DNA of 64,000 bases from positions 62,001 to 126,000 of the forward strand of contig NZ_MDFM01000007.1 in NCBI RefSeq assembly GCF_002939985.1, written 5' to 3'. This DNA is from Xanthomonas hortorum pv. cynarae (lineage in GTDB: Bacteria > Pseudomonadota > Gammaproteobacteria > Xanthomonadales > Xanthomonadaceae). Position 1 is the first letter of the stretch; every line of letters begins with the position of its first letter. The position numbers were made by a program, and so were the translations under genes. Shown here one piece after another: positions 1 to 64,000 of this stretch. The notes under the pieces were generated by a model. That model was given only the letters and a program-made list of their open reading frames with translations. It searched no databases and was not told the origin of the DNA.

Positions 1-440
1 AGGCTGTGCAGCCGACGAATCGTCCAGCCCAGGGTGCCATGCTCGGGCAGCGTGCCCAGCACGCGTGCGCGGTACGGATCGACATAGACCACGTGCCGCA
101 TGCCGTGCGCATCGACCAACCCGATCTCGGCGCTGGCATCGGCACGACTCGGCGTGGTGTAACGGAACAAGGTGCCGCCATCGCTGCGCTGCGCCGCATC
201 GACCAGGTGCTGCGCAGACACGCGCAGCGCGCCCACCGGCACGACCTTCAACCCATGGTGCACGCTGCGATCGATCGCGTCCTGATACAGAAACGCCGCA
301 CCGGTCAGCGCCAGCCAGATGATGAAAGGCAGCACCAGTAAGCCGGCATAGAAATGCCAGCGCCACACCGCACGATAGAAGCGCCAGCGGCTGTCCTGAC
401 GCAGCTCGGCACCAGCACCCTGAGCAGTCGATACGCGCAT
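1..440 (-). CDS. PepSY-associated TM domain protein (N-terminal part)
   Basis: The visible 146 residues are the N-terminus of a PepSY-TM protein, an inner-membrane family usually found beside TonB-dependent receptors for iron or other metals and sometimes acting as a ferric reductase. After a polar N-terminus come RWRFYRAVWRWHFYAGLL and a hydrophobic helix (VLPFIIWLALTGAAFLY, about residues 36-52), the family hallmark. A PepSY-like periplasmic stretch follows (VYVDPYRARVLGTLP). The ATG at 438-440 shares one base with the stop of the receptor gene upstream (TGATG), so the two are translationally coupled. The gene runs off the left edge and its length is unknown. Family assignment is firm; the metal is inferred only from context. 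Confidence 0.85.
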   Translation of the reverse strand, partial: MRVSTAQGAGAELRQDSRWRFYRAVWRWHFYAGLLVLPFIIWLALTGAAFLYQDAIDRSVHHGLKVVPVGALRVSAQHLVDAAQRSDGGTLFRYTTPSRADASAEIGLVDAHGMRHVVYVDPYRARVLGTLPEHGTLGWTIRRLHS

Positions 441-2464
441 CAGAAGCTCCAATCCCACGACAGCGACAACGCACGCCCATCGCCCGGCGAATAACCGGAA
501 CTTCCGGTGTCGTACCACGCGTACACATACGCACGATCGGTCACGTTGCGCAGCTGCAGGCTGAGCGCATTGCGCGCATCCACGTTCCAGCGCGCGCCCA
601 GATTGAGCAGGGCATAACCACCGGTGCGGCCCAGCGTATTGCTGCGCTCCAGATAATAATCGCCTTGCGCATTGCCCCAGGCGCTCAGCTGCACGGCCGA
701 AGTGAGCTGCCATTCCAGCCCGGCAGTCGCCAGCCAATGCGGCACGTTTTAGATCTCCTTGCCGCGCGTGGCCGGCGCGCTCGGGTCGGGCGTGGCGATG
801 CTCGCCTTCTGCCGCGAATACGACAGCCAGGCCCGCCAGTGTTCGGCCGGCTGCAGATTCAGTTGCGCATCCCAGCCGCGCCGCAGCGTGCGCCCCACGT
901 TGGCCACATCGCCGACACCGGCCACGCCGTTCACTCCCAGAATGGTGGCGACTTCACCGGACGCGCGTTGCTCCCAATACGCCAGGCGCCCGTCCATCAC
1001 CGCCGACGGGGCGAACTTGAAACCGGCCTCCCAGCCATCGTTGATCGATGGACCCAGGTTGCCGGGCTGGCGACGATACGCGCCATCGCCGCTGCCGATC
1101 TGGAAGCTGCGGCCCCAGTTGGCGTACATGCTGCTCTGCCCGACAAGCCGATAGCTGGCGCTGAACTTGGGCTGCTTGATGGTGCCGTAGTCGTAGGTGG
1201 GCGCGTAAATGCCGGTGCGCACATCGTGCAGCTGCCCATCGACGCGATCGATGCGATAGCCCGGCACCACCTGCAGGCGCTCGATCGGTGTCAGCACCGC
1301 CTGCACATAAGATCCGCGTGTGCGCAGGTCGTAATCCCAATCGCGCAATTGCGCGCCGCGCACGCGTGCCACGGTGCGGTAACGCTGCGACTGGTTGTCC
1401 TGCCACTGCGCATCCACACCGGCTTCCAGGTTGGCGCTCAGCGCGCCCCAATCCGGCTGCCAGTTGCCACGCAACAGCAGGCCGCGATGGGTTTCGTCGG
1501 TATCGCGTTCTTGCTGCAGGCCGGCTGCGGAAAACCGCACCCAACGCCGATTGCGATAGTCGTTTTGATAGGCCTTTGCACTCCACTGCGCATCGGCGCC
1601 CAGCGTGCCGTCCGCATGCAACGCGGTCTGCCGCACCTGCCGTTCGCTGCGATCGTCCTGTGCATAGTCCGGCGAACTGCGCGGCGCAGCGCGTGCGCTT
1701 GCCGCATCCAGATAACCCGCTTCCAGCGCGTGATTGTCGTAGTACCGCGTGGTGAGCCCGGCACGGAACGCACCATCCGGGTCGGTGTAGAACCACTTGC
1801 CGGCCACGCTGCGCTTACGCGCCTCGGCATGGTCGCGATAGCCATCGGAATCGCGCCACGCCAGTACATAGTTCTGGCTCCATGCGCCATGTTCGAAGCC
1901 CTTGCCCAGCTGCACCTCGCGCGCACCGAAGCTGCCGCCCGTCACGCTCAAACGGCCATCGTTACCGCCGGTGCGGGTCAGCACGTCCACGCTGCCGGCA
2001 ATCGCATTCAGACCATAGCGCGCATCGTTGGTACCACGCACGATCTCGATCGCGCTGATGTCCTGCGGAAACACCGCGTCCAGATACGGCATGCCACCGG
2101 CATTGTCGTTGCTGGGGATGCCGTCGATCAGCAGCTTCACTGCATTGATCCGTCCCTCGCCGTTGAAGCCACGGAACGAGAACCGCCCCGCATCGGTGCC
2201 CATGCGGAACTGGGTGACCTGCACACCCGGCGCGCGCATCAGCAGCTCCCAGCTGTAATCCACGTGTTGATCGTGCAGCAGCTCGCCGCCGATCACATCC
2301 ACCGAACTCAGTACGCGTGCCGTGTTCGGGCTGCGCTGGGTCTGGCTCACCTGCACCTTGCCCAGCGTCAACGCCGCATCCTGTGCCTGCACCTGGCAGG
2401 CAGGCCACCACACCAACGCCAACGACGGCGCATACCACATCGTTTTCAAGAACCGCAGACGCAT
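440..2464 (-). pseudogene. TonB-dependent outer-membrane receptor, interrupted by an in-frame stop
   Basis: Outer-membrane receptor of the FecA/BtuB type for TonB-driven uptake. Translation from the ATG at 2464 (GAAGGG ribosome site just upstream) gives a signal peptide ending in CQVQA, a TonB-box-like TLGKVQVSQ, a plug domain (VDVIGGELL, then SFRGFNGEGRINAVKLLIDG and IEIVRGTNDARYGLNAIAGSV) and most of the barrel. A TAA at 749-751 stops it after ATRGKEI. The same frame then continues without shift through NVPHWLATAGLEWQ and a normal barrel end (LQLRNVTDRAYVYAWY to the C-terminal SLSWDWSF), so a single codon separates the two parts. Without the stop the protein would be about 674 residues. The last strand is normally essential for assembly, so the product is probably non-functional. 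A sequencing error or read-through is possible. Upstream lies the DUF2946 gene, downstream the coupled PepSY-TM gene. Confidence 0.85.
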
Positions 2465-2635
2465 GACCAACCCTTCGCCGTGCCGGCACGGCAACACCGC
2501 CATGCGCCGCGGCATAGCAGCGGGCACAGGCATCACTTCAGGAAAGCGGGCCGTCCATGCAGCGGCAGGCGGGCACGCCGGAAAACCAGGCGTGCAATCA
2601 ACACAACGCAGCGGACGCCCGCGATGGGACCAGAC

Positions 2636-3073
2636 TCACGCGTGCAGCGGCGGCCCACGTGCCCCGAGTGCGGCCCAGCGCACGACCGACCACGCCCGTG
2701 CATGGGTGTGCATGGGCGCCGGCGCCGACCGGAGTTGCAGCAGACACAGCACCAGCAGCGCCAGCCACGGCAGCAGGCGCGCGGCCAGCACGCAGTAATC
2801 GCAAGCTTCGCCGTGCATGCCGGCAGCGTGTTCGCCAGTTGGAGGCTTGGCTGGCGACGCGGCGCTGCCGTGATGATGCGCGGCAGTCTGCGCCGGCATG
2901 GCCTGGTGGCCTGCGTGCGACGCCCCGCCTGCATCCAATGCAGGCCCGCTCATGCACATCGGTTCGACCGACTGCGCCTGGCTCCACCGGCTGATCAGCG
3001 GCGCCACCAGCATCAGCGCCACCGCCAGACAGGCAAGCAGGTGCAGCCAACGGTGATGACGGAACGAACGCAT
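2636..3073 (-). CDS. DUF2946 family protein
   Basis: A 145-residue protein with an N-terminal membrane segment (WLHLLACLAVALMLVAPLI, about residues 9-27), a central His/Cys/Met-rich part (SHAGHQAMPAQTAAHHHG, then HGEACDYCVLAARLL) and a second hydrophobic segment (PWLALLVLCLLQL). The EACDYC motif and this layout match DUF2946, small membrane proteins of unknown activity often encoded next to TonB-dependent receptors and copper-related genes. The metal-ligand-rich loop suggests metal handling, which is an inference. It is first in a minus-strand group with the broken receptor and the PepSY-TM gene. A 13-bp tandem repeat lies 60-120 bp upstream. Confidence 0.8.
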   Translation of the reverse strand: MRSFRHHRWLHLLACLAVALMLVAPLISRWSQAQSVEPMCMSGPALDAGGASHAGHQAMPAQTAAHHHGSAASPAKPPTGEHAAGMHGEACDYCVLAARLLPWLALLVLCLLQLRSAPAPMHTHARAWSVVRWAALGARGPPLHA

Positions 3074-3403
3074 CGCGCGAGTGTAAACCGCCGCCTACCG
3101 CGCGGCGATGCTTGCGGCCGGTGCGCGACCGGATGTCGCACCCTGATGTCGCACCCTGATGTCGCACCCTGATGTCGCACCCTGATGTCGCATCCTTGGG
3201 TCGTCGCAACCCCTTCGTACTGATCGTTGCTCAGCCGCAACACACCGCGCAATTTGCGTCACGACATCGCAAACAAACCAAAACGCCGCCCCTCCACTGT
3301 CGGGGCCGGCAGTCACAGTTCCAGCCACGAGCGTGATTGCACCCACATGCCAGCCCCTGCCATGCCCTATGCTTGTCGCTTATCCAATTAATTCTGCGCG
3401 CGC
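3074..3403. other. Intergenic region between DUF2946 operon and histidine kinase
   Basis: This 330-bp divergent spacer should carry promoters for both flanking genes. The only conspicuous structure is the 13-bp tandem repeat at 3132-3192. No convincing small ORF or RNA gene was seen. Confidence 0.5.
3132..3192. repeat. 13-bp tandem repeat, five copies
   Basis: GATGTCGCA begins at 3132, 3145, 3158, 3171 and 3184, a regular 13-bp period with unit GATGTCGCACCCT. The first four units are complete and identical; the fifth diverges after GATGTCGCA. The array lies about 60-120 bp upstream of the DUF2946 start at 3073. The short period, with no distinct spacers, rules out CRISPR. It could be a variable-number repeat or an array of protein-binding sites. 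Confidence 0.95.
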
Positions 3404-4597
3404 ATGAGCGTCTTGTTCGATCCAGCGGCTGAGCCCCTTCCCTGCGCGCCCAAACCAGCGAGCGAAGCGTTGCGCCTGCAGGCGCTGCGCAGCTACGGCA
3501 TTCTCGATACGCCGCGCGAGGCGGCATTCGAAGACATCACCAGGTTGGCCTCGATCATCTGCCAGACCCCGATCGCGCTGATCAGCCTGGTGGATGCCGA
3601 CCGCCAATGGTTCAAGAGCGAGCGCGGCATGGGCGAGCGCGAGACGCCGCTGTTCAAGTCGATGTGCGCGCATGCGCTGCTCGACAACGACGTGCTGGTA
3701 GTGCCCGACACGCGCGAAGACATCCGCTTTGCACGCAACCCGCTGGTCACCGGCGAGGTGCCACTGCGGTTTTATGCCGGTGCGTTGCTCAAGACCAGCG
3801 AAGGCCTGTCGCTGGGCACGGTCTGCGTGCTGGACCGGCAACCGCGTCAACTCACTGACGAACAGGTCGAAGCGCTGCGCGCACTGGCACGCCAGACCAT
3901 GGCGCAGCTGGAACTGCGCCGCGCGCTGCAGACTGCCGAAGAGTCCGACCGCTATCGCAGCCGACTGATGGCGATCGCCGGGCACGACCTGAAAACCCCG
4001 CTGCGCACTGCGGCCTATGCCATCGACAAGATGCGCCGGCACGCCAATGTCGATTCCGTTCCCACCCTGGTCACCGCACGCGATGCGATCGGCGTGGTGG
4101 CACGCAGCCTCGACGAACTGGCCACACTGGCCGCCGCGAGCAAGAGCTCCACCCCGGATCTGCAGCCGCTGGCACTGGAAGACGTGCTGCACGCGGTCCT
4201 CGGCGTGTGGCGGCAACCGGCGAGCGACAAATGCCTGGCCTTGCGCCACGTGCCCACTTCGCTGCGCGTGCGCAGCCACGCCACGCTGCTGACCACGCTG
4301 ATCGGCAACCTGGTCGGCAACGCGGTCAAGTACACCGAACGCGGACGCGTACTGGTCGGCGTGCGCCGCCGCCCCGGCTATGCCGTGGTGGAAATCATCG
4401 ACAGCGGCATCGGCCTGAACCTGGACCACCCCGAACAGGTGTTCCAGGCGTTTCGCCAGGCCGACCCGAACAGCGAAGGGCTGGGCATCGGTCTATGGAT
4501 CGTGCACCGCACTGCCGAAACCCTGGACTGCGAGGTGGATGTGCGCCCGCGCCCGGCAGGCGGCACCTGTTTCTCGGTACGCATCCCGCTGGCCTGA
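3404..4597 (+). CDS. GAF-domain sensor histidine kinase
   Basis: A 397-residue soluble sensor kinase. Residues about 22-175 form a GAF domain (LRSYGILDTPREAAFEDITR, then CVLDRQPRQLTDEQVEAL), a type common in kinases that also contain GILDT/P-E-FD. A HisKA domain follows with the phospho-acceptor His at 194 (AGHDLKTPLR), then a HATPase_c domain with N-box around Asn306 (NLVGNAVKYTERG), G1 (IIDSGIGL, 332-339) and G2 (GLGIGLWIV, 359-367). There are no transmembrane helices, so the signal is probably cytoplasmic. No response regulator is adjacent, so it is an orphan here and the partner is unknown. Start chosen at the first ATG that leaves a complete GAF domain. Confidence 0.9.
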   Translation: MSVLFDPAAEPLPCAPKPASEALRLQALRSYGILDTPREAAFEDITRLASIICQTPIALISLVDADRQWFKSERGMGERETPLFKSMCAHALLDNDVLVVPDTREDIRFARNPLVTGEVPLRFYAGALLKTSEGLSLGTVCVLDRQPRQLTDEQVEALRALARQTMAQLELRRALQTAEESDRYRSRLMAIAGHDLKTPLRTAAYAIDKMRRHANVDSVPTLVTARDAIGVVARSLDELATLAAASKSSTPDLQPLALEDVLHAVLGVWRQPASDKCLALRHVPTSLRVRSHATLLTTLIGNLVGNAVKYTERGRVLVGVRRRPGYAVVEIIDSGIGLNLDHPEQVFQAFRQADPNSEGLGIGLWIVHRTAETLDCEVDVRPRPAGGTCFSVRIPLA

Positions 4598-5060
4598 GCG
4601 CGGCAGTGCGTCGCGCATAAAAAAAGGCGGACCCGGGCTCCCGACCCGAATCCGCCGCCAAGCACGCCAGGTCTCTCCCCAGGGACCAGGGTGCGCCAGC
4701 CGCGCCATCGCGCAGCCTCGCGCAATGGTGATGCGACAGCGCTGGCAACCTCTCGACGACACCGCCAAACACACCGGCCATGCGATCACTGCATCGCCGG
4801 TCCTGCGCCGTCCACCCCTAGACGTCCGAAAGTGTCGCGTTATGGTTGCTATAAGGATTTACGACAGCGCAGCGCGCAACTTGATACGGACCGATGACGC
4901 CGATCCGGCGGCCCTGACACATGTAGGGAGAATCACTGACAGCGTGTTTCCGGGTAAGTGCAAGCCTGCGCGCAGGCTGTTGATCGCATTGAGATTTTTC
5001 GCAACCACTTGCGTTGCAGTGCAGCATCCAGGGCAACCACGCGTGCAACGGATGAGGCCG
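4598..5060. other. Intergenic region with a minus-strand terminator
   Basis: No credible gene in 460 bp. It contains the hairpin at 4619-4656 and a perfect 16-bp palindrome (AGCCTGCGCGCAGGCT) at 4964-4979. The terminator orientation implies leftward transcription through this stretch, either a long 3' UTR of the gene starting at 5354 or a separate small RNA. Confidence 0.4.
4619..4656 (-). terminator. Rho-independent terminator (leftward)
   Basis: GGCGGA (4626-4631) pairs with TCCGCC (4651-4656), with an inner CGGG/CCCG pairing at 4634-4637 and 4645-4648. Seven A residues on the plus strand (4619-4625) become a U-run for a minus-strand transcript. The plus-strand kinase gene ends just to the left, so the signal is in the wrong orientation for it. 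Confidence 0.65.
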
Positions 5061-5354
5061 TCAAAGCTCAGGTTCGGCCGCATCCTGCCGCGCAAACCAC
5101 TCGGCCGAATGCACCTCTTCGGCTGCGACCTCCAACAGCTGACGCAGCACCGCCAGCGGAATCTGCACCTGGGTGTCGCCGGCCTGCACTGCCACCCATA
5201 ACGCTTCGTCGTGCGGGTCGGCCAGTACCGTCAGCAACGCATGCTCGCGGCCGTCGACGTTGGCCGACAGCTGCAACGACATGCCGCCGTCCTGGTCGGG
5301 CGACCACAGCCGGCTGAGAGGCGGACGCAGTGGCTCGGTCAATCGCTCGGTCAT
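5061..5354 (-). CDS. Conserved small hypothetical protein
   Basis: A 97-residue acidic, soluble protein with no signal peptide or membrane segment. It shows alternating hydrophobic patterning (MSLQLSANVDGREHALLTVL, then LWVAVQAGDTQVQIPLAVL) that looks like a compact beta domain followed by a helix (RQLLEVAAEEVHSAEWF). I do not recognise a family. Coding support comes from the high-GC codon pattern and the lack of a better frame. Function unknown. It is probably monocistronic and may be terminated at 4619-4656. Confidence 0.6.
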   Translation of the reverse strand: MTERLTEPLRPPLSRLWSPDQDGGMSLQLSANVDGREHALLTVLADPHDEALWVAVQAGDTQVQIPLAVLRQLLEVAAEEVHSAEWFARQDAAEPEL

Positions 5355-5505
5355 CGGTTGCAGCGCCTCACAGTGGCGAACAGGGATCGCGCGCGCGCAG
5401 CAAACCGGAATCGGTACACCCCGCGCGCAGACCGCAGTGTACGAACAGTCCCTACCGATTCCGAATACCGACCGCCAGCATGATGCAGTTGCACGGTTGC
5501 GACGT

Positions 5506-5585
5506 GGACGTACTTGCGGTGTGTCTCATGCTGGTTACGCATGCAAGCGCCATTAGTGACCGGAGCATTCGCGTAAAACTGGCAG
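5506..5585 (+). repeat. Partial palindromic element (right half)
   Basis: This 80-bp segment aligns with 5971-6050: both start GGACGTACTTGCGG, share CAAGCGCC and AGTGACC, and end AAAAC-GGCAG. It carries the right half of the core and right arm of the element at 5910-6014 plus some flank, but lacks the GCGGCAT hairpin. It is a truncated copy or a segmental duplicate. Confidence 0.75.
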
Positions 5586-5610
5586 GCGCCGTGAGCGGCG
5601 ATAGTCGATG

Positions 5611-5721
5611 CGCGGTGCCGCATCCGGGAGCGGGACACGCCGCAAGTACGTCCATGTAGGCTCGGTGGCGGCATCCATGCCGCCACACGGTCCCGCACCC
5701 GGATACGGCACCACGCCTCCA
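5611..5721. repeat. Long palindromic intergenic element, copy B
   Basis: The core CGGGACACGCCGCAAGTACG...CGGTCCCG (5631-5696) contains the central hairpin GGCGGCATCCATGCCGCC (5668-5685). Outside the GGGAC/GTCCC pair the arms keep pairing: CCGCATCCGGGAGCGGGAC on the left matches the reverse complement of GTCCCGCACCCGGATACGG on the right with two differences. The core is shared with 5910-6014, 48588-48684 and 48829-48926, while the outer arms are copy-specific. Confidence 0.85.
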
Positions 5722-5909
5722 CTCTTCACTGCAGCTGATGGGCAAGCAATGATTTCAGGTAGGCATAATGCTTGCGGGTTCCACAGGAGATTTCTGCAGT
5801 CGATGTGGTTGGCATCAATCCATCGTTTCGCCATTGTGAGGTCATGATTCGAAGAAGGGCCAGTGAACCAGACACCGTTTCTCCTTCAACCACCGACAAC
5901 ACCTGGTGG

Positions 5910-6014
5910 TGCTTGCGCGCGTACCGGCATGGGACCTTACGCGGCATGGATGCCGCGTAAAAGCCTACATGGACGTACTTGCGGCGTGTCCCACGCTGGT
6001 ACGCGCGCAAGCGC
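5910..6014. repeat. Long palindromic intergenic element, copy C
   Basis: Core from GGGACC (5931) to GTCCC (about 5991), inverted relative to copy B, with the central hairpin GCGGCATGGATGCCGC (5941-5956) and TACATGGACGTACTTGCGGC. The outer arms GCTTGCGCGCGTACCGGCAT and the matching right arm (about 5994-6012) pair over roughly 25 bp with few mismatches. Confidence 0.85.
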
Positions 6015-6197
6015 CCCTCAGTGACCGAAGCACTCTCACAAAACCGGCAGACGGTGGGTGCGGGATTGGCCTGTACGCGGCCGCTGATCGGCAGGTAATA
6101 CCTTCGCTTTCCTGCAGAACATGCATCGCATCGATCCGGCAAACATGCAGCCTTCGATAGCCGCTCAACCAGCGCTCCTGCGGCCGTCGCCAGCCGC

Positions 6198-7181
6198 TCA
6201 GCTGGTAATGGTCTGGGTCAGCGACCCCCAGGTCGGCGGCAGCGGCCAGTTCGGCGCCTGGTTGCCATCCAGCACGCGCCGCAGATCGCGCTTGTCGATC
6301 TGCGGCGCCAGCACATGCACCAGATCCAGCGCGTAATCGCGCAACACGCGGTCGCGCGGCAGCACCGCCCAGGCGATGCAATCGGCAATGGGCGCCGGCG
6401 CTGGCCAGGCGCGCAGATCCTCATCGTTGGCGCTGACCGCCATCTCCGCCACCAGACCAACGCCCAGGCCGGCACGCACATAGGTCTTGATCAGGTCCGC
6501 ATCCAGCGCGGTCAGCGCGATGCTTGGCTCCAGCCCGACCTGCGCAAATGCCCGCTGCAACGACGAACCTGGCCGCGTGGACGACTCGTAACTGATCAAC
6601 GGGTATTGCGACAGCGCCTGCATGTCCGGCGCGGTGCGCGCCTGATCCAGCGGATGACCGCGCGGCACGATCACCAGCCGACGCCAGCGATACAGCGGCA
6701 CCGCAATCCCGGCACTCGGCTCGCCACCGGCGGTGCTGACCACCGCAATATCCGCATCGCCCTGGCTGAGCAGATCCAGCGCCGCGCTTTCGGCGGCCTG
6801 CTGCAGATGCACGCTCACCTGCGGGTAGGCGTGCTTGATCTGCGCCACCGCCGGCGGCAGCACGAAGCGCGCCTGGGTATGGGTGGTGGTCAGGGTCAGC
6901 TGGCCCTGGCTCTCGCGGCGCTGGTTGGCCGCATAGGTGCGGATGTTATTGGCTTCCGACAGCACCGAACGCGCACGCTCGATCACTTCCACGCCCGCCG
7001 GCGTGACCGCATCCAGGCTGCGCCCCTTGCGCACGAACAACAGAAAGCCCAGTTCGTCCTCCAGCTGTTTGAGCTGCTTGGACAGACCGGGCTGGGTAGC
7101 ATGCACACGCGCGGCGGCCAGCGTGATGTTCAGCTCGGCATCGGCGATGGCGACCAGATAACGAAGTTGGGTCAGCGTCAT
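6198..7181 (-). CDS. cysB: CysB-type LysR transcriptional regulator
   Basis: A 327-residue LysR regulator of the CysB/Cbl group, which controls sulfate assimilation and responds to N-acetylserine. The N-terminal winged helix is MTLTQLRYLVAIADAELNIT followed by AAARVHATQPGLSKQLKQLE (residues about 1-60), the variant with an ATQPGLSKQL recognition helix typical of CysB. The effector domain contains TTHTQARFVLPPAV (about 99-112), the CysB signature that lines the inducer pocket. The start is the ATG at 7181; the longer frame upstream lacks the family match. It is divergent from cysG and near cysK, fitting direct control of both. Length agrees with CysB (about 324). Confidence 0.92.
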   Translation of the reverse strand: MTLTQLRYLVAIADAELNITLAAARVHATQPGLSKQLKQLEDELGFLLFVRKGRSLDAVTPAGVEVIERARSVLSEANNIRTYAANQRRESQGQLTLTTTHTQARFVLPPAVAQIKHAYPQVSVHLQQAAESAALDLLSQGDADIAVVSTAGGEPSAGIAVPLYRWRRLVIVPRGHPLDQARTAPDMQALSQYPLISYESSTRPGSSLQRAFAQVGLEPSIALTALDADLIKTYVRAGLGVGLVAEMAVSANDEDLRAWPAPAPIADCIAWAVLPRDRVLRDYALDLVHVLAPQIDKRDLRRVLDGNQAPNWPLPPTWGSLTQTITS

Positions 7182-7343
7182 GGGCTTATATCCAAAAAAG
7201 CGCGAGGCGCCACAGGGACTCGACTGTAGAGGAGTTCTATGGGCCAGCTTATAACCGAACGCTATTTTCAGGATGTATGAAGTCATTTCCGACGGCTATA
7301 TGCCGGCGTTACGGTCTGGCCCTCCCTTCTCGATGCCCCTGCC

Positions 7344-8549
7344 GTGCCCCCTGTGTTCCCGCTCATTGCCGACCTGCGTGGCCGTGCCGTCCTGGTGGTC
7401 GGCGGCGACGCCGATGCCGAGCGCGCCACCGCCGGGCTGCTGCAGGCCGGCGCGCTGCCGTTGGTGGGTGCACCGGAACTCACTATGCAATTGCGCAACT
7501 GGGTGCAGGCCGGGCAGGTGCGCTGGCTGTTGGGCGGGTTCGACCCGGCGTGGCTGGAACTGCCCGACCAACCGGTCTGGCTGACCATCGCCGCCAGCGC
7601 GACAGCCGGACTCAACGACGCGTTGCGCGCTGCGGCGACCGCGCGCCGCCTGCTCACGCAAGACGCTACCCCGGCCGCTTCAGCAGCGGCACCCGCAGCC
7701 TCGCCCACGCCCCGTAGCGCAGTCGGCACGCTGGCCCCCGGCAGCGTGACCCTGGTCGGCGCCGGCCCGGGCGATCCCGGCCTGCTCACCCGGCATGCGT
7801 TGCGCGCGCTGCGCCAGGCGGACGTGGTGCTCTACGATCGCCTGGTCAGCCCGCAGATCCTGCAACTGGCCCGGCGCGACGCACTGCGCGTGGAAGTGGG
7901 CAAAGCCGCACAAGGCCACAGCACCCGCCAGGAGCAGATCCACGCGCTGATGCTGGAGCACGCCCGCGCCGGGCGCCGCGTGGTGCGGCTGAAAGGTGGC
8001 GACCCGTTTGTGTTCGGCCGTGGCGGCGAGGAGCTGGAATTCCTGCGCGACCACGGCATCGCTTTTCAGGTCATTCCCGGCATCACCGCCGCGATAGCTT
8101 GCGCCGCTTATGCCGGCATTCCGCTCACCCACCGCGACCACGCGCAATCGCTGCGGCTGATCACCGCGCACTGCAAGGATTCGCTGGACACGCTGGACTG
8201 GCAGGCGCTCGGCCAGGAACGCCAGACCCTGGCCTTCTACATGGGTGTGGCAGGCCTGGACAGCATCCAGCAACGCCTGTTGCAGGCCGGCCGCGCGCCC
8301 GCCACGCCATTCGCGCTGGTGGAAAACGGCTCGCGCCCGCAGCAACGCGTGATCACCGGCACCCTCGCCAGCCTGGCCGCCACCGCGCAGCAGCACGCCG
8401 TGCGCGCACCGGCCTTGCTGATCCTGGGCGAGGTCGCCGGGCTGGCCGCCAGCCTGCACTGGTTCGGCGCACCGCCGTTGACCGCCCGGCCGCCCCCGCA
8501 CTCACCCATCGCAACGCCCGACGCGCCCACACTCGCCCACGCAGCCTGA
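7344..8549 (+). CDS. cysG: Siroheme synthase / uroporphyrinogen-III C-methyltransferase, shortened N-terminus
   Basis: The C-terminal domain (from [17 protein letters not shown] at residue 133 to about 380) is a complete SUMT, which methylates uroporphyrinogen III to precorrin-2. It shows [38 protein letters not shown] and FYMGVAGL. The N-terminal 132 residues contain a Rossmann-like start ([20 protein letters not shown]) resembling the dehydrogenase/ferrochelatase half of CysG, but that half is about 215 residues in the E. coli enzyme; the helical dimerisation part is missing and the glycine motif is altered (GGD). A Pro/Ala linker joins the halves. The start is a GTG (7344 or 7353); no ATG is available in frame. 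It lies upstream of cysK and supplies siroheme for sulfite reductase. Confidence 0.85.
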
Positions 8550-8565
8550 TTCCGACGGAGACCCC

Positions 8566-9525
8566 ATGGCCCTGTACGACAACATTCTCGACACCATCGG
8601 CCGTACCCCGGTGGTCAAGCTCCATCGACTCGCGCCCGAGCACGTGACCCTGTACGTCAAGGTCGAGGCGTTCAATCCGGGCGGCTCGGTCAAGGACCGG
8701 CTGGCGCTGGCGATCGTTCTGGACGCCGAGCAGCGCGGCCTGCTCAAGCCCGGCGACACCATTGTCGAGGCCACCTCCGGCAATACCGGCGTGGCGCTGG
8801 CAATGGTGGCCGCCGCACGCGGCTACAAGTTCGTCGCCACCATGGTGGAAACCTTCTCCATCGAGCGCCGCAAATTGATGCGCGCGTATGGCGCCAAGGT
8901 CATCCTGACCCCGGCCGCCGAGCGCGGCAGCGGCATGGTGCGCAAGGCCAAGGAACTGGCCGAGCAGCACGGCTGGTTCCTGGCCAGCCAGTTCGCCAAC
9001 CCGGCCAATCCGGCCTATCACCGCAACACCACTGCGGCCGAAATCCTGCGCGACTTCGCCGGCCACCGGCTGGACCATTTCGTCACCGGCTGGGGCACCG
9101 GCGGCACCCTCACCGGCGTGGGCGAAGTGCTGCGCGTGGCCCGCCCGGAAGTGCGCATCACTGCCACCGAGCCGGCTGGCGCCGCATTGCTGCAGGGCCA
9201 GGACTGGAAGCCGCACAAGATCCAGGGCTGGACCCCGGACTTCGTGCCGGAAGTGCTCAATCGCGATGTCGCGCATGAAGTCCTGAGCGTGGAAGACACC
9301 GATGGGATCACTGTGGCCCGTCGCCTGGCCGCCGAGGAAGGCATCTTCACCGGCATCTCCGGCGGCGCCACCGTCGCCACTGCATTGCGCGTGGCCGAAA
9401 GCGCGGTGCCCGGCGCCGTCATCCTGGCAATGCTGCCCGATACCGGCGAGCGGTATTTTTCCACACCGCTGTTCGCCGACATCAACGAGGGCTCCGACGA
9501 CGATTGGTTGGCCGGTCTGCCCTGA
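8566..9525 (+). CDS. cysK: Cysteine synthase (O-acetylserine sulfhydrylase), PLP enzyme
   Basis: A 319-residue fold-type II PLP enzyme that makes cysteine from O-acetylserine and sulfide. The PLP Schiff-base lysine is Lys43 in NPGGSVKDR, the substrate loop is TSGNTG (70-75), and the phosphate-binding loop is GWGTGGTLTGVGE (about 175-188). Late motifs TGISGGATVATALRVA and LPDTGERYFST are typical. The C-terminus is acidic and ends DDDWLAGLP. It starts 16 bp after cysG with GACGGAGACC as ribosome site, so the two are probably co-transcribed. Sequence alone does not separate CysK from CysM; the motifs favour CysK. A strong terminator follows at 9550. Confidence 0.92.
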   Translation: MALYDNILDTIGRTPVVKLHRLAPEHVTLYVKVEAFNPGGSVKDRLALAIVLDAEQRGLLKPGDTIVEATSGNTGVALAMVAAARGYKFVATMVETFSIERRKLMRAYGAKVILTPAAERGSGMVRKAKELAEQHGWFLASQFANPANPAYHRNTTAAEILRDFAGHRLDHFVTGWGTGGTLTGVGEVLRVARPEVRITATEPAGAALLQGQDWKPHKIQGWTPDFVPEVLNRDVAHEVLSVEDTDGITVARRLAAEEGIFTGISGGATVATALRVAESAVPGAVILAMLPDTGERYFSTPLFADINEGSDDDWLAGLP

Positions 9526-9549
9526 TCGCCGCGTTGTGTCTGCATACAA

Positions 9550-9575
9550 GGCCGCGCCCACAGCGCGGCCTTTTT
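9550..9575 (+). terminator. Rho-independent terminator of cysGK
   Basis: GGCCGCG (9550-9556) pairs with CGCGGCC (9564-9570) across a short loop, followed by TTTTTGTTT. It lies 25 bp after the cysK stop. Confidence 0.9.
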
Positions 9576-9774
9576 GTTTGTGGTCGATCCAGTCATCGGC
9601 CTCGCCTTCCCCGGCATGCGATTGCGTCATGCAATCGCATGGTGCCGCAGATACCTCGGACATCGCCAAGCTTTTGTAGATCGCTGTGTGCGGAGCAGCT
9701 CGCACTACGGCACCCGCGCACTCCCGTCCATGTCAAGGAAACGTTAGGATGGCGGCCGTGATGCAGGGAGAAAC

Positions 9775-10284
9775 GTGGTGAACAACCGGCCGTACGGACA
9801 CAGCGACACCCGCGCATCGCGGGCGCCATGGCTGGTCAAGATCACCTCGCCTGCTCACTTCGCGCTGGCATTGGGCCTGGGTGCCTGGCTGCAAAGCGCG
9901 TTGGATCTGCCAGTACCTGCGCCACCCCTGTTGGCGTGGATCGAACTGGCCGGCGGCGGCATCGCCGGTCTCGGGCTGGCGCTGGCGGTGAGCTGCTTCA
10001 TCCTGTTCGCGCGCCAGCGCACCACCATCATGCCCAGCGGTCATCCCTCGCGGCTGGTGCTGGACGGCCCGTATCGCTTCACCCGCAACCCGATGTATCT
10101 GGCGCTGGTGCTGAGCTACATCGGCCTATGTCTGCAGCTGGGTTTGCTGTGGGCAGTTGCGTTGTTGCCGCTGCCATGGCTGGCCTTGCAGCTCTACGTC
10201 ATCCCGTTCGAAGAAGCGCGCTTGCGTAGTGAATTCGGCCGCCATTACAGCGCCTATTGCGCGCGCGTGCGGCGCTGGTTGTAG
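9775..10284 (+). CDS. Isoprenylcysteine carboxyl methyltransferase (ICMT/PEMT)-like membrane protein
   Basis: A 169-residue multi-spanning protein with helices near residues 28-45, 52-78 and 108-140. The family motif follows: DGPYRFTRNPMYLALVLSYI (about 96-115), then FEEARLRSEFGRHYSAYCARV near the C-terminus. These RNPMY and E-x(7-8)-G-x-x-Y elements bind S-adenosylmethionine in ICMT/PEMT-type enzymes. The bacterial substrate is unknown. The start is a GTG; 9775 and 9778 are both possible after CAGGGAGAAAC. It is probably monocistronic. Confidence 0.82.
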   Translation: MVNNRPYGHSDTRASRAPWLVKITSPAHFALALGLGAWLQSALDLPVPAPPLLAWIELAGGGIAGLGLALAVSCFILFARQRTTIMPSGHPSRLVLDGPYRFTRNPMYLALVLSYIGLCLQLGLLWAVALLPLPWLALQLYVIPFEEARLRSEFGRHYSAYCARVRRWL

Positions 10285-10492
10285 CTCTCGATTGTCGGTG
10301 ACATCTGCGTGGCGATTGACCCAATCGATCGCATCGGCACGTTCGCACAGTTGCGGCATGCCATCGACGCGCGGCATCGACGTACGCGCGCCGGGCAGTC
10401 GCAGCAGGTGAGATGAATGGGCGATAGCGTGCCCATTCCGCAACGCGCGTCCCATCACGCGTTCCTCATGCAAATCCCTTAACTATCGCGCT

Positions 10493-11032
10493 ATGAAGAT
10501 CGAAGTCTGGCAAGGCGACATCACCGAACTCGACGTTGACGTCATCGTCAACGCCGCCAACGAAACATTGTTGGGCGGCAGTGGCGTCGATGGGGCCATC
10601 CATCGTGCCGCCGGCCCGCGTTTGCTGGAAGCCTGCGAAGCATTGCCGCAAATGCGTCCGGGCGTGCGCTGCCCCACCGGCGAAATCCGCATCACCGACG
10701 GCTTCGATTTGAAGGCACGGCATGTGTTTCATACCGTCGGCCCGGTGTGGCGCGACGGCAAGCACAACGAGCCGGAACAACTCGCCAATTGCTACTGGCA
10801 GTCATTGAAACTTGCCGAGCAGATGATGCTGCATTCGATCGCCTTTCCGGCGATCAGTTGCGGCATCTATGGATACCCGTTGTATCAGGCCGCACGCATC
10901 GCCGTGACCGAGACACGCGACTGGCAGCGCTCGCACAAGGTGCCCAAGCACATCGTGCTGGTGGCCTACAACGAGGCAACCTTCAAGGCATATCAGCAGG
11001 CATTGGCTGCCCAGGAAACTGCGGCCGCCTGA
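10493..11032 (+). CDS. Macrodomain protein, O-acetyl-ADP-ribose deacetylase family
   Basis: A single macrodomain of 179 residues. The N-terminus [20 protein letters not shown] leads into [22 protein letters not shown] (about 20-41), the ADP-ribose loop with the catalytic Asn/Asp of the YmdB/MacroD group. Other markers are [23 protein letters not shown] and [12 protein letters not shown] (about 119-130, diphosphate loop). The family removes acetyl from O-acetyl-ADP-ribose or ADP-ribose from proteins. No partner ADP-ribosyltransferase or sirtuin is nearby, so its role here is open. The ribosome site is weak. Confidence 0.9.
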
Positions 11033-11209
11033 GGCGCGATGCAAAGATTGAAGTGACGAGCGCCGCGAGGCGCTCGTTGCGTTTTGACAAGGCGACTGAC
11101 GTGCAGCGCCATCACTGGCGCCGACAGTCTTTCAACGACTTCAGTGCGGTATGACGGTGTGGCCCGGCCTCGCGCCCGATCAGCGCTATCGCTCTTGATC
11201 GAGGCAAAC

Positions 11210-11237
11210 AAAAACGCCGGCATTGCTGCCGGCGTTT
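11210..11237 (-). terminator. Bidirectional terminator between macrodomain gene and fda
   Basis: AAAACGCCGGCA (11211-11222) pairs with TGCCGGCGTTT (11227-11237) around a TTGC loop. The A-rich left side serves as the U-run for leftward fda transcripts. Confidence 0.85.
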
Positions 11238-11278
11238 CGTCTTAGCGATGCGACGGTCTTGCAGCCGTCGTCAACCGA

Positions 11279-12283
11279 TCAACCCTTCCACTTGCCCAGC
11301 GCGGCCAGACCGTTTTCCTTGGCGCGCTCATAGATGATCTGCTGCGCCTTGGCGAAGTTGCCGGTCATGTCCTTGGCCCACAGCTTCAGTGCGGCCTGCT
11401 GCATCGCACGGCCGTAGGAGAAGCTCAGCGGCCACGGCAGATTGCCGAGCTGGTGCATCTCGTTGAGGTGCGCGGTGGACTGCTCGTCGCTCTGGCCGCC
11501 GGACAGGAACACGATGCCCGGCAGGATCGCCGGCACGGTCGACTTCAGGCACATCACGGTGGACTCGGCCACTTCTTCGATGCCGGCCTGCTCTTCGCAG
11601 CCCTTGCCGGAGATGACCATCGAGGCCTTCAGGATGGTGCCTTCGAGCACGACATTCTGCTCATACAGTGCGCCGAACAGCGAACGCAGCGTCGCTTCGG
11701 TGACTTCGTAGCAGGTCTCGATGTCGTGGCTGCCGTCCATGATCACTTCCGGCTCGACCATCGGCACCAGGCCCTGTTCCTGGCACAGCGCGGCGTAACG
11801 CGCCAGCGCATGCGAATTGGCCTCGATGCAGGTGCCGGACGGGATGTCTTCGCCGATGTTGATGACCGCACGCCACTTGGCGAAACGCGCGCCCAGCGTG
11901 TAGTACTCCTCCAGACGTGCGCGCAGCCCGTCCAGACCTTCGGTGACCAGCTCGCCCGGCATGCCGGCCAGCGGCTGCGCACCCTTGTCGACCTTGATGC
12001 CCGGAATGATGCCGTGGGCGGTCATGTACTCGGCGAACGGCACGCCGTCCTTGGTCTTCTGACGGATGGTCTCGTCGAACAGGATGGCGCCGGAGATGTA
12101 ATCGCTCAGCTTGGGCGTGGTCAGCAGCAGTTCGCGATATGCGCGACGGTTTTCTTCGATGTTCTCGATGCCGACGCTGGCAAAACGCTTGGCGATCGTG
12201 CTGGTCGATTCGTCGATGGCGATGATGCCCTTGCCCGGGGCGACCATGGCCTGGGCGGTTTCGGCAAGCTGTTCGATGCTCAT
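11279..12283 (-). CDS. fda: Class I fructose-bisphosphate aldolase
   Basis: A 334-residue class I (Schiff-base) aldolase that interconverts fructose-1,6-bisphosphate with dihydroxyacetone phosphate and glyceraldehyde-3-phosphate. The N-terminus has GKGIIAIDESTSTIAKRF (17-34), then MVEPEVIMDG (175-184) and EGTILKASMV with the Schiff-base Lys219. The phosphate-binding part is FLSGGQSDEQSTAHLNEM. This is the vertebrate-like class I type, not the metal-dependent class II enzyme common in bacteria. It is the last gene in the minus-strand glycolytic group. Its own promoter appears at 12317-12345 with a strong dyad over the -35 region. Confidence 0.95.
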   Translation of the reverse strand: MSIEQLAETAQAMVAPGKGIIAIDESTSTIAKRFASVGIENIEENRRAYRELLLTTPKLSDYISGAILFDETIRQKTKDGVPFAEYMTAHGIIPGIKVDKGAQPLAGMPGELVTEGLDGLRARLEEYYTLGARFAKWRAVINIGEDIPSGTCIEANSHALARYAALCQEQGLVPMVEPEVIMDGSHDIETCYEVTEATLRSLFGALYEQNVVLEGTILKASMVISGKGCEEQAGIEEVAESTVMCLKSTVPAILPGIVFLSGGQSDEQSTAHLNEMHQLGNLPWPLSFSYGRAMQQAALKLWAKDMTGNFAKAQQIIYERAKENGLAALGKWKG

Positions 12284-12316
12284 GTAGTTCCTGTGGCAGC
12301 TGCGGGGGAGAACGAA

Positions 12317-12345
12317 AGTATAGCGACGAAAGTCGCAGACATTCC
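12317..12345 (-). promoter_or_regulatory. Putative fda promoter
   Basis: On the minus strand TATACT (12317-12322) lies 17 bp downstream of GGAATG (12340-12345). The -10 box is a near-perfect sigma-70 match and the -35 box is poor. The predicted 5' leader is about 25 nt. Confidence 0.5.
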
Positions 12346-12361
12346 TTCACGGAATGTCTGC
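12335..12361. promoter_or_regulatory. Perfect 11-bp dyad over the fda -35 region
   Basis: GCAGACATTCC (12335-12345) and its exact reverse complement GGAATGTCTGC (12351-12361) flank TTCAC. Lying upstream of and across the -35 position of fda, it looks like an operator for a dimeric regulator. No U-run follows in either direction, so a terminator is less likely. Confidence 0.5.
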
Positions 12362-12372
12362 AACCGATTACA

Positions 12373-12390
12373 CCTGTCCTGCATGACAGG
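12373..12390. promoter_or_regulatory. Second dyad upstream of fda
   Basis: CCTGTC and GACAGG flank CTGCAT; the 18 bp are almost fully palindromic. It sits 12 bp upstream of the first dyad and could be a second regulator site. Function is inferred only. Confidence 0.3.
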
Positions 12391-12595
12391 ATGTGTGGCG
12401 CGGCGCGCATCGCGATGTGCATCGCGATGTGCACGCATGCCGACGATGCCGGTGGCCGCGCATCGGGCGGATGCGCGCATGGGTCTTGTCTGGCGTCTTG
12501 CATGCGCAAACGTTCCGCAACAAACCTCACCCGGACATGCCACACAGCACAACGGCGACCCACAGGCCGCCGTTGTGTTTGTCCTCGCGATCACC

Positions 12596-12626
12596 ACGCA
12601 GCGCGCGTTTCGCACGCGCGCTGCGT
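12596..12626 (-). terminator. Stem-loop after pyk
   Basis: ACGCAGCGCGCGT (12596-12608) pairs perfectly with ACGCGCGCTGCGT (12614-12626) around TTCGC, starting 20 bp past the pyk stop. There is no clear U-run on the minus strand, so it may be an mRNA-stabilising hairpin or a weak terminator. Confidence 0.5.
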
Positions 12627-12645
12627 CATCACCAAACAGGCGTGA

Positions 12646-14112
12646 CTACAGCTCGCCCAGTCCGCTGGCGCGGCCGTCTTCGCCGACTTCCAGCAGGCGC
12701 AAGGTGTTGGTGGCGCCGTGGGTTTCCATATGCTCGCCGCTGGTAAAGACCACGCGGTCGCCAGGTCCCATGCGCTCGTTCTCCACCAGCAGACGGATCG
12801 CCGCACGTGCGGCTTCGCGCGGGGTCAGGCCGCGGCTGTCGAAGCTGATCGGGAACACGCCACGCATCATCGCCATGTGGCGGCGCGCGCCATCGTGACG
12901 GGTGAACGCGTAGATCGGCATGTTGGAGCGGAAGCGCGACAGGTAACGCGGCGTGCCGCCGGATTCGGTCAACGCGACCACACCGGCCAGACCGATGTGC
13001 TCGGACAGGAACATCGTGGCCATCGCGATCGCCTGGTCGGCGCGCTGCAGGTTGCGTTGCGCGGCTTCGAAGTCGGTGTCGAATTCGAACTGGCGCTCGG
13101 CACCCAGACAGATGCGCGCCATCGCTTCCACTGCACGCACCGGGTAGGCACCGGCCGCGGTTTCGGCCGAGAGCATTACCGCATCGGTGCCGTCGATGAC
13201 CGCATTGGCAACGTCGAGCACTTCGGCGCGGGTCGGGATCGGGCTTTCCACCATCGACTGCAGCATCTGCGTGGCGGTGATGACCACTTTGTTCTGCGCC
13301 AGCGACTCGCGGATGATCTTCTTCTGCAGGCCCGGCAATTCGGCATCGCCGATTTCCACGCCCAGATCGCCGCGCGCCACCATCACCACGTCGGAGGCTT
13401 CGACGATTTCGACCAGGTTCTCGATCGCTTCGGTGCGCTCGATCTTGGACACCAGCGCGGCATCGCAACCGTGCTGACGCGCGATACGCCGTGCATCGTT
13501 CATGTCTTCGGCATTACGGCAGAACGACACCGCGATGAAGTCCACACCGATCTTGGCGACGATGCCGATCAGCTCCTTGTCGCGCTCGGTCAGCGCGCCA
13601 AGCGACAACCCGCCGCCCTGCTTGTTCAAGCCCTTGCGATCGGACAACACGCCATCGTTGAGCACGGTGGTGACGATGCGCTGGCCCTGCACTTCGGTGA
13701 CCTGCAGCTGCACCAGGCCATCGTCGAGCAGCAGCACATCGCCCGCGGCCACGTCCTGCGGCAGGCCGAGGTAGCTGACGCCGACCTGATTCTGGTCGCC
13801 CGCAGGTGCATTGGGGTCGGCCACCAGGTCGAAGCGTGCGCCGGTGGTCAGCTTGATCTTGCCTTCGGCAAAGCGCTCGACGCGGATCTTCGGGCCGGGC
13901 AGGTCGGCCAGGATGCCGACCTCGGCACCGACACGTACCGCAGCGGCGCGGACTTCGGCCGCACGCTTGGCCTGGCCGGACGGATCGCCGTGGCTGAAAT
14001 TGAGGCGCACCACGTTGACGCCCGCCTTGAACAAAGCGTCCAGCACACCGGGCGGATCCGTGGCCGGTCCGAGCGTTGCGAGGATCTTGGTGCGGCGTTG
14101 ACGTTCTTTCAT
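12646..14112 (-). CDS. pyk: Pyruvate kinase
   Basis: A 488-residue pyruvate kinase that makes pyruvate and ATP from phosphoenolpyruvate and ADP. It begins MKERQRRTKILATLGPATDP; the ATG at 14112 has GGGAGG just upstream, and the longer frame is not supported. Key motifs are VVRLNFSHGD (about 33-42), PGPKIRVERF, VSKIERTEAIENLVEI (active-site Lys) and VMVARGDLGVEIGDAELP followed by QKKIIRESLAQNKVVITATQ. The C-terminal regulatory domain runs from about residue 350. The HAD and pgk genes lie upstream in the same direction, so expression may be joint. Confidence 0.95.
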   Translation of the reverse strand: MKERQRRTKILATLGPATDPPGVLDALFKAGVNVVRLNFSHGDPSGQAKRAAEVRAAAVRVGAEVGILADLPGPKIRVERFAEGKIKLTTGARFDLVADPNAPAGDQNQVGVSYLGLPQDVAAGDVLLLDDGLVQLQVTEVQGQRIVTTVLNDGVLSDRKGLNKQGGGLSLGALTERDKELIGIVAKIGVDFIAVSFCRNAEDMNDARRIARQHGCDAALVSKIERTEAIENLVEIVEASDVVMVARGDLGVEIGDAELPGLQKKIIRESLAQNKVVITATQMLQSMVESPIPTRAEVLDVANAVIDGTDAVMLSAETAAGAYPVRAVEAMARICLGAERQFEFDTDFEAAQRNLQRADQAIAMATMFLSEHIGLAGVVALTESGGTPRYLSRFRSNMPIYAFTRHDGARRHMAMMRGVFPISFDSRGLTPREAARAAIRLLVENERMGPGDRVVFTSGEHMETHGATNTLRLLEVGEDGRASGLGEL

Positions 14113-14320
14113 GATGGCCTCCCTGTAAAAGCCGCGAAACTTAACACACGCGTCACGTACCAAGGATGGCATTGCGGCATAGCCACCCTTGCATTCCGGC
14201 ATGTCCTGAAGACAGTGCGGGACAGTACGTACGCTTTCCGCACCACGCTGACGCGCTGCGGGCTGAAACCGTGGGCTGCCACCCTAACGCGGCGGCGGTG
14301 AAGAACAGACTTTGCAAGCG

Positions 14321-14974
14321 TCAATGATTTGCGTCGATCAATGCACGCAACTCGGCCGGGTTATGTGCGATCGCAGCGGCACCGGCGGCGCGCAGTTCGG
14401 CTTCGTCGCCGAAGCCCCACAACACGCCGATGCTATGGATACCGTGGTGAGTAGCGCCATCGATATCCATGCGGCGGTCGCCGATCATCACGCAGCCGGT
14501 TTTTTCGATCTGCAAACGGCGCAATGCTTCGGCGATCAGGTCCGGCTTGAAGCGACGCTCGCCGTCTTCGCTGGCGCCGATCACGTTCTCGAAGCACGCA
14601 CCGAAGGGCAGATGCTCGACGATACGGCGCGCGTAGCGCTCGTTCTTCGAGGTGACCACCGCCAGGCGATGGCCGGCGCGCTGCAGGTCGATGACGACCT
14701 CACCGATACCGTTGAACACGCTGAGTTCGGTCCAGCCCACCGCGTCGTAGCGCGCGCGGTAGGCGGCCAAGGTGCGCTGCACCAGCTCCGGATCATCCGG
14801 AAAGCATTCGGTGAAACTGTCGCGCAGCGGCGGGCCGATCCAGGCGCGCAGGGTTTGCGGCGACGGACGCGGCTGGCCCACCTCGTCGAAGGCATGCACG
14901 ATGCTACCGACGATGCCCGGTTCCGAATCGACCAGGGTGCCATCCAGATCGAAGAACAGCGTGGCTGCACTCAC
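14321..14974 (-). CDS. HAD-superfamily hydrolase, phosphoglycolate phosphatase-like
   Basis: A 217-residue HAD phosphatase with motif [13 protein letters not shown] (nucleophile Asp, residues about 7-18), motif II VTSKN (about 107-111), motif III Lys (RRFKPDLI) and motif [14 protein letters not shown]. The helical cap between motifs I and II is of the phosphoglycolate phosphatase type. The GTG start at 14974 overlaps the pgk stop by four bases (GTGA), so it is translationally coupled to pgk. The metabolite it hydrolyses is not determinable; a phosphoglycolate or glycolytic side-product clearing role would fit the context. Confidence 0.88.
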
Positions 14975-16146
14975 TTACCGCGCGCCTCGAGTGCGGCCAC
15001 CGCCGGCAGGGTCTTGCCTTCCAGGAACTCCAGGAACGCGCCGCCGCCGGTGGAGATGTAGGTGACGTCCTTGGCGATGTCGTACTTGTCCACGGCCGCC
15101 AGGGTGTCGCCACCGCCGGCAATCGAAAACGCCTTGGAGCTGGCGATCGCACGCGCCAGGGTTTCGGTGCCATGGCTGAAGGGCTCGAATTCGAACACGC
15201 CCACCGGCCCGTTCCACACCACGGTGCCGGCGCTGGCGATCAGCTCGGCGTAGCGCTTGGCGGTCTGCGGGCCGATATCCAGAATCAGATCGTCGGCCTC
15301 CACGGCATCGAGCGACTTCACGGTGGCCTGCGCATCGGGCAGGAACTGCTTGGCGACCACCACATCGGTGGGCAACGGAATCTCCGCGCCGCGCAGCTTG
15401 GCATCGGCCACGATCTGGTTGGCGGTGGGAATCAGGTCCGGCTCGTTCAAGGACTTGCCCACGTCATGCCCGGCTGCGGCGATGAAGGTGTTGGCGATGC
15501 CGCCACCGACGATCAGCTGGTCGACCTTGTTGACCAGGTTGGACAGCAGCTCCAGCTTGGTGGAGACCTTGCTGCCGGCCACGATCGCCAGCAGCGGCTT
15601 GGCCGGGTTGTCCAGCGCCTTGGCCAGCGCATCGAGCTCGGCCATCAACAGCGGACCGCCTGCGGCCACCGGGGCAAAACGGATCACCCCATGCGTGGAG
15701 GCCTGCGCGCGATGCGCGGTACCGAACGCGTCCATGACGAACACATCGCATAGCGCGGCGTACTTGCGCGACAGGGTCTCGTCGTCCTTGCCCTCGCCGA
15801 CATTCATGCGGCAGTTTTCCAGCAGCACCACCTGGCCCGGCGCCACCTCGACCCCGTCGATCCAGTCACTCACCAGCGGCACGTCCACGCCCAGCAGCGC
15901 GCTCAAGCGCGCGGCCACCGGCGCCAGCGAATCTTCTTCGGTCCAGCTGCCTTCCTTGGGGCGGCCCAGGTGCGACGTCACCATCACTGCGGCGCCCTTT
16001 TCCAGCGCCAGCTTGATGGTGGGCACCGAGGCGGTGATGCGCTGTTCGGAGGTGATCTGGCCGTTGTCGATCGGCACGTTGAGATCCTGGCGGATCAGCA
16101 CGCGCTTGCCGGAGAGATCGAGGTCGGTCATGCGGACAATGGACAT
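14971..16146 (-). CDS. pgk: Phosphoglycerate kinase
   Basis: A 391-residue phosphoglycerate kinase that transfers phosphate from 1,3-bisphosphoglycerate to ADP. The N-terminal domain has [20 protein letters not shown] (14-33), [13 protein letters not shown] (55-67) and [11 protein letters not shown]. The C-terminal nucleotide domain has [31 protein letters not shown] and [11 protein letters not shown] followed by [19 protein letters not shown] at the end. Length matches the family. It overlaps the HAD gene downstream; the spacer upstream carries GGGAATC-type repeats. Confidence 0.96.
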
Positions 16147-16466
16147 GGGGTCAGCTCGCTAGGTCTGGGGAATGGAGAATCAGGAATGGGGAATCGAAGA
16201 AGCCGCCAGTGCGCAGAGCGCTGACTTCTGCGCGCTGCGCAGGTAGGTGGCTTGGTTGGGGTAGCCGTTGCACGCTGCCGTTGCGTCCCCGTGCAGATCG
16301 CTGGGATCGCACATTGCCTGTCACGCATGTCGCTGCCAACACGGCTGGCGACGCGGACGGTGGTCGGTCGAAGACGACGGGCAATGCGGATGCCTTGGCG
16401 ACGGGGGACGCCCATTGTCGGACCTTCGCGCCGCAGCGGCAAACCGCCGTGCGGCGCACCTCGTTA
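16147..16466. other. pgk upstream region
   Basis: These 320 bp separate pgk from the DUF3999 gene. Apart from the GGGAATC-type repeat at about 16166-16196, no gene, terminator or clear promoter was found. Confidence 0.4.
16166..16196. repeat. GGGAATC-type short repeat
   Basis: GGGGAATGGAGAATC and AGGAATGGGGAATC lie side by side, an imperfect doublet of a GGAAT-rich 14-15-mer. Related GGGATTC strings occur beside tkt and the symporter gene at 46801-46829 and 46958-46975. Confidence 0.6.
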
Positions 16467-17825
16467 TCAGGCGTTGCGATTGGCCGCCGAGCTACGCAGC
16501 AGACTCACTGCGAAACCGCCGACCAGCAAGGCGCCGCCGACCAGCAGGCCCCAGAGCAACCAGCGCTTCCAGTCGCGCGGCGTGGTGGCCGGCTGCAATG
16601 CTGCATCGCCAGCCAGCGGCTGTGCCTGCGCGGCGACGCTGGCCCGGGCCGGTTGCCACTGCGCACCGCGCTCGCGACGTAGCGCCTGCAGCATCGAGGC
16701 CAGCGGCGCTTCACCACGTTGCACACGCGCGCTGCCGGCAACCACTGCGTATGGCGGCTGGCCCTGCGCGAGAAACATCACCCGCTCCGGCTGGTAACCC
16801 ACACGCAGGGTCGGCACTGCGGTGCTGCGCCCTTGTGCGGCGAGCAGCCGCCACTGACGGTCGCGCACCGGTGCGGACAGCACTTGCGGCGGCGAGGCGG
16901 CCGCAGCGCCATTACCCAGACGATAGGCCAACCACGGCCCGGCCCGACGCTGCCACGGCACATCGTCGGCATCGCGGCTTTCCACGATCCATTCGACCGC
17001 TTCGGCCTGACCACCGCCGACATCGATCTGAGTGATCGGAAAGCGCCCCGGCAGGACGTAGACCACGGCTGCGTCCTGCGCAGTGCCCGGTAGCTCCAGC
17101 CAGTGCGAGTGGGTGGGCGCGGCGATGCCGTCCAGTTCTGCATCGACCACACGCAAGGCCGGCAACTCGCCCGACACCGGCACGATGCGCAGATAACGAG
17201 CGCCCTCGTCCAATGCGATGCGCCGTTGCTGCAGGCGCTGGGCCTGATTGTCCAGCGCCATCACGGTGGCGTCGGAAGCGAGCACGCGCCAGTCGCGTAG
17301 ATCGTCGCTGCCCTCCACGCGTAGTTGGGCTTGCACCGGCGTGTTGCCGTCCCAGTCCAGCCACAGCGCACGCACACGATCGCGCAATGCGCTGGCATCG
17401 ATCAGCCAACTGCCGCCGGCGCCCGCTGCTGCCGATGTGCCGGTCGCAAAGCGGCCTTCCAGCCGGCGCACCGCGCCACTGGCATCGCGCTCGGCAATCA
17501 GCTGCAGATCGCCGTTGGCAGGCGCCGCACCCGCCGGCAATGCAAACAACGGCAAGCGTTGCCGGCGTGGCGCGACGGCTGGCGCTGCGTCCACGGCGAG
17601 TAATGCGCTCGGCACTTCCTCGCCACGCGCATCGATCACGGTGACATCGCGTAGTGCTGCGTCATGGGCGCTGCGATAGAGCGCATCGTTCAAGCTCAGC
17701 TGGTACATGCCGGCATCCGAGCCGGTCACCTGCAACGGCCATTGCTGACGATAGTCCTGGCGCACATCGGCCGCCTGCGCCATCAGCGGCACCAGCAGCA
17801 GCCATCCCCATTGCCTCGCTTTCAT
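16467..17825 (-). CDS. DUF3999 family periplasmic/membrane protein
   Basis: A 452-residue protein with an N-terminal signal peptide (RQWGWLLLVPLMAQA), a long beta-rich periplasmic region (for example YQLSLNDALYRSAHDAALRD and LDWDGNTPVQAQLRVEGSDD) and one C-terminal membrane helix (WLLWGLLVGGALLVGGFAVSLL) before a short tail. This matches DUF3999, typically encoded next to DUF2339. Its ATG at 17825 overlaps the stop of the DUF2339 gene (ATGA). Function is unknown; a joint role with DUF2339 in the envelope is inferred from coupling. Confidence 0.85.
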   Translation of the reverse strand: MKARQWGWLLLVPLMAQAADVRQDYRQQWPLQVTGSDAGMYQLSLNDALYRSAHDAALRDVTVIDARGEEVPSALLAVDAAPAVAPRRQRLPLFALPAGAAPANGDLQLIAERDASGAVRRLEGRFATGTSAAAGAGGSWLIDASALRDRVRALWLDWDGNTPVQAQLRVEGSDDLRDWRVLASDATVMALDNQAQRLQQRRIALDEGARYLRIVPVSGELPALRVVDAELDGIAAPTHSHWLELPGTAQDAAVVYVLPGRFPITQIDVGGGQAEAVEWIVESRDADDVPWQRRAGPWLAYRLGNGAAAASPPQVLSAPVRDRQWRLLAAQGRSTAVPTLRVGYQPERVMFLAQGQPPYAVVAGSARVQRGEAPLASMLQALRRERGAQWQPARASVAAQAQPLAGDAALQPATTPRDWKRWLLWGLLVGGALLVGGFAVSLLRSSAANRNA

Positions 17826-20590
17826 GCCTGATCCTTTTCGACGCCATCGTCTGCGACAGCAGGTTCTTCCGCAACCGCCTGACGCGGCGGCGCCGGTGCC
17901 AGATAGCCCACCACGGTGCACAACAGGCCATAGGCCATGAATGAGCCGATGCCGAGCAAGTTGCCCAGATGCTGGCGATCGACCAGGACCAGCTTGGCCA
18001 ACACCAGACCCATCAACAACGCCCCACCCAGCCACAGCCCCCGCTGGCCGCGACGCGAGCCGATCACCCAGCCCAGCACGCCCAGCACGCTCCACACGAT
18101 GGTGAGGCTGGTCTGCGACAAGGTGGCATTGATCAAGGACCCATCCCACGCCACGCCACCCCAGTGATGCACGCTGTGCAAGGTGCTGCCGGTGATCAAC
18201 ACCCAGCCCAGCACGCCCAGCGCGGTCACACGCCAGCGTTGCAAGGCCAATGGTGCCCGCGTGGACCATGCCCAGCGCGCCAGCAAGGCAAGCACGGCCA
18301 GTTGCGCCAGCTCGGCCGGGTTGAGCACGGGCAGCCACGGCAATGGCGCGGCGCTCACCGGATCCAGCAACACGATCAACCAACCGATGCCCAGCACAGC
18401 GAACACACAGCTCAGCAAGGCGGTGCGCGCAGGGTCGAAGCTTGCCCCTTGCGGCCACGCCAGCCATGGCCAACGCAGCAGCCCCACGGCCGCCACCGCA
18501 AGCCAGGGCGCGGCGAGCAAAGCGCAGCGCCAGCCATTGGCGAGCACGAAGTCATCGGCCAACCAGGCCGCGCCCAACGACACCACCAACGGCCACAGCA
18601 GCCACCAGATGAACTGCGCGGCCACGGCGCCAGCACCATGCTGCATGCGCAGGCACCACAGCGCGCGTGCACCGGCCACGGCGAACGCCAGCCAGGCCAA
18701 CGCGCCCCAATGTGCGAACGGCTGGGTATGCGCATGGCTCTGCCACAGGGCCAGCGGCACGGTCAGCGCCAGCCCGGACATCACCGTCCACACCAACGCC
18801 GTTGCCGGGCGACGACGATGGACTTCGGCCGCCATCCACAGCGTAAGCGCCACAAAGCCCAGCAGCAGATCCGGTTCGCTGCGCAGATCGCCAGCAAAAC
18901 TGAAGATCTCGTGCACGCCGCAGAACGCCCACCAGCCCAGCCCCCACACGTACGCAACCAGCGCACGCCGTGGCTGCCCTGCATCGCGCAGGAACCAGGC
19001 ACTGGCGCAGCCGGCAATGGCAAGCAGCAAGGTGCTCATGCAGGTGGCATTGGCAATGGCCATCACGTCGTAACGCCACGCATCCACGCCGAAGGCGACG
19101 CCGACCGCCGCAAACAACTGCAGCGCCACACCGCTGAACTGCGAGATGCGTCGCTGCTGCCGCAAGCCCAGCCACAACAAACCCACCCCTTCGAGCGCGA
19201 ACACGCTGGCGGTGGCGCGCGCCGACAATGCCAACGGCACCGCCAGCGTCGCAAAACCCACCGCCAGCATCGCGTGCGCTTCGCCCAGCAAGCGCGTGGA
19301 GGCACGGCGCAGCAGCCAGCTCGCCAGACCTGCATACAGCACCGCCACGGCCAGCGCGCACAAGGCCAGCGGCAATCGATCGCCTTCCAATAGACGCGCC
19401 TGCAACGCAAAGGCCACCAGCGGTGTGCCGAACAACAGGCTGCCATCGATGACCTTGCCCGCGCTGCCATCGCCACGCCGCGCATGCAGCACCGGAATCG
19501 CCACATACATGGCGAAGAACAACAGCAGGAACGGTTCGGTACTGGCGAATTTTGCCGGGCTGTATTGCAGTGCGCCCCACAGCGTGCCGATGCCGAAGGT
19601 GAAGGCGAATCCGAGCAGATTCAGCACCCGCCACGGGCGCGTCCAGGCGATCGCCACAATGCCGGCGTTGAGCACGGCGTAATACGAAAACAGCGCAACA
19701 TGATTGCCGGTGCCGGTGGAGAGCCAGATCGGCGCGAGGAAGCCCGCCAACACACCGAGTACTGCCAGCGTGCGCGAATCCTGCACCACCGCCAGCACGC
19801 ACATGCCGGCAATCAGCACCACGCTGATCCCCATCGCCAGACCTGCGCCGAGCAACCCGTACAACTTGAAGGCCGCGAACACGGTCAACAACAACCCGCC
19901 GATGGCGCCGCCCTGCAAGGCCAATGCAAAGCCCGGCCGCTGCAGCCGCTGTTTCCAGCCGAATACCAGGCCGGCGAGCGCCAGCACGCTGATCCCGGCC
20001 AGCCGCAGCTCGACCGGCATGCGCATCCAACCCTGGTCGCTGGCGTACTTCAACAACGACGCCACACCGGCCAACAACACCAGCATGCCGACCTTGACCG
20101 GCACATTGCCTTCGGTGAACCAGCGCTTCACTGCGCCTGCGGTACGCGAGATCGGGCCGGGTTCGGATGGGATGTAGTGCGGTTGCTGCTGTGGCTCAGC
20201 CTGCGCAGGCGCAGTGGACGAAATCGGCGCATCGCCTGCGCTACGCGCTGCCGAAGACGCTGGAGCTTCTGCCGGCAATGATGGCGGCATCGTCACGACA
20301 GACACCGGTGCAGCTTGCAGGTCTGCTGCGCGAGGCGAGTCGGGCTCGCCAAATGTAGACACACCGACATCGGATGCGTCTTGCTGCGGCTCCCACGTCC
20401 TGAAAGGCGTTGGCATTGGGGTATGCACTGCTGCCGCATCCGCGGCCCCTGCCCCGACTCCGCTGGCCTGCCACTGCGCAAGCCGCTGCTCCAGTGAATC
20501 CACGCGTCGCCGCAACCCGGCAATCCACACCAGTGCGATCACCAATCCCACCGGCAACGCAAGCAGAAACAGCACTACCAGCCCGATCAT
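17822..20590 (-). CDS. DUF2339 large polytopic membrane protein
   Basis: A predicted protein of about 922 residues dominated by more than 20 hydrophobic helices. The start is taken at MIGLVVLFLLALPVGLVI (ATG at 20590, TTGGAAACG just upstream), giving one N-terminal helix, a short coiled segment (RRRVDSLEQRLAQWQ) and a Pro/Ala-rich linker of about 100 residues. The helical bundle then begins at WFTEGNVPVKVGMLVLLAGV (about 160-180), with FTEGNxxVKxG a hallmark of DUF2339. No catalytic motif was recognised. Coupled to the DUF3999 gene. Function is unknown. Confidence 0.88.
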   Translation of the reverse strand: MIGLVVLFLLALPVGLVIALVWIAGLRRRVDSLEQRLAQWQASGVGAGAADAAAVHTPMPTPFRTWEPQQDASDVGVSTFGEPDSPRAADLQAAPVSVVTMPPSLPAEAPASSAARSAGDAPISSTAPAQAEPQQQPHYIPSEPGPISRTAGAVKRWFTEGNVPVKVGMLVLLAGVASLLKYASDQGWMRMPVELRLAGISVLALAGLVFGWKQRLQRPGFALALQGGAIGGLLLTVFAAFKLYGLLGAGLAMGISVVLIAGMCVLAVVQDSRTLAVLGVLAGFLAPIWLSTGTGNHVALFSYYAVLNAGIVAIAWTRPWRVLNLLGFAFTFGIGTLWGALQYSPAKFASTEPFLLLFFAMYVAIPVLHARRGDGSAGKVIDGSLLFGTPLVAFALQARLLEGDRLPLALCALAVAVLYAGLASWLLRRASTRLLGEAHAMLAVGFATLAVPLALSARATASVFALEGVGLLWLGLRQQRRISQFSGVALQLFAAVGVAFGVDAWRYDVMAIANATCMSTLLLAIAGCASAWFLRDAGQPRRALVAYVWGLGWWAFCGVHEIFSFAGDLRSEPDLLLGFVALTLWMAAEVHRRRPATALVWTVMSGLALTVPLALWQSHAHTQPFAHWGALAWLAFAVAGARALWCLRMQHGAGAVAAQFIWWLLWPLVVSLGAAWLADDFVLANGWRCALLAAPWLAVAAVGLLRWPWLAWPQGASFDPARTALLSCVFAVLGIGWLIVLLDPVSAAPLPWLPVLNPAELAQLAVLALLARWAWSTRAPLALQRWRVTALGVLGWVLITGSTLHSVHHWGGVAWDGSLINATLSQTSLTIVWSVLGVLGWVIGSRRGQRGLWLGGALLMGLVLAKLVLVDRQHLGNLLGIGSFMAYGLLCTVVGYLAPAPPRQAVAEEPAVADDGVEKDQA

Positions 20591-20748
20591 CGTTTCCAAC
20601 GCAGCAACCCCCTGAGTCGGCATCCGGCCGAATGCGCGAACCATACAGGCTCAGGACGCGTCTGGGCAGCCAAGCCGGGGGGAAAGCCCTGCAACGCGAT
20701 GACGTCAGCAGCTCCGGGACGCAATGGCTGCACGTACGCAAGCGCGCC

Positions 20749-20779
20749 AAAAAAAACGCCCGGAGAACCGGGCGTTTCA
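20749..20779 (-). terminator. Terminator of the BamE/OmlA-like gene
   Basis: AAACGCCCGG and CCGGGCGTTT pair around AGAA (about 20754-20777), with an A-run on the left (20749-20756) that reads as a U-run on the minus strand. It begins a few bases after the stop of the gene ending at 20783. Confidence 0.85.
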
Positions 20780-20782
20780 AAC

Positions 20783-21253
20783 TTATTCGCGGTAGCCGCT
20801 GTCGTTCTTGTTATGGATGATCCAGATCAAGTTGCCGCCGGTATCCATCGACTTGCCAGCGAAGACCAGACGGCCCTGGCCCTTGTAGGCCATCTCGTAC
20901 CGGTAACGGTCGCCGCCGAAGAAAAACGGAATGAACGCCTTGCCAGTCACGTACGAACCCTGGTCATTCGGCTGCCCGATCAGATCGGTCACCTGCTTCA
21001 TCGGCATGCCGATCTGCAACTGGGTGAACTTGCTGCCCGGCGCAGGCTTGCCGGTGATCTCGCCTTCGTAATCGTTGACGCCCTTGACGGTCTCACCGTA
21101 GCCCGCCTCGACATCGGAAGACTTGATCACTTCACCATCGGCATTCATCCAGGCCGGCGTACCGCTCTGCTTTTTCGCCGCCCAGCTGTTCAACGGAGCC
21201 GAAACCGCAATCACCACACCGAGCGCCAATGCGCCCGCCAGAAATTTATTCAT
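20783..21253 (-). CDS. Secreted protein with SmpA/OmlA (BamE-like) domain
   Basis: A 156-residue exported protein. The start at MNKFLAGALALGVVIAVSAP (21253) gives a signal peptide cut near NSWA-AKK. There is no lipobox Cys, so it is probably soluble periplasmic rather than a lipoprotein. The C-terminal half (FTQLQIGMPMKQVTDLIGQP to the RLVFAG end) has the pattern of the BamE/SmpA fold: a G-M-x(2-3)-V-x-x-L-G-x-P helix turn followed by strands. The N-terminal 40 residues after the signal are unlike BamE. Function is unknown; an envelope-stability role is inferred from fold only. Confidence 0.75.
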   Translation of the reverse strand: MNKFLAGALALGVVIAVSAPLNSWAAKKQSGTPAWMNADGEVIKSSDVEAGYGETVKGVNDYEGEITGKPAPGSKFTQLQIGMPMKQVTDLIGQPNDQGSYVTGKAFIPFFFGGDRYRYEMAYKGQGRLVFAGKSMDTGGNLIWIIHNKNDSGYRE

Positions 21254-21413
21254 CGTTATGTTCTCTCGATCCATGGAGTTCCCCGATCCTTCGTACACGA
21301 CACGGGAACGGCCGCCGTGCGCGCAAATTAGCGCACGTGAGCCTCTCAAAGTCCACATCTTGTACTGGCGACGAAGCGGTGACGGCGCATGTCCACATCA
21401 CATTCCGACAGAC

Positions 21414-21446
21414 AAAAAACGAAAGGCCCCGGCATGCCGGGGCCTT
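21414..21446 (-). terminator. Terminator of gapA
   Basis: AAGGCCCCGGCA/TGCCGGGGCCTT forms a perfect 24-nt palindrome (21423-21446), with an A-run at 21414-21419 that is a U-run on the minus strand. It lies 25 bp after the gapA stop. Confidence 0.85.
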
Positions 21447-21470
21447 CAACGCGTCGCCTGAGCGCGCGAT

Positions 21471-23051
<1,581 letters not shown>

Positions 23052-23564
23052 ATGCGTCGCACCCTTCTCTCTCTGGTTCTGGCTCTGGCCGCCACCCCGG
23101 CGCTGGCTGGCGGCGTGATGCATTACACCGAAAAGGCAACGCTGCCCGCCGATGGCGAAGCGCGCGAAGTGGCTGCACTGTTCGACACCTGGAACGCGGC
23201 GCTGGCCACCGGCAACCCGCACAAGGTTGCCGATCTGTACGCACCGGACGGTGTGCTGCTGCCGACCGTCTCCAACGAAGTGCGCGCTTCGCGGGCGCAG
23301 ATCGAAAAGTACTTCGAGATGTTCCTGACCAAGAAGCCGCAGGGCGTCGTCAACTACCGCACCGTGCGCGTACTCGATGAAGACAGCGCAGTGGATGCCG
23401 GCGTCTACACCTTCACGCTGACCGACAAGGACGGCAAGAAGAGCAAGGTGCAGGCGCGCTACACCTTCGTGTACGAAAAGCGCGACGACAAGTGGCTGAT
23501 CATCAACCACCACAGCTCGGCGATGCCGGAAGTGGATGCGCCCAAGGTCGCCAAGGTCAAGTAA
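23052..23564 (+). CDS. SgcJ/EcaC family (SnoaL-like) secreted protein
   Basis: A 170-residue exported protein with signal peptide MRRTLLSLVLALAATPALA-GG. The mature part is a cystatin-like alpha+beta domain of the SnoaL/DUF4440 type: EVAALFDTWNAALATGNPHK (helix one), VADLYAPDGVLLPTVSNEVR, then YRTVRVLDEDSAVDAGVYTF and VQARYTFVYEKRDDKWLIIN. The W-N-A-A-L-A-T-G-x-P and Y-A-x-D-G-V-L-L-P motifs fit the SgcJ/EcaC group. Members often lack a known reaction; many bind small ligands. The ribosome site is GGAG. The C-terminus is Lys/Val-rich (PKVAKVK). Confidence 0.82.
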   Translation: MRRTLLSLVLALAATPALAGGVMHYTEKATLPADGEAREVAALFDTWNAALATGNPHKVADLYAPDGVLLPTVSNEVRASRAQIEKYFEMFLTKKPQGVVNYRTVRVLDEDSAVDAGVYTFTLTDKDGKKSKVQARYTFVYEKRDDKWLIINHHSSAMPEVDAPKVAKVK

Positions 23565-23854
23565 GTGCTCGATCCCTGCAGCCATCCGCTCGCTGCCCGC
23601 TCCATCGCGCCTGGCGCAAGCGTCGGCGTTCCTACCCCGCTGCCGCTTGCGCCAGGCGCATCGCGTTGCACCTCAGACGCGATGCGCCGGTGCGATCACC
23701 GCCACGGCGCGCACCGCTGTTGTCAATGCCAGCTCCTGCTCACACCGCTGCTTGACCTACAGCGTCATCGCGCCAACGGATTGATCAGGATCAAGGCAGC
23801 CCTCGGGCAAACCCACAAGACTTACTCCATCTTCTGCACACAACGAGAATTTCT
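23565..23854. other. Intergenic region with a long inverted repeat
   Basis: A 290-bp spacer between the SnoaL-like and ompW genes. It contains the inverted repeat at 23607-23659, and no gene was recognised. Confidence 0.4.
23607..23659. repeat. Perfect 16-bp inverted repeat
   Basis: GCGCCTGGCGCAAGCG (23607-23622) and its exact reverse complement (23644-23659) flank a 21-base loop, 40 bp after a gene end. There is no U-run, so it may be an mRNA 3' stem or a regulator site. Confidence 0.7.
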
Positions 23855-24478
23855 ATGCGCATGCGCTCTACCCTTCTGCTCGCCGGCCTGGCCGCCAGCT
23901 TTGCCAGCGTCCCCGCATTGGCTCAATCCAAAGGCGACTGGACGGTTGCCGTCGGCGCCCACCAGGTCGCGCCCAAATCCGATAACGGCCGTCTGGTCGG
24001 CGGCACGCTCGAAGCAGACGTCGGCAAGGACATCAAGCCGACCTTCACTGCGGAATACTTCATCGCCGACAACCTGGGCATCGAAGTTCTGGCTGCGCTG
24101 CCGTTCGAGCACGACATCGCGCTCCGCGGCATGGGGCGCGTCGGCAGCACCAAGCATCTGCCGCCGGTGATTTCGCTGCAGTACCACTTCAACAGCCAGG
24201 GCAAGCTCTCGCCGTTCGTTGGCGCGGGTATCAATTACACCCGTTTCTTCAGCACCGACACCCGCGGCGCACTGGCCGGCAGCGATCTGGAACTGGAAGA
24301 TTCCTGGGGCCTGGCCCTGCATGCAGGCGTGGACTACAAGCTCAGCGACCGCGGCGCCCTGCGCGTGAACCTGCGTTGGATCGATATCGACACCGAAGCC
24401 AGCCTCGATGGCAACCGCATCGGCACGGTCAACATCGACCCGCTGGTCTATGGCGTGGCGTACGTGCACCGGTTCTGA
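23855..24478 (+). CDS. OmpW-family outer-membrane protein (first copy)
   Basis: A 207-residue eight-stranded beta-barrel of the OmpW type, which forms a small hydrophobic channel. Signal peptide MRMRSTLLLAGLAASFASVPALAQ. Typical features are GDWTVAVGAHQVAPKSDNG, AEYFIADNLGIEVLAALPFEHDI, LPPVISLQYHFNSQGKLSPF and GAGINYTRFFST, and it ends YGVAYVHRF with a terminal Phe for barrel assembly. A closely related paralogue follows 116 bp downstream, apparently a tandem duplication. No obvious regulator site was found. Confidence 0.9.
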   Translation: MRMRSTLLLAGLAASFASVPALAQSKGDWTVAVGAHQVAPKSDNGRLVGGTLEADVGKDIKPTFTAEYFIADNLGIEVLAALPFEHDIALRGMGRVGSTKHLPPVISLQYHFNSQGKLSPFVGAGINYTRFFSTDTRGALAGSDLELEDSWGLALHAGVDYKLSDRGALRVNLRWIDIDTEASLDGNRIGTVNIDPLVYGVAYVHRF

Positions 24479-24594
24479 TCCACTGCGTGGGCGGTGCATC
24501 TCTGGCACACTGGGCGTCCAGGGACGTGCATCCACCGCCGGAGTTGCGGACAGGTTGGTCACGTCGACCGCCTGTCCGACCTACCGGGGATTCC

Positions 24595-25209
24595 ATGAGC
24601 ATGCTGATCCGTACCGCCCTCGCCATCGCACTGGCCGCTTCGGCCACACCCGCCCTTGCACAGTCGGCCGGCCACTGGACGACCGGCTACGGTGCCGGCT
24701 ATGTCTCGCCCAAATCCGACAGCGGCACCTTCGGCGGCACACGTGCCGAGATCAAGGGCGCACCGGCGCTGTCGTTCACCTACGAATACTTCATCCGCAA
24801 CAATCTCGGCATCGAGGTGCACGCTGCCGTGTCGGGCAAGCACGATCTGGAACTCGACGGTATCGGCAAGGTGGGGAGCTACTGGTCGGTGCCGCCGAGC
24901 GTGCTATTGCAGTACCACATCAACGGCTACGGCACGGTCTCGCCGTTCGTGGGTGTGGGCATCAACTACACCACCTTTCTCGGTGAAGACGTCGATGATG
25001 CATTCGGCAATGGCGATCTGAGCTTCGACGATTCGGTGGGTGCCACCGCGCACGTCGGCGTGGACTTCATCTTCAGCGACCGCAGCGGCTTGCGCGTGGA
25101 TGCGCGCTGGACCGGCTCGCAAAGCAACGTCGACTTCAACGGCGCGCGGCTGGGCAAGGCGAAGATCGATCCGCTGACCTATGGCGTGTCCTACCTGGTG
25201 TACTTCTGA
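24595..25209 (+). CDS. OmpW-family outer-membrane protein (second copy)
   Basis: A 204-residue OmpW-type barrel. The ATG at 24595 (GGGGATTCC upstream) starts the signal peptide MSMLIRTALAIALAASATPALAQ. The same landmarks appear as in the first copy: GYGAGYVSPKSDSGTFGG, YEYFIRNNLGIEVHAAVSGK, PPSVLLQYHINGYGTVSPF, GVGINYTTFLGED and the ending YGVSYLVYF. The barrel-facing motifs agree while loops differ, so the duplication is not recent. A hairpin GCCACG/CGTGGC (25223-25240) after the stop may terminate transcription. Confidence 0.9.
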   Translation: MSMLIRTALAIALAASATPALAQSAGHWTTGYGAGYVSPKSDSGTFGGTRAEIKGAPALSFTYEYFIRNNLGIEVHAAVSGKHDLELDGIGKVGSYWSVPPSVLLQYHINGYGTVSPFVGVGINYTTFLGEDVDDAFGNGDLSFDDSVGATAHVGVDFIFSDRSGLRVDARWTGSQSNVDFNGARLGKAKIDPLTYGVSYLVYF

Positions 25210-25222
25210 TCGTATTGCAGAC

Positions 25223-25240
25223 GCCACGCTGAGGCGTGGC
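25223..25240 (+). terminator. Hairpin after the second ompW gene
   Basis: GCCACG pairs with CGTGGC around CTGAGG, 13 bases after the stop. There is no U-run, so it is a weak candidate. A second hairpin of GGCCGTC/GGACGGCC (about 25238-25261) follows immediately. Confidence 0.35.
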
Positions 25241-25297
25241 CGTCGTGCGACCGGGACGGCCATCAAACCGTCCCAAAGCGATGCGTACAATTACGGG

Positions 25298-26110
25298 ATG
25301 AAGACTTTCTCCCCTTATGTTGTCGTTCTTGCTGCCGCCGTTGCGGCACTCCAGCCCATCGCCGCATTCGCCTGGGGCCCGCAGGGTCACCGCTTGGTGG
25401 CGCGCGTTGCAGAAACCGAACTGACGCCGCAAGCGCGTGCGCAGGTGGCGCAATTGCTCGCAGGCGAGTCGAATCCGAGCCTGGCCGGGGTCGCGACCTG
25501 GGCCGATGAACTGCGCGAACACGATCCGGATCTGGGCAAGCGCTCCGGGCCCTGGCATTACGTCAACCTGGGCGAACACGAGTGCGGCTACGTGCCGGCG
25601 CGCGACTGCCCGGATGGCAATTGCGTGATCGCCGCGCTCGAGCAGCAAACCGCGTTGCTTGCCGATCGCAGCCAGCCGTTGGACGTGCGTCGGCAGGCAT
25701 TGAAGTTCGTGGTGCATTTTGTCGGCGACATCCATCAGCCCATGCATGCCGGCTACGCGCACGACAAGGGCGGCAACACGTTCCAGCTGCAGGTCGATGG
25801 CAAGGGCAGCAACCTGCATGCGCTGTGGGACAGCGGCATGCTCAACGACAGCCACCTCAGCGACGATGCGTATCTGCCACGTCTGCTGGCGTTGCCGGCT
25901 GCAGCTGCAATGTCTCCGGCGCTGCCGCCGCCCGCTGCTGCCTGGGCGCAGGCGTCGTGCAAGATCGCGATCACGCCGGGCGTGTATCCGAGCGAGCATG
26001 TAGTGCCGGATAACTACATCGCTACCTATCGTCCGATCGCCGAGACGCAATTGCGGCTTGCCGGCGACCGACTCGCCGCCGTGCTCAATGCGGCGCTGGC
26101 CGCCCCCTGA
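25298..26110 (+). CDS. Secreted S1/P1-type nuclease
   Basis: A 270-residue exported zinc nuclease. The ATG at 25298 gives the signal peptide KTFSPYVVVLAAAVAALQPI and a predicted cleavage before WGPQGHRL. In this family the mature N-terminal Trp and the following His bind Zn, and both are present (AWGPQGHRLVARVAE). The remaining Zn ligands lie in WADELR, WHYVNLGE, VVHFVGDIHQPMHAGY (H-x3-D-x-H) and NLHALWDSGM (H-x3-D). The enzymes cleave single-stranded DNA/RNA and 3'-nucleotides in the periplasm or outside, scavenging phosphate. It is closely followed by the metallohydrolase gene. Confidence 0.9.
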   Translation: MKTFSPYVVVLAAAVAALQPIAAFAWGPQGHRLVARVAETELTPQARAQVAQLLAGESNPSLAGVATWADELREHDPDLGKRSGPWHYVNLGEHECGYVPARDCPDGNCVIAALEQQTALLADRSQPLDVRRQALKFVVHFVGDIHQPMHAGYAHDKGGNTFQLQVDGKGSNLHALWDSGMLNDSHLSDDAYLPRLLALPAAAAMSPALPPPAAAWAQASCKIAITPGVYPSEHVVPDNYIATYRPIAETQLRLAGDRLAAVLNAALAAP

Positions 26111-26123
26111 GATGGAGACGCCG

Positions 26124-26948
26124 ATGCAGCCCGAAGTCCTTGCGTTCTTCCACGCCGACAGCAACACCTTCACCTATGTGGTCGCCGATGCGGCAACCGG
26201 TGCAGCGGCGGTGATCGACCCGGCGCTGGACTATGCGGCCGACACCGGCGAGGTCAGGACGCACGCCGCGCAGGGCATCGTCGATGCCATCGCCGAACAC
26301 GGCTGGCAGGTGCACTGGCTGCTGGAAACCCATGCGCATGCCGATCACCTGTCTGCCGCGCAATGGCTCAAACAACACTGGCCACAAGCGCGCATCGGCA
26401 TCGGCGAAGGCATTCGGGATGTGCAACAGACGCTTGCGCCCCATTACGCATTGCCGGAAGGTTTTCGCGCCGATGGCTCGCAGTTCGATCACCTGTTCGC
26501 CGATGACGAACGCTTCCGGCTCGGCAGCATCCAGGCGCGCGTCATCGCGGTGCCCGGGCATACCAGCGACAGCATTGCGTATCTGATCGGCGATGCGCTG
26601 TTTCCCGGCGATTCGTTGTTCATGCCCGACGCGGGCACGGCGCGCTGCGATTTTCCCGGTGGCGATGCGCGGCAATTGTTTGCCTCGATCCAGCGCCTGT
26701 ATGCGCTGCCGGAAGACACGCGTGTGTTCGTCTGCCACGACTACGGCCCAGGCGGTCGCGCTGTGGCGCATCAGACCAGCATTGGCGAACAGCGGCGCCG
26801 CAATATCCATGTGCGCGATGGCGTCGAGATCGAGGCGTTCGTGGCGCAGCGGCAGGCGCGCGATGCCACCTTGCCCGAGCCCAAGCTGATCCGGCCGGCA
26901 CTGCAGGCCAATCTCCAGGCTGGCCGACGCGGTGGCGTGGTTCGGTAA
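26124..26948 (+). CDS. Metallo-beta-lactamase-fold hydrolase, persulfide dioxygenase/Blh-like
   Basis: A 274-residue MBL-fold enzyme. The ATG at 26124 is preferred because GGAG lies six bases upstream; METPM at 26112 is the alternative. The metal site is THAHADH (LLETHAHADHLSAA), PGHT (AVPGHTSDS), LFPGDSLFMPDAGTARCDFP and VCHDYGP. The short GTARCDFPGG element is typical of the ETHE1/persulfide dioxygenase and Blh group, which oxidises glutathione persulfide and takes part in sulfide detoxification. No rhodanese or BigR-type regulator is next to it. It starts 13 bp after the nuclease and may be co-transcribed. Confidence 0.85.
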   Translation: MQPEVLAFFHADSNTFTYVVADAATGAAAVIDPALDYAADTGEVRTHAAQGIVDAIAEHGWQVHWLLETHAHADHLSAAQWLKQHWPQARIGIGEGIRDVQQTLAPHYALPEGFRADGSQFDHLFADDERFRLGSIQARVIAVPGHTSDSIAYLIGDALFPGDSLFMPDAGTARCDFPGGDARQLFASIQRLYALPEDTRVFVCHDYGPGGRAVAHQTSIGEQRRRNIHVRDGVEIEAFVAQRQARDATLPEPKLIRPALQANLQAGRRGGVVR

Positions 26949-27024
26949 CGTTCCAGTGTGGTCGCCACGCGGCGCACGGGGTGCAACCGCTATGATCGGT
27001 CTCTGACCCTGCTGGAGCTTACCC

Positions 27025-27801
27025 ATGCGCACGATCGGTTTTTGGCAGCGCGCGTTCTGCGTGCTGGTGCTCGCCCTGCCCGTCCTGGCCACTGCGCAGA
27101 CTGCACCGGTGACGGTGTTTGCCGCAGCAAGCCTGAAGGAATCCATGGACGAGGCCGCAGCCGCTTACGAAAAGGCGACCGGCACGCCGGTACGCGTGTC
27201 GTATGCCGCCAGCTCCGCACTGGCGCGCCAGATCGAGCAAGGCGCACCGGCAGACGTGTTCTTCTCGGCCGATCTGGAATGGATGGATTATCTGCAGCAG
27301 CGCGGCCTGGTGCTGCCGGCGCAGCGCCACAACCTGCTCGGCAATACGCTGGTGTTGATCGCCCCGGCCACCAGCAAGCTGCGCGTGGACCCGAGCAAAC
27401 CTGGCGAGATTGCCAAGGCGCTCGGCGACAGCGGCCGGTTGGCGGTTGGCCAGACCACCAGCGTGCCGGCCGGCAAATACGCCGCCGCATCGCTGCGCAA
27501 ACTCGGCCAGTGGGACGGTTTGAGCAACCGCCTGGCCGAGTCGGAAAGCGTGCGTGCGGCGCTGATGCTGGTCTCGCGTGGCGAGGCGCCGCTGGGCATC
27601 GTGTACGGCTCTGACGCACGCGCCGACCCCAAGGTACGCGTGGTCGCCACGTTCCCCGACGACAGCCACGATGCGATCGTGTATCCGGTCGCTGCGTTGA
27701 AGAACAGCAGCAATCCCGACACCGTCAAGTTCGTGCAATGGCTGAGCAGCAAGCCGGCCAAGGCGATCTTCACCCGCCGCGGTTTTTCGTTGACCGATTG
27801 A
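27025..27801 (+). CDS. modA: Molybdate ABC transporter, periplasmic binding protein
   Basis: A 258-residue type II periplasmic binding protein for molybdate/tungstate. Signal peptide ends [13 protein letters not shown]. Family motifs are [17 protein letters not shown] (29-45), [47 protein letters not shown] and [20 protein letters not shown]. These provide the Ser, Ser and main-chain contacts to the oxyanion; the late LGIVYGSDA covers the last ligand contact. First gene of modABC, with modB 10 bases downstream. No mod-box or molybdenum-cofactor riboswitch was recognised upstream. Confidence 0.95.
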
Positions 27802-27810
27802 GGCGCGCCG

Positions 27811-28503
27811 TTGTCGATGTTCACCCCGCAAGAGCTGACCGCGATCGGCTTGAGTCTCAAGGTCGCGATCGTTGCCGCCATCGCCAGCCTGCCGCCGGGT
27901 ATTGCCTGCGGTTGGTTGCTGGCGCGGCGGCGCTTTCCGGGCAAGGCCCTGTTGGACGCGTTGCTGCACTTGCCCTTGGTGATGCCGCCGGTGGTCACCG
28001 GCTACGCGCTGCTGGTGGTGCTGGGCACGCAGGGGCCGGTCGGTAGCTGGCTGCTGGAGTACTTCGGTGTGCAGTTCGCGTTCCGTTGGACCGGCGCGGC
28101 GCTGGCATGCGCGGTGATGGGCTTTCCATTGATGGTGCGCGCCATTCGCCTGTCCATCGAAGCCACAGACCGCCGCCTGGAAGCCGCCGCTGCCACGCTC
28201 GGCGCCGGTCCGTGGCGGGTGTTCTTCAGCATCACCTTGCCGCTGGCCTGGCCGGGTCTGGTCGCTGGCACGGTGCTGGCCTTCGCCAAGGCCTTGGGCG
28301 AGTTCGGCGCCACCATCACCTTCGTCTCCAATATCCCTGGCGAAACCCAGACCTTGTCGTCGGCCATCTACGGCTTGATGCAGGTGCCGGGCATGGAATC
28401 GGGCGTGTGGCGGCTGGCCGGAGTTGCATTGGCGATCTCGCTGGCGGCGCTGCTGTTGTCCGAGTGGCTGGTGCGCAGGCCGCATCCGCGTGAGGAAGAC
28501 TGA
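27811..28503 (+). CDS. modB: Molybdate ABC transporter, permease
   Basis: A 230-residue inner-membrane permease with about five helices (for example LSLKVAIVAAIASLPPGIA and LHLPLVMPPVVTGYALLVVL). It carries the EAA loop that docks on ModC: RLEAAAATLGAGPWRVFFSI (about 131-150), followed by TLPLAWPGLVAGTVLAFAKA and FGATITFVSNIPGET. The TTG at 27811 has GAGG seven bases upstream; the ATG at 27817 is the alternative. Its stop shares a base with the modC start (TGATG). Confidence 0.94.
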   Translation: MSMFTPQELTAIGLSLKVAIVAAIASLPPGIACGWLLARRRFPGKALLDALLHLPLVMPPVVTGYALLVVLGTQGPVGSWLLEYFGVQFAFRWTGAALACAVMGFPLMVRAIRLSIEATDRRLEAAAATLGAGPWRVFFSITLPLAWPGLVAGTVLAFAKALGEFGATITFVSNIPGETQTLSSAIYGLMQVPGMESGVWRLAGVALAISLAALLLSEWLVRRPHPREED

Positions 28504-29117
28504 TGCTGGACATCGATCTGCAGTTGCAGCGCGGCAACTTCCAGCGCCACATCCGGATTCAGGACGCCGCCCGCGTGGTGGCCTTGGTCGGCCCGTCCGG
28601 TGCCGGCAAGACCACCGTGCTCAACGCGATCGCCGGGCTGGTGCAACCGCAGGCCGGGCATATCCGCATCGATGGGCGGTGTCTGTACGACGCCCGGCAA
28701 GGCGTGGACCTGCCTACGCACAAGCGCAGCATCGGCTATGTCTTTCAGGATGCGCGGCTGTTTCCGCATCTGGATGTGCGCCGCAATCTGCGTTACGGCC
28801 GGCATGCGCGTGGCGCGGCGCCGTTCGGTTTCGATGATGTGGTGGCATTGCTGGGAATTGCGCCGTTACTGCAACGCCGGCCGCGCAATTTGTCAGGTGG
28901 CGAAGCGCAACGCGTGGCGATCGGCCGCGCCTTGTTGTCGCAACCGGCGATTCTATTGTTCGACGAGCCCTTGTCTGCGCTGGATCAGGCGCGCCGCGAA
29001 GAGTTGATTCCCTACCTGCAGCGCGTGCGCGACGAGATCCGTCTGCCGATGTTGTACGTGAGCCACAATCCCGACGAAGTGCAGCGCATTGCCGACAGCG
29101 TACATGTGCTGGAGTAA
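28503..29117 (+). CDS. modC: Molybdate ABC transporter, ATPase (short form)
   Basis: A 204-residue ABC ATPase. Walker A is GPSGAGKTT (about 30-38), the Q-loop is VFQDARLFPHL, the signature is LSGGEAQRVAIGRALL, Walker B is ILLFDEPLSALD and the switch His is in LYVSHNPDEV. It ends soon after (SVHVLE), whereas ModC from E. coli is about 352 residues and has a C-terminal TOBE/Mop molybdate-binding domain. No remnant of that domain follows downstream in any frame, so this is a natural core-ATPase form, not an obvious recent truncation. Translation is coupled to modB. Confidence 0.93.
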   Translation: MLDIDLQLQRGNFQRHIRIQDAARVVALVGPSGAGKTTVLNAIAGLVQPQAGHIRIDGRCLYDARQGVDLPTHKRSIGYVFQDARLFPHLDVRRNLRYGRHARGAAPFGFDDVVALLGIAPLLQRRPRNLSGGEAQRVAIGRALLSQPAILLFDEPLSALDQARREELIPYLQRVRDEIRLPMLYVSHNPDEVQRIADSVHVLE

Positions 29118-29150
29118 ACGCAGCCGGCAGGGTTGGTGCGTTGCGTCCAC

Positions 29151-29178
29151 ACGCTGACGCAAGGCCTGCGTCAGCGTG
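29151..29178. terminator. Stem-loop between modC and the convergent lipoprotein gene
   Basis: CACGCTGACGCA and TGCGTCAGCGTG pair around a short loop. It overlaps the end of the minus-strand gene (stop at 29171-29173) and could stop transcripts from both sides. There is no clear U-run. Confidence 0.4.
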
Positions 29179-29801
29179 CAACCTTGCCGGTGCGCACGCT
29201 GACCTTGCCCTGCCGCACCTCGAAGGTGAATGCGAACGACAGCGTCACCGGCACCGGTTCTTCGTCGGTTGCGCCGCGGCAGTCGTCCAGCGCCGCCGGT
29301 TGTGCCACACCAGGCGCACCGGTTGTGCCACACCAGGCGCACCGGTTGTGCCACACCAGGCGCAAACGTGCACATCGCGGCCGGCACGAACTGCCATTGC
29401 TGCACCGTGGTACGCACCGCCTGCACCAGATCGGCATTGCCCGGCAGCAGACCGGCCGCGCATTCGTCGCGGTCGGACATCGGATCGACGCGCTGCACCG
29501 CGCCGTCGGCGGTCAGGATCACATGCGCGCACACGGTGGTCGGCGGCAAGCTCTGCCGTGGCGAATCGGCCGGCAGCACCGGCGCCGCGCTGCGCAGCGC
29601 GCGCGGCATGCGGAAGCGTTGTGTCGGCGCCAGCGTATAAGGCTGGATCGAAGAATCGCCCTCGCCTCCCGACTGCGCGCTCAGCATGCGCTGGTCCACC
29701 GAATCTTCGCGCTGGCTGCGCTGCTGTTCCTGCACACGTAGCGTTGCGCATGCGCCAAGCGACAGCGCCAGGAATGCGGCGCAGATCTGAGCACCTCTCA
29801 T
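29171..29801 (-). pseudogene. Putative lipoprotein, frame broken by 23-bp repeats (possible phase-variable gene)
   Basis: The ATG at 29801 overlaps the M56 stop (TGATG). The product begins RGAQICAAFLALSLGAC, a lipoprotein signal with lipobox LGAC. The body includes VCAHVILTADGAVQRVDPMS and VRTTVQQWQFVPAAMC, resembling the TonB C-terminal fold. It then enters three 23-bp copies (29296-29364). In the current state the frame leaves the gene and runs on antisense into modC. Another frame downstream gives a natural end: AALDDCRGATDEEPVPVTL, SFAFTFEVRQGKVSVRTGKV and a stop at 29171. With one copy, or with four, this end is in frame. So the allele seen looks OFF, but the gene may switch. A recent disabling duplication is the alternative. 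Confidence 0.75.
29296..29364. repeat. Intragenic 23-bp tandem repeat, three copies
   Basis: Three identical 23-bp units lie at 29296-29318, 29319-29341 and 29342-29364; each starts CCGGTTGTGCC and ends AGGCGCA. As 23 is not a multiple of three, every gain or loss of a unit shifts the reading frame of the lipoprotein gene. Confidence 0.97.
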
Positions 29802-31141
29802 CACAGCGCCTCCTGTAACGCGCAGCCTGGCAACGCGCAACCGGCAAGGCGCTCGGAGGGTGGCGCATGCGATCGTGCAGCGCTGGGGCTGGCATTGGCG
29901 GTCTTGGTCGTTTGCTCAGGCGCATCCAGTTCGAACTTCACCGGCACGCGCACGTTCGATGCAATGGCCTTGCCCTGTGCGTACGCTGGTTTCAGTCGCC
30001 ATTGGCGCGCTGCATCCAGCACCGCTTGATCGAAGACACCGGCCGGCGTGCTGCGCACGACGGCGATGTGCTGCGGTACGCCGCCTGGGTCGACCTCCAT
30101 CTGCAGTTCGACAAAGCCCTCGATGCCGCCATCGAACGCAGGTGCAGGATATTTAGGCGGTCGCATCGTGGTGAAATCCGCATACTTCGACTCCCGCATG
30201 CGAGTGACACCCGCCGCATCGTTGTCTGCAGGCGCGGCGTAAGGCGCTGCTGCGATACGCGCTGGCTGCAGGGCCCAAGCGGCGGCACTGAGTGTTACCG
30301 CGAGCAACAGCACACCCCCACTGCTCCAGCGCGAACGCCTGGCATCTTTCAGTGGCTTGCGCAGCGCTGCAATCCGCTGTGTCAACGGATGCGCCGCAGC
30401 CCAATGACAGGCGAGCGGTGTGCACCCAGCACCCAGTTGGGTCTTGAGCATTGCCGTGGCATAGATGCGGCGCTTGCCTGGATGTTGTGCCAGCACGGCC
30501 GCATCGCAGGCCAGTTCCTGATCCAGCCGGAACGCACGCCAGGCCAGATGCATCAGCGGGTTGAACCAACCGATGCAGAGCATCAGGGCCGCAAGCAGAT
30601 TGGCATGCAGATCGCCGCGGCGCAGATGCAGCCGTTCGTGCGCCAGCACCAACGCACGTTCGGCAGCGCAATAGCGCGTAGTGAAATCCGACGGCACCAC
30701 AATACGTGGGCGCCAGATTCCCAATGATGCCGGCAGCCCGGCGTCATGCGTTGCCGACCACACTGTATTGTCCAACGCGTACAAAGGCCCAAGGCTGCGC
30801 ACGAAACGATGCTGCCGCCGCCACAGCATGGCTGCCATCAGCGCGGCACCAGTCAGCCACACCGCCAATGCCAGCGTCGTCCACGCAGTAGCACCGTCAT
30901 GCGCGTTGGAGAGCGCCGGTATGGCAGCAAGCAGCGGCACCTTCAACATCACAGCATCCGACTGGGGGCTTGGCAGCACGGCAGCCAACAAGGCGAGCGG
31001 AACGCATGCCCAGATCGCGTACGCCGCCGTTGCACCAAGCCAGCCGCGCAAGGGGCGCCGCAGGAGCAGACAGATCGATAGCGCGGCCGCGGTGTAAAGC
31101 GTTGCGCGCAGCAGTAGCGGAACCAATGTGTCAGGGCTCAT
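29801..31141 (-). CDS. M56 (BlaR1-like) membrane metallopeptidase with TonB C-terminal domain
   Basis: A 446-residue protein. Helices near the N-terminus (LLRATLYTAAALSICLLL, then IWACVPLALLAAVLP and WTTLALAVWLTGAALMAAML) precede the M56 zinc site LAHERLHLRRGD (HExxH, about 167-171), and the third ligand is in DQELACDAAVL. A helix (GGVLLLAVTLSAAAWALQ) leads into a periplasmic domain: FDGGIEGFVELQMEVDPGGV, VVRSTPAGVFDQAVLDAARQ and WRLKPAYAQGKAIASNVRV. This is the TonB C-terminal fold. BlaR1 has a penicillin-binding sensor there; this one does not, so its signal should differ. The BlaI gene overlaps upstream and the lipoprotein is coupled downstream. Confidence 0.88.
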   Translation of the reverse strand: MSPDTLVPLLLRATLYTAAALSICLLLRRPLRGWLGATAAYAIWACVPLALLAAVLPSPQSDAVMLKVPLLAAIPALSNAHDGATAWTTLALAVWLTGAALMAAMLWRRQHRFVRSLGPLYALDNTVWSATHDAGLPASLGIWRPRIVVPSDFTTRYCAAERALVLAHERLHLRRGDLHANLLAALMLCIGWFNPLMHLAWRAFRLDQELACDAAVLAQHPGKRRIYATAMLKTQLGAGCTPLACHWAAAHPLTQRIAALRKPLKDARRSRWSSGGVLLLAVTLSAAAWALQPARIAAAPYAAPADNDAAGVTRMRESKYADFTTMRPPKYPAPAFDGGIEGFVELQMEVDPGGVPQHIAVVRSTPAGVFDQAVLDAARQWRLKPAYAQGKAIASNVRVPVKFELDAPEQTTKTANASPSAARSHAPPSERLAGCALPGCALQEAL

Positions 31142-31496
31142 CGTCCAACTCCTTGATCAGCTTTTTCAATTCCGCGATGTCGGACGCACTGAGCTTTCCG
31201 CGCTCGCTGAAATGCGCCACCAATGGCGCCACCCGCCCACCGAATAGTCGTTGCAGCAATCCTTCGCTCTGTTGCTGTACCCACTGCTCGCGTTGCAGCA
31301 GCGGGGTATAGAGATATTTGCGCCCGTCTTTCTGCGCGGCGATGGCGCCCTTGTTGAGCAGGCGATTGAGCAGAGTCTTGATGGTCGGCTCGGCCCAATC
31401 GGTCTGTGCCAGCGCTGCGACCACCTCTTCTGCCGTGCGCGGAGCACCGTCCCAGAGCACTTGCATCACTACCGCCTCTGCATCGCTGATCGACAT
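31131..31496 (-). CDS. BlaI/MecI-family transcriptional repressor
   Basis: A 121-residue repressor. The start is the ATG of MSISDAEAVVMQVLWDG (31496). The winged helix spans about residues 1-70 and has PRTAEEVVAAL, TIKTLLNRLLNKGAIAA and RKYLYTPLL. The C-terminal part is a helical dimerisation/cleavage region. In BlaR1/BlaI systems the M56 protease triggers cleavage of the repressor; the M56 gene overlaps its end by 11 bases here. Two TTACAT-CGTAA boxes directly upstream point to autoregulation. Confidence 0.9.
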   Translation of the reverse strand: MSISDAEAVVMQVLWDGAPRTAEEVVAALAQTDWAEPTIKTLLNRLLNKGAIAAQKDGRKYLYTPLLQREQWVQQQSEGLLQRLFGGRVAPLVAHFSERGKLSASDIAELKKLIKELDDEP

Positions 31497-31500
31497 CCGA

Positions 31501-31534
31501 TTACATCCGTAATTTTTAATGATTACATGCGTAA
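31501..31534 (-). promoter_or_regulatory. Paired BlaI-type operators
   Basis: TTACATCCGTAA (31501-31512) and TTACATGCGTAA (31523-31534) differ by one base, are 22 bp apart and lie immediately upstream of the BlaI start. Each has the dyad TTAC...GTAA, resembling the TACA-TGTA elements of BlaI/MecI. They probably overlap the promoter of the operon. Confidence 0.7.
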
Positions 31535-31650
31535 ACCCAGTGGTTGTCAAGCCTGTTCCTCCTCCGGCTTCGAGCAGCGATTTCAGCGACCAACCACGCC
31601 GCAAGCTGCCCAAGCAACCGGCTCGCCATCGGCTCGGCTACCCTGCACGC

Positions 31651-33609
31651 ATGACCGAACATCTCACTGACCTGCCCTCCGCCGTGCAGCGGATCCTGCA
31701 ACGTATCGAAGGCCCCTTGCGCGTCGGTGCGCCGCTGGGCATCGGCAAGCCGCATCGGCTGTTGAACGCCTTGTATGCGCAGCTCAAGGACACGCCGTCA
31801 CGACCGCTGGCGCTGTACACGGCGCTGTCGCTCAATCCGCCCAAGCCAGGTGCGGGGCTGGAGGCGCGCTTTGCCGCACCGTTCGTTGCACGCCATTTCG
31901 GTGACGACTTTCCGCGCTTGGCGTATGTCGATGCCATGCTGCGCGACGCATTGCCGGCGCATGTGCAGGTGGAAGAGTTCTACATGCAGTCCGGCGGCCT
32001 GCTGCACTCCACGCAGGCGCAGGCCGACTACACAAGTCTGAACTACACGCACGCCGCCGCGGCGGTGGCGCAACGCGCGCCCAACCTGATCGTGCAAAAA
32101 GTGGCGCGCGAACCGGACGGCACGCGGCTGTCGCTGTCGTGCAACAACGACATCACCCAGGACACGCTCGATGCGGTGCAGGCGCTCGGCCTGCCACGTC
32201 CGCTGTTGGTGGCGGAAATCGATACGCAACTGCCGTGGATCGGCGGTACTGCAGCGGTGGATGAAGCGTTCTTCGATCTGGTCATCGACCTGCCCGGCCC
32301 GTCGCCACGCCTGTTCGGCTTGCCGCGGCAGCCGGTCAATACCATCGACTACGCGATCGGTTTGTATGCCAGCACGCTGGTGCGCGATGGCGGCAGCTTG
32401 CAGATCGGTATCGGCACGTTGGCCGATGCGCTGAGCCATGCCCTGGTGCTGCGACACACCGACAACGCCACCTATCGGCGCGTGCTGCATGCGCTGGATC
32501 CGGAGCTGGAACAGCATCCTGCAGTGCGCACCAGCGGTGGTCTGGAGCCGTTCGCGATTGGCTTGTACGGCTGCAGCGAAATGCTCAATGAAGGGTTCAA
32601 GCAGCTGGTGGACAGCGGCGTGATCCGGCGCAAGGTGCATGACGATCTGCCGCTGATGCAGCGCATCGCCGACGGCCGTGCCGATGCTGCCGACCACGCG
32701 CGGCTGGCACGCGAAGGCGAGTTCCTGCACGGCGCGTTCTATCTTGGTTCGCCGGATTTCTACCACTGGCTGCGCACGCTGGATGCAGAGACCCGCGATG
32801 CCATCGGCATGCGCCGCATCAGCGAGATCAATCAGCTCTACGGCGGCAACGAAACATTGGAGCGCTTGCAACGTAACCAGGCCCGCTTCTTCAACTCGTG
32901 CATGATGGCCACCGCGCTCGGCGCGGCGGTGTCCGATGGCCTGGAAGATGGCCGCGTGGTCTCCGGTGTCGGCGGCCAATACAACTTCGTGGCGATGGCG
33001 CATGCCTTGCCGCAGGCGCGCAGTGTGTTGATGCTGCGGGCCACCCGCGATGCCGGTGCACACGCAGCGAGCAATGTGCGCTGGAACTACGGGCACACCA
33101 CCATCCCGCGCCATCTGCGCGATCTGTACATCACCGAGTACGGCATCGCCGATCTACGTCACCAGACCGATCAGGACTGCGTGCTGGCGATGGCGGGCAT
33201 CTGCGATGCGCGCTTCCAGGATGCATTGCTTGCCACAGCAAAGACATCGCGCAAGCTGCGTAGCGACCCTGCACTGCCTGCGCGCGCGCAACGCAATACA
33301 CCGCAAGCGCTGGAACAGGCATTGGCGCCGTTTCGCCGCGACGGCAGCCTGCCGGACTACCCACTCGGCAGCGACTTCACCGAGGTCGAGCAACGCGTGC
33401 TACGCGCCATGACCTGGCTCAAACGCGCCACTGCCAGCAACAGCGCGAAACTGACGACGGTGTGGCGCGCACTGCTGTCACGCGATGCGAGCGATGCAGA
33501 CGACGCTGCCTGCTTGCAACGCATGGCATTGGACACGCCACTCGGCATCGGTGAGCGCGTGCAGGCGCGGCTGCTGGCATACGCGTTGCGCAAGACCAGA
33601 TCGCACTGA
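31651..33609 (+). CDS. Acetyl-CoA hydrolase/transferase family protein
   Basis: A 652-residue protein of the class I CoA-transferase-like family. The ATG at 31651 is preferred to the longer frame, which reads through the BlaI operators. The N-terminal half has PLRVGAPLGIGKPHRLLNAL and VVAEIDTQLPWIGG-type Rossmann strands. The C-terminal AcetylCoA_hyd_C domain has GMRRISEINQLYGGNETLER, VVSGVGGQYNFVAMAHALP and RHLRDLYITEYGIADLRHQT, plus the G-G-Q-Y-N/F loop that forms the active site. It may transfer CoA between acetate/short acids or hydrolyse acetyl-CoA; the acceptor is not decided by sequence. It is longer than the typical 500 residues at both ends. Confidence 0.88.
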   Translation: MTEHLTDLPSAVQRILQRIEGPLRVGAPLGIGKPHRLLNALYAQLKDTPSRPLALYTALSLNPPKPGAGLEARFAAPFVARHFGDDFPRLAYVDAMLRDALPAHVQVEEFYMQSGGLLHSTQAQADYTSLNYTHAAAAVAQRAPNLIVQKVAREPDGTRLSLSCNNDITQDTLDAVQALGLPRPLLVAEIDTQLPWIGGTAAVDEAFFDLVIDLPGPSPRLFGLPRQPVNTIDYAIGLYASTLVRDGGSLQIGIGTLADALSHALVLRHTDNATYRRVLHALDPELEQHPAVRTSGGLEPFAIGLYGCSEMLNEGFKQLVDSGVIRRKVHDDLPLMQRIADGRADAADHARLAREGEFLHGAFYLGSPDFYHWLRTLDAETRDAIGMRRISEINQLYGGNETLERLQRNQARFFNSCMMATALGAAVSDGLEDGRVVSGVGGQYNFVAMAHALPQARSVLMLRATRDAGAHAASNVRWNYGHTTIPRHLRDLYITEYGIADLRHQTDQDCVLAMAGICDARFQDALLATAKTSRKLRSDPALPARAQRNTPQALEQALAPFRRDGSLPDYPLGSDFTEVEQRVLRAMTWLKRATASNSAKLTTVWRALLSRDASDADDAACLQRMALDTPLGIGERVQARLLAYALRKTRSH

Positions 33610-33749
33610 GAGCGGCTTTGCCGGGATGTGCCGAGAAACGATGTCATGGCGCGTTTATCGCGCTGTGACCCACGACGGCAACACTGCGGAAAGCGTTGCG
33701 TCAAATTTGGCCGGGATGATGGCGACCACCTTCTTTCCGACTTCGGTGC

Positions 33750-34925
33750 ATGCGCTTTCTACACGCTTTTTCGGCTTTGAATCCAGGCGATGACAGCAAA
33801 GCGAAGCAATCGCGTGCCAAACGAAGCACTACGAGACACGCTGCATTTTTCGGCGTGTTGATGATGGCCAGCGTCACTTCACACGCCGCACCTCGCCTCA
33901 CCGATCTGCAATACATCGGTAGCCACAACAGCTACCACGCCGGCTTTGCCCCCAGCGAAGCGGCACTGCTGAAACAACTGAACCCGGAATTGTTCGCAGC
34001 ACTGGATTACCGCCATCCAGCGCTGACGCAACAGTTGGACGATGGCGTCAGACAGCTAGAACTGGATGTGTTTGCCGACGCGAACGGTGGCCGCTACGCG
34101 CACCCGGCCATCGTCGCGCAGATCGCCAAGGCCGGCTTGCCACCCGCACCGCCAAGCGCACCTGCCGGCGTGATGGACAAGCCCGGCTTCAAGGTCATGC
34201 ATGTGCAGGATGTGGATCAGCGCAGCAACTGCCAACCCTTGATCGCCTGCCTGCAGGAAGTGCGCGCGTGGTCCAAGCAGCACCCCAAGCATGTGCCGAT
34301 CTTCATCCTGCTGGAAACCAAACAGGCAGCGGTGAAGCTAAGCTTTCCGACCGTGCAGCCGGAGCCGTTCGATACCGCGGCGCTGGATGCCTTGGATGCC
34401 GAACTGCGCTCGGTATTTCAGCCCGACGAGTACCTCAGCCCCGATCATGTGCGTGGCACGGCGCGCACCCTCAATGCGGCAGTGCTTGCACACGGCTGGC
34501 CATCATTGAACCAGGCACGCGGCAAGGTCGTGTTCCTGCTCGACCAACGCGCGGCCGGTGCGAGCTACCTGCCCGGGCATCCGTCATTGCGCGGACGTGT
34601 GTGCTTCACCAACGCCGTGCCGGGCGAAGACGATGCCGCGTTTACTGAACTCAACGATGGCCCCGTCGAGAAGATCAACCAGCTGGTGAAAGCCGGCTAT
34701 CTGGTGCGCACGCGTACCGACGCAGACCTGAAGGAAGCGCTGCACAACGACACCACACGCCGCAACAGCATGCTGGCCAGCGGTGCGCAATTGCTCAGCA
34801 CCGACTTCCCCGCACACGAGCCGGCCAGCAACGGTTACGTGGTGCGCTTCGATGGCGATGCGGTCGCACGCTGCAATCCGCAGCTTGCGCACGCGCATTG
34901 CAAGGGTGTCGATCTCACGCATTGA
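33750..34925 (+). CDS. Secreted phosphoinositide phospholipase C-like protein (Ca2+-dependent type)
   Basis: About 391 residues from the first ATG. There is no strong ribosome site, so the start is unsure. The N-terminus leads to a hydrophobic stretch (HAAFFGVLMMASVTSHA-AP) that acts as an export signal. The catalytic TIM-barrel follows with LQYIGSHNSYHAGF (about 53-66, first catalytic His), VRQLELDVFADANGG (metal and active-site residues) and FKVMHVQDVDQRSNC (second His), then HVPIFILLETKQA. This matches the PI-PLC-like superfamily, Ca-dependent branch. The substrate, whether inositol phospholipid or another phosphodiester, is not known. An outer-membrane receptor follows 136 bp downstream. 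Confidence 0.82.
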   Translation: MRFLHAFSALNPGDDSKAKQSRAKRSTTRHAAFFGVLMMASVTSHAAPRLTDLQYIGSHNSYHAGFAPSEAALLKQLNPELFAALDYRHPALTQQLDDGVRQLELDVFADANGGRYAHPAIVAQIAKAGLPPAPPSAPAGVMDKPGFKVMHVQDVDQRSNCQPLIACLQEVRAWSKQHPKHVPIFILLETKQAAVKLSFPTVQPEPFDTAALDALDAELRSVFQPDEYLSPDHVRGTARTLNAAVLAHGWPSLNQARGKVVFLLDQRAAGASYLPGHPSLRGRVCFTNAVPGEDDAAFTELNDGPVEKINQLVKAGYLVRTRTDADLKEALHNDTTRRNSMLASGAQLLSTDFPAHEPASNGYVVRFDGDAVARCNPQLAHAHCKGVDLTH

Positions 34926-35061
34926 GTCGGGGTCAACTCCTCGTCGCAATCTCCACTTCAAACACACAGACCTGTCGCAATGGAAGGCGTCGGCGATGCA
35001 CGCCTGCGCCCGCGTCATCGGGCCGGGCACCCCACGTTCTCCAACTACGCGAGCCAACTGC

Positions 35062-37776
35062 ATGCAGCCCCCCCGCACTTTCCATCGTCTGACCTGCGCC
35101 ATTGCGCTGGCGCTGTCCGCACCTGCGTTTGCCGAGACTCCTGAGCCCGCTACCACCACATTGGATTCGGTCAACGTGCAGGCCAAGCACGCTGCCACAC
35201 CGGGATCGCTCAACGAACAGCGCCTGTCCAGCAGCGTCAACAGCGTGATGAGCAAGCAGCAGATCGATGCCATCCCGTCGGGCGGCATCGCCGATGTCGT
35301 GTCGCACATGCCGGGCCTGTCGGCATACAGCGACATGCATCTGGGCCAGGCCACCACCGGCGAGAACGCTTACGTCAGCATCCGCGGCATGGATGCCAGC
35401 TACAACGCCTACATGCTCAACGGCTTCGGCATGCCCGAGACCGATTCGTCCACGCGCGCGATCTCATTGAACATGCTGGCCCCGTTCGGCATCCAGTCGG
35501 TGCAGGTATCGAAATCGCCCCCACCCGACATGCCGGGCGATTCGATCGGCGGTGCGATCGACATGCGCACGCCTAACGCCTTCGACTTCGATCGCGACGT
35601 CTATGCCAAGACCACCGCGCAAGGTCAGTTCAACGCGCTGGCCTCCGACCTGGGCGGCAAGGACACCGGCGGCACCTTCCAGCAGGAGCTGGCCTGGAAG
35701 TTTGGCGACGGCCATGCCTTCGGCGTCTACGCATCGGCCTATTACGGCAAGAACAACAACATGGCGCAAGCGCCGGCGCCCAACAGCAAGTACGTGCCGG
35801 CCGATCCTGCATTCGCCAGTGCAACGGACCTGCGCGAGGTCGGTCCATTGATCAGCACCCGCTACAAGTACAGCCTCTACACCAGTCAGATCGAACGCTA
35901 TGGCGGCAATCTCTCGCTCGATTGGCAGGGCGACAACAGCGCACTCTATGCGCGTGCCATCTACGGCAGCTACGGCGTGACCGGGCAGCAGGATCAGTCC
36001 AGCGCACGCCTGGAGACCTATCGCAACCAGCCCACCGCCGTGCGCGGCGGCTACTTCAACACGCACGATATCGACGAGAAGCTGGCAACGCTGCAACTCG
36101 GTGGCCAGACCACGCTGGATCGCTTGCGCTTCGACTATGGCGCTTCCGTCGGTCGCGGCACCCGTAGCCGTCCGGACTATGTGTCGGCCAGTCTGTATGG
36201 TTTCACGCCCGGTAGCTTCGCCTTCGACCTCAGCAACCCTCGTTATCCGAGCATCGCGCCAAGCTCGCCTGCATTGCAGGACTTCTTCTACAACCTGGAT
36301 TCGTCGCTGTTGTGGAAGGTGCAGGGACATGACGCCGGCAGTCACGACAACCGCGTCAACGCGCACACCGATATCACCTACCAGGTCGATGGCGATGTGC
36401 TGGACAGCGTCAAAGTCGGCCTGTCTGCCGATCACTCCGACCGCGGCGCCTATGATCATCCGTTTTTCCACAAGGACGGCAACTTCGTCACCAATGGGCC
36501 TTATTTTGGCGGGCCGAATTACGCGTTTCCCACTGCTGGCGGCCCGCCGCTGAGCGCGATCCCGGGACGTGTCACCAATAACGCGTTCGATGGCCGTTAC
36601 GCAGGCCCGTTCAAACTGCTCAACCGCAACTGGATGCTCGCGCAGGCGTTGCCTTACAAGTACGTCAACGATCCCAATGGTGCAGGCGTCTATACGGCCA
36701 ACGACTACAACGCCAACACCACCTCCAGCACCGAGGCGATCTATTCCGGTTACGCGATGGCCGCGCTGCATATCGGTTCGGTGAGCGTGCTGCCCGGTGT
36801 GCGCTACGAGCTGACGCGCTACTCGGCCCAATCCTGGCAATCCAGCGGCGATGGCAGCACCGGCAGTTTCGTCGGCACCGGCAGCACGTATGGGCAAGTG
36901 TTGCCGGGCATCAGCGTCAACTATCGGCCAGACGATCTCACCGTGTACCGCGCTTCATTGCGCCGCAGTTTCAGCCGCCCGGCGTTCGGCCTGATTTCCG
37001 GCGAGACGGTGTACACCATCGACGACACCCAGCAGGTGGTCGGCATCTCCAAGCCCAATCCCGATCTGCATCCGAGCAAGGCCGACAACGCCGATCTCTC
37101 CGCCGAATTCTACGACCACAACGGCGGCGTACTCAGTGCATCGACCTATTACAAACGCATCACCGGCTTCATCTATACCTCGCAATCGGCGACCAGCAAC
37201 GACAACACGCTGGGCGGCCTGGTACCGACCGGCACCACGTTCGAAAACGGCGTGCCGGTGACGATGCCGCAGAACGGCGGCACCGCCAAGCTCTATGGCC
37301 TGGAGTTGGCGGCGAGCAAGCGCCTGCAGGACTTGCCGGGCATCTGGAGCAATTTCGGCGTCACCGCCAACCTCACGCTGCAACACAGCCAAGCAGACAG
37401 CAAACGCAGCGATCAACCGGAAAAAACCTGGCTGCCGCGCGCGCCAGAGCGCATCTACAACCTGGATCTGTTCTACGACGATACGCATCTGCGCACCGAC
37501 CTGAGCTACAACTACACCGGCCTGCAATTGCTGGGCTTGACCAGCGACCGGCTCAACTACTATCTGCAACCGGTGAAGTCGTTGGACTTCAATGCGACCT
37601 ACCATTTGCCGCACCATATCGATGTGGGTGTGTCGGCCAAGAACCTGCTCAATGCGGCAACGTTCTACGAAACGCAGGGCAAATCCAAACGCTACATGGC
37701 CTACGATCCCGGCGCCGATGGTGCGTATGTACAAACCGGCCGGGTGTACATGCTGACGTTGGGCTATACCTACTGA
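35062..37776 (+). CDS. TonB-dependent outer-membrane receptor
   Basis: A 904-residue receptor. The ATG at 35062 gives the signal peptide MQPPRTFHRLTCAIALALSA with cleavage near AFA-ETPEP. The TonB-box region is TTLDSVNVQA. The plug has IADVVSHMPGLSAY, YVSIRGMDASYNAYMLNGFG and VSKSPPPDMPGDSIGGAIDM. The barrel runs to the C-terminal RVYMLTLGYTY. The plug and the long barrel match the large Xanthomonas group that imports plant- or carbohydrate-derived molecules as well as iron complexes. The ligand is unknown. Sitting after the phospholipase-like gene, it may import a product of that enzyme, an inference. No Fur box was seen. Confidence 0.9.
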   Translation: MQPPRTFHRLTCAIALALSAPAFAETPEPATTTLDSVNVQAKHAATPGSLNEQRLSSSVNSVMSKQQIDAIPSGGIADVVSHMPGLSAYSDMHLGQATTGENAYVSIRGMDASYNAYMLNGFGMPETDSSTRAISLNMLAPFGIQSVQVSKSPPPDMPGDSIGGAIDMRTPNAFDFDRDVYAKTTAQGQFNALASDLGGKDTGGTFQQELAWKFGDGHAFGVYASAYYGKNNNMAQAPAPNSKYVPADPAFASATDLREVGPLISTRYKYSLYTSQIERYGGNLSLDWQGDNSALYARAIYGSYGVTGQQDQSSARLETYRNQPTAVRGGYFNTHDIDEKLATLQLGGQTTLDRLRFDYGASVGRGTRSRPDYVSASLYGFTPGSFAFDLSNPRYPSIAPSSPALQDFFYNLDSSLLWKVQGHDAGSHDNRVNAHTDITYQVDGDVLDSVKVGLSADHSDRGAYDHPFFHKDGNFVTNGPYFGGPNYAFPTAGGPPLSAIPGRVTNNAFDGRYAGPFKLLNRNWMLAQALPYKYVNDPNGAGVYTANDYNANTTSSTEAIYSGYAMAALHIGSVSVLPGVRYELTRYSAQSWQSSGDGSTGSFVGTGSTYGQVLPGISVNYRPDDLTVYRASLRRSFSRPAFGLISGETVYTIDDTQQVVGISKPNPDLHPSKADNADLSAEFYDHNGGVLSASTYYKRITGFIYTSQSATSNDNTLGGLVPTGTTFENGVPVTMPQNGGTAKLYGLELAASKRLQDLPGIWSNFGVTANLTLQHSQADSKRSDQPEKTWLPRAPERIYNLDLFYDDTHLRTDLSYNYTGLQLLGLTSDRLNYYLQPVKSLDFNATYHLPHHIDVGVSAKNLLNAATFYETQGKSKRYMAYDPGADGAYVQTGRVYMLTLGYTY

Positions 37777-38068
37777 CGGCAGACCTGCAGACAGATGCGG
37801 CACGATGTCTGCAGAAGCAAAGACCAGGTTTGCGCTGATCCAATCGATCGCCTGACTGACATACAGGCGATCGATTGTTGCGCGGTGCAAGACTCCCTCC
37901 ACCGCCCGGGTAGACGCATGAGCAGCCGGCGGACGCGTCGAATCGGCAACTGCGCGGAGGCGAGATAGCAGGTATCCACTTCTGACCCGCATCGATACTG
38001 CGTTCTCAGTCAGTCCCGGTGCAGCCATTTCACGCAGACCACGCAGGCAGCTCGGGCAAGGTGCGCGC
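37777..38068. other. Intergenic region after the receptor gene
   Basis: 292 bp with the terminator at 37841-37880 and no ORF. The promoter of the L,D-transpeptidase gene should lie here, but no clear -35/-10 pair was found. Confidence 0.4.
37841..37880 (+). terminator. Terminator-like dyad after the receptor gene
   Basis: CAATCGATCGCCTG (37841-37854) and CAGGCGATCGATTG (37864-37877) are perfect reverse complements around a 9-base loop, 64 bp after the stop. Only TTG follows the stem, so the U-run is weak. Confidence 0.6.
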
Positions 38069-39076
38069 ATGCCTCTTTCGGACCTGCTCATGCCCTCACG
38101 CTCCTACGCTCGCGCCTGCCTGCTCACTCTCGCCCTGAGCGCTTCATTGTCTGCATTGGCGCAAGCGCCGCAGCCCGCCGCTGCACCTGCACCTGCACCT
38201 GCAGCAACGCCTGCGGCGAAAGTCGTGCCGAGTGGCCCGCGTTCGGATCTGCATGCACAGGTACTGCTGGATCGCGCGCATTTTTCGCCGGGGCAGATCG
38301 ATGGCGAGCGCGGTTCCAATCAAAAGCGTGCCGTCTCCGGGTTTCAGGCCGCGCACAACATCAAGGTGACCGGTGAGCTGGATGACGCGACCTGGCAGGC
38401 CTTGCAGGCCGACGCCACGCCGGCGCTGGTGCAATACACGCTCACCGCTGCCGATGTCGCCGGACCGTTCCAGCCGATTCCCAAGGGCCCGGCCGAACAG
38501 GCCAAGCTGCCCTCGCTCGGCTACACCTCGGTGGATGAGGCACTGGGGGAGCGGTTTCATGCCGACCCCGAACTGCTACGCCAACTCAACCCCGGCGTGG
38601 ACCTGAGCAAGGCCGGGGGTGTGATCCAGGTTCCCAACATCGACGGTGTCCCGCCACTGGCCAAGCCGGCCAAGCTGGTGGTCGACAAGTCCGAGTCGAC
38701 GCTGCGCCTGTTTGATGCCGACGGCAAGGTCTATGCGCAGTTCCCGGTGTCTTCCGGCAGCAAGCACGACCCGCTGCCGATCGGCCGCTGGAAGGTCCTG
38801 GGCGTCGCGCGTGATCCGGTGTTCAAGTACAACCCAAAGCTGTTCTGGGACGCGAAAAAGGGCGATCAAAAGGCGACCTTGCCGTCGGGTCCGAACAATC
38901 CGGTCGGCCGCGTGTGGATCGACCTGTCAAAGCCGCATTACGGCCTGCACGGCACGCCGGAACCCGGCCATGTCGGCAAGACCGAATCGCATGGCTGCGT
39001 GCGCCTGACCAACTGGGACGTGGTCAATCTGGCCAGCGTGGTCGGCCCGTCCATGCCGGTGGTGATGCAGGAGTAA
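38069..39076 (+). CDS. L,D-transpeptidase (YkuD) with peptidoglycan-binding domain
   Basis: A 335-residue exported protein. Signal peptide about 1-32 (ACLLTLALSASLSALA), then an Ala/Pro linker and a PG_binding_1 domain (DLHAQVLLDRAHFSPGQIDG, about 60-112). The YkuD catalytic domain (about 205-335) has LVVDKSESTLRLFDADGKV, GLHGTPEPGHVGKTESHGCV and the catalytic Cys310 in SHGCVRL. These enzymes make 3-3 peptidoglycan crosslinks or anchor lipoproteins to the wall. An alternative start lies at 38090. It is two bases from the M23 peptidase gene, with which it forms an operon. Confidence 0.9.
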   Translation: MPLSDLLMPSRSYARACLLTLALSASLSALAQAPQPAAAPAPAPAATPAAKVVPSGPRSDLHAQVLLDRAHFSPGQIDGERGSNQKRAVSGFQAAHNIKVTGELDDATWQALQADATPALVQYTLTAADVAGPFQPIPKGPAEQAKLPSLGYTSVDEALGERFHADPELLRQLNPGVDLSKAGGVIQVPNIDGVPPLAKPAKLVVDKSESTLRLFDADGKVYAQFPVSSGSKHDPLPIGRWKVLGVARDPVFKYNPKLFWDAKKGDQKATLPSGPNNPVGRVWIDLSKPHYGLHGTPEPGHVGKTESHGCVRLTNWDVVNLASVVGPSMPVVMQE

Positions 39077-39078
39077 GC

Positions 39079-39795
39079 ATGAAACTGCTGATGATGCTGG
39101 TGGTAGGTGTGTTGCTGGGTGCAGCCGGCTATTGGTGGCTGGAACGTGAGGCGCCGCAGGCGGCAGTAGAGCCAGCGCCCACTGCTGCACCCGTGGCAAC
39201 ACAGCGCGACGCGGCGCATGCCGAACTGGCATCTGCTGCTCCGGCGGCCGCGCCACCGCCAGCCCTTGCCGCTGCGCCGGCAACCGCTGCGGCGCCAGCC
39301 AATACGCCTGCGGCAGCAACGCCCGTGCCACCAGCTGACGCCGCAGTTTCAGGTGCTGGCTTGTTGATTCCGGTACAAGGCATCAGCAGCAGCCAGCTGC
39401 AGGACACTTTCACCGACGCACGCAGCGAAGGCCGCGTGCACGATGCCATCGACATCCTCGCACCCACCGGAACAGCGGTCCTCGCAGTGGCAGACGGCAC
39501 GGTCGAGAAGCTCTTCAACAGCGAACGCGGCGGCCTGACGCTGTATCAGTTCGACCCGAGTGGCACGTATTGCTACTACTACGCGCATCTGGAGCGCTAC
39601 GCCGATGGTCTGGCGGAAAAACAGCCGATCAAGCGCGGCCAGATCATTGGCTATGTGGGCAGCACCGGTAACGCAAATCCTGCGGCACCGCATCTGCATT
39701 TCGAGATCCATCGCCTCGGGCCGGAAAAAGAATGGTGGAAGGGCGAAGTCGTGAATCCGTATCCCGTCTTGCATGGCGATCAGACACTGCAGTGA
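39079..39795 (+). CDS. M23 (LytM-type) peptidoglycan endopeptidase
   Basis: A 238-residue protein: an N-terminal membrane anchor or signal (KLLMMLVVGVLLGAAGYWWL), a long low-complexity Ala/Pro linker (about 30-100) and an M23 domain. The metal ligands are in EGRVHDAIDILAPTGTAV (H-x3-D) and HLHFEIHRLG; GYVGSTGNANPAAPHLHFE completes the site. The catalytic ligands are intact, so it may be an active hydrolase. It is coupled with the L,D-transpeptidase (stop to start two bases), a natural pairing of wall synthesis and cutting enzymes. Confidence 0.88.
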   Translation: MKLLMMLVVGVLLGAAGYWWLEREAPQAAVEPAPTAAPVATQRDAAHAELASAAPAAAPPPALAAAPATAAAPANTPAAATPVPPADAAVSGAGLLIPVQGISSSQLQDTFTDARSEGRVHDAIDILAPTGTAVLAVADGTVEKLFNSERGGLTLYQFDPSGTYCYYYAHLERYADGLAEKQPIKRGQIIGYVGSTGNANPAAPHLHFEIHRLGPEKEWWKGEVVNPYPVLHGDQTLQ

Positions 39796-39818
39796 TGCAC
39801 TGATGCGGTGGCGTACAC

Positions 39819-39847
39819 AAAGGCCTGCGCGTCATGCGCAGGCTTTT
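39819..39847 (+). terminator. Bidirectional terminator between M23 and SDR genes
   Basis: AAAGGCCTGCGC (39819-39830) pairs with GCGCAGGCTTTT (39836-39847) with one bulge around GTCAT. T-rich on the right and A-rich on the left, so it serves both convergent genes. Confidence 0.8.
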
Positions 39848-39851
39848 GTAC

Positions 39852-40613
39852 TTAAATCAACATCCCACCAGACACCTCGACGCGCTGCGCATTGATCCAA
39901 CCGGTGCCCGGTGCCAGCAATGCAGCCACCACCGGCCCGATATCGTCCGGCAGCCCAGGGCGGCCTAATGCAGTGACCGAGGAAACCATCGCGTTGACCT
40001 GCGCGTTGTCACGCACGCTGCCGCCATTGAAGTCGGTTTCGATCGCACCCGGTGCCAGCGTATTGGCACGGATGCCACGCGCACCCAGCTCTTTGGCCAG
40101 ATAGCGGGTGAACACTTCCACGCCGCCCTTCATCATCGCGTAGGCCGACGAACCCGGCAGTGCAAAACGTGCAAGGCCGCTGGACACGTTGAGGATGCGT
40201 CCGCCATCGGCAATCAGCGGCAACAACGTCTGGGTCAGAAAATACGGGCCTTTGAGATGGATGTTGAACAGCGCATCGAATTGCGCAGGCGTGGTCTCGG
40301 CAAGGGGCGCATGCAAGCCGGTGCCGGCGTTATTGACCAATGCATCGAAGTGGCTGCGACCCCAACCACTCAACACCTGCTTCAATTGCGCTGCAAACGC
40401 AGCGAAGCCCTCGACATCGGCGACATCCAGCTGCAGTGCATGCGCGCGACGCCCCAGCTTTTGAATGTCTGCGACGACTGCAGCAGCCTCGCCTGCTTCG
40501 CTGCGATAGGTCAGCACAATGTCGCTGCCGTCGGCAGCGAGCGCGAGCGCGGCGTTGCGGCCCAGGCCACGGCTGCCGCCGGTGATCAACGTGATGGGGG
40601 TGGTGTTCGACAT
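39852..40613 (-). CDS. Short-chain dehydrogenase/reductase (SDR)
   Basis: A 253-residue classical SDR. The ATG at 40613 starts MSNTTPITLITGGSRGLGRN with the NAD(P)-binding TGGSRGLG (11-18). Downstream are DVADVEG, NNAGTG, the catalytic Ser in NVSSGLARFALPGSSAYAMM and Y-x3-K (YAMMK), followed by GARGIRANTLAPGAIETDF. The substrate is unknown. A LysR regulator is divergently transcribed 225 bp away and probably controls it. Confidence 0.9.
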   Translation of the reverse strand: MSNTTPITLITGGSRGLGRNAALALAADGSDIVLTYRSEAGEAAAVVADIQKLGRRAHALQLDVADVEGFAAFAAQLKQVLSGWGRSHFDALVNNAGTGLHAPLAETTPAQFDALFNIHLKGPYFLTQTLLPLIADGGRILNVSSGLARFALPGSSAYAMMKGGVEVFTRYLAKELGARGIRANTLAPGAIETDFNGGSVRDNAQVNAMVSSVTALGRPGLPDDIGPVVAALLAPGTGWINAQRVEVSGGMLI

Positions 40614-40838
40614 GCTGTACTCCGGGGGTGAGGGATGATGCCGAGAACGACCGCAGGCCTGTAAGGATGTCAGGCGCCTCGGTGCCTGGCATTGGTGTCT
40701 GCCAGTGATGTTGTAGCGCGCGTTTGCGCGCCAGCCTGCGACGGTATGGGTATCGCGTCGTTGCAAAGACTATTGCGCTTGCCGCGCCGCATAAATCAGC
40801 TCAGGCTGATTGCACCGTTCAAGAGTGTCGACCAATCG

Positions 40839-41744
40839 ATGGACACCATGGAGTCGTTGCGCGCATTCCTGCGTGTGGCCGAGCTCGGCAGTTTCACTCG
40901 CGCCGGCGAAACCTTGGGCCTGCCCAAGGCCAGCGTCTCCACTGCCGTGCAACGGCTTGAAGCGTCGCTCGGCACCCAGCTGTTGCATCGCACTACACGC
41001 CGCGTGCAACTTACTGGCGACGGCACCGCGTTCTATCAGCGCAGCCGCGATTTGCTCGATGACATGGACGAGTTGCAAGGCATGTTTCAGCGCGACCGTG
41101 GCCAGTTGCGAGGGCGCTTGCGGGTGGACATGTCGTCCGGCATTGCGCGCAATTTCGTGATTCCCGCCTTGCCGGTATTTTTGGCACTGCATCCACAACT
41201 GGAAGTGGAGATCAGCGGCACCGACCGCCGCGTGGATGTGGTGCGCGAAGGCTTCGATTGCGTGTTGCGCGTGGGCACGCTCGAAGACACCAACCTGGTC
41301 GCGCGACCGCTCGGCGCGTTTCGCATCATCAACTGCGCCAGCGCGGATTACCTGACGCGGCGTGGCATACCGCGCTGTCTGGACGATCTGGCGCAGCACG
41401 ATCTGGTGCATTACGTCACGACGCTGGGCCAGCGGTCGCCCGGCTTCGAGTACCACGACGGGCAGACCTATCAACTGCTGCCAATGCGCGGCCCGGTGAC
41501 GGTCAACAACGGCGATGCCTATCTTGCTGCCGCATTGGCGGGCCTGGGCATCATCCAGGCGCCGGCCAGCCCGTTACGTGCGCACCTGGATAGCGGCGCC
41601 TTGATCGAGGTGCTGGCCGCCATCGCGCCCGAACCGATGCCGGTCACGCTGCTCTACGCGCAGCGTCGCCACCTGCCGCAACGCGTGCGCGCGTTCATGG
41701 ATTGGGTGGCAGAAGTGATGGCGCCGCATCTGGAACCGCTATAG
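40839..41744 (+). CDS. LysR-family transcriptional regulator
   Basis: A 301-residue LTTR. It begins MDTMESLRAFLRVAELGSFT; the ATGs at 40839 and 40848 are both possible. The winged helix has AGETLGLPKASVSTAVQRLE (recognition helix) and LGTQLLHRTTRRVQLTGDG. The effector domain has RGRLRVDMSSGIARNFVIPA and the AxxRxG-type loops of the CrgA/DmlR subgroup. Divergent from the SDR gene, a common arrangement for its target. The ligand is unknown. Confidence 0.9.
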   Translation: MDTMESLRAFLRVAELGSFTRAGETLGLPKASVSTAVQRLEASLGTQLLHRTTRRVQLTGDGTAFYQRSRDLLDDMDELQGMFQRDRGQLRGRLRVDMSSGIARNFVIPALPVFLALHPQLEVEISGTDRRVDVVREGFDCVLRVGTLEDTNLVARPLGAFRIINCASADYLTRRGIPRCLDDLAQHDLVHYVTTLGQRSPGFEYHDGQTYQLLPMRGPVTVNNGDAYLAAALAGLGIIQAPASPLRAHLDSGALIEVLAAIAPEPMPVTLLYAQRRHLPQRVRAFMDWVAEVMAPHLEPL

Positions 41745-41783
41745 CCCTGGGCCACAGTCGATGCGATTGCCGGCACGCCTTCG

Positions 41784-41808
41784 CGTGTGCGTGTGCGTGT
41801 GCGTGTGC
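41784..41808. repeat. Hexanucleotide microsatellite (CGTGTG)4
   Basis: CGTGTG occurs four times in tandem plus one C, 40 bp after the LysR stop. It does not interrupt a gene. Copy number may vary between strains. Confidence 0.9.
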
Positions 41809-41957
41809 AGGCAAGTCTATGCAACGTGCCGACACTTGCGGGAAAGGCTTCCGCTTGCGCGCCGGGTCGGCACCACCGAAGCAAACTGATGTCAGCACGC
41901 AGCGCAGGCGGTAGAAAGCGCAGCAGATCTACGATCACCCAGAAGGGATGCAGACAC

Positions 41958-41990
41958 AAAAAAAAACAGGCACCTTTTGAAAGGTGCCTG
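41958..41990 (-). terminator. Terminator of the siderophore receptor gene
   Basis: CAGGCACCTT (41967-41976) pairs with AAGGTGCCTG (41981-41990) around TTGA. A nine-base A-run (41958-41966) is the U-run on the minus strand. Confidence 0.9.
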
Positions 41991-42043
41991 CATCCTTGCA
42001 ACAACAGGCCAGGCGCTGAAATCGCGCCCAGCCTGGTCTGCGA

Positions 42044-44236
42044 TCAGAACGTGTAGTTGAAGGTCAGCATGCCGTTGCGCGATGCGCCCAATGCGCCATA
42101 GCCGCCGTTGAACTGCGAGTAATAGCGCTTGTCGAGCAGGTTATCGACATTGAGCTGCACCGAAAACTGTGGCGACAACCGGTAGCGCGCGAATGCACTG
42201 ACCAGTGCATAGGCACTCTGCTGGAAGGTGCCGTAGACCGGGTCCACATAGTACGAACGGTTCTGCCAATTGACGCCGCCGCCCACCGTGAGATCGCTCC
42301 ACGCACCTTGCGGGGTGTAGCTATTGAACAACTTGATGGTGGTGCGCGGCAGATGCGTATTGATCGACGTACCGCTGTCGTCACGGGCGGTGTAGTGCGA
42401 GGCACCGAAGGTGGTGTTCCAGCCAGCGGTCACGCTGCCGGAGATCTCGAAATCGAAGCCTTCGCTCACCACGCCGTTGGCGGCCTGATACGCCGATTCG
42501 CTGCTACCGGGGACGAAGCCGCCGGTGGCAACGCCCAGGTTGTCCTGCTCGATGCGAAACACCGCAAGCGAGGCGTTGAGCTTGTCGTCGAACCACGCTG
42601 CCTTGATGCCTGCTTCGTAGCCCTTGCCGCTCAACGGATCCAGATAGCCGCCATTGGCATCGCGCAGGGTCTGCGGATTGAAGATTTCGGTATAGCTGAC
42701 GTAGGTCGACCACACATCGTTGATGTCGTACACCAGGCCGGCGTACGGGGTGACTTCGGTCTGGGTGTCGGAGAACGGCACCAGGCCTTGCGTCGTCGAA
42801 TCGAAGTTGCGGCCATCGATCTGCCAATCGGTATAGCGCGCGCCCACCAGCAGCGTCAGCGGATCGGCCAGCGAGAACCGTGCGGCCACGTAAGCGGCCT
42901 TCTGCTTGATGGTGCCGTCGCTCTGCACCGTGCGCGGGCTCCAGTTGGGTTCCGGGTACGCGCCGGTCCAGCCGAAGTAGCTGTCCAGCGGCGCCGGGAA
43001 ATCGAAGGTGCCGTTGTTGACGTATTCGCGGCGGTTGTAGCTGGCGCCGGCCACCAGATGATGCTCGCGGCCGAACAGCTGGAACGGGCCTTCCGCATAG
43101 ACATCGCCGCCATCGGCCTTGCGCTCGGTCAGGTAGTTGCCCGAATACGGCACCACGCCGCCACCGGTGGCGCGGTCGAACCCGAAGATCGTATAGAACG
43201 GATAGAACAGGTGATTGGCCGCTTCGGTCTTCTCATGGCTCAGATTGGCCTTGAGGTTCCAACCGTTGTCGAAGCTCTGCTGCAGGCTGGCGAAGGTGCG
43301 CTGCAGACGCGTATCCCAGAACGTCCAGTCGGCCGCCGGGTTAAACGAGCGGTCGTAGTTGGTGCGGGTGCCATCGCTGTAGAACAGCGGGAAGCCGCCC
43401 CAGGTGACATCGTTCGATTCCTTCTTCTGGTACTCGTAGCCCACGCTCAGCAAGGTGCTGTCGGTGAGGTCGGCATCGATGATCGCCGAGCCGATCTTCT
43501 TGCGCATGCTGTAGCGGTCCATATCCGACTCGCCATCCTGATACACGCCGATCACGCGCGCACGCACGGTGCCTTCTGGGCTCAGCGGCACGGTGACATC
43601 GGCCACGCTGCGGGTCTTGTTGAAATCGCCGCCGCCGACCGACACGGTGCCGGTGAAGTCGCGGCTGAGCGCGTGCTTGCGCACCAGATTGATCGAGGCC
43701 GACGGATTACCCGAGCCGGTGAGCAGGCCGGTGGCGCCGCGCACCACTTCGATACGGTCGTACAGCGCCACGTCCAGCGCCGAATCGCCATAGCTCCAGG
43801 CCTGCTCCATATAGGCCGGGATACCGTCGAACTGGTAGTTGTCGATGTAGAAGCCGCGCGAGAAGAACTCCAGCCGCTCGCTGTCGCTCTGCGCCACCGA
43901 GATGCCGGTGACGTTGTTGAGTACGTCGGTGATGCTCTGCAGGTTCTGGTCGTCCATGCGGTCACGGGTGATCACGGTGACCGACTGCGGAATCTCGCGC
44001 AGCGACAGGTTCATGCGCGTGCCGGCGGTGGTCTTCTCCACCGTATAGCCCTTGGCCTGTTCGCCCTGCACAATCAGCCGGTCCAGCGTGGTGACCTCGG
44101 CATCGGCGGCGGCAACGGGCGTATCGGCCAATGCCTGGCCAGCGGCCAGCGTGCACAGCGCAGCGAACAGCGCGCGTGGCAGGGCATGACGACGCGCGCC
44201 CATGGAAACATGACGCAACTCGGTACTACGGATCAT
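42044..44236 (-). CDS. TonB-dependent ferric siderophore receptor (FhuE/FpvA-like)
   Basis: A 730-residue receptor. The ATG at 44236 has TTGGAG eight bases upstream. The signal peptide ends AAGQALA-DTPVAAADA and the TonB-box region is TTLDRLIVQGEQ. The plug has IPQSVTVITRDRMDDQNLQS (the secretin/STN-associated siderophore receptor motif), ITDVLNNVTGISVAQ, FFSRGFYIDNYQFDG and YDRIEVVRGATGLLTGSGNP. The barrel ends NGMLTFNYTF. This is typical of hydroxamate-siderophore receptors (FhuE, FpvA class) lacking the N-terminal STN domain. A Fur box lies about 110 bp upstream, so it should be iron-repressed. Confidence 0.92.
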   Translation of the reverse strand: MIRSTELRHVSMGARRHALPRALFAALCTLAAGQALADTPVAAADAEVTTLDRLIVQGEQAKGYTVEKTTAGTRMNLSLREIPQSVTVITRDRMDDQNLQSITDVLNNVTGISVAQSDSERLEFFSRGFYIDNYQFDGIPAYMEQAWSYGDSALDVALYDRIEVVRGATGLLTGSGNPSASINLVRKHALSRDFTGTVSVGGGDFNKTRSVADVTVPLSPEGTVRARVIGVYQDGESDMDRYSMRKKIGSAIIDADLTDSTLLSVGYEYQKKESNDVTWGGFPLFYSDGTRTNYDRSFNPAADWTFWDTRLQRTFASLQQSFDNGWNLKANLSHEKTEAANHLFYPFYTIFGFDRATGGGVVPYSGNYLTERKADGGDVYAEGPFQLFGREHHLVAGASYNRREYVNNGTFDFPAPLDSYFGWTGAYPEPNWSPRTVQSDGTIKQKAAYVAARFSLADPLTLLVGARYTDWQIDGRNFDSTTQGLVPFSDTQTEVTPYAGLVYDINDVWSTYVSYTEIFNPQTLRDANGGYLDPLSGKGYEAGIKAAWFDDKLNASLAVFRIEQDNLGVATGGFVPGSSESAYQAANGVVSEGFDFEISGSVTAGWNTTFGASHYTARDDSGTSINTHLPRTTIKLFNSYTPQGAWSDLTVGGGVNWQNRSYYVDPVYGTFQQSAYALVSAFARYRLSPQFSVQLNVDNLLDKRYYSQFNGGYGALGASRNGMLTFNYTF

Positions 44237-44342
44237 CGGGAACTCCAACGCAGACGGAATCAGACCACGCGCTGCGAAGACGCCGCGCCGGCAACAAGGG
44301 GGAGGAAGCGGTGTGCCGTACCAGCGGCAGCGCGCTATTTTA

Positions 44343-44361
44343 ATGGGAATGATTCACATTT
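44343..44361 (-). promoter_or_regulatory. Fur box
   Basis: On the minus strand AATGTGAATCATTCCCATT differs from the common AATGAGAATCATTCTCATT by two bases. It is about 110 bp upstream of the siderophore receptor start, consistent with an operator over its promoter. Confidence 0.75.
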
Positions 44362-44419
44362 TAAATAGCTGGGTTGACATTTTTTTAGCATTTGCTTGAC
44401 ATAAGCGAGCGCTACCTGG

Positions 44420-44611
44420 ATGGGAGCGCATTTCGCAGGATCTGGTCCAGCGGAGATCAGTAAGGCGTACTTCGATGGTCTTTCTGCCCCGAGCAAGCAA
44501 TTCCTGCTGCTGCCACACACCGGGCACGATCCCAACCCGCCGATGATGGAGGCACAGTTGAAGGTGCTGACCAGAATCCGCGCATCGGCGCTGGCCAACG
44601 ACGCGCACTGA
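44420..44611 (+). pseudogene. Remnant of an alpha/beta-hydrolase (C-terminal part)
   Basis: 63 residues in the plus strand read HFAGSGPAEISKAYFDGLSA, PSKQFLLLPHTGHDPNPPMM and EAQLKVLTRIRASA. This is the end of an alpha/beta hydrolase of the proline-iminopeptidase kind: the last strand FLLLPHTGHDP provides the catalytic His. No preceding part with nucleophile elbow (G-x-S-x-G) exists upstream; instead comes the AT-rich receptor promoter. So most of the gene is gone, apparently by deletion joined to the Fur-controlled region. Confidence 0.65.
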
Positions 44612-44668
44612 CACGCGCAATGCCTCCGTTGCACGATGACCCATCGCGCATCGCTCACGAGGCTCAAC

Positions 44669-44695
44669 AAAAAAGCCGGCTTTCGCCGGCTTTTT
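44669..44695 (-). terminator. Bidirectional terminator beside tkt
   Basis: AAAAGCCGGC (44671-44680) and GCCGGCTTTTT (44685-44695) pair around TTTC, 23 bp from the tkt stop. It serves tkt on the minus strand and would also stop plus-strand transcripts. Confidence 0.88.
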
Positions 44696-44717
44696 CTTTC
44701 AGGCAACACCCAAGGCG

Positions 44718-46718
44718 TTACAGCGCCTTGGCTGCCGCAACTACATGCTCGGCGGTGATCTTGAAGTACGCATACAGCTGATCCGCCGGCGCCGAGGCGC
44801 CGAAGGTGTCGATGCCGACCACATCGCCATCCAGCCCCACGTACTTGCGCCAGAAGCCGGTCACACCCGCTTCCACCGCCACGCGCTTGCGCACCGCGTT
44901 CGGCAATACCGACTCGCGATAGGCCGCGTCCTGACGATCGAACACGTCGGTGGACGGCATCGACACCACGCGTGTCTTCAAGCCTGCTGCATCGAGCGTC
45001 TGCTTGGCTTCCACTGCCAGGCCCACTTCCGAACCGGTGGCGATCAGGATCACATCCGGCACCCCGCCTTCGGCGTCGGCCAGCACATAACCACCGCGTT
45101 CGATCAGCTTGATCTGCGCGTCGCTGCGCGGCTGGTGCTGCAGGTTCTGGCGACTGAACACCAGGCAGCTCGGGCCGTCCTTGCGGGTAATGGCGGCCTT
45201 CCAGCTCACCGCCGACTCCACCGCATCGCCCGGGCGCCACACATCGTTATTGGGGATGTAGCGCAGCGAGGCCAGATGTTCCACCGGCTGATGGGTCGGG
45301 CCGTCTTCGCCCAGGCCGATCGAGTCGTGCGTGTACACGTGAATGGCATGCGCCGGATTCAGCGCGCTCATGCGTACGCCGTTGCGGGCGTAATCGCTGA
45401 ACACCAGGAAGGTGGCGTCGAAGGGAATAAAGCCGCCATGCAGCGCCAGGCCGTTGGCAATGGCGGTCATGCCGAACTCGCGCACGCCGTAATACACGTA
45501 GTTGGCATCCGGGTCGTCGGTGGCCACCGACTTGCTGGCCTTCCACAAGGTCAGGTTGGAATGCGCCAGATCGGCCGAGCCGCCAATCAGTTCCGGCAAC
45601 AACGGCGCGAACGCTTCGATCGCCAGCTGCGAGGCCTTGCGCGAGGCGATGGTCTGGCCGTCCTGCTGCGCCTTGGCGATGTAGGCATCGGCCTGGGCGA
45701 TGAAGTCGGCCGGCAGCTCGGCGTGCGAGCGACGGGTCAGTTCGGCGGCTTCGGCCGCGTATTGCTTGCCGTACTTGTCGAACAGCTGCTCCCACTCGGC
45801 CTGACGCAGCGTGCCGGTGCCACCTGCACGCCAGCCGGCGTAGATCTCTTCGGGAATTTCGAACGGGCCGTACGGCCACTCCAGCGCCTTGCGTGCGCCT
45901 TCCAGTTCTTCCTTGCCCAGCGGCGCGCCGTGCGAGGATTCCTTGCCGGCCTTGCTGGGCGCACCGAAGCCGATCTTGGTGCGGCAGCAGATCAGCGTGG
46001 GCTTGTCGGTGTTCTCCAGCGCGGCTTCGATGGCGGCCTTGATCTTCTCGGCATCGTGCCCGTCCACATCGCGGATCACTTGCCAGCCATAGGCCTCGAA
46101 ACGCGCCGGCGTGTTGTCGCTGAACCAGCCATCGGTGTTGCCGTCGATGGAGATGTGGTTGTTGTCCCAGAACGCGACCAGCTTGCCCAGGCCCCAGGTG
46201 CCAGCCAGCGAGGCGGCTTCATGCGAGATGCCTTCCATCATGCAGCCATCGCCCATGAACACCCAGGTGCGGTGGTCGACGATTTCCAGCTCCGGGCGGT
46301 TGAAGCGCTGCGCCAGCAACTTCTCGGCCAGCGCGAACCCGACCGCATTGGCAAAGCCCTGACCGAGCGGACCGGTGGTGGTCTCGATGCCGGGGGTTTC
46401 GCTGCGCTCGGGGTGGCCGGCAGTCTTGCTGTGCAGCTGACGGAACTGCTTGAGCTGCTCGATCGGCAAGTCGTAGCCGGAAAGATGCAGCAATGCGTAC
46501 TGCAGCATCGACCCGTGGCCGTTGGACAGCACGAAGCGGTCGCGATTGAACCACTGCGGGTTGTTCGGGTTGTGCCGGAAGAAATCGTTCCACAGCACTT
46601 CGGCGATATCGGCCATGCCCATCGGCATGCCGGGATGGCCGGATTTGGCGGCTTCGACCGCATCTGCGGCGAGAAAACGGATGGCGTTGGCCAGCTGGCG
46701 GCGGGTGGGCTGGGTCAT
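44718..46718 (-). CDS. tkt: Transketolase
   Basis: A 666-residue thiamine-diphosphate enzyme of the pentose phosphate pathway. N-terminal [20 protein letters not shown] and [19 protein letters not shown] (His in the active site), [40 protein letters not shown], then the ThDP motif [20 protein letters not shown]. The pyrimidine domain carries [24 protein letters not shown] and [20 protein letters not shown]. The C-terminal domain has the [11 protein letters not shown] cluster. Length equals the family. GGGATTC-type repeats lie just upstream. Confidence 0.97.
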
Positions 46719-46800
46719 GGGCGTCTATGGAAGCGGAGGGGAACACCGCTGGAAGCGGAGCCGCTTATTCTCCCACAGAGCGCGTTAGGGAGCCGGGATT

Positions 46801-46829
46801 GGGGAGGCGGGATTCGGGATTGGTGAAGC
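46801..46829. repeat. GGGATTC-type repeat upstream of tkt
   Basis: GGGATTGGGGAGGCGGGATTCGGGATTGG consists of three GGGATT blocks. The opposite-sense copy CCCGAATCCCGAATCCC lies 130 bp away at 46959-46975, so together they form an inverted pair that could fold into a long stem. Confidence 0.7.
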
Positions 46830-46958
46830 GGGAGCCGGAGCCTCTGCAGCCTCGTCCGCAGTGCAACAGTGCAGCAGGCGGCGCAGACGCTGCCACGACA
46901 CTGCAGAACTGACCTGGCACCTGACGATCGCAACAGCCCGCTCCAACGAATCTCGACT

Positions 46959-46975
46959 CCCGAATCCCGAATCCC
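46959..46975. repeat. GGGATTC-type repeat (inverse) at symporter end
   Basis: CCCGAATCCCGAATCCC adjoins and reaches the stop codon of the symporter gene (46975-46977). It is the reverse-strand form of the repeat upstream of tkt. Confidence 0.65.
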
Positions 46976-48255
46976 TACTCCTCGCCCTTCGCCACCAACG
47001 TCGTCAATGCCAGATCGCCGGTCACATTCAACGCCGTGCGGCACATATCCAGGAAGTGATTGACGCCCAGGATCATGCCGATGCCAACCGGATTGACCCC
47101 GACCATCGCGCAGATCAGCGCCACCACCGGCAGCGAGCCCGACGGCACACCCGCAGTGCCGATGCCGCCCAAAATGCAGACCAGCATCACCATGAACTGC
47201 TGGCCGATGCTCAGGTCCACATTGAAGAACTGCGCCAGGAAGATCACCGTCACCCCTTCGAACAACGCGGTGCCGTTCTGGTTGGCGGTGGCGCCCACAG
47301 TGAGCACAAAGCGCGACACCCGCGGCGGCAGGCCCATCTCGTCGGCCACACGCAGGGCGGTCGGCAAGGTCGCATTACTGGACGCAGTGGAGAACGCCAT
47401 CATCGTGGCCTCCTGGGTCTGCTTGAAGAAGCCGATCGGCGAACGCCCGGCGAACTTCACCGCCAGCCCGTAACTGACCACCATGTGCAGGCCCAGCGCC
47501 AACACCACCACGCCCACGTAGGCGCCCAGGCGGATCAACAGATCGAAGCCGAACAGCGCAGCCAGATTGAACATGAAACAGGCCACCGCATACGGCGCCA
47601 GGCGAATCACCAAGCCGATCAAGGTCATCGAGATTTCGAAGATGCCCTCGATGCCGCGTTTGAGCGTGGCGACCTTTTCATCCGCGGTCAGCACCATGCC
47701 CACGCCGAACATCACCGCAAAAAACATCAGCGACAAAATCGCGCCATTGCTGGACGCCGCAGCGATCACGTTGCTGGGCACGATCGACAACAGCATGTCC
47801 ATGCCCTGCGGCTGGGTGCCGGAGCTGGAAATGATCTCGCGGGTGCGCTCGGCGTTTTCCTGGATCAGCTGATTGGCCAGCTGTGGATCCACGCCCGCCC
47901 CCGGCTTGAGCACATTCACCAATACCAGGCCGAGCAACACCGCCACACCGGACAGCACGACGGTGTAGCCCAAGGTGCGCCAACCCACGCGCCCCAGCGC
48001 GCGGATGTCGCCCATTTCGGAAATGCCCATCACCAATGCCGAGAACAGCAGCGGCACGATCAGCATGAAGATCAGATTGAGGAAAATCTGCGAGAGCGGG
48101 GTGGTGACGTACTTGGTCACCGTGCGCACCCAGTCGGCATCGCTGCCGGCAAGGTAGTAGACGGCCAACCCCAACACCAGGCCGACGGCGAAACCAATGC
48201 CCATCTTCCAATGCAGGGGCAGGCCCGGGCGGCGTGCGGCTGGGGATGCAGTCAT
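46975..48255 (-). CDS. Dicarboxylate/amino acid:cation symporter (DAACS family)
   Basis: A polytopic transporter of about 426 residues with roughly eight helices. The ATG at 48255 is used, with AAGG upstream. Family hallmarks are SSNGAILSLMFFAVMFGVGM, the serine-rich stretch AFSTASSNATLPTALRVADE (re-entrant loop 1), TVGATANQNGTALFEGVTVI (the NxNGTA loop of TM7) and LGGIGTAGVPSGSLPVVALI (re-entrant loop 2), followed by NHFLDMCRTALNVTGDL. The residues that bind the carboxylate (Arg, Asp in MCRTALNV) and Na+ are present. The family moves C4-dicarboxylates, glutamate or aspartate with Na+/H+; the substrate is not determinable. Confidence 0.92.
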   Translation of the reverse strand: MTASPAARRPGLPLHWKMGIGFAVGLVLGLAVYYLAGSDADWVRTVTKYVTTPLSQIFLNLIFMLIVPLLFSALVMGISEMGDIRALGRVGWRTLGYTVVLSGVAVLLGLVLVNVLKPGAGVDPQLANQLIQENAERTREIISSSGTQPQGMDMLLSIVPSNVIAAASSNGAILSLMFFAVMFGVGMVLTADEKVATLKRGIEGIFEISMTLIGLVIRLAPYAVACFMFNLAALFGFDLLIRLGAYVGVVVLALGLHMVVSYGLAVKFAGRSPIGFFKQTQEATMMAFSTASSNATLPTALRVADEMGLPPRVSRFVLTVGATANQNGTALFEGVTVIFLAQFFNVDLSIGQQFMVMLVCILGGIGTAGVPSGSLPVVALICAMVGVNPVGIGMILGVNHFLDMCRTALNVTGDLALTTLVAKGEE

Positions 48256-48587
48256 CTGGTCGGGCCTTGATCTGTACACAAAGGCGGGAGCTTAACAAAC
48301 GCCATCGATGCGGCCACCTACCCGACGTGCCGCTACGCGCCTGCGCGAGGGTAGGTGTCCCTCTCGACGTCAGGTGATGCAGGCGTTGGCGCGGGAGCGG
48401 GCGAGAGTCCTGCAACCAGTCTGCTGCCCTAATCGATCTGCAATTGGCGCATCCACATCATCTAATCAGCTTGAAGCGGCAAAGATTTCGAGTCTTGCCG
48501 TTGCTAGATGCAGCCAAAAGCCTTGTTAGTCGAGTGCGCGGTGCCTTATAGCTTTAGATCAATAGCCTGGTTGGTCGAGTGCGCGGT

Positions 48588-48684
48588 GCCCTCGCCGCTC
48601 GCGGGACACGCCGTGAATCCGTCCCTGGAGGCTCGGTGGCGGCATCCATGCCGCCACACGGTCCCGCAAGCGGCGAGGACACCG
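48588..48684. repeat. Long palindromic intergenic element, copy D
   Basis: Core GCGGGACACGCC...CACGGTCCCGC (48601-48667) with the central hairpin GGCGGCATCCATGCCGCC (48639-48656). Outer arms GCCCTCGCCGCTCGCGGGAC and its right-hand complement (48661-48682, GTCCCGCAAGCGGCGAGGAC) pair over about 20 bp with a few mismatches. Confidence 0.85.
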
Positions 48685-48828
48685 CACCAGAGAGTCTGCA
48701 GGTTGCTTCGTTGAAAGCCTGCCTTCCGTTTGCCTTGCGTTGAAAAGCTGATCGGACAAGCCGTTATTGAACCAACGCACGTCTTGCCACGCTTGTAACC
48801 GTGCACACCGACCATCTCGACCGGTCCT

Positions 48829-48926
48829 TGCCCGCCCACCGTCGCGGGACCTTACGCGGCATGGATGCCGCGTAAGAGCCTACACGGACGTACTTGCGGC
48901 GTGTCCCGCGATGGTGGGCGGGCAAG
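48829..48926. repeat. Long palindromic intergenic element, copy E
   Basis: Core GCGGGACCTTACGCGGC to GGCGTGTCCCGC (48844-48909), inverted relative to copy D, with hairpin GCGGCATGGATGCCGC (48856-48871). Outer arms TTGCCCGCCCACCGTCGC and the matching GCGATGGTGGGCGGGCAA pair almost perfectly. Confidence 0.85.
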
Positions 48927-49073
48927 GACCCTGCAGCCAAGCAGCAACCCCAGAGCTCTGCTTTCATCGACACATCAGCAACCCACGTGTAACCGGAATC
49001 AACGAGTCGCAACGCTACACGGCTTGGCGACCATCCAAGAACCCGTTAGCCACTGTCGCTGCAGCGCAGCCGA

Positions 49074-50840
49074 TCAACGCGCTGGCGGATACAGCGGCGC
49101 CAATACCTCCGGTTCCGCAGCCGTTGCATGGCGCCAACGCGGGCCTTTGGAAAACGCCTCGCGCAACATTGCACGCGCAGCAGCTACATCGCCATCGCCG
49201 CCCCAGCGCGCGCGCTGCATCTGCGCCACCGCTGCGCGCTGGGCCGGGTCGCTCAACGCGGCCAGCACACTGTCGATGTCGGCAACACCGGCCATGCCGC
49301 AGAGTACCGCCGCCACATCGTCCATCCCGCCGGTATCGAGCGCGCGACGCAATTCGGCCACACCGTGGGTGGCACGCCGACCGGGGGCGGGTGCATCGCT
49401 GCCATTGGTCACCGGCGAACCGCGCGAACCGCCGCGACGCAGCAGCAACGCCCACGCAAGCGTGGCGATCCACAACAACGCGAAACCGATCGCCGCGCCG
49501 ATCCAGCCCCACGGCCGTTGCGCAGCGGCGGGTTGCTGCAGGCTGAGCGTGCTGGCCGCAGGAGCTGGCGCAACGTTGTCCGGCAACGGGTTTGCTGCAG
49601 GCGCAGGCGCGGGCGCCGCAAACGCACCGCTGCCCGCAGCCACATCCAACGTGAGATCCGGCAGCGACGCGGTCTTTGCCGCCGCCGCACTCACATCCCA
49701 CCACGCCACCTGCAATCCGGGCACCACCAGTGGACCGGCGCGGTTGGGCACGATCGAATAGCGCCGGGTCAGCCGCAGCTGCGGCGAACCGTCCACGAAG
49801 CGTTCTTCATACTGCGCCGGCTCGGCGAACACCTGCGCGTCGGGCACGCTAGGACTAGGCAATTCCGGAAACTGCGCCTGGGTGGCGCCGCGTGCGCTGG
49901 CTTCCACCACGATCTGCGCCGCCTCGCCGGCAGTCGCGCGCTGCGGCGTGGTGGTGTAACGCAGTTGCAGACTGCGCAGCGGCAGCCACGGCTGCGGCGC
50001 GTTGGCCGGCTGCGCACGCACCTGCAGCGGAATGCTGGCGCTGCGTGCGGTCAGCTCGCCATTACCGCGACCGAAATAATCATCGAAAAAACCACCGACC
50101 GAACGCCCATTGAAACGCGCCGACGGCAACAGCAAGCGCCCACTGCGCTCGGGCACCAGCAAATAGCGTCGCTCCACCACGTTGTACTGACGATTGTTGA
50201 CCAGCTTGACCGAACTGACGTCATCGCCAATGCGTTGCAGCGAGGCGCCATCGGGCGCTTCCAGATCCAGTTCGCCGGAGGCCAGCTGCGTAGCGAAATA
50301 CAAGCGCACCACCACGCCCACGCTTTGCTGCACGTAGGGCTGCGGGTCGTCCACCTGCGTTTCGACGAAGGCGTCTTCATTGCCCTGCGCCGCGCTCGGC
50401 CCGCCTTGCGCGCTGCCACCAGCGCTGCTGGTGCTTCCGGTGCTGCCGGTGCCCGCATTGTTTGCAGCCCCAACCACCTGCAACCGCAGCGGCTCGGTGC
50501 GCTCGTTGCCGACGCGTATCGCCGGCACGATCAGCTCGCCGCTCTTGCGCGGCGTCAACACCACGCCGAACAACGCACGCACCGTCACCGATCCATTGGT
50601 CACCTGCATCTGCTGGTTGGCGCTCTTGGCACCCAGTGCGAAGTCGTTGCGCAACGGCGTGTAATCCGGATCGACACCGCGTTGATCGGTTTCGATGTTC
50701 AACATCACCACGTCGCCGGCATTGGCGCTGTCGCGGTCCAGCCAGGCGCGCGTCACCGCACTGACGGGTGCGGAAGCGAGCATCACCATGCTGGCCAGCA
50801 TCGCGATCGCCGCGCGGCGTAAGTGGTGTGTGCCGATCAT
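49074..50840 (-). CDS. batD: BatD-like membrane protein (oxygen-tolerance cluster)
   Basis: A 588-residue exported membrane protein. Signal peptide IAMLASMVMLASAPVSA, then a long beta-rich periplasmic region (for example AWLDRDSANAGDVVMLNIET, RNDFALGAKSANQQMQVTNG, RKSGELIVPAIRVGNERTEP). It shows an AGEAAQIVVEASARGATQAQ repeat unit and a C-terminal membrane helix (WIGAAIGFALLWIATLAWAL) with a cytoplasmic tail. This is the BatD layout (DUF7939/oxygen tolerance). It overlaps the VWA-TPR gene by four bases (ATGA). Probably acts in an envelope complex with BatA and BatB/C; the exact function is unknown. Confidence 0.88.
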   Translation of the reverse strand: MIGTHHLRRAAIAMLASMVMLASAPVSAVTRAWLDRDSANAGDVVMLNIETDQRGVDPDYTPLRNDFALGAKSANQQMQVTNGSVTVRALFGVVLTPRKSGELIVPAIRVGNERTEPLRLQVVGAANNAGTGSTGSTSSAGGSAQGGPSAAQGNEDAFVETQVDDPQPYVQQSVGVVVRLYFATQLASGELDLEAPDGASLQRIGDDVSSVKLVNNRQYNVVERRYLLVPERSGRLLLPSARFNGRSVGGFFDDYFGRGNGELTARSASIPLQVRAQPANAPQPWLPLRSLQLRYTTTPQRATAGEAAQIVVEASARGATQAQFPELPSPSVPDAQVFAEPAQYEERFVDGSPQLRLTRRYSIVPNRAGPLVVPGLQVAWWDVSAAAAKTASLPDLTLDVAAGSGAFAAPAPAPAANPLPDNVAPAPAASTLSLQQPAAAQRPWGWIGAAIGFALLWIATLAWALLLRRGGSRGSPVTNGSDAPAPGRRATHGVAELRRALDTGGMDDVAAVLCGMAGVADIDSVLAALSDPAQRAAVAQMQRARWGGDGDVAAARAMLREAFSKGPRWRHATAAEPEVLAPLYPPAR

Positions 50841-52675
50841 CGTCCGTCCCGTTGCCTGCGTTCGTGTTCCAGCCTGAATTTGGTGCGCAGCAAGCTGCCC
50901 GGATCGTCCGGAACGCGCCGCAACCAGGCATCCACCGCCTGCCGTTGCTCGCGCTGTTCCGGCGTCTCGCTGACCGCTGCGGCTTCCTGCTTGCCGTTTG
51001 CATCGGCGCTCTTGTCGCCGGCCTGCGCCATCGCCTGCTGCATCTTTTGCCGCTGCGCGGCATCGGCCTGCTGCTGCGCCTGCGCATCGGCCGACTGCGG
51101 CGGCGCGTCCTGCTTGCTCTGCTCGCCTTGCCCGCTCTTGGATGGCTGGTCTTGCGACTTTCCATCCTGCGGCGTCTGCGCCGGAGAGGGCTGATCCTTG
51201 CTGTCCTGTTTGCCTTGGGCGTCCTGCTTGCCCTGCCCGTCCTGGCCAGCGTTTTGGTTGTCTTGTTTGTTCTGCCCGGACTGATTTTGGCCGGGCTTGT
51301 TCTGACCGGATTGCTTCTGCTCTTTGGACTGGCCCTTGCCGTCCTTGTTGTTCTGCTGTTGACGCTTGCGCGCCGCATCCACCGCCGCACGATTGGCGAT
51401 GGCGTCCTGCTGATCGGGGTGTTGCTTCAGCGCACGGTCGTACGCCGCAATCGCTTCGTCGTATTGCCCCTGCCGGGCCAGCGCGTTGCCAAGGTTGTAC
51501 AGGCCCTCATCGGTGTGCACACCTTCAAACGCTTTCTGTGCCGCGGCGAAATCGCCTTTGCGATACGCCTGCACGCCTGCATCCAGACGTTGCTGTTGCA
51601 CCTGATCGGCGCGTTGCCACAACGTACTCTCTGCTGCGTGCGCGGGCTGAGCCAACGGCAACACACACACCAACGCGAGTACCGCCACAACCGCACGACG
51701 TCGGAACGCCAGAAGCGCCAACAGCATCACCGGCAGCAGCAGCCAGTAGCCTTCGTCCAGCCAGGTCTTGCCGCCATTGGACTCGGCCGCTTCATCGGCC
51801 AAGGGCTGCTGCGCAGGATCGAGCACCCCCAGCGCACGCAAATCCGAATCATCCGCTGCAATGCGCGCATAACGCCCACCCCCCTGCCCGGCCAGATCGC
51901 GCAGGCTGGCTTCGTCCAGTTTCGCCTGTGCGATTTCGCCTGTATTGGTGCGATAGGCAGCGCCGCGCTCGCTACCCACACCGAGCGCAGACACGCTGAA
52001 TCCACGCGAACGCGCCAGCCGTGCAGAACTGCCAGCCCTACGATCCGCACTATCGCTGACCAACAGAATGTCGCCTTGTTTGAAGCCCGCCTGCAGCAGC
52101 AACTGCGTGGCCGCATCGATCGCCGCATCGGCGCGCTTGCCATCCACCGGCATCACCGATGGCGACAACGCGTCCAGAAACAACGCCAAATTGGCCGTGT
52201 CTTCAGTGAGCGGCGCAACGGTGAAGGTTTCGCCCGCATAGACCAACAGCGCGACTTCGCCACCGGCGCGCTTACGCAACAGCGTGGCCAGTTTCGCGCG
52301 CGCCTGCAGCAAGCGCGATGGCGGCAAATCGTTGGCATTGATGCTGGAGGACAGATCCAGCGCCACCACCAGCGGCATGCTGGAGTGATACACCGGCCGC
52401 TCGACCTGCCGCCAACTCGGCCCAGTCATTGCCACCACCGCGAGCACATACGTCAACGCAGCCAGCACGAAGCCGAGCCATCCGCGCTGGCCACCGGAGA
52501 CCAGTAATTTGGGCAGCAGATGCGCATCCACACTGTGCCGCCATACCTCCGCATCGCGTCGGCGCAGGTGCCAGAGCAGCGCTGCCGGCACGATGGCCAG
52601 CAGCGCCCATAGCAAGGTCGGGCGCAGCAGATGCAACGACTGCAATACCGCTGTCAGCTCGGTCAGCGCGTTCAT
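50837..52675 (-). CDS. VWA-TPR fusion protein (BatB/BatC-like)
   Basis: A 612-residue membrane protein. The ATG at 52675 follows GGAG at six bases and overlaps batA's stop (ATGA). Two N-terminal helices (LLWALLAIVPAALLWHL, WLGFVLAALTYVLAVVAMTG) precede a von Willebrand A domain with MIDAS DLSSS (from Asp107). A helix pair (GYWLLLPVMLLALLAF, VVAVLALVCVLPLAQPAHA) leads to periplasmic TPR units (AGVQAYRKGDFAAAQKAFEG, NLGNALARQGQYDEAIAAYD) and a long Gln/Lys/Asn-rich tail (about 440-590). BatB (VWA) and BatC (TPR) are thus one chain, as in other xanthomonads. The low-complexity tail is of unknown role. Confidence 0.88.
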   Translation of the reverse strand: MNALTELTAVLQSLHLLRPTLLWALLAIVPAALLWHLRRRDAEVWRHSVDAHLLPKLLVSGGQRGWLGFVLAALTYVLAVVAMTGPSWRQVERPVYHSSMPLVVALDLSSSINANDLPPSRLLQARAKLATLLRKRAGGEVALLVYAGETFTVAPLTEDTANLALFLDALSPSVMPVDGKRADAAIDAATQLLLQAGFKQGDILLVSDSADRRAGSSARLARSRGFSVSALGVGSERGAAYRTNTGEIAQAKLDEASLRDLAGQGGGRYARIAADDSDLRALGVLDPAQQPLADEAAESNGGKTWLDEGYWLLLPVMLLALLAFRRRAVVAVLALVCVLPLAQPAHAAESTLWQRADQVQQQRLDAGVQAYRKGDFAAAQKAFEGVHTDEGLYNLGNALARQGQYDEAIAAYDRALKQHPDQQDAIANRAAVDAARKRQQQNNKDGKGQSKEQKQSGQNKPGQNQSGQNKQDNQNAGQDGQGKQDAQGKQDSKDQPSPAQTPQDGKSQDQPSKSGQGEQSKQDAPPQSADAQAQQQADAAQRQKMQQAMAQAGDKSADANGKQEAAAVSETPEQREQRQAVDAWLRRVPDDPGSLLRTKFRLEHERRQRDGR

Positions 52676-53679
52676 CGCCATCTCCGCGGCAGCACGTAAG
52701 CCAGCAGCGCAATCACGATGGCAGCGCCCAACGGCCAGTAATAGCGCTCCACGCGCGGTTGCACCGACGGCCCCATTGCCTTCACCGGTTCCAGCCGATC
52801 CAGTTCGGCATAGATGCCGGCCAGTTCCTCGGTGTCGCGTGCGCGGAAGAAACGCCCGCCGGTCTGTTCGGCGATCTTGCGCAACCCCGCTTCATCGATA
52901 TCGTCATTGCCACCGGCCGGAATCGGCACGCCGAACAACGAATACCCGCCGCTGCCGCCGAACGCGATGGTATGCACGCGCACGCCTTCGGCCTTGGCAA
53001 GTTCGGCGGCTTTCAATGGGTTGAGCACGCCGGCCGTGTTGACGCCATCGGTGAGCAGCACTACCACGCGTTGCCCCTGTTTCTGCTCGCGCAGCCGTTT
53101 GACCGACAACGCAATCGCATCGCCAATCGCGGTTTCGCGCCCGGCCAAGCCCACCACGCTGTCGGCCAACTGATCGCGGACCGAGGTCAGGTCAGCGGTC
53201 AACGGCGTCAGCGCATAGGCGCGTTGGCCGAACACCAACAAGCCGACACGATCGCCTTCGCGGCGATCCAGAAAGTCCGACAGCACCGCCTTGGCCGCCG
53301 TCAGGCGATCGACGACGCTGCCGCCGAGCACCATATCCGGCTCGCTCATGCTGCCGGACAGATCCACCGCCAGCATCATCTGTCGCGCCTCGCGCGGCGG
53401 CTGGATCACCACGCCCAGCTGTTGCGGACGCGCAAGCGCCGCACACAACAAGAACCAGCCCAACCATGCCAACCAGCGCGGCATCCGCAATGCCGGCACA
53501 CGTTGCGCCTGTGCAACCGCATGCAATTGATCGGCGTAGGGCACGCGCAGCGCAGCCGCATCGGCACGCCGCTGCGGCCAGAACCACATCAGTAACGGCA
53601 GCGGCATCAACCACCATGCCCACGGCCACGCGCAGTGCGCGAGCGCGTCCTGCCATTGCGACCACTGCAGCCAGTTCAT
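52672..53679 (-). CDS. batA: VWA-domain membrane protein BatA
   Basis: A 335-residue protein. Two N-terminal helices (WPWAWWLMPLPLLMWFW and WLAWLGWFLLCAALARP) flank a short loop; a VWA domain follows (about 98-300) with MIDAS DLSGSMS (from Asp106), TAIGDAIALSVKRL and VVVLLTDGVNTAG. A last helix (YWPLGAAIVIALLAYVLP) anchors the C-terminus. The VWA surface probably contacts MoxR or BatD. Start and stop overlap neighbours by four bases (ATGA) both ways. Confidence 0.9.
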   Translation of the reverse strand: MNWLQWSQWQDALAHCAWPWAWWLMPLPLLMWFWPQRRADAAALRVPYADQLHAVAQAQRVPALRMPRWLAWLGWFLLCAALARPQQLGVVIQPPREARQMMLAVDLSGSMSEPDMVLGGSVVDRLTAAKAVLSDFLDRREGDRVGLLVFGQRAYALTPLTADLTSVRDQLADSVVGLAGRETAIGDAIALSVKRLREQKQGQRVVVLLTDGVNTAGVLNPLKAAELAKAEGVRVHTIAFGGSGGYSLFGVPIPAGGNDDIDEAGLRKIAEQTGGRFFRARDTEELAGIYAELDRLEPVKAMGPSVQPRVERYYWPLGAAIVIALLAYVLPRRWR

Positions 53680-54143
53680 CGCTGGCCCCGCATCAGACTC
53701 AGAAAACGCTGTCGCGCCAGTGCCTGCACGGCATCCAGATCTGCAACCGCCGGCGCGCGTTGAAATCCGCCATCCAGCACGGTGCGGCCCGGCCCTTGCG
53801 AAAACGCTTGGGTCTTGCTTTTGCGGCCATCCAGAAACTGCAACCACGCCTCGCCCTGCAACCGATCGGCCTGCGCATCGACGCTGCGCGCCGCACGCCG
53901 CAATAACACCGACAGCGTCGCCAAGCGCTGCGCGGGAGTTGTCGTGCTCTGCAGTTCGGCATCGAATGCCGCCAACCAACGGCGCTGCTGCCGACGACGA
54001 CGCCACCACCAGAACCATGCGGCACCCAACACCAGCACCACTGCGGCAATCACCAACCACCACCCCATCGCCAACGGCCACCACGACGGCGACGGCGGCA
54101 GATGGACATCGCGTAACGGGAGCGATTGCGGCGCCATCGTCAT
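53676..54143 (-). CDS. DUF4381 family membrane protein
   Basis: A 155-residue protein with one helix (WWPLAMGWWLVIAAVVLVLG, about 21-40), an Arg-rich stop-transfer (RRRRQQRRW) and a cytoplasmic helical domain. The phrase LRDVHLPPSPSWWPLAMGWW is characteristic of DUF4381, nearly always found between DUF58 and the VWA genes. ATGs at 54143 and 54137 are both in frame; 54143 overlaps the DUF58 stop. Role in the Bat complex is unknown. Confidence 0.88.
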   Translation of the reverse strand: MTMAPQSLPLRDVHLPPSPSWWPLAMGWWLVIAAVVLVLGAAWFWWWRRRRQQRRWLAAFDAELQSTTTPAQRLATLSVLLRRAARSVDAQADRLQGEAWLQFLDGRKSKTQAFSQGPGRTVLDGGFQRAPAVADLDAVQALARQRFLSLMRGQR

Positions 54144-55102
54144 CGACCCCGCACGGTGTTACTGCCGCCCAACCAGGCATCGCTGGCATCGTCGGTAGAC
54201 AGGCGATGCAAGCGCACACCGCGTGCGTGCAATACCGACGTCAGTTGTTCCAGCGGCGCGACGAATTCGGCCTGCCAGCGCGCGCGTCCGGCCTGCGTGG
54301 AGAGATCGATCGCAATGCGCTCGCCCCGCACATCGAAGGTGAGTGCACGTGCAGGTGGTGCCAATTCCAACGGGTCGACCAGCACGATCACCACGACCTC
54401 GTGATGCAATGCCAAGCCCGACCAGCGCGCCTCGGAGATCTTGCTGGCGCTACGTGCATCGGCCAACACGGTCAGCCGCGCACCGGGGCGCAGCAAGCGT
54501 GCAGCATGATCCAACGCAACATCCAGCCCGGCATCAGCCGACGGCGGCTGCGCGTACCAGCGCGCCAATGCGTCCAGCACCGGCAACACACCGCGCTGGC
54601 CGGAACGCGGTGCGATCGGTGCTTCACTGGCGGTGCCACGCAGTGCGGCAATGCGGTCGCCCTGCCGCTGCGCCAACCACGCCGCAACGGCCCCCGCACG
54701 CGCCGCCTGCACCGATTTGTAGCGCACCCGCGTGCCGAAGAAGAGCGATGGCGCGGTGTCAGCCACGATCAGGCTCAAGCGTTCGCGCTCGGCCTGGAAG
54801 AGTTTGGTATGCGCTCGCCCAGTGCGTGCGGTGACGCGCCAATCGATATGCCGCGCATCGTCGCCGGCCACGTACTCGCGCGATTCGGCGTATTCCATCC
54901 CACGCCCGCGCGTTGCCGCCGGCACCGGCCCCACCAAGCCATGCCGGCCACGGCCTGGCTGACCGCGATGGGTCACGGTGCCGCGCAGCGCGATCAACTC
55001 CGCAAGCGTTGGGCGCAGACCATCGCCGGCGACGGACGACGGAACAATTGCAGAGGGCGAGGACGGCATCGAAGACATCGGATTCTGGCGAGAGGGCGGC
55101 AT
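54140..55102 (-). CDS. DUF58 domain protein (Bat cluster)
   Basis: About 320 residues. The start is uncertain; ATGs at 55102, 55078 and 55069 are available and none has a strong ribosome site. The DUF58 core has GRGMEYAESREYVAGDDARH and IDWRVTARTGRAHTKLFQAE (about 68-107) followed by a VWA-like fold (RERLSLIVADTAPSLFFGTR) in which the MIDAS is lost. The GDDxRxIDW motif is the family hallmark. It is transcribed after moxR and coupled to the DUF4381 gene. Confidence 0.9.
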   Translation of the reverse strand: MPPSRQNPMSSMPSSPSAIVPSSVAGDGLRPTLAELIALRGTVTHRGQPGRGRHGLVGPVPAATRGRGMEYAESREYVAGDDARHIDWRVTARTGRAHTKLFQAERERLSLIVADTAPSLFFGTRVRYKSVQAARAGAVAAWLAQRQGDRIAALRGTASEAPIAPRSGQRGVLPVLDALARWYAQPPSADAGLDVALDHAARLLRPGARLTVLADARSASKISEARWSGLALHHEVVVIVLVDPLELAPPARALTFDVRGERIAIDLSTQAGRARWQAEFVAPLEQLTSVLHARGVRLHRLSTDDASDAWLGGSNTVRGR

Positions 55103-55124
55103 ACCTCAGCGACACGCTACCCGA

Positions 55125-56144
55125 TCAGGGCAGCGGAATCTTTTCCAGCAGGGCGGCGACCAGGCGTTCGCCATCCCAGCCTTCGGCGGTGGCCTCGTAG
55201 CTGGGCAGCACGCGGTGGCGCAGCACGTCTGGCGCAATCGCGCGGATATCGTCCGGCGTCACGTAGTCGCGCCCCGCCAGCCACGCACGCGCACGCGCGC
55301 AGCGCTCCAGCGCAATCGAACCGCGCGGGCTGGCGCCCCAGGCAATCCGCCGCGCCAATGCCGGGTCATAGCGCTGCGCATCGCGCGAAGCAAGCACGAT
55401 CTCGATCAGATAGCGCTCAAGCTGCGGCGCCAGATGCACATCCAGCACCACACGTCGCGCAGCGAAGACGTCTTCCAGCGGAATCTTGTCGGGCACCGTC
55501 TCGTGCTTTTCCAGCGTATCGCGTGCGGCTTCGCGCGCCAGGCGCAGAATCTCCGCCTCGGCATCGGCCTGCGGGTAGCCGATACGTACATGCATCAGGA
55601 AGCGATCCAGCTGCGCCTCGGGCAACGGGAACGTGCCCTCCTGCTCGATCGGATTTTGCGTCGCCATCACCAGAAACAGCTGCGGCAACGCATAGGTGTG
55701 CCGCCCGACGGTGACCTGGCGCTCGCCCATCGCCTCGAGAAGTGCCGACTGCACCTTGGCCGGCGCGCGATTGATCTCGTCGGCCAGCAAAATCGGATGG
55801 AAGATCGGCCCCGGCATGAATTCGAAACGGCTGTCCTGCGGCCGCCAGATCTCGGTACCGGTCAGATCGGAAGGCAGCAGATCCGGGGTGAACTGCACCC
55901 GCGCGAAATCCGCTTCCAGCCGCGAAGCCAGCGCCCGGATCGCGGTGGTCTTGGCCAACCCGGGCGCGCCTTCGACCAGCAAATGACCATCGGCCAGCAA
56001 GGCGATCAGCAGCCGTTCGACCAGCGCAGACTGGCCCACGATGCGCTGCGCCAGCGACTCGCGCAGCAAGGTGAATTGACGATGCAGCCGGTCCTCGGTG
56101 GGCGCGGCGGCGGCTTCTGGGGGTAGCAGCGGCGGTGCGTTCAT
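55125..56144 (-). CDS. MoxR-family AAA+ ATPase
   Basis: A 339-residue AAA+ ATPase. N-terminal helix, then IVGQSALVERLLIALLADGH, Walker A GAPGLAKTT (59-67), the sensor region VQFTPDLLPSDLTGTEIW, Walker B ILLADEINRAP and FLVMATQNPIEQEGTFPLPE (sensor 1, Arg finger near). The lid has ASPRGSIALERCARARAWLA. MoxR ATPases act as chaperones for metal insertion or complex assembly and work with VWA proteins, here BatA and BatB/C downstream. It heads the minus-strand operon. Confidence 0.94.
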   Translation of the reverse strand: MNAPPLLPPEAAAAPTEDRLHRQFTLLRESLAQRIVGQSALVERLLIALLADGHLLVEGAPGLAKTTAIRALASRLEADFARVQFTPDLLPSDLTGTEIWRPQDSRFEFMPGPIFHPILLADEINRAPAKVQSALLEAMGERQVTVGRHTYALPQLFLVMATQNPIEQEGTFPLPEAQLDRFLMHVRIGYPQADAEAEILRLAREAARDTLEKHETVPDKIPLEDVFAARRVVLDVHLAPQLERYLIEIVLASRDAQRYDPALARRIAWGASPRGSIALERCARARAWLAGRDYVTPDDIRAIAPDVLRHRVLPSYEATAEGWDGERLVAALLEKIPLP

Positions 56145-56434
56145 AGGCTCAGTGTGACCGATTCGAGCGCGATTGGTTCACTGAGCAGCATCAGGATGTT
56201 CAGCGAGTACCCCAAGCATGACGCGCGTCACCGGCATCGCTATCTGGCCGGAAGAGCAAACTGACCGAATCGAACGCTTGGACAGCGTACGCATTCTCAG
56301 GCTCGACCAATCTTTGACGTCATAAAAGCTCAAAGACTGACCTTAGCCGGAGCACAGCAAATCGTGTAACTGTTGGCGGTGCAATTCATCACAAAAAAGG
56401 CCGCTCTCGCGGCCTTTTCTGAGTCAATCCTATC
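56145..56434. other. moxR promoter region and pilQ terminator
   Basis: 290 bp: the terminator at 56393-56418, AT-rich bits around 56300-56390 and no gene. A -35/-10 pair for moxR was not confidently found. Confidence 0.4.
56393..56418 (-). terminator. Terminator of pilMNOPQ
   Basis: AAAAAAGGCCGC (56393-56404) pairs with GCGGCCTTTT (56409-56418) around TCTC. The A-run gives a U-run on the minus strand, 17 bp past the pilQ stop. Confidence 0.9.
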
Positions 56435-58345
56435 TCACGGAGTAGCGCTAGCTACACGCAGCACCTTGGGGGTCACGAAGACCAGCAACTCGGCCTTCTC
56501 CTTGCTCCGCCCACGCTTTTTAAACAGGTTACCGAGGAACGGGATGTCGCCCAGGAAAGGAACCTTGGAGACGCTCTCGCGGTCCGTAAATTCGTAAACG
56601 CCACCAATCACCACCGTCTCGCCATCTCCAACAAGAACGGCAGTATTGACTTCCCTTCGATTGATTTCAGGAACGGTGCCGTAACCATCTAGCACAATAA
56701 ATCTAGCAACCTCATCCTTCTTTACATTCATATTCAAGAAAACGCGATTGTCGTTGGTAATCGTAGGCGTAACCTTGAGTTCAAGTAACACCTCCTTGAA
56801 TTGAACGTTTGCCTGTGACTGGCCACCTCCGCTTGCTGCCGTAATGGTCACATAGCCAATTTCTCTACCCTGCTTGATAACGCCTTCACGCTGATTCGCA
56901 GTTACGATCCGCGGGTTGGAAACAACCTCACCGCGCCCCTCCTCCTGCATTGCCGACAATTCCATGTCGAGAGCAAAATTCCGCCCCAACAAGGTATAAG
57001 CAATTGAACCTGCAGTGCTGGTCGTGAATGTCCCAGCAGGAAGATTAAAATTCAGTCCCGCAGGTACATTGTGTAACCCGTCGTTGATGATAGATACATT
57101 ATTCGCCGTGCTACCGCTGATAACGCCAGTGTTGTCGCCATACTGACGACGGCCCGCAATACCAAACCGCGCGCCCAGATCTCGCGCGAACGTATCGGTC
57201 GCGATCACGATGCGGCTTTCGATCAACACCTGATCCACCGGACGATCGATATGCGAGATCAGCTCGCGCATCTGCGCGACCTTTTTCGGGATGTCGCTGA
57301 TCATCAACGTATTGGTGCGCTCATCGGCAACCAACCGACCACGAGGAGATAGAAAACCATTGTCCTGCTGACCTGCACCGCCGCCGCCCTGGCCACCGCC
57401 CTGACCGCCACCGCCGCCGCCACCAATCCCCTTCGCCTCGGTCAGCGCTTTGAAGATCACAGCTGCATTGTGGTAATTGATCTGCACGTAATCGGTAATC
57501 AGATCCTCGCGATTCTCGATCGCGATACGGGCGTCTTCTTTATCCTGCTCGAACTTGGCCAGCTCCGGCTGCGGGGCGACCCACACCACGCCGCCGTCGC
57601 GGCGCTTGTCCAGGCCCTTGGCGCGCAGCACGATGTCCAGCGCCTGGTCCCACGGCACGTTCATCAGGCGCAGCGTGACATTGCCCTGCACGGTGTCGGA
57701 GGCGACGATGTTGAGGTTGGATTCCTCGGCAATCAGCTGCAGCACGGTGCGCACCGGCACGTCCTGGAAGTTAAACGTCACCGGGCGGCCGCTGTAGCCG
57801 CGCGCAGCGATCTGCGCTGCTGCCTGGGTGACCGCTGCAGGGCTCACGCCACCAACCGCAGGCTGGCCTTTGCGCGGGGTGATCTCGACCACGTATTCGT
57901 TGCCGGTCTGATAGGCCAGCGAATCGAACGCACCCTTGGTCGACAGCACCAGCTGCGAACCGGAACCGGACGGCTTCACTTCAACCCGCTGCACCGGCGT
58001 TGCGAAGTCGGTGACGTTGAGCGGGCGCTGCAGTTCGGCAGGCAGCCGGGCGTTGCTGATGTCGACCAGCACGCTGTCGCCCTGCGTGCGCAGATCCGGG
58101 CTGGCGCCCTGCCCGTCGAACTGCAGGATCAGACGGCCAGAACCATCCTCGCCACGTTTGAAATCGATCTTGGACACCGCCAGGCTCGCCGGAGCGACCT
58201 TGGCCGGATCCTGCGCAGGCTGCTTCAGCGCCGCCGCTGCGAACGCGCTGCCGCTCGCCACTGCCAGCGCGAACCCCAACGCGCAGGCCTGGAACATCGC
58301 GTGGCGTCGAACCGGACGCAGCCGCCGGGCATTGGAAAACGTCAT
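56435..58345 (-). CDS. pilQ: Type IV pilus secretin PilQ
   Basis: A 636-residue outer-membrane secretin through which the type IV pilus exits. The ATG at 58345 has GGGGAT nine bases upstream; the signal peptide ends SGSAFA. N-terminal AMIN domain (about 50-150, SRLILQFDGQGASPDLRTQG-like), N0/STN (VPVRTVLQLIAEESNLNIV) and N1 (AVIFKALTEAKGIGGGGGGG, a glycine-rich linker). The C-terminal secretin has VLIESRIVIATDTFARDLGA, VSNPRIVTANQREGVIKQGR, VTPTITNDNRVFLNMNVKKD and VVIGGVYEFTDRESVSKVPF. The second half differs in base composition: at 56701-56760 only 22 of 60 bases are G/C, against 43 of 60 at 57601-57660. Confidence 0.95.
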   Translation of the reverse strand: MTFSNARRLRPVRRHAMFQACALGFALAVASGSAFAAAALKQPAQDPAKVAPASLAVSKIDFKRGEDGSGRLILQFDGQGASPDLRTQGDSVLVDISNARLPAELQRPLNVTDFATPVQRVEVKPSGSGSQLVLSTKGAFDSLAYQTGNEYVVEITPRKGQPAVGGVSPAAVTQAAAQIAARGYSGRPVTFNFQDVPVRTVLQLIAEESNLNIVASDTVQGNVTLRLMNVPWDQALDIVLRAKGLDKRRDGGVVWVAPQPELAKFEQDKEDARIAIENREDLITDYVQINYHNAAVIFKALTEAKGIGGGGGGGQGGGQGGGGAGQQDNGFLSPRGRLVADERTNTLMISDIPKKVAQMRELISHIDRPVDQVLIESRIVIATDTFARDLGARFGIAGRRQYGDNTGVISGSTANNVSIINDGLHNVPAGLNFNLPAGTFTTSTAGSIAYTLLGRNFALDMELSAMQEEGRGEVVSNPRIVTANQREGVIKQGREIGYVTITAASGGGQSQANVQFKEVLLELKVTPTITNDNRVFLNMNVKKDEVARFIVLDGYGTVPEINRREVNTAVLVGDGETVVIGGVYEFTDRESVSKVPFLGDIPFLGNLFKKRGRSKEKAELLVFVTPKVLRVASATP

Positions 58346-58364
58346 CGTGCTATCCCCTATCACT

Positions 58365-58898
58365 TTATTGATCATCCAATGCGAGTGCGGCCGGCCGTTC
58401 AAGCCATCCACCCGCACCGTCCGGCACAAGTTCAATCAGCTCGATGCGGTCTTCGTAGACCCCGGTCACCCGGCCATCGCTCTGTCCCAGATACACACCC
58501 GGCCGCACCCGGTAAGTCACCTTGTCAGGCGCCATCACCAGCGCGATCAAGCCCGACCCACCGCCAATGGTCCCCACCATGTCGAGGGCGTCGAGCGGAT
58601 AGGCTTCCAACGGTTCCTTGCGCCGGTTCGGATCCGGACGCGTACCGTTGCTGCCTTCCGCAGTGACCCAGGCATCGCTGAACGGGTCGCGCATCACCTG
58701 CGCGGCATATTCGAATGTCTCGAACTGCTGCATCACCGGCAATGGCTCCAACGGCGGCGCCGGACGTGCGCGCACCTCGGCGACCCAGGCTTCCAGATTC
58801 GGTGCATCGCCCGGTGTGCTGGTCACACCGCGCGTGCACGCCGGCAATACAGCAATTAACGCCACGCAGGACAGGATCTTGAGCAGTTTCATGGTCAT
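58365..58898 (-). CDS. pilP: Type IV pilus lipoprotein PilP
   Basis: A 177-residue inner-membrane lipoprotein: MTMKLLKILSCVALIAVLPA with lipobox LPAC (Cys near residue 21), an unstructured Pro-rich stretch, then the PilP/HR domain (DPFSDAWVTAEGSNGTRPDP, LEAYPLDALDMVGTIGG, KVTYRVRPGVYLGQSDGRVT). It connects PilN/PilO to PilQ. The ATG at 58898 overlaps pilO's stop (ATGA); 58892 is an alternative. Confidence 0.93.
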   Translation of the reverse strand: MTMKLLKILSCVALIAVLPACTRGVTSTPGDAPNLEAWVAEVRARPAPPLEPLPVMQQFETFEYAAQVMRDPFSDAWVTAEGSNGTRPDPNRRKEPLEAYPLDALDMVGTIGGGSGLIALVMAPDKVTYRVRPGVYLGQSDGRVTGVYEDRIELIELVPDGAGGWLERPAALALDDQ

Positions 58899-59560
58899 TG
58901 GCCGCCCTTCTTCGCAGCGTCGGCCGCAGCCTTTTCCTGCTCGGCCATTTCCTCATCGTCCAGATAACGATAGGTCTTGACCGTGCCGGAAAGTTCCAGC
59001 GCCCCGCGCGGGGTGATACCGGCCTTGGGGTCCTTCGGCTTGAGGTTGATGTCGTGCATGGTCAGGATCACCACGCGCGGCAGCGAGGCGACACCGCTGA
59101 CGAAGGCACCGAACTGGTGGTAACTGCCCACCATGCGCAGCGCGATCGGCTTTTCGGCATAGAACTCCTTCGGCGATTCCGGACCCGGCTGGAACAGCTC
59201 GTTGGACAGGCCGCTGGACAACGCGGTCTGCGAGATGTCGATGATCAGGTCCGGCATCTCGGTCTTGCTGGGCAGCTGACGCAGCATCTGCTGCAGCACC
59301 TGTTCCATCTGCGCGAGCTGCTGCTTGAGCGGCTCCAGATTCACCGCGCGACCCTGCTGGGTCTCGAACTCGGTGCGCAGCTGCGTTTCGGTGCCTTCCA
59401 GACCTTCGAGTTCATCGCGCTTGCCGCTGATCAACAGGAACCAGGCCAGCACCAGGATGAACAGACCGACCACCACGCAGAACACGATGCGTGCCTGCTG
59501 CGGCCAACCGCCGATGTTGTTGAAGTCCAGATCGCTGAGCTTGAAGGATTTCTTACTCAT
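58895..59560 (-). CDS. pilO: Type IV pilus assembly protein PilO
   Basis: A 221-residue bitopic protein: short cytoplasmic N-terminus (MSKKSFKLSDLDFNNIGGWP), one helix (IVFCVVVGLFILVLAWFLLI), a coiled coil (LEGTETQLRTEFETQQGRAV, about 57-110) and a ferredoxin-like domain ending TVKTYRYLDDEEMAEQEKAA. It forms heterodimers with PilN. Overlaps pilN and pilP by four bases. Confidence 0.94.
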   Translation of the reverse strand: MSKKSFKLSDLDFNNIGGWPQQARIVFCVVVGLFILVLAWFLLISGKRDELEGLEGTETQLRTEFETQQGRAVNLEPLKQQLAQMEQVLQQMLRQLPSKTEMPDLIIDISQTALSSGLSNELFQPGPESPKEFYAEKPIALRMVGSYHQFGAFVSGVASLPRVVILTMHDINLKPKDPKAGITPRGALELSGTVKTYRYLDDEEMAEQEKAAADAAKKGGQ

Positions 59561-60323
59561 GACGCTGCCCCCTGCTGCGGCAGATTGGCGGGCGCTGGCG
59601 CTGGCTGCGGTGCTGCCGCAGGTGCGCTCGGCGGCGTTGCAGGCGCAGGCGCCGCTGCAGGAGCAGCAGGCGTGGTACCAGTAGGCGTTGCACCCGGCGC
59701 AGCCGGATCCACCACCGCGGGCGCGGTGCCGTTCTTGTCGGCCTCGTTCGGATTGGCCAACTTGACCTTGAGCGTGAACACGTACGGCAGCGCCTTGGTT
59801 TCCATCGACGATCCCGCAGGTTGCCCGGCCTTGTCCTGGCTCTTGGCCTCGATGATCGACAGATCAGGATTGGTCATCCAGCCCGAGCCTTCCAGGTTGC
59901 GCATGTAGGCACTGACGCGCGCATTGGATTGCGAGCGGCCTTCCAGGGTCAGGATGTCTCCGTCCTGCTTGATGTTGGTCAGCGCCACGCCATCGGGAAT
60001 GGTGCGCACCAGCGAATCGAACAGATGCACCATCTGCGAGCGATTGGCCTGCAGTTCCTCGATGACCTTCTTGCGCGCAAGCAGGCGGTCCTTCTTCTTG
60101 TCGAGTTCCTTGATCTCTTCGTTCTGCGCCTTAACCTTGTCGATCTCGGTGGTCAGGAACGCATTGCGTTCGGTCTGGCCACTGATCTGCGCGTCGTAAT
60201 AGAACCAGATCAGTCCGGACAGCAGCACGCCAGCAAGCGCTGCGAAGCCGAGCATCGAATAGAACTCACGCTCACGCGCCTTCCGGCGCTCGGCGCGCCA
60301 GGGCAATAGATTGATTCTTGCCA

Positions 60324-60324
<1 letters not shown>
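59557..60324 (-). CDS. pilN: Type IV pilus assembly protein PilN
   Basis: A 255-residue bitopic protein that starts MARINLLPWRAERRKARE; INLLPWR is the motif bound by PilM. One helix (MLGFAALAGVLLSGLIWFYY) and a coiled coil (TEIDKVKAQNEEIKELDKKK, about 58-90) follow, then the ferredoxin-like domain (NIKQDGDILTLEGRSQSNAR). The C-terminal 60 residues are a long Ala/Pro-rich tail that is longer than in many PilN proteins. Overlaps pilM by one base (TGATG). Confidence 0.94.
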
Positions 60325-61459
<1,135 letters not shown>

Positions 61460-61597
61460 GCCCTTCACGCGCAAAGCAATCGCCCCACGACGTGATCCCC
61501 AGCGCTATCTTCTGCGATCCCCAGAGTTCGGCCCCAGCCAAACCCGGCGTCATCTATACTCTGTGACCAAGAAATCTGCAATCGGAATCTCTCTTAC

Positions 61598-64000
61598 ATG
61601 CCCCGTATTCGCCGTTGGTTGGGCTGGATCCTGGCCACGCTCGTCGTGCTCGCACTGCTTGGCGCTATTGCTGCCGGCGGCCTGTATTACGCCATTTCCT
61701 CGAAGTTGCCGGACGTGCAGTCGCTCAAGCAGGTCGAGCTGCAGGAGCCGATGTACGTCTATGCCAGCGACGGCCGCCTGATGGCAGTGTATGGCGAGAC
61801 CCGGCGCTACCCGATCCAGATGAAGGACGTGCCGCTGCGCCTCAAGCAGGCCTTTCTGGCGACCGAGGATGCGCGCTTCTATCAACATGGCGGTGTGGAC
61901 TACAAGGGCATCGGCCGTGCGGTCTGGCTGCTGGCCACTACCGACGCCAAGCGCGTGCCGGGTGGGTCGACGATCACCCAGCAGGTGGCGCGCCAGTTCT
62001 TCCTCAGTTCCGAGTACAGCTACACCCGCAAGCTCGCCGAGATCCTGTTGGCGCGCAAGATCGAGAGTGAACTGAGCAAGGACGAAATCTTCGAGCTGTA
62101 TCTCAACAAGAGCTTCTTCGGCAACCGCGCCTACGGCGTGGGTGCCGCGGCCGAGTACTACTACGGCAAGAAGATGAGCGAGTTGAGCCTGGACGAGATG
62201 GCTTCGCTGGCCGGTATCCCCAAGTTCCCGTCCAGCGGCAACCCGATCAGCAACCCGGAGCGTGCGCAGGAACGGCGCGATTACTATGTGTTGCAACGCA
62301 TGGCCGAGCTGGGCTTTGTCACCCAGGCCGAAGCCGATGCCGCCAAGGCGGTGCCGATGCACGCGAAGCCTCACGAGCCGCCGGTCGAGGTCTATGCCCC
62401 TTATGTGGCCGAGTTGGTGCGCCAGGAAATGATCGCCAAGTACGGCGGCGATGTGCTCAACAAGGGTTACCACGTCACCACCACCATCGACGCGACGCTG
62501 CAGACCGGCGCCGATGCGGCGATCGCAGAAGGCCTGCGCCTGTACGACCACCGGCATGGCTGGCACGGCGTGGAGCAGCATTTCGATGTGGCCGCCGATG
62601 CCGATGCCGATGCGCCGGCGCTGGCCAAACATCTGTCGGGCGTGTTCACCCAGGGCGGCCTGCGCGCAGTGATCGTGGCGCGCACCAACGCCGACGGCGG
62701 CGTGACCGTGGTACAGAGCGACAAGACTGAGTTGACCCTACCGGCCAGCGCCAGCCGCTGGACCAACAAGACGCCGGCCAAGCTGCTGACGCGCGGCGAC
62801 CTGACCCGCATCCGCGCCGGCGAAAAAGACGGCGAGTGGATCATCGATCAGTTGCCGCGCGGCCAGGCCGCGCTGGTATCGCTGGACGCCAACAGCGGCG
62901 CCCTGCGCGCACTGGTCGGCGGCTTCAGCTTTGCCGGCAACAAGTTCAATCGCGCCACCCAGGCGCGCCGCCAGCCGGGCTCGAGCTTCAAGCCGTTCGT
63001 ATATGCAGCCGCGTTCGAGAAGGGCTTCAATCCGGCCTCGATCGTGCTCGATGCGCCGGTGGTGTTCCGCGACCGCCGCGGCAAGACCTGGTCGCCGCAG
63101 AACGACGGCGGCGGTTTCCGCGGCCCGATGCGCCTGCGCGAGGCATTGGTACAATCGCGCAATCTGGTGTCGGTGCGGCTGTTGGACGCAATCAGCGTCG
63201 ATTTCGCACGCAAGTACATCAGCCAGTTCGGCTTCCAGGAAGCGGAGCTGCCGCCCAACCTGTCGATGTCGCTGGGCACCGCGTCGCTGACGCCGCTCTC
63301 GGTCGCGCGTGGCTATGCGGTGTTCGCCAACGGCGGCTCACGGGTGGAGACCTGGATCGTGGACGAGGTCAAGGACCGCGACGGCAACGTCATCTTCAAG
63401 GAAGTGCCGGCCGTGGCCTGCCGCACCTGCGCGACGCAGGGCGGCACCGCCGCACCGGTCAGCCAGGTGGTGGACGGCTTCAACTTCGGCGCGCCTGCGT
63501 TGCCCAAGTCGATCGAACCGGCGACCGCAGCGCCGGCCACACCAGCGGAGACCACCCCGGCAGCCGTTGCCGAAACCAAGATCGCGCCGCGTGCCATCGA
63601 CGAGCGCACCGCGTACCAATTGGTGTCGATGATGCGCGACGTGGTCCAGCGCGGCACCGGCACCGCGGCAAAGGTGCTGGGGCGTGAGGACGTGGGCGGC
63701 AAGACCGGCTCGACCAACGACCATCGCGATGCCTGGTTCTCCGGGTTCGGCGGCCCTTACGCCACTACGGTGTGGGTGGGTCGCGACGATTTCCGCTCGC
63801 TCGGCTATCGCGAGTACGGCGGCAAGGCCGCACTGCCGATCTGGATCGACTACATGCGTGTCGCCTTGAAGGACAAGCCGATCGCCGCCAACGACCCGCC
63901 CGACGGCATGACCCAGGCCACCATCAATGGTGCGGTGGAATGGGTGAAGAACGAAGATCTGGATCGTCTGCAGGATTACGACTACGGCCTGCAGGAACAG
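61598..64000 (+). CDS. mrcA: Class A penicillin-binding protein 1A (5' part)
   Basis: The first 801 residues of a bifunctional peptidoglycan synthase; the gene continues past the window. A transmembrane helix ([20 protein letters not shown], about 7-26) precedes the GT51 glycosyltransferase domain: catalytic Glu90 in [14 protein letters not shown], then [16 protein letters not shown] (122-137) and [20 protein letters not shown]. An OB-like insert (about 310-420) is of the PBP1A type. The transpeptidase has S-x-x-K at SSFK (Ser462, Lys465), S-x-N at SRN and K-T-G at 702. It is divergent from pilM, as in other gammaproteobacteria. A possible -10 (TATACT) is at 61555-61560, without a good -35. 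Confidence 0.95.

What the first reader, a model, noticed from the sequence alone, without database searches (positions are those of the whole stretch)
29171..29801. A possibly phase-variable lipoprotein gene controlled by a 23-bp minisatellite
Three identical 23-bp units (29296-29364) sit inside the gene and push the frame off its natural end. The current frame exits into antisense modC, while the frame that gives a sensible C-terminus (ending at 29171) is shifted by one. Arithmetic on the coordinates shows that one or four copies would restore it. This is the classic layout of slipped-strand ON/OFF switching, but with a long unit. The gene is coupled to a BlaI-controlled membrane protease, so switching would change an envelope response.
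Basis: partly seen in the sequence, partly recalled or inferred. Interest (0 to 1): 0.75.

Follow-up and report, generated by a model that had tools for sequence, protein, structure and literature searches.

The report
Tandem triplication that broke a gene
A 23-base stretch repeated three times in a row has knocked a small envelope-protein gene out of frame in this one Xanthomonas genome; no relative examined carries such an array, so it looks like a fresh, ordinary gene-breaking mutation rather than a proven on/off switch.

Summary
Three perfect 23-bp units (29296-29364, minus strand) lie inside a lipoprotein gene that starts at 29801; the present frame runs on to 28953, antisense to modC. 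The gene is third in a blaI-M56 peptidase-lipoprotein operon, syntenic in 25 of 25 named Xanthomonas loci. Relatives encode about 194 aa with a lipobox and four further conserved cysteines; some distant homologues resemble TonB_C weakly. Two conserved motifs flanking the array are 93 nt apart in 30 of 32 other Xanthomonas genomes read; they are 92 nt apart in one (frameshifted on its own account) and unmeasured in one (broken upstream). Only this genome has 139 nt, 46 more, i.e. two extra units. So one unit is ancestral and the array is a lineage-specific triplication that cuts off the conserved C-terminus. Three of the 32 other genomes have broken the same gene by other routes, so it is sometimes dispensable. 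Four other arrays in the window are also longer than in the three nearest relatives. A one-off pseudogenising triplication is the best reading. Phase variation is not excluded, because no second strain of this species could be examined, but nothing positive beyond the layout supports it. Interest is low.

The parts
29296..29364 (-). Three perfect 23-bp tandem units (the segment is present once in the three nearest relatives)
29365..29801 (-). 5' part of the lipoprotein gene: start codon, lipobox (LGAC), first 145 codons; 95-96% protein identity to the three nearest relatives
29171..29295 (-). 3' part of the gene in the frame used by relatives (last conserved cysteine and PVPVTLSFAFTFEV stretch); open but out of frame with the start here
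28953..29295 (-). Run-on of the present frame beyond the array, in part antisense to modC (28503-29117, plus strand)
29801..31141 (-). M56 (BlaR1-like) peptidase gene with TonB_C domain, one open frame of 446 aa; its stop overlaps the lipoprotein start (TGATG)
31131..31496 (-). BlaI/MecI-type repressor gene (Penicillinase_R); ATG at 31496 read from the sequence (the searches used 31131-31499)
31501..31534 (-). Two TTAC-N4-GTAA palindromes 22 bp apart, just upstream of blaI: probable BlaI operators; the only two in the window

Best explanation
A 23-bp segment that relatives carry once was tandemly triplicated in the recent history of this one Xanthomonas genome, by replication slippage or template switching, in one step or two. 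The added 46 bp put the last ~45 codons out of frame, so the protein loses its conserved C-terminal stretch and its last conserved cysteine, gains an unrelated tail and is most likely non-functional. The upstream blaI and M56 genes remain open. Shown: the array, its uniqueness among the genomes read, the ancestral single copy, the frame effect, operon conservation. Inferred: slippage, recency, loss of function, neutrality, and that the array is not used as a switch.
For: The distance between flanking motifs is 93 nt in 30 of 32 other Xanthomonas genomes read and 139 nt only here (one other is 92, one not measurable). In the three nearest genomes (~96% identical) the unit occurs exactly once. 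The units are identical, which suggests a young array. The lost part holds residues invariant in 23 of 23 aligned Xanthomonas homologues (C159, P167-L172, F174-F178), several of them invariant in 10 of 10 family-wide sequences (C159, L172, F176, F178, V187). The gene is broken by other means in 3 of 32 other genomes read (G019, G020, G027). Four other arrays in the window (3132, 12407, 41783, 62594) are longer than in all three nearest relatives, and relative G023 has three such arrays of its own, so such gains are ordinary here.
Against: The tail in the relatives' frame is still open and little changed (3 non-synonymous and 0-2 synonymous differences over about 120 sites), which fits a very recent loss but also a switch. 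Tandem repeats of this length can in principle lose or gain copies. The window shows more private tandem gains (5 including this one) than G023 (3), G021 (0) and G022 (0), so tandem copy number may be livelier in this genome.
Confidence: 0.8

Rival explanations
1. Phase variation: copies of the 23-bp unit are gained and lost at a useful rate, switching the lipoprotein on and off, as reported for tandem duplications in pneumococcal capsule genes.
For: Identical units; all three minus-strand frames are open across the array; nearly unchanged out-of-frame tail; nearest relatives open with a different copy number; several private tandem gains in this genome. Precedent: PMC4022640 (passages seen) cites Waite et al. 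2001 and 2003, whose titles call such duplications phase variation, and puts reversion for insertions of at most 9 bp at no more than about 1e-5.
Against: No array at the site in any of 32 other genomes read; nearest relatives have one unit; the gene is lost by other routes elsewhere. In Xenorhabdus lrp, tandem duplications of 26-116 bp were among the loss mutations, and in eight isolates tested none of the phenotypic reversions restored the gene (PMC6786866: section 8 read, passages; the text seen does not say whether the duplication isolates were among the eight). No strain-level data.
Confidence: 0.13
2. Assembly or sequencing artefact: the draft (102 contigs) counts the unit wrongly.
For: Draft genome; the reads cannot be seen.
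Against: A 69-bp array fits inside ordinary reads (general knowledge). A rough screen of relatives' long ORFs against the window flagged, besides this locus, only three other places where an ORF falls in two frames (about 5.6-6.1, 9.3-9.8 and 46.7-48.3 kb; some of those ORFs may not be genes). Private tandem gains are also seen in G023, an assembly of 5 contigs.
Confidence: 0.05
3. The out-of-frame product (282 aa) is a new functional protein.
For: The frame is open for 282 codons.
Against: Long spurious frames are common in this GC-rich sequence (one search lists 68 ORFs of 60 aa or more in 8 kb); the tail is partly antisense to modC; conserved C-terminal residues are lost.
Confidence: 0.02

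Closest known systems
Frame-disrupting spontaneous tandem duplications in bacterial genes (Xenorhabdus lrp, PMC6786866; section 8 and passages seen)
   Same: Tandem duplication of an internal segment (26-116 bp there) damages the gene; one of several kinds of loss mutation.
   Different: There found in lrp mutants with a phenotype; here one genome, no known phenotype, and 23 bp in three copies.
Pneumococcal capsule phase variation by tandem duplications (Waite et al. 2001, 2003; seen only as cited in PMC4022640)
   Same: Tandem copies within a reading frame abolish its product.
   Different: Reported there as phase variation; here no second state has been seen in the same species.
VNTR loci used for MLVA typing of Xanthomonas (search listing only, e.g. 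PMC8002079)
   Same: Tandem arrays that differ in copy number between Xanthomonas genomes.
   Different: Those are used because they vary among strains; variation here is shown only between species.

Membership tests
Phase-variable (contingency) locus | Repeat array inside or before a gene whose copy number sets the frame | tested here: met
Phase-variable (contingency) locus | Array present in related lineages, i.e. maintained | tested here: not met
   no array in any of 32 other Xanthomonas genomes read; the distance is that of a single segment in 30 of 32
Phase-variable (contingency) locus | Copy number varies among strains or cells of one species, reversibly | not testable with these tools
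   one genome per species is held; no reads
Pseudogene by tandem duplication | Open orthologues in relatives, private frame-shifting duplication here | tested here: met
   29 of 32 other genomes read are open through both halves; the three broken ones are G019, G020, G027
BlaI-M56 operon | Penicillinase_R repressor followed by Peptidase_M56 gene, BlaI-type palindromes upstream | tested here: met
   binding of BlaI to the palindromes not tested
TonB_C domain protein (the lipoprotein) | Match to PF03544 above its cut-off | tested here: inconclusive
   no TonB_C match in 23 Xanthomonas members; 5 of 9 distant homologues match below the cut-off, E 0.013-0.26
Lipoprotein | Signal peptide with lipobox cysteine | tested here: met
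   C18 and A19 invariant in 23 of 23; lipobox rule recalled; no signal-peptide program was run

The most novel reading that the evidence does not exclude
In this species the 23-bp array is a young, working switch: a tandem duplication captured as a reversible control of a BlaI-regulated envelope lipoprotein, i.e. a contingency locus caught at birth.
Probability: 0.1. Interest if true: 0.55.

Novelty: new member of a known kind. Interest (0 to 1): 0.2.

Why it matters
If it is a plain loss, it matters little beyond annotation: the gene should be marked as frameshifted, and its family (no Pfam or NCBIfam hit above cut-off in the members scanned; matches in 70 of 198 sampled genomes of the bacterial family) as sometimes dispensable. 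If isolates varied in copy number, it would be a long-unit switch of recent origin, and the birth of a contingency locus could be studied.

Tried and rejected
A dispersed repeat element: rejected, the unit occurs only at this site in the draft genome. A hairpin-driven origin: the single unit folds no better than shuffles (z +1.26; 186 of 200 shuffles as good) and the array only slightly better (z -1.21; 26 of 200), so not supported. An array shared by the genus: rejected. A gene already decayed downstream: rejected, the tail is open. Similarity of the lipoprotein to the M56 TonB_C domain: one 18-column match, probability 1.4%, inconclusive. Pfam on the 23 aligned members gave only weak hits: DUF6491 in 5 (best E 0.088), DUF7285 in 2 (best E 0.0043), ABCA12_C in 1; not followed. 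Solved structures: no credible match (best E 1.2). Literature: eight searches listed no paper that by title or abstract start treats this locus; only passages of PMC6786866 (plus its section 8), PMC4022640 and PMC13410964 were opened, so absence from print is not claimed. Poussier et al. 2003 (phcA) was seen only as a reference-list entry.

Full report
What is there. On the minus strand lie three genes: blaI (31496-31131, Penicillinase_R, E 5e-38), a 446-aa M56 peptidase with a TonB_C domain (31141-29801, E 5e-72 and 2e-16) and a lipoprotein gene that starts at 29801 inside the M56 stop codon, TGATG. Two TTAC-N4-GTAA palindromes, 22 bp apart, lie just upstream of blaI and are the only two in the 64-kb window. 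At least one such palindrome lies just upstream of blaI in 25 of 25 named relatives, and a pair with 22-bp spacing in 17 of 25. That these are BlaI operators is inferred from position, conservation and the recalled form of BlaI sites.

The array. 29296-29364 is three perfect 23-bp units, found nowhere else in the draft genome. The present frame goes through it and on to 28953, partly antisense to modC. The frame that relatives use ends at 29171.

Relatives. The genus search covered 35 genomes including the window's own. The site was read in 32 of the 34 others: 29 as loci L002-L030 and two (G014, G018) through named contigs L055 and L054, matched by contig position, and G024 as L068. G025 and G033 gave only short, weak matches, and G025 none with the protein profile. 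Between the conserved W of the WQF motif and the PVPVTL motif there are 93 nt in 30 of the 32 (29 by script; G024 counted by hand on the translation, because its WQFEP escaped the script's pattern). The distance is 92 nt in one (G027, by position L043, X. phaseoli ATCC 49119, frameshifted by itself) and not measurable in one (G019, frameshifted earlier). In the window it is 139. No relative has a second unit within 5 mismatches near the gene; in many the single segment has itself diverged beyond 5 mismatches. The three nearest genomes are about 96% identical to the window and to each other over this region, so together with the others they mark one unit as ancestral.

Effect. In relatives the protein is about 194 aa. 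Alignment A2 holds 23 of the 25 named loci (L043, broken, and L035 were left out); 13 of the 23 rows begin a little late because the search hit was trimmed. The rows align without gaps over the region concerned. C18, C91, C114, C144 and C159 are invariant in 23 of 23, as are P167-L172 and F174-F178. In ten sequences across the bacterial family, some of them partial, C91, C114, C144, C159, L172, F176, F178 and V187 are invariant. The window's present frame keeps the first three inner cysteines and loses C159 and the terminal stretch. Loss of function is inferred from this. Of the 32 other genomes read, 29 are open through both halves; G019, G020 and G027 are not. The family has matches at E <= 0.001 in 70 of 198 genomes of the bacterial family, some weak. 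No NCBIfam hit was found for the one member scanned, and no Pfam hit above cut-off in 23 Xanthomonas members or 9 others.

Background. Counted the same way in the four syntenic regions, arrays longer than in all three compared genomes number five in the window (3132, 12407, 29296, 41783, 62594), three in G023, none in G021 and none in G022; some arrays, mostly at region ends, could not be compared. Tandem gain is thus not peculiar to this gene. The operon also decays elsewhere: in G019 and G020 both the M56 and the lipoprotein gene are split between frames, and in L039 the M56 gene alone. For blaI, M56 and the mod genes pN/pS between the window and three relatives is 0.00-0.26 (one M56 comparison contained gaps); for the lipoprotein 5' part it is 0.35-0.53; the tail shows 3 non-synonymous against 0-2 synonymous differences, too few to date the break.

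Verdict on the switch. The layout would allow switching, but a contingency locus should be seen in more than one state within a species or be kept across relatives. The second does not hold in what was searched, and the first could not be tested. Published tandem duplications go both ways: phase variation in pneumococcal capsule genes (as cited in PMC4022640), and in Xenorhabdus lrp no reversion of the gene in eight isolates tested (PMC6786866). I rate simple loss at 0.8 and switching at 0.13.

Noticed in passing
window 3132-3196: Five 13-bp units, 98% matched, 38-39 bp (three units) more than in each of three relatives; between two divergent ORFs (145 aa at 2636-3073 minus; a GAF/histidine kinase-like ORF at 3404-4597 plus, named by eye). 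Could tune a promoter.
   Followed up: partly
window 12407-12433 and 62594-62613: 12-bp and 6-bp arrays one unit longer than in all three relatives; both steps are multiples of three. Whether they are coding was not settled.
   Followed up: partly
L069 (G019) and L070 (G020): Two small Xanthomonas genomes (4.1-4.3 Mb) have both the M56 gene and the lipoprotein gene split between frames, as if the whole operon were being lost.
   Followed up: partly
L039 about 2444: M56 gene of X. arboricola NL_P126 lies in two frames while its lipoprotein gene is open.
   Followed up: no
window 29365-29801: Synonymous differences of the lipoprotein 5' part from its three nearest relatives (0.035-0.053 per site) are fewer than in the neighbouring genes (0.080-0.183); unexplained.
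   Followed up: no
G023 region syntenic to window about 46800: This relative carries about 25 copies of a 7-bp unit, 137-143 bp longer than in the window and two other genomes.
   Followed up: no
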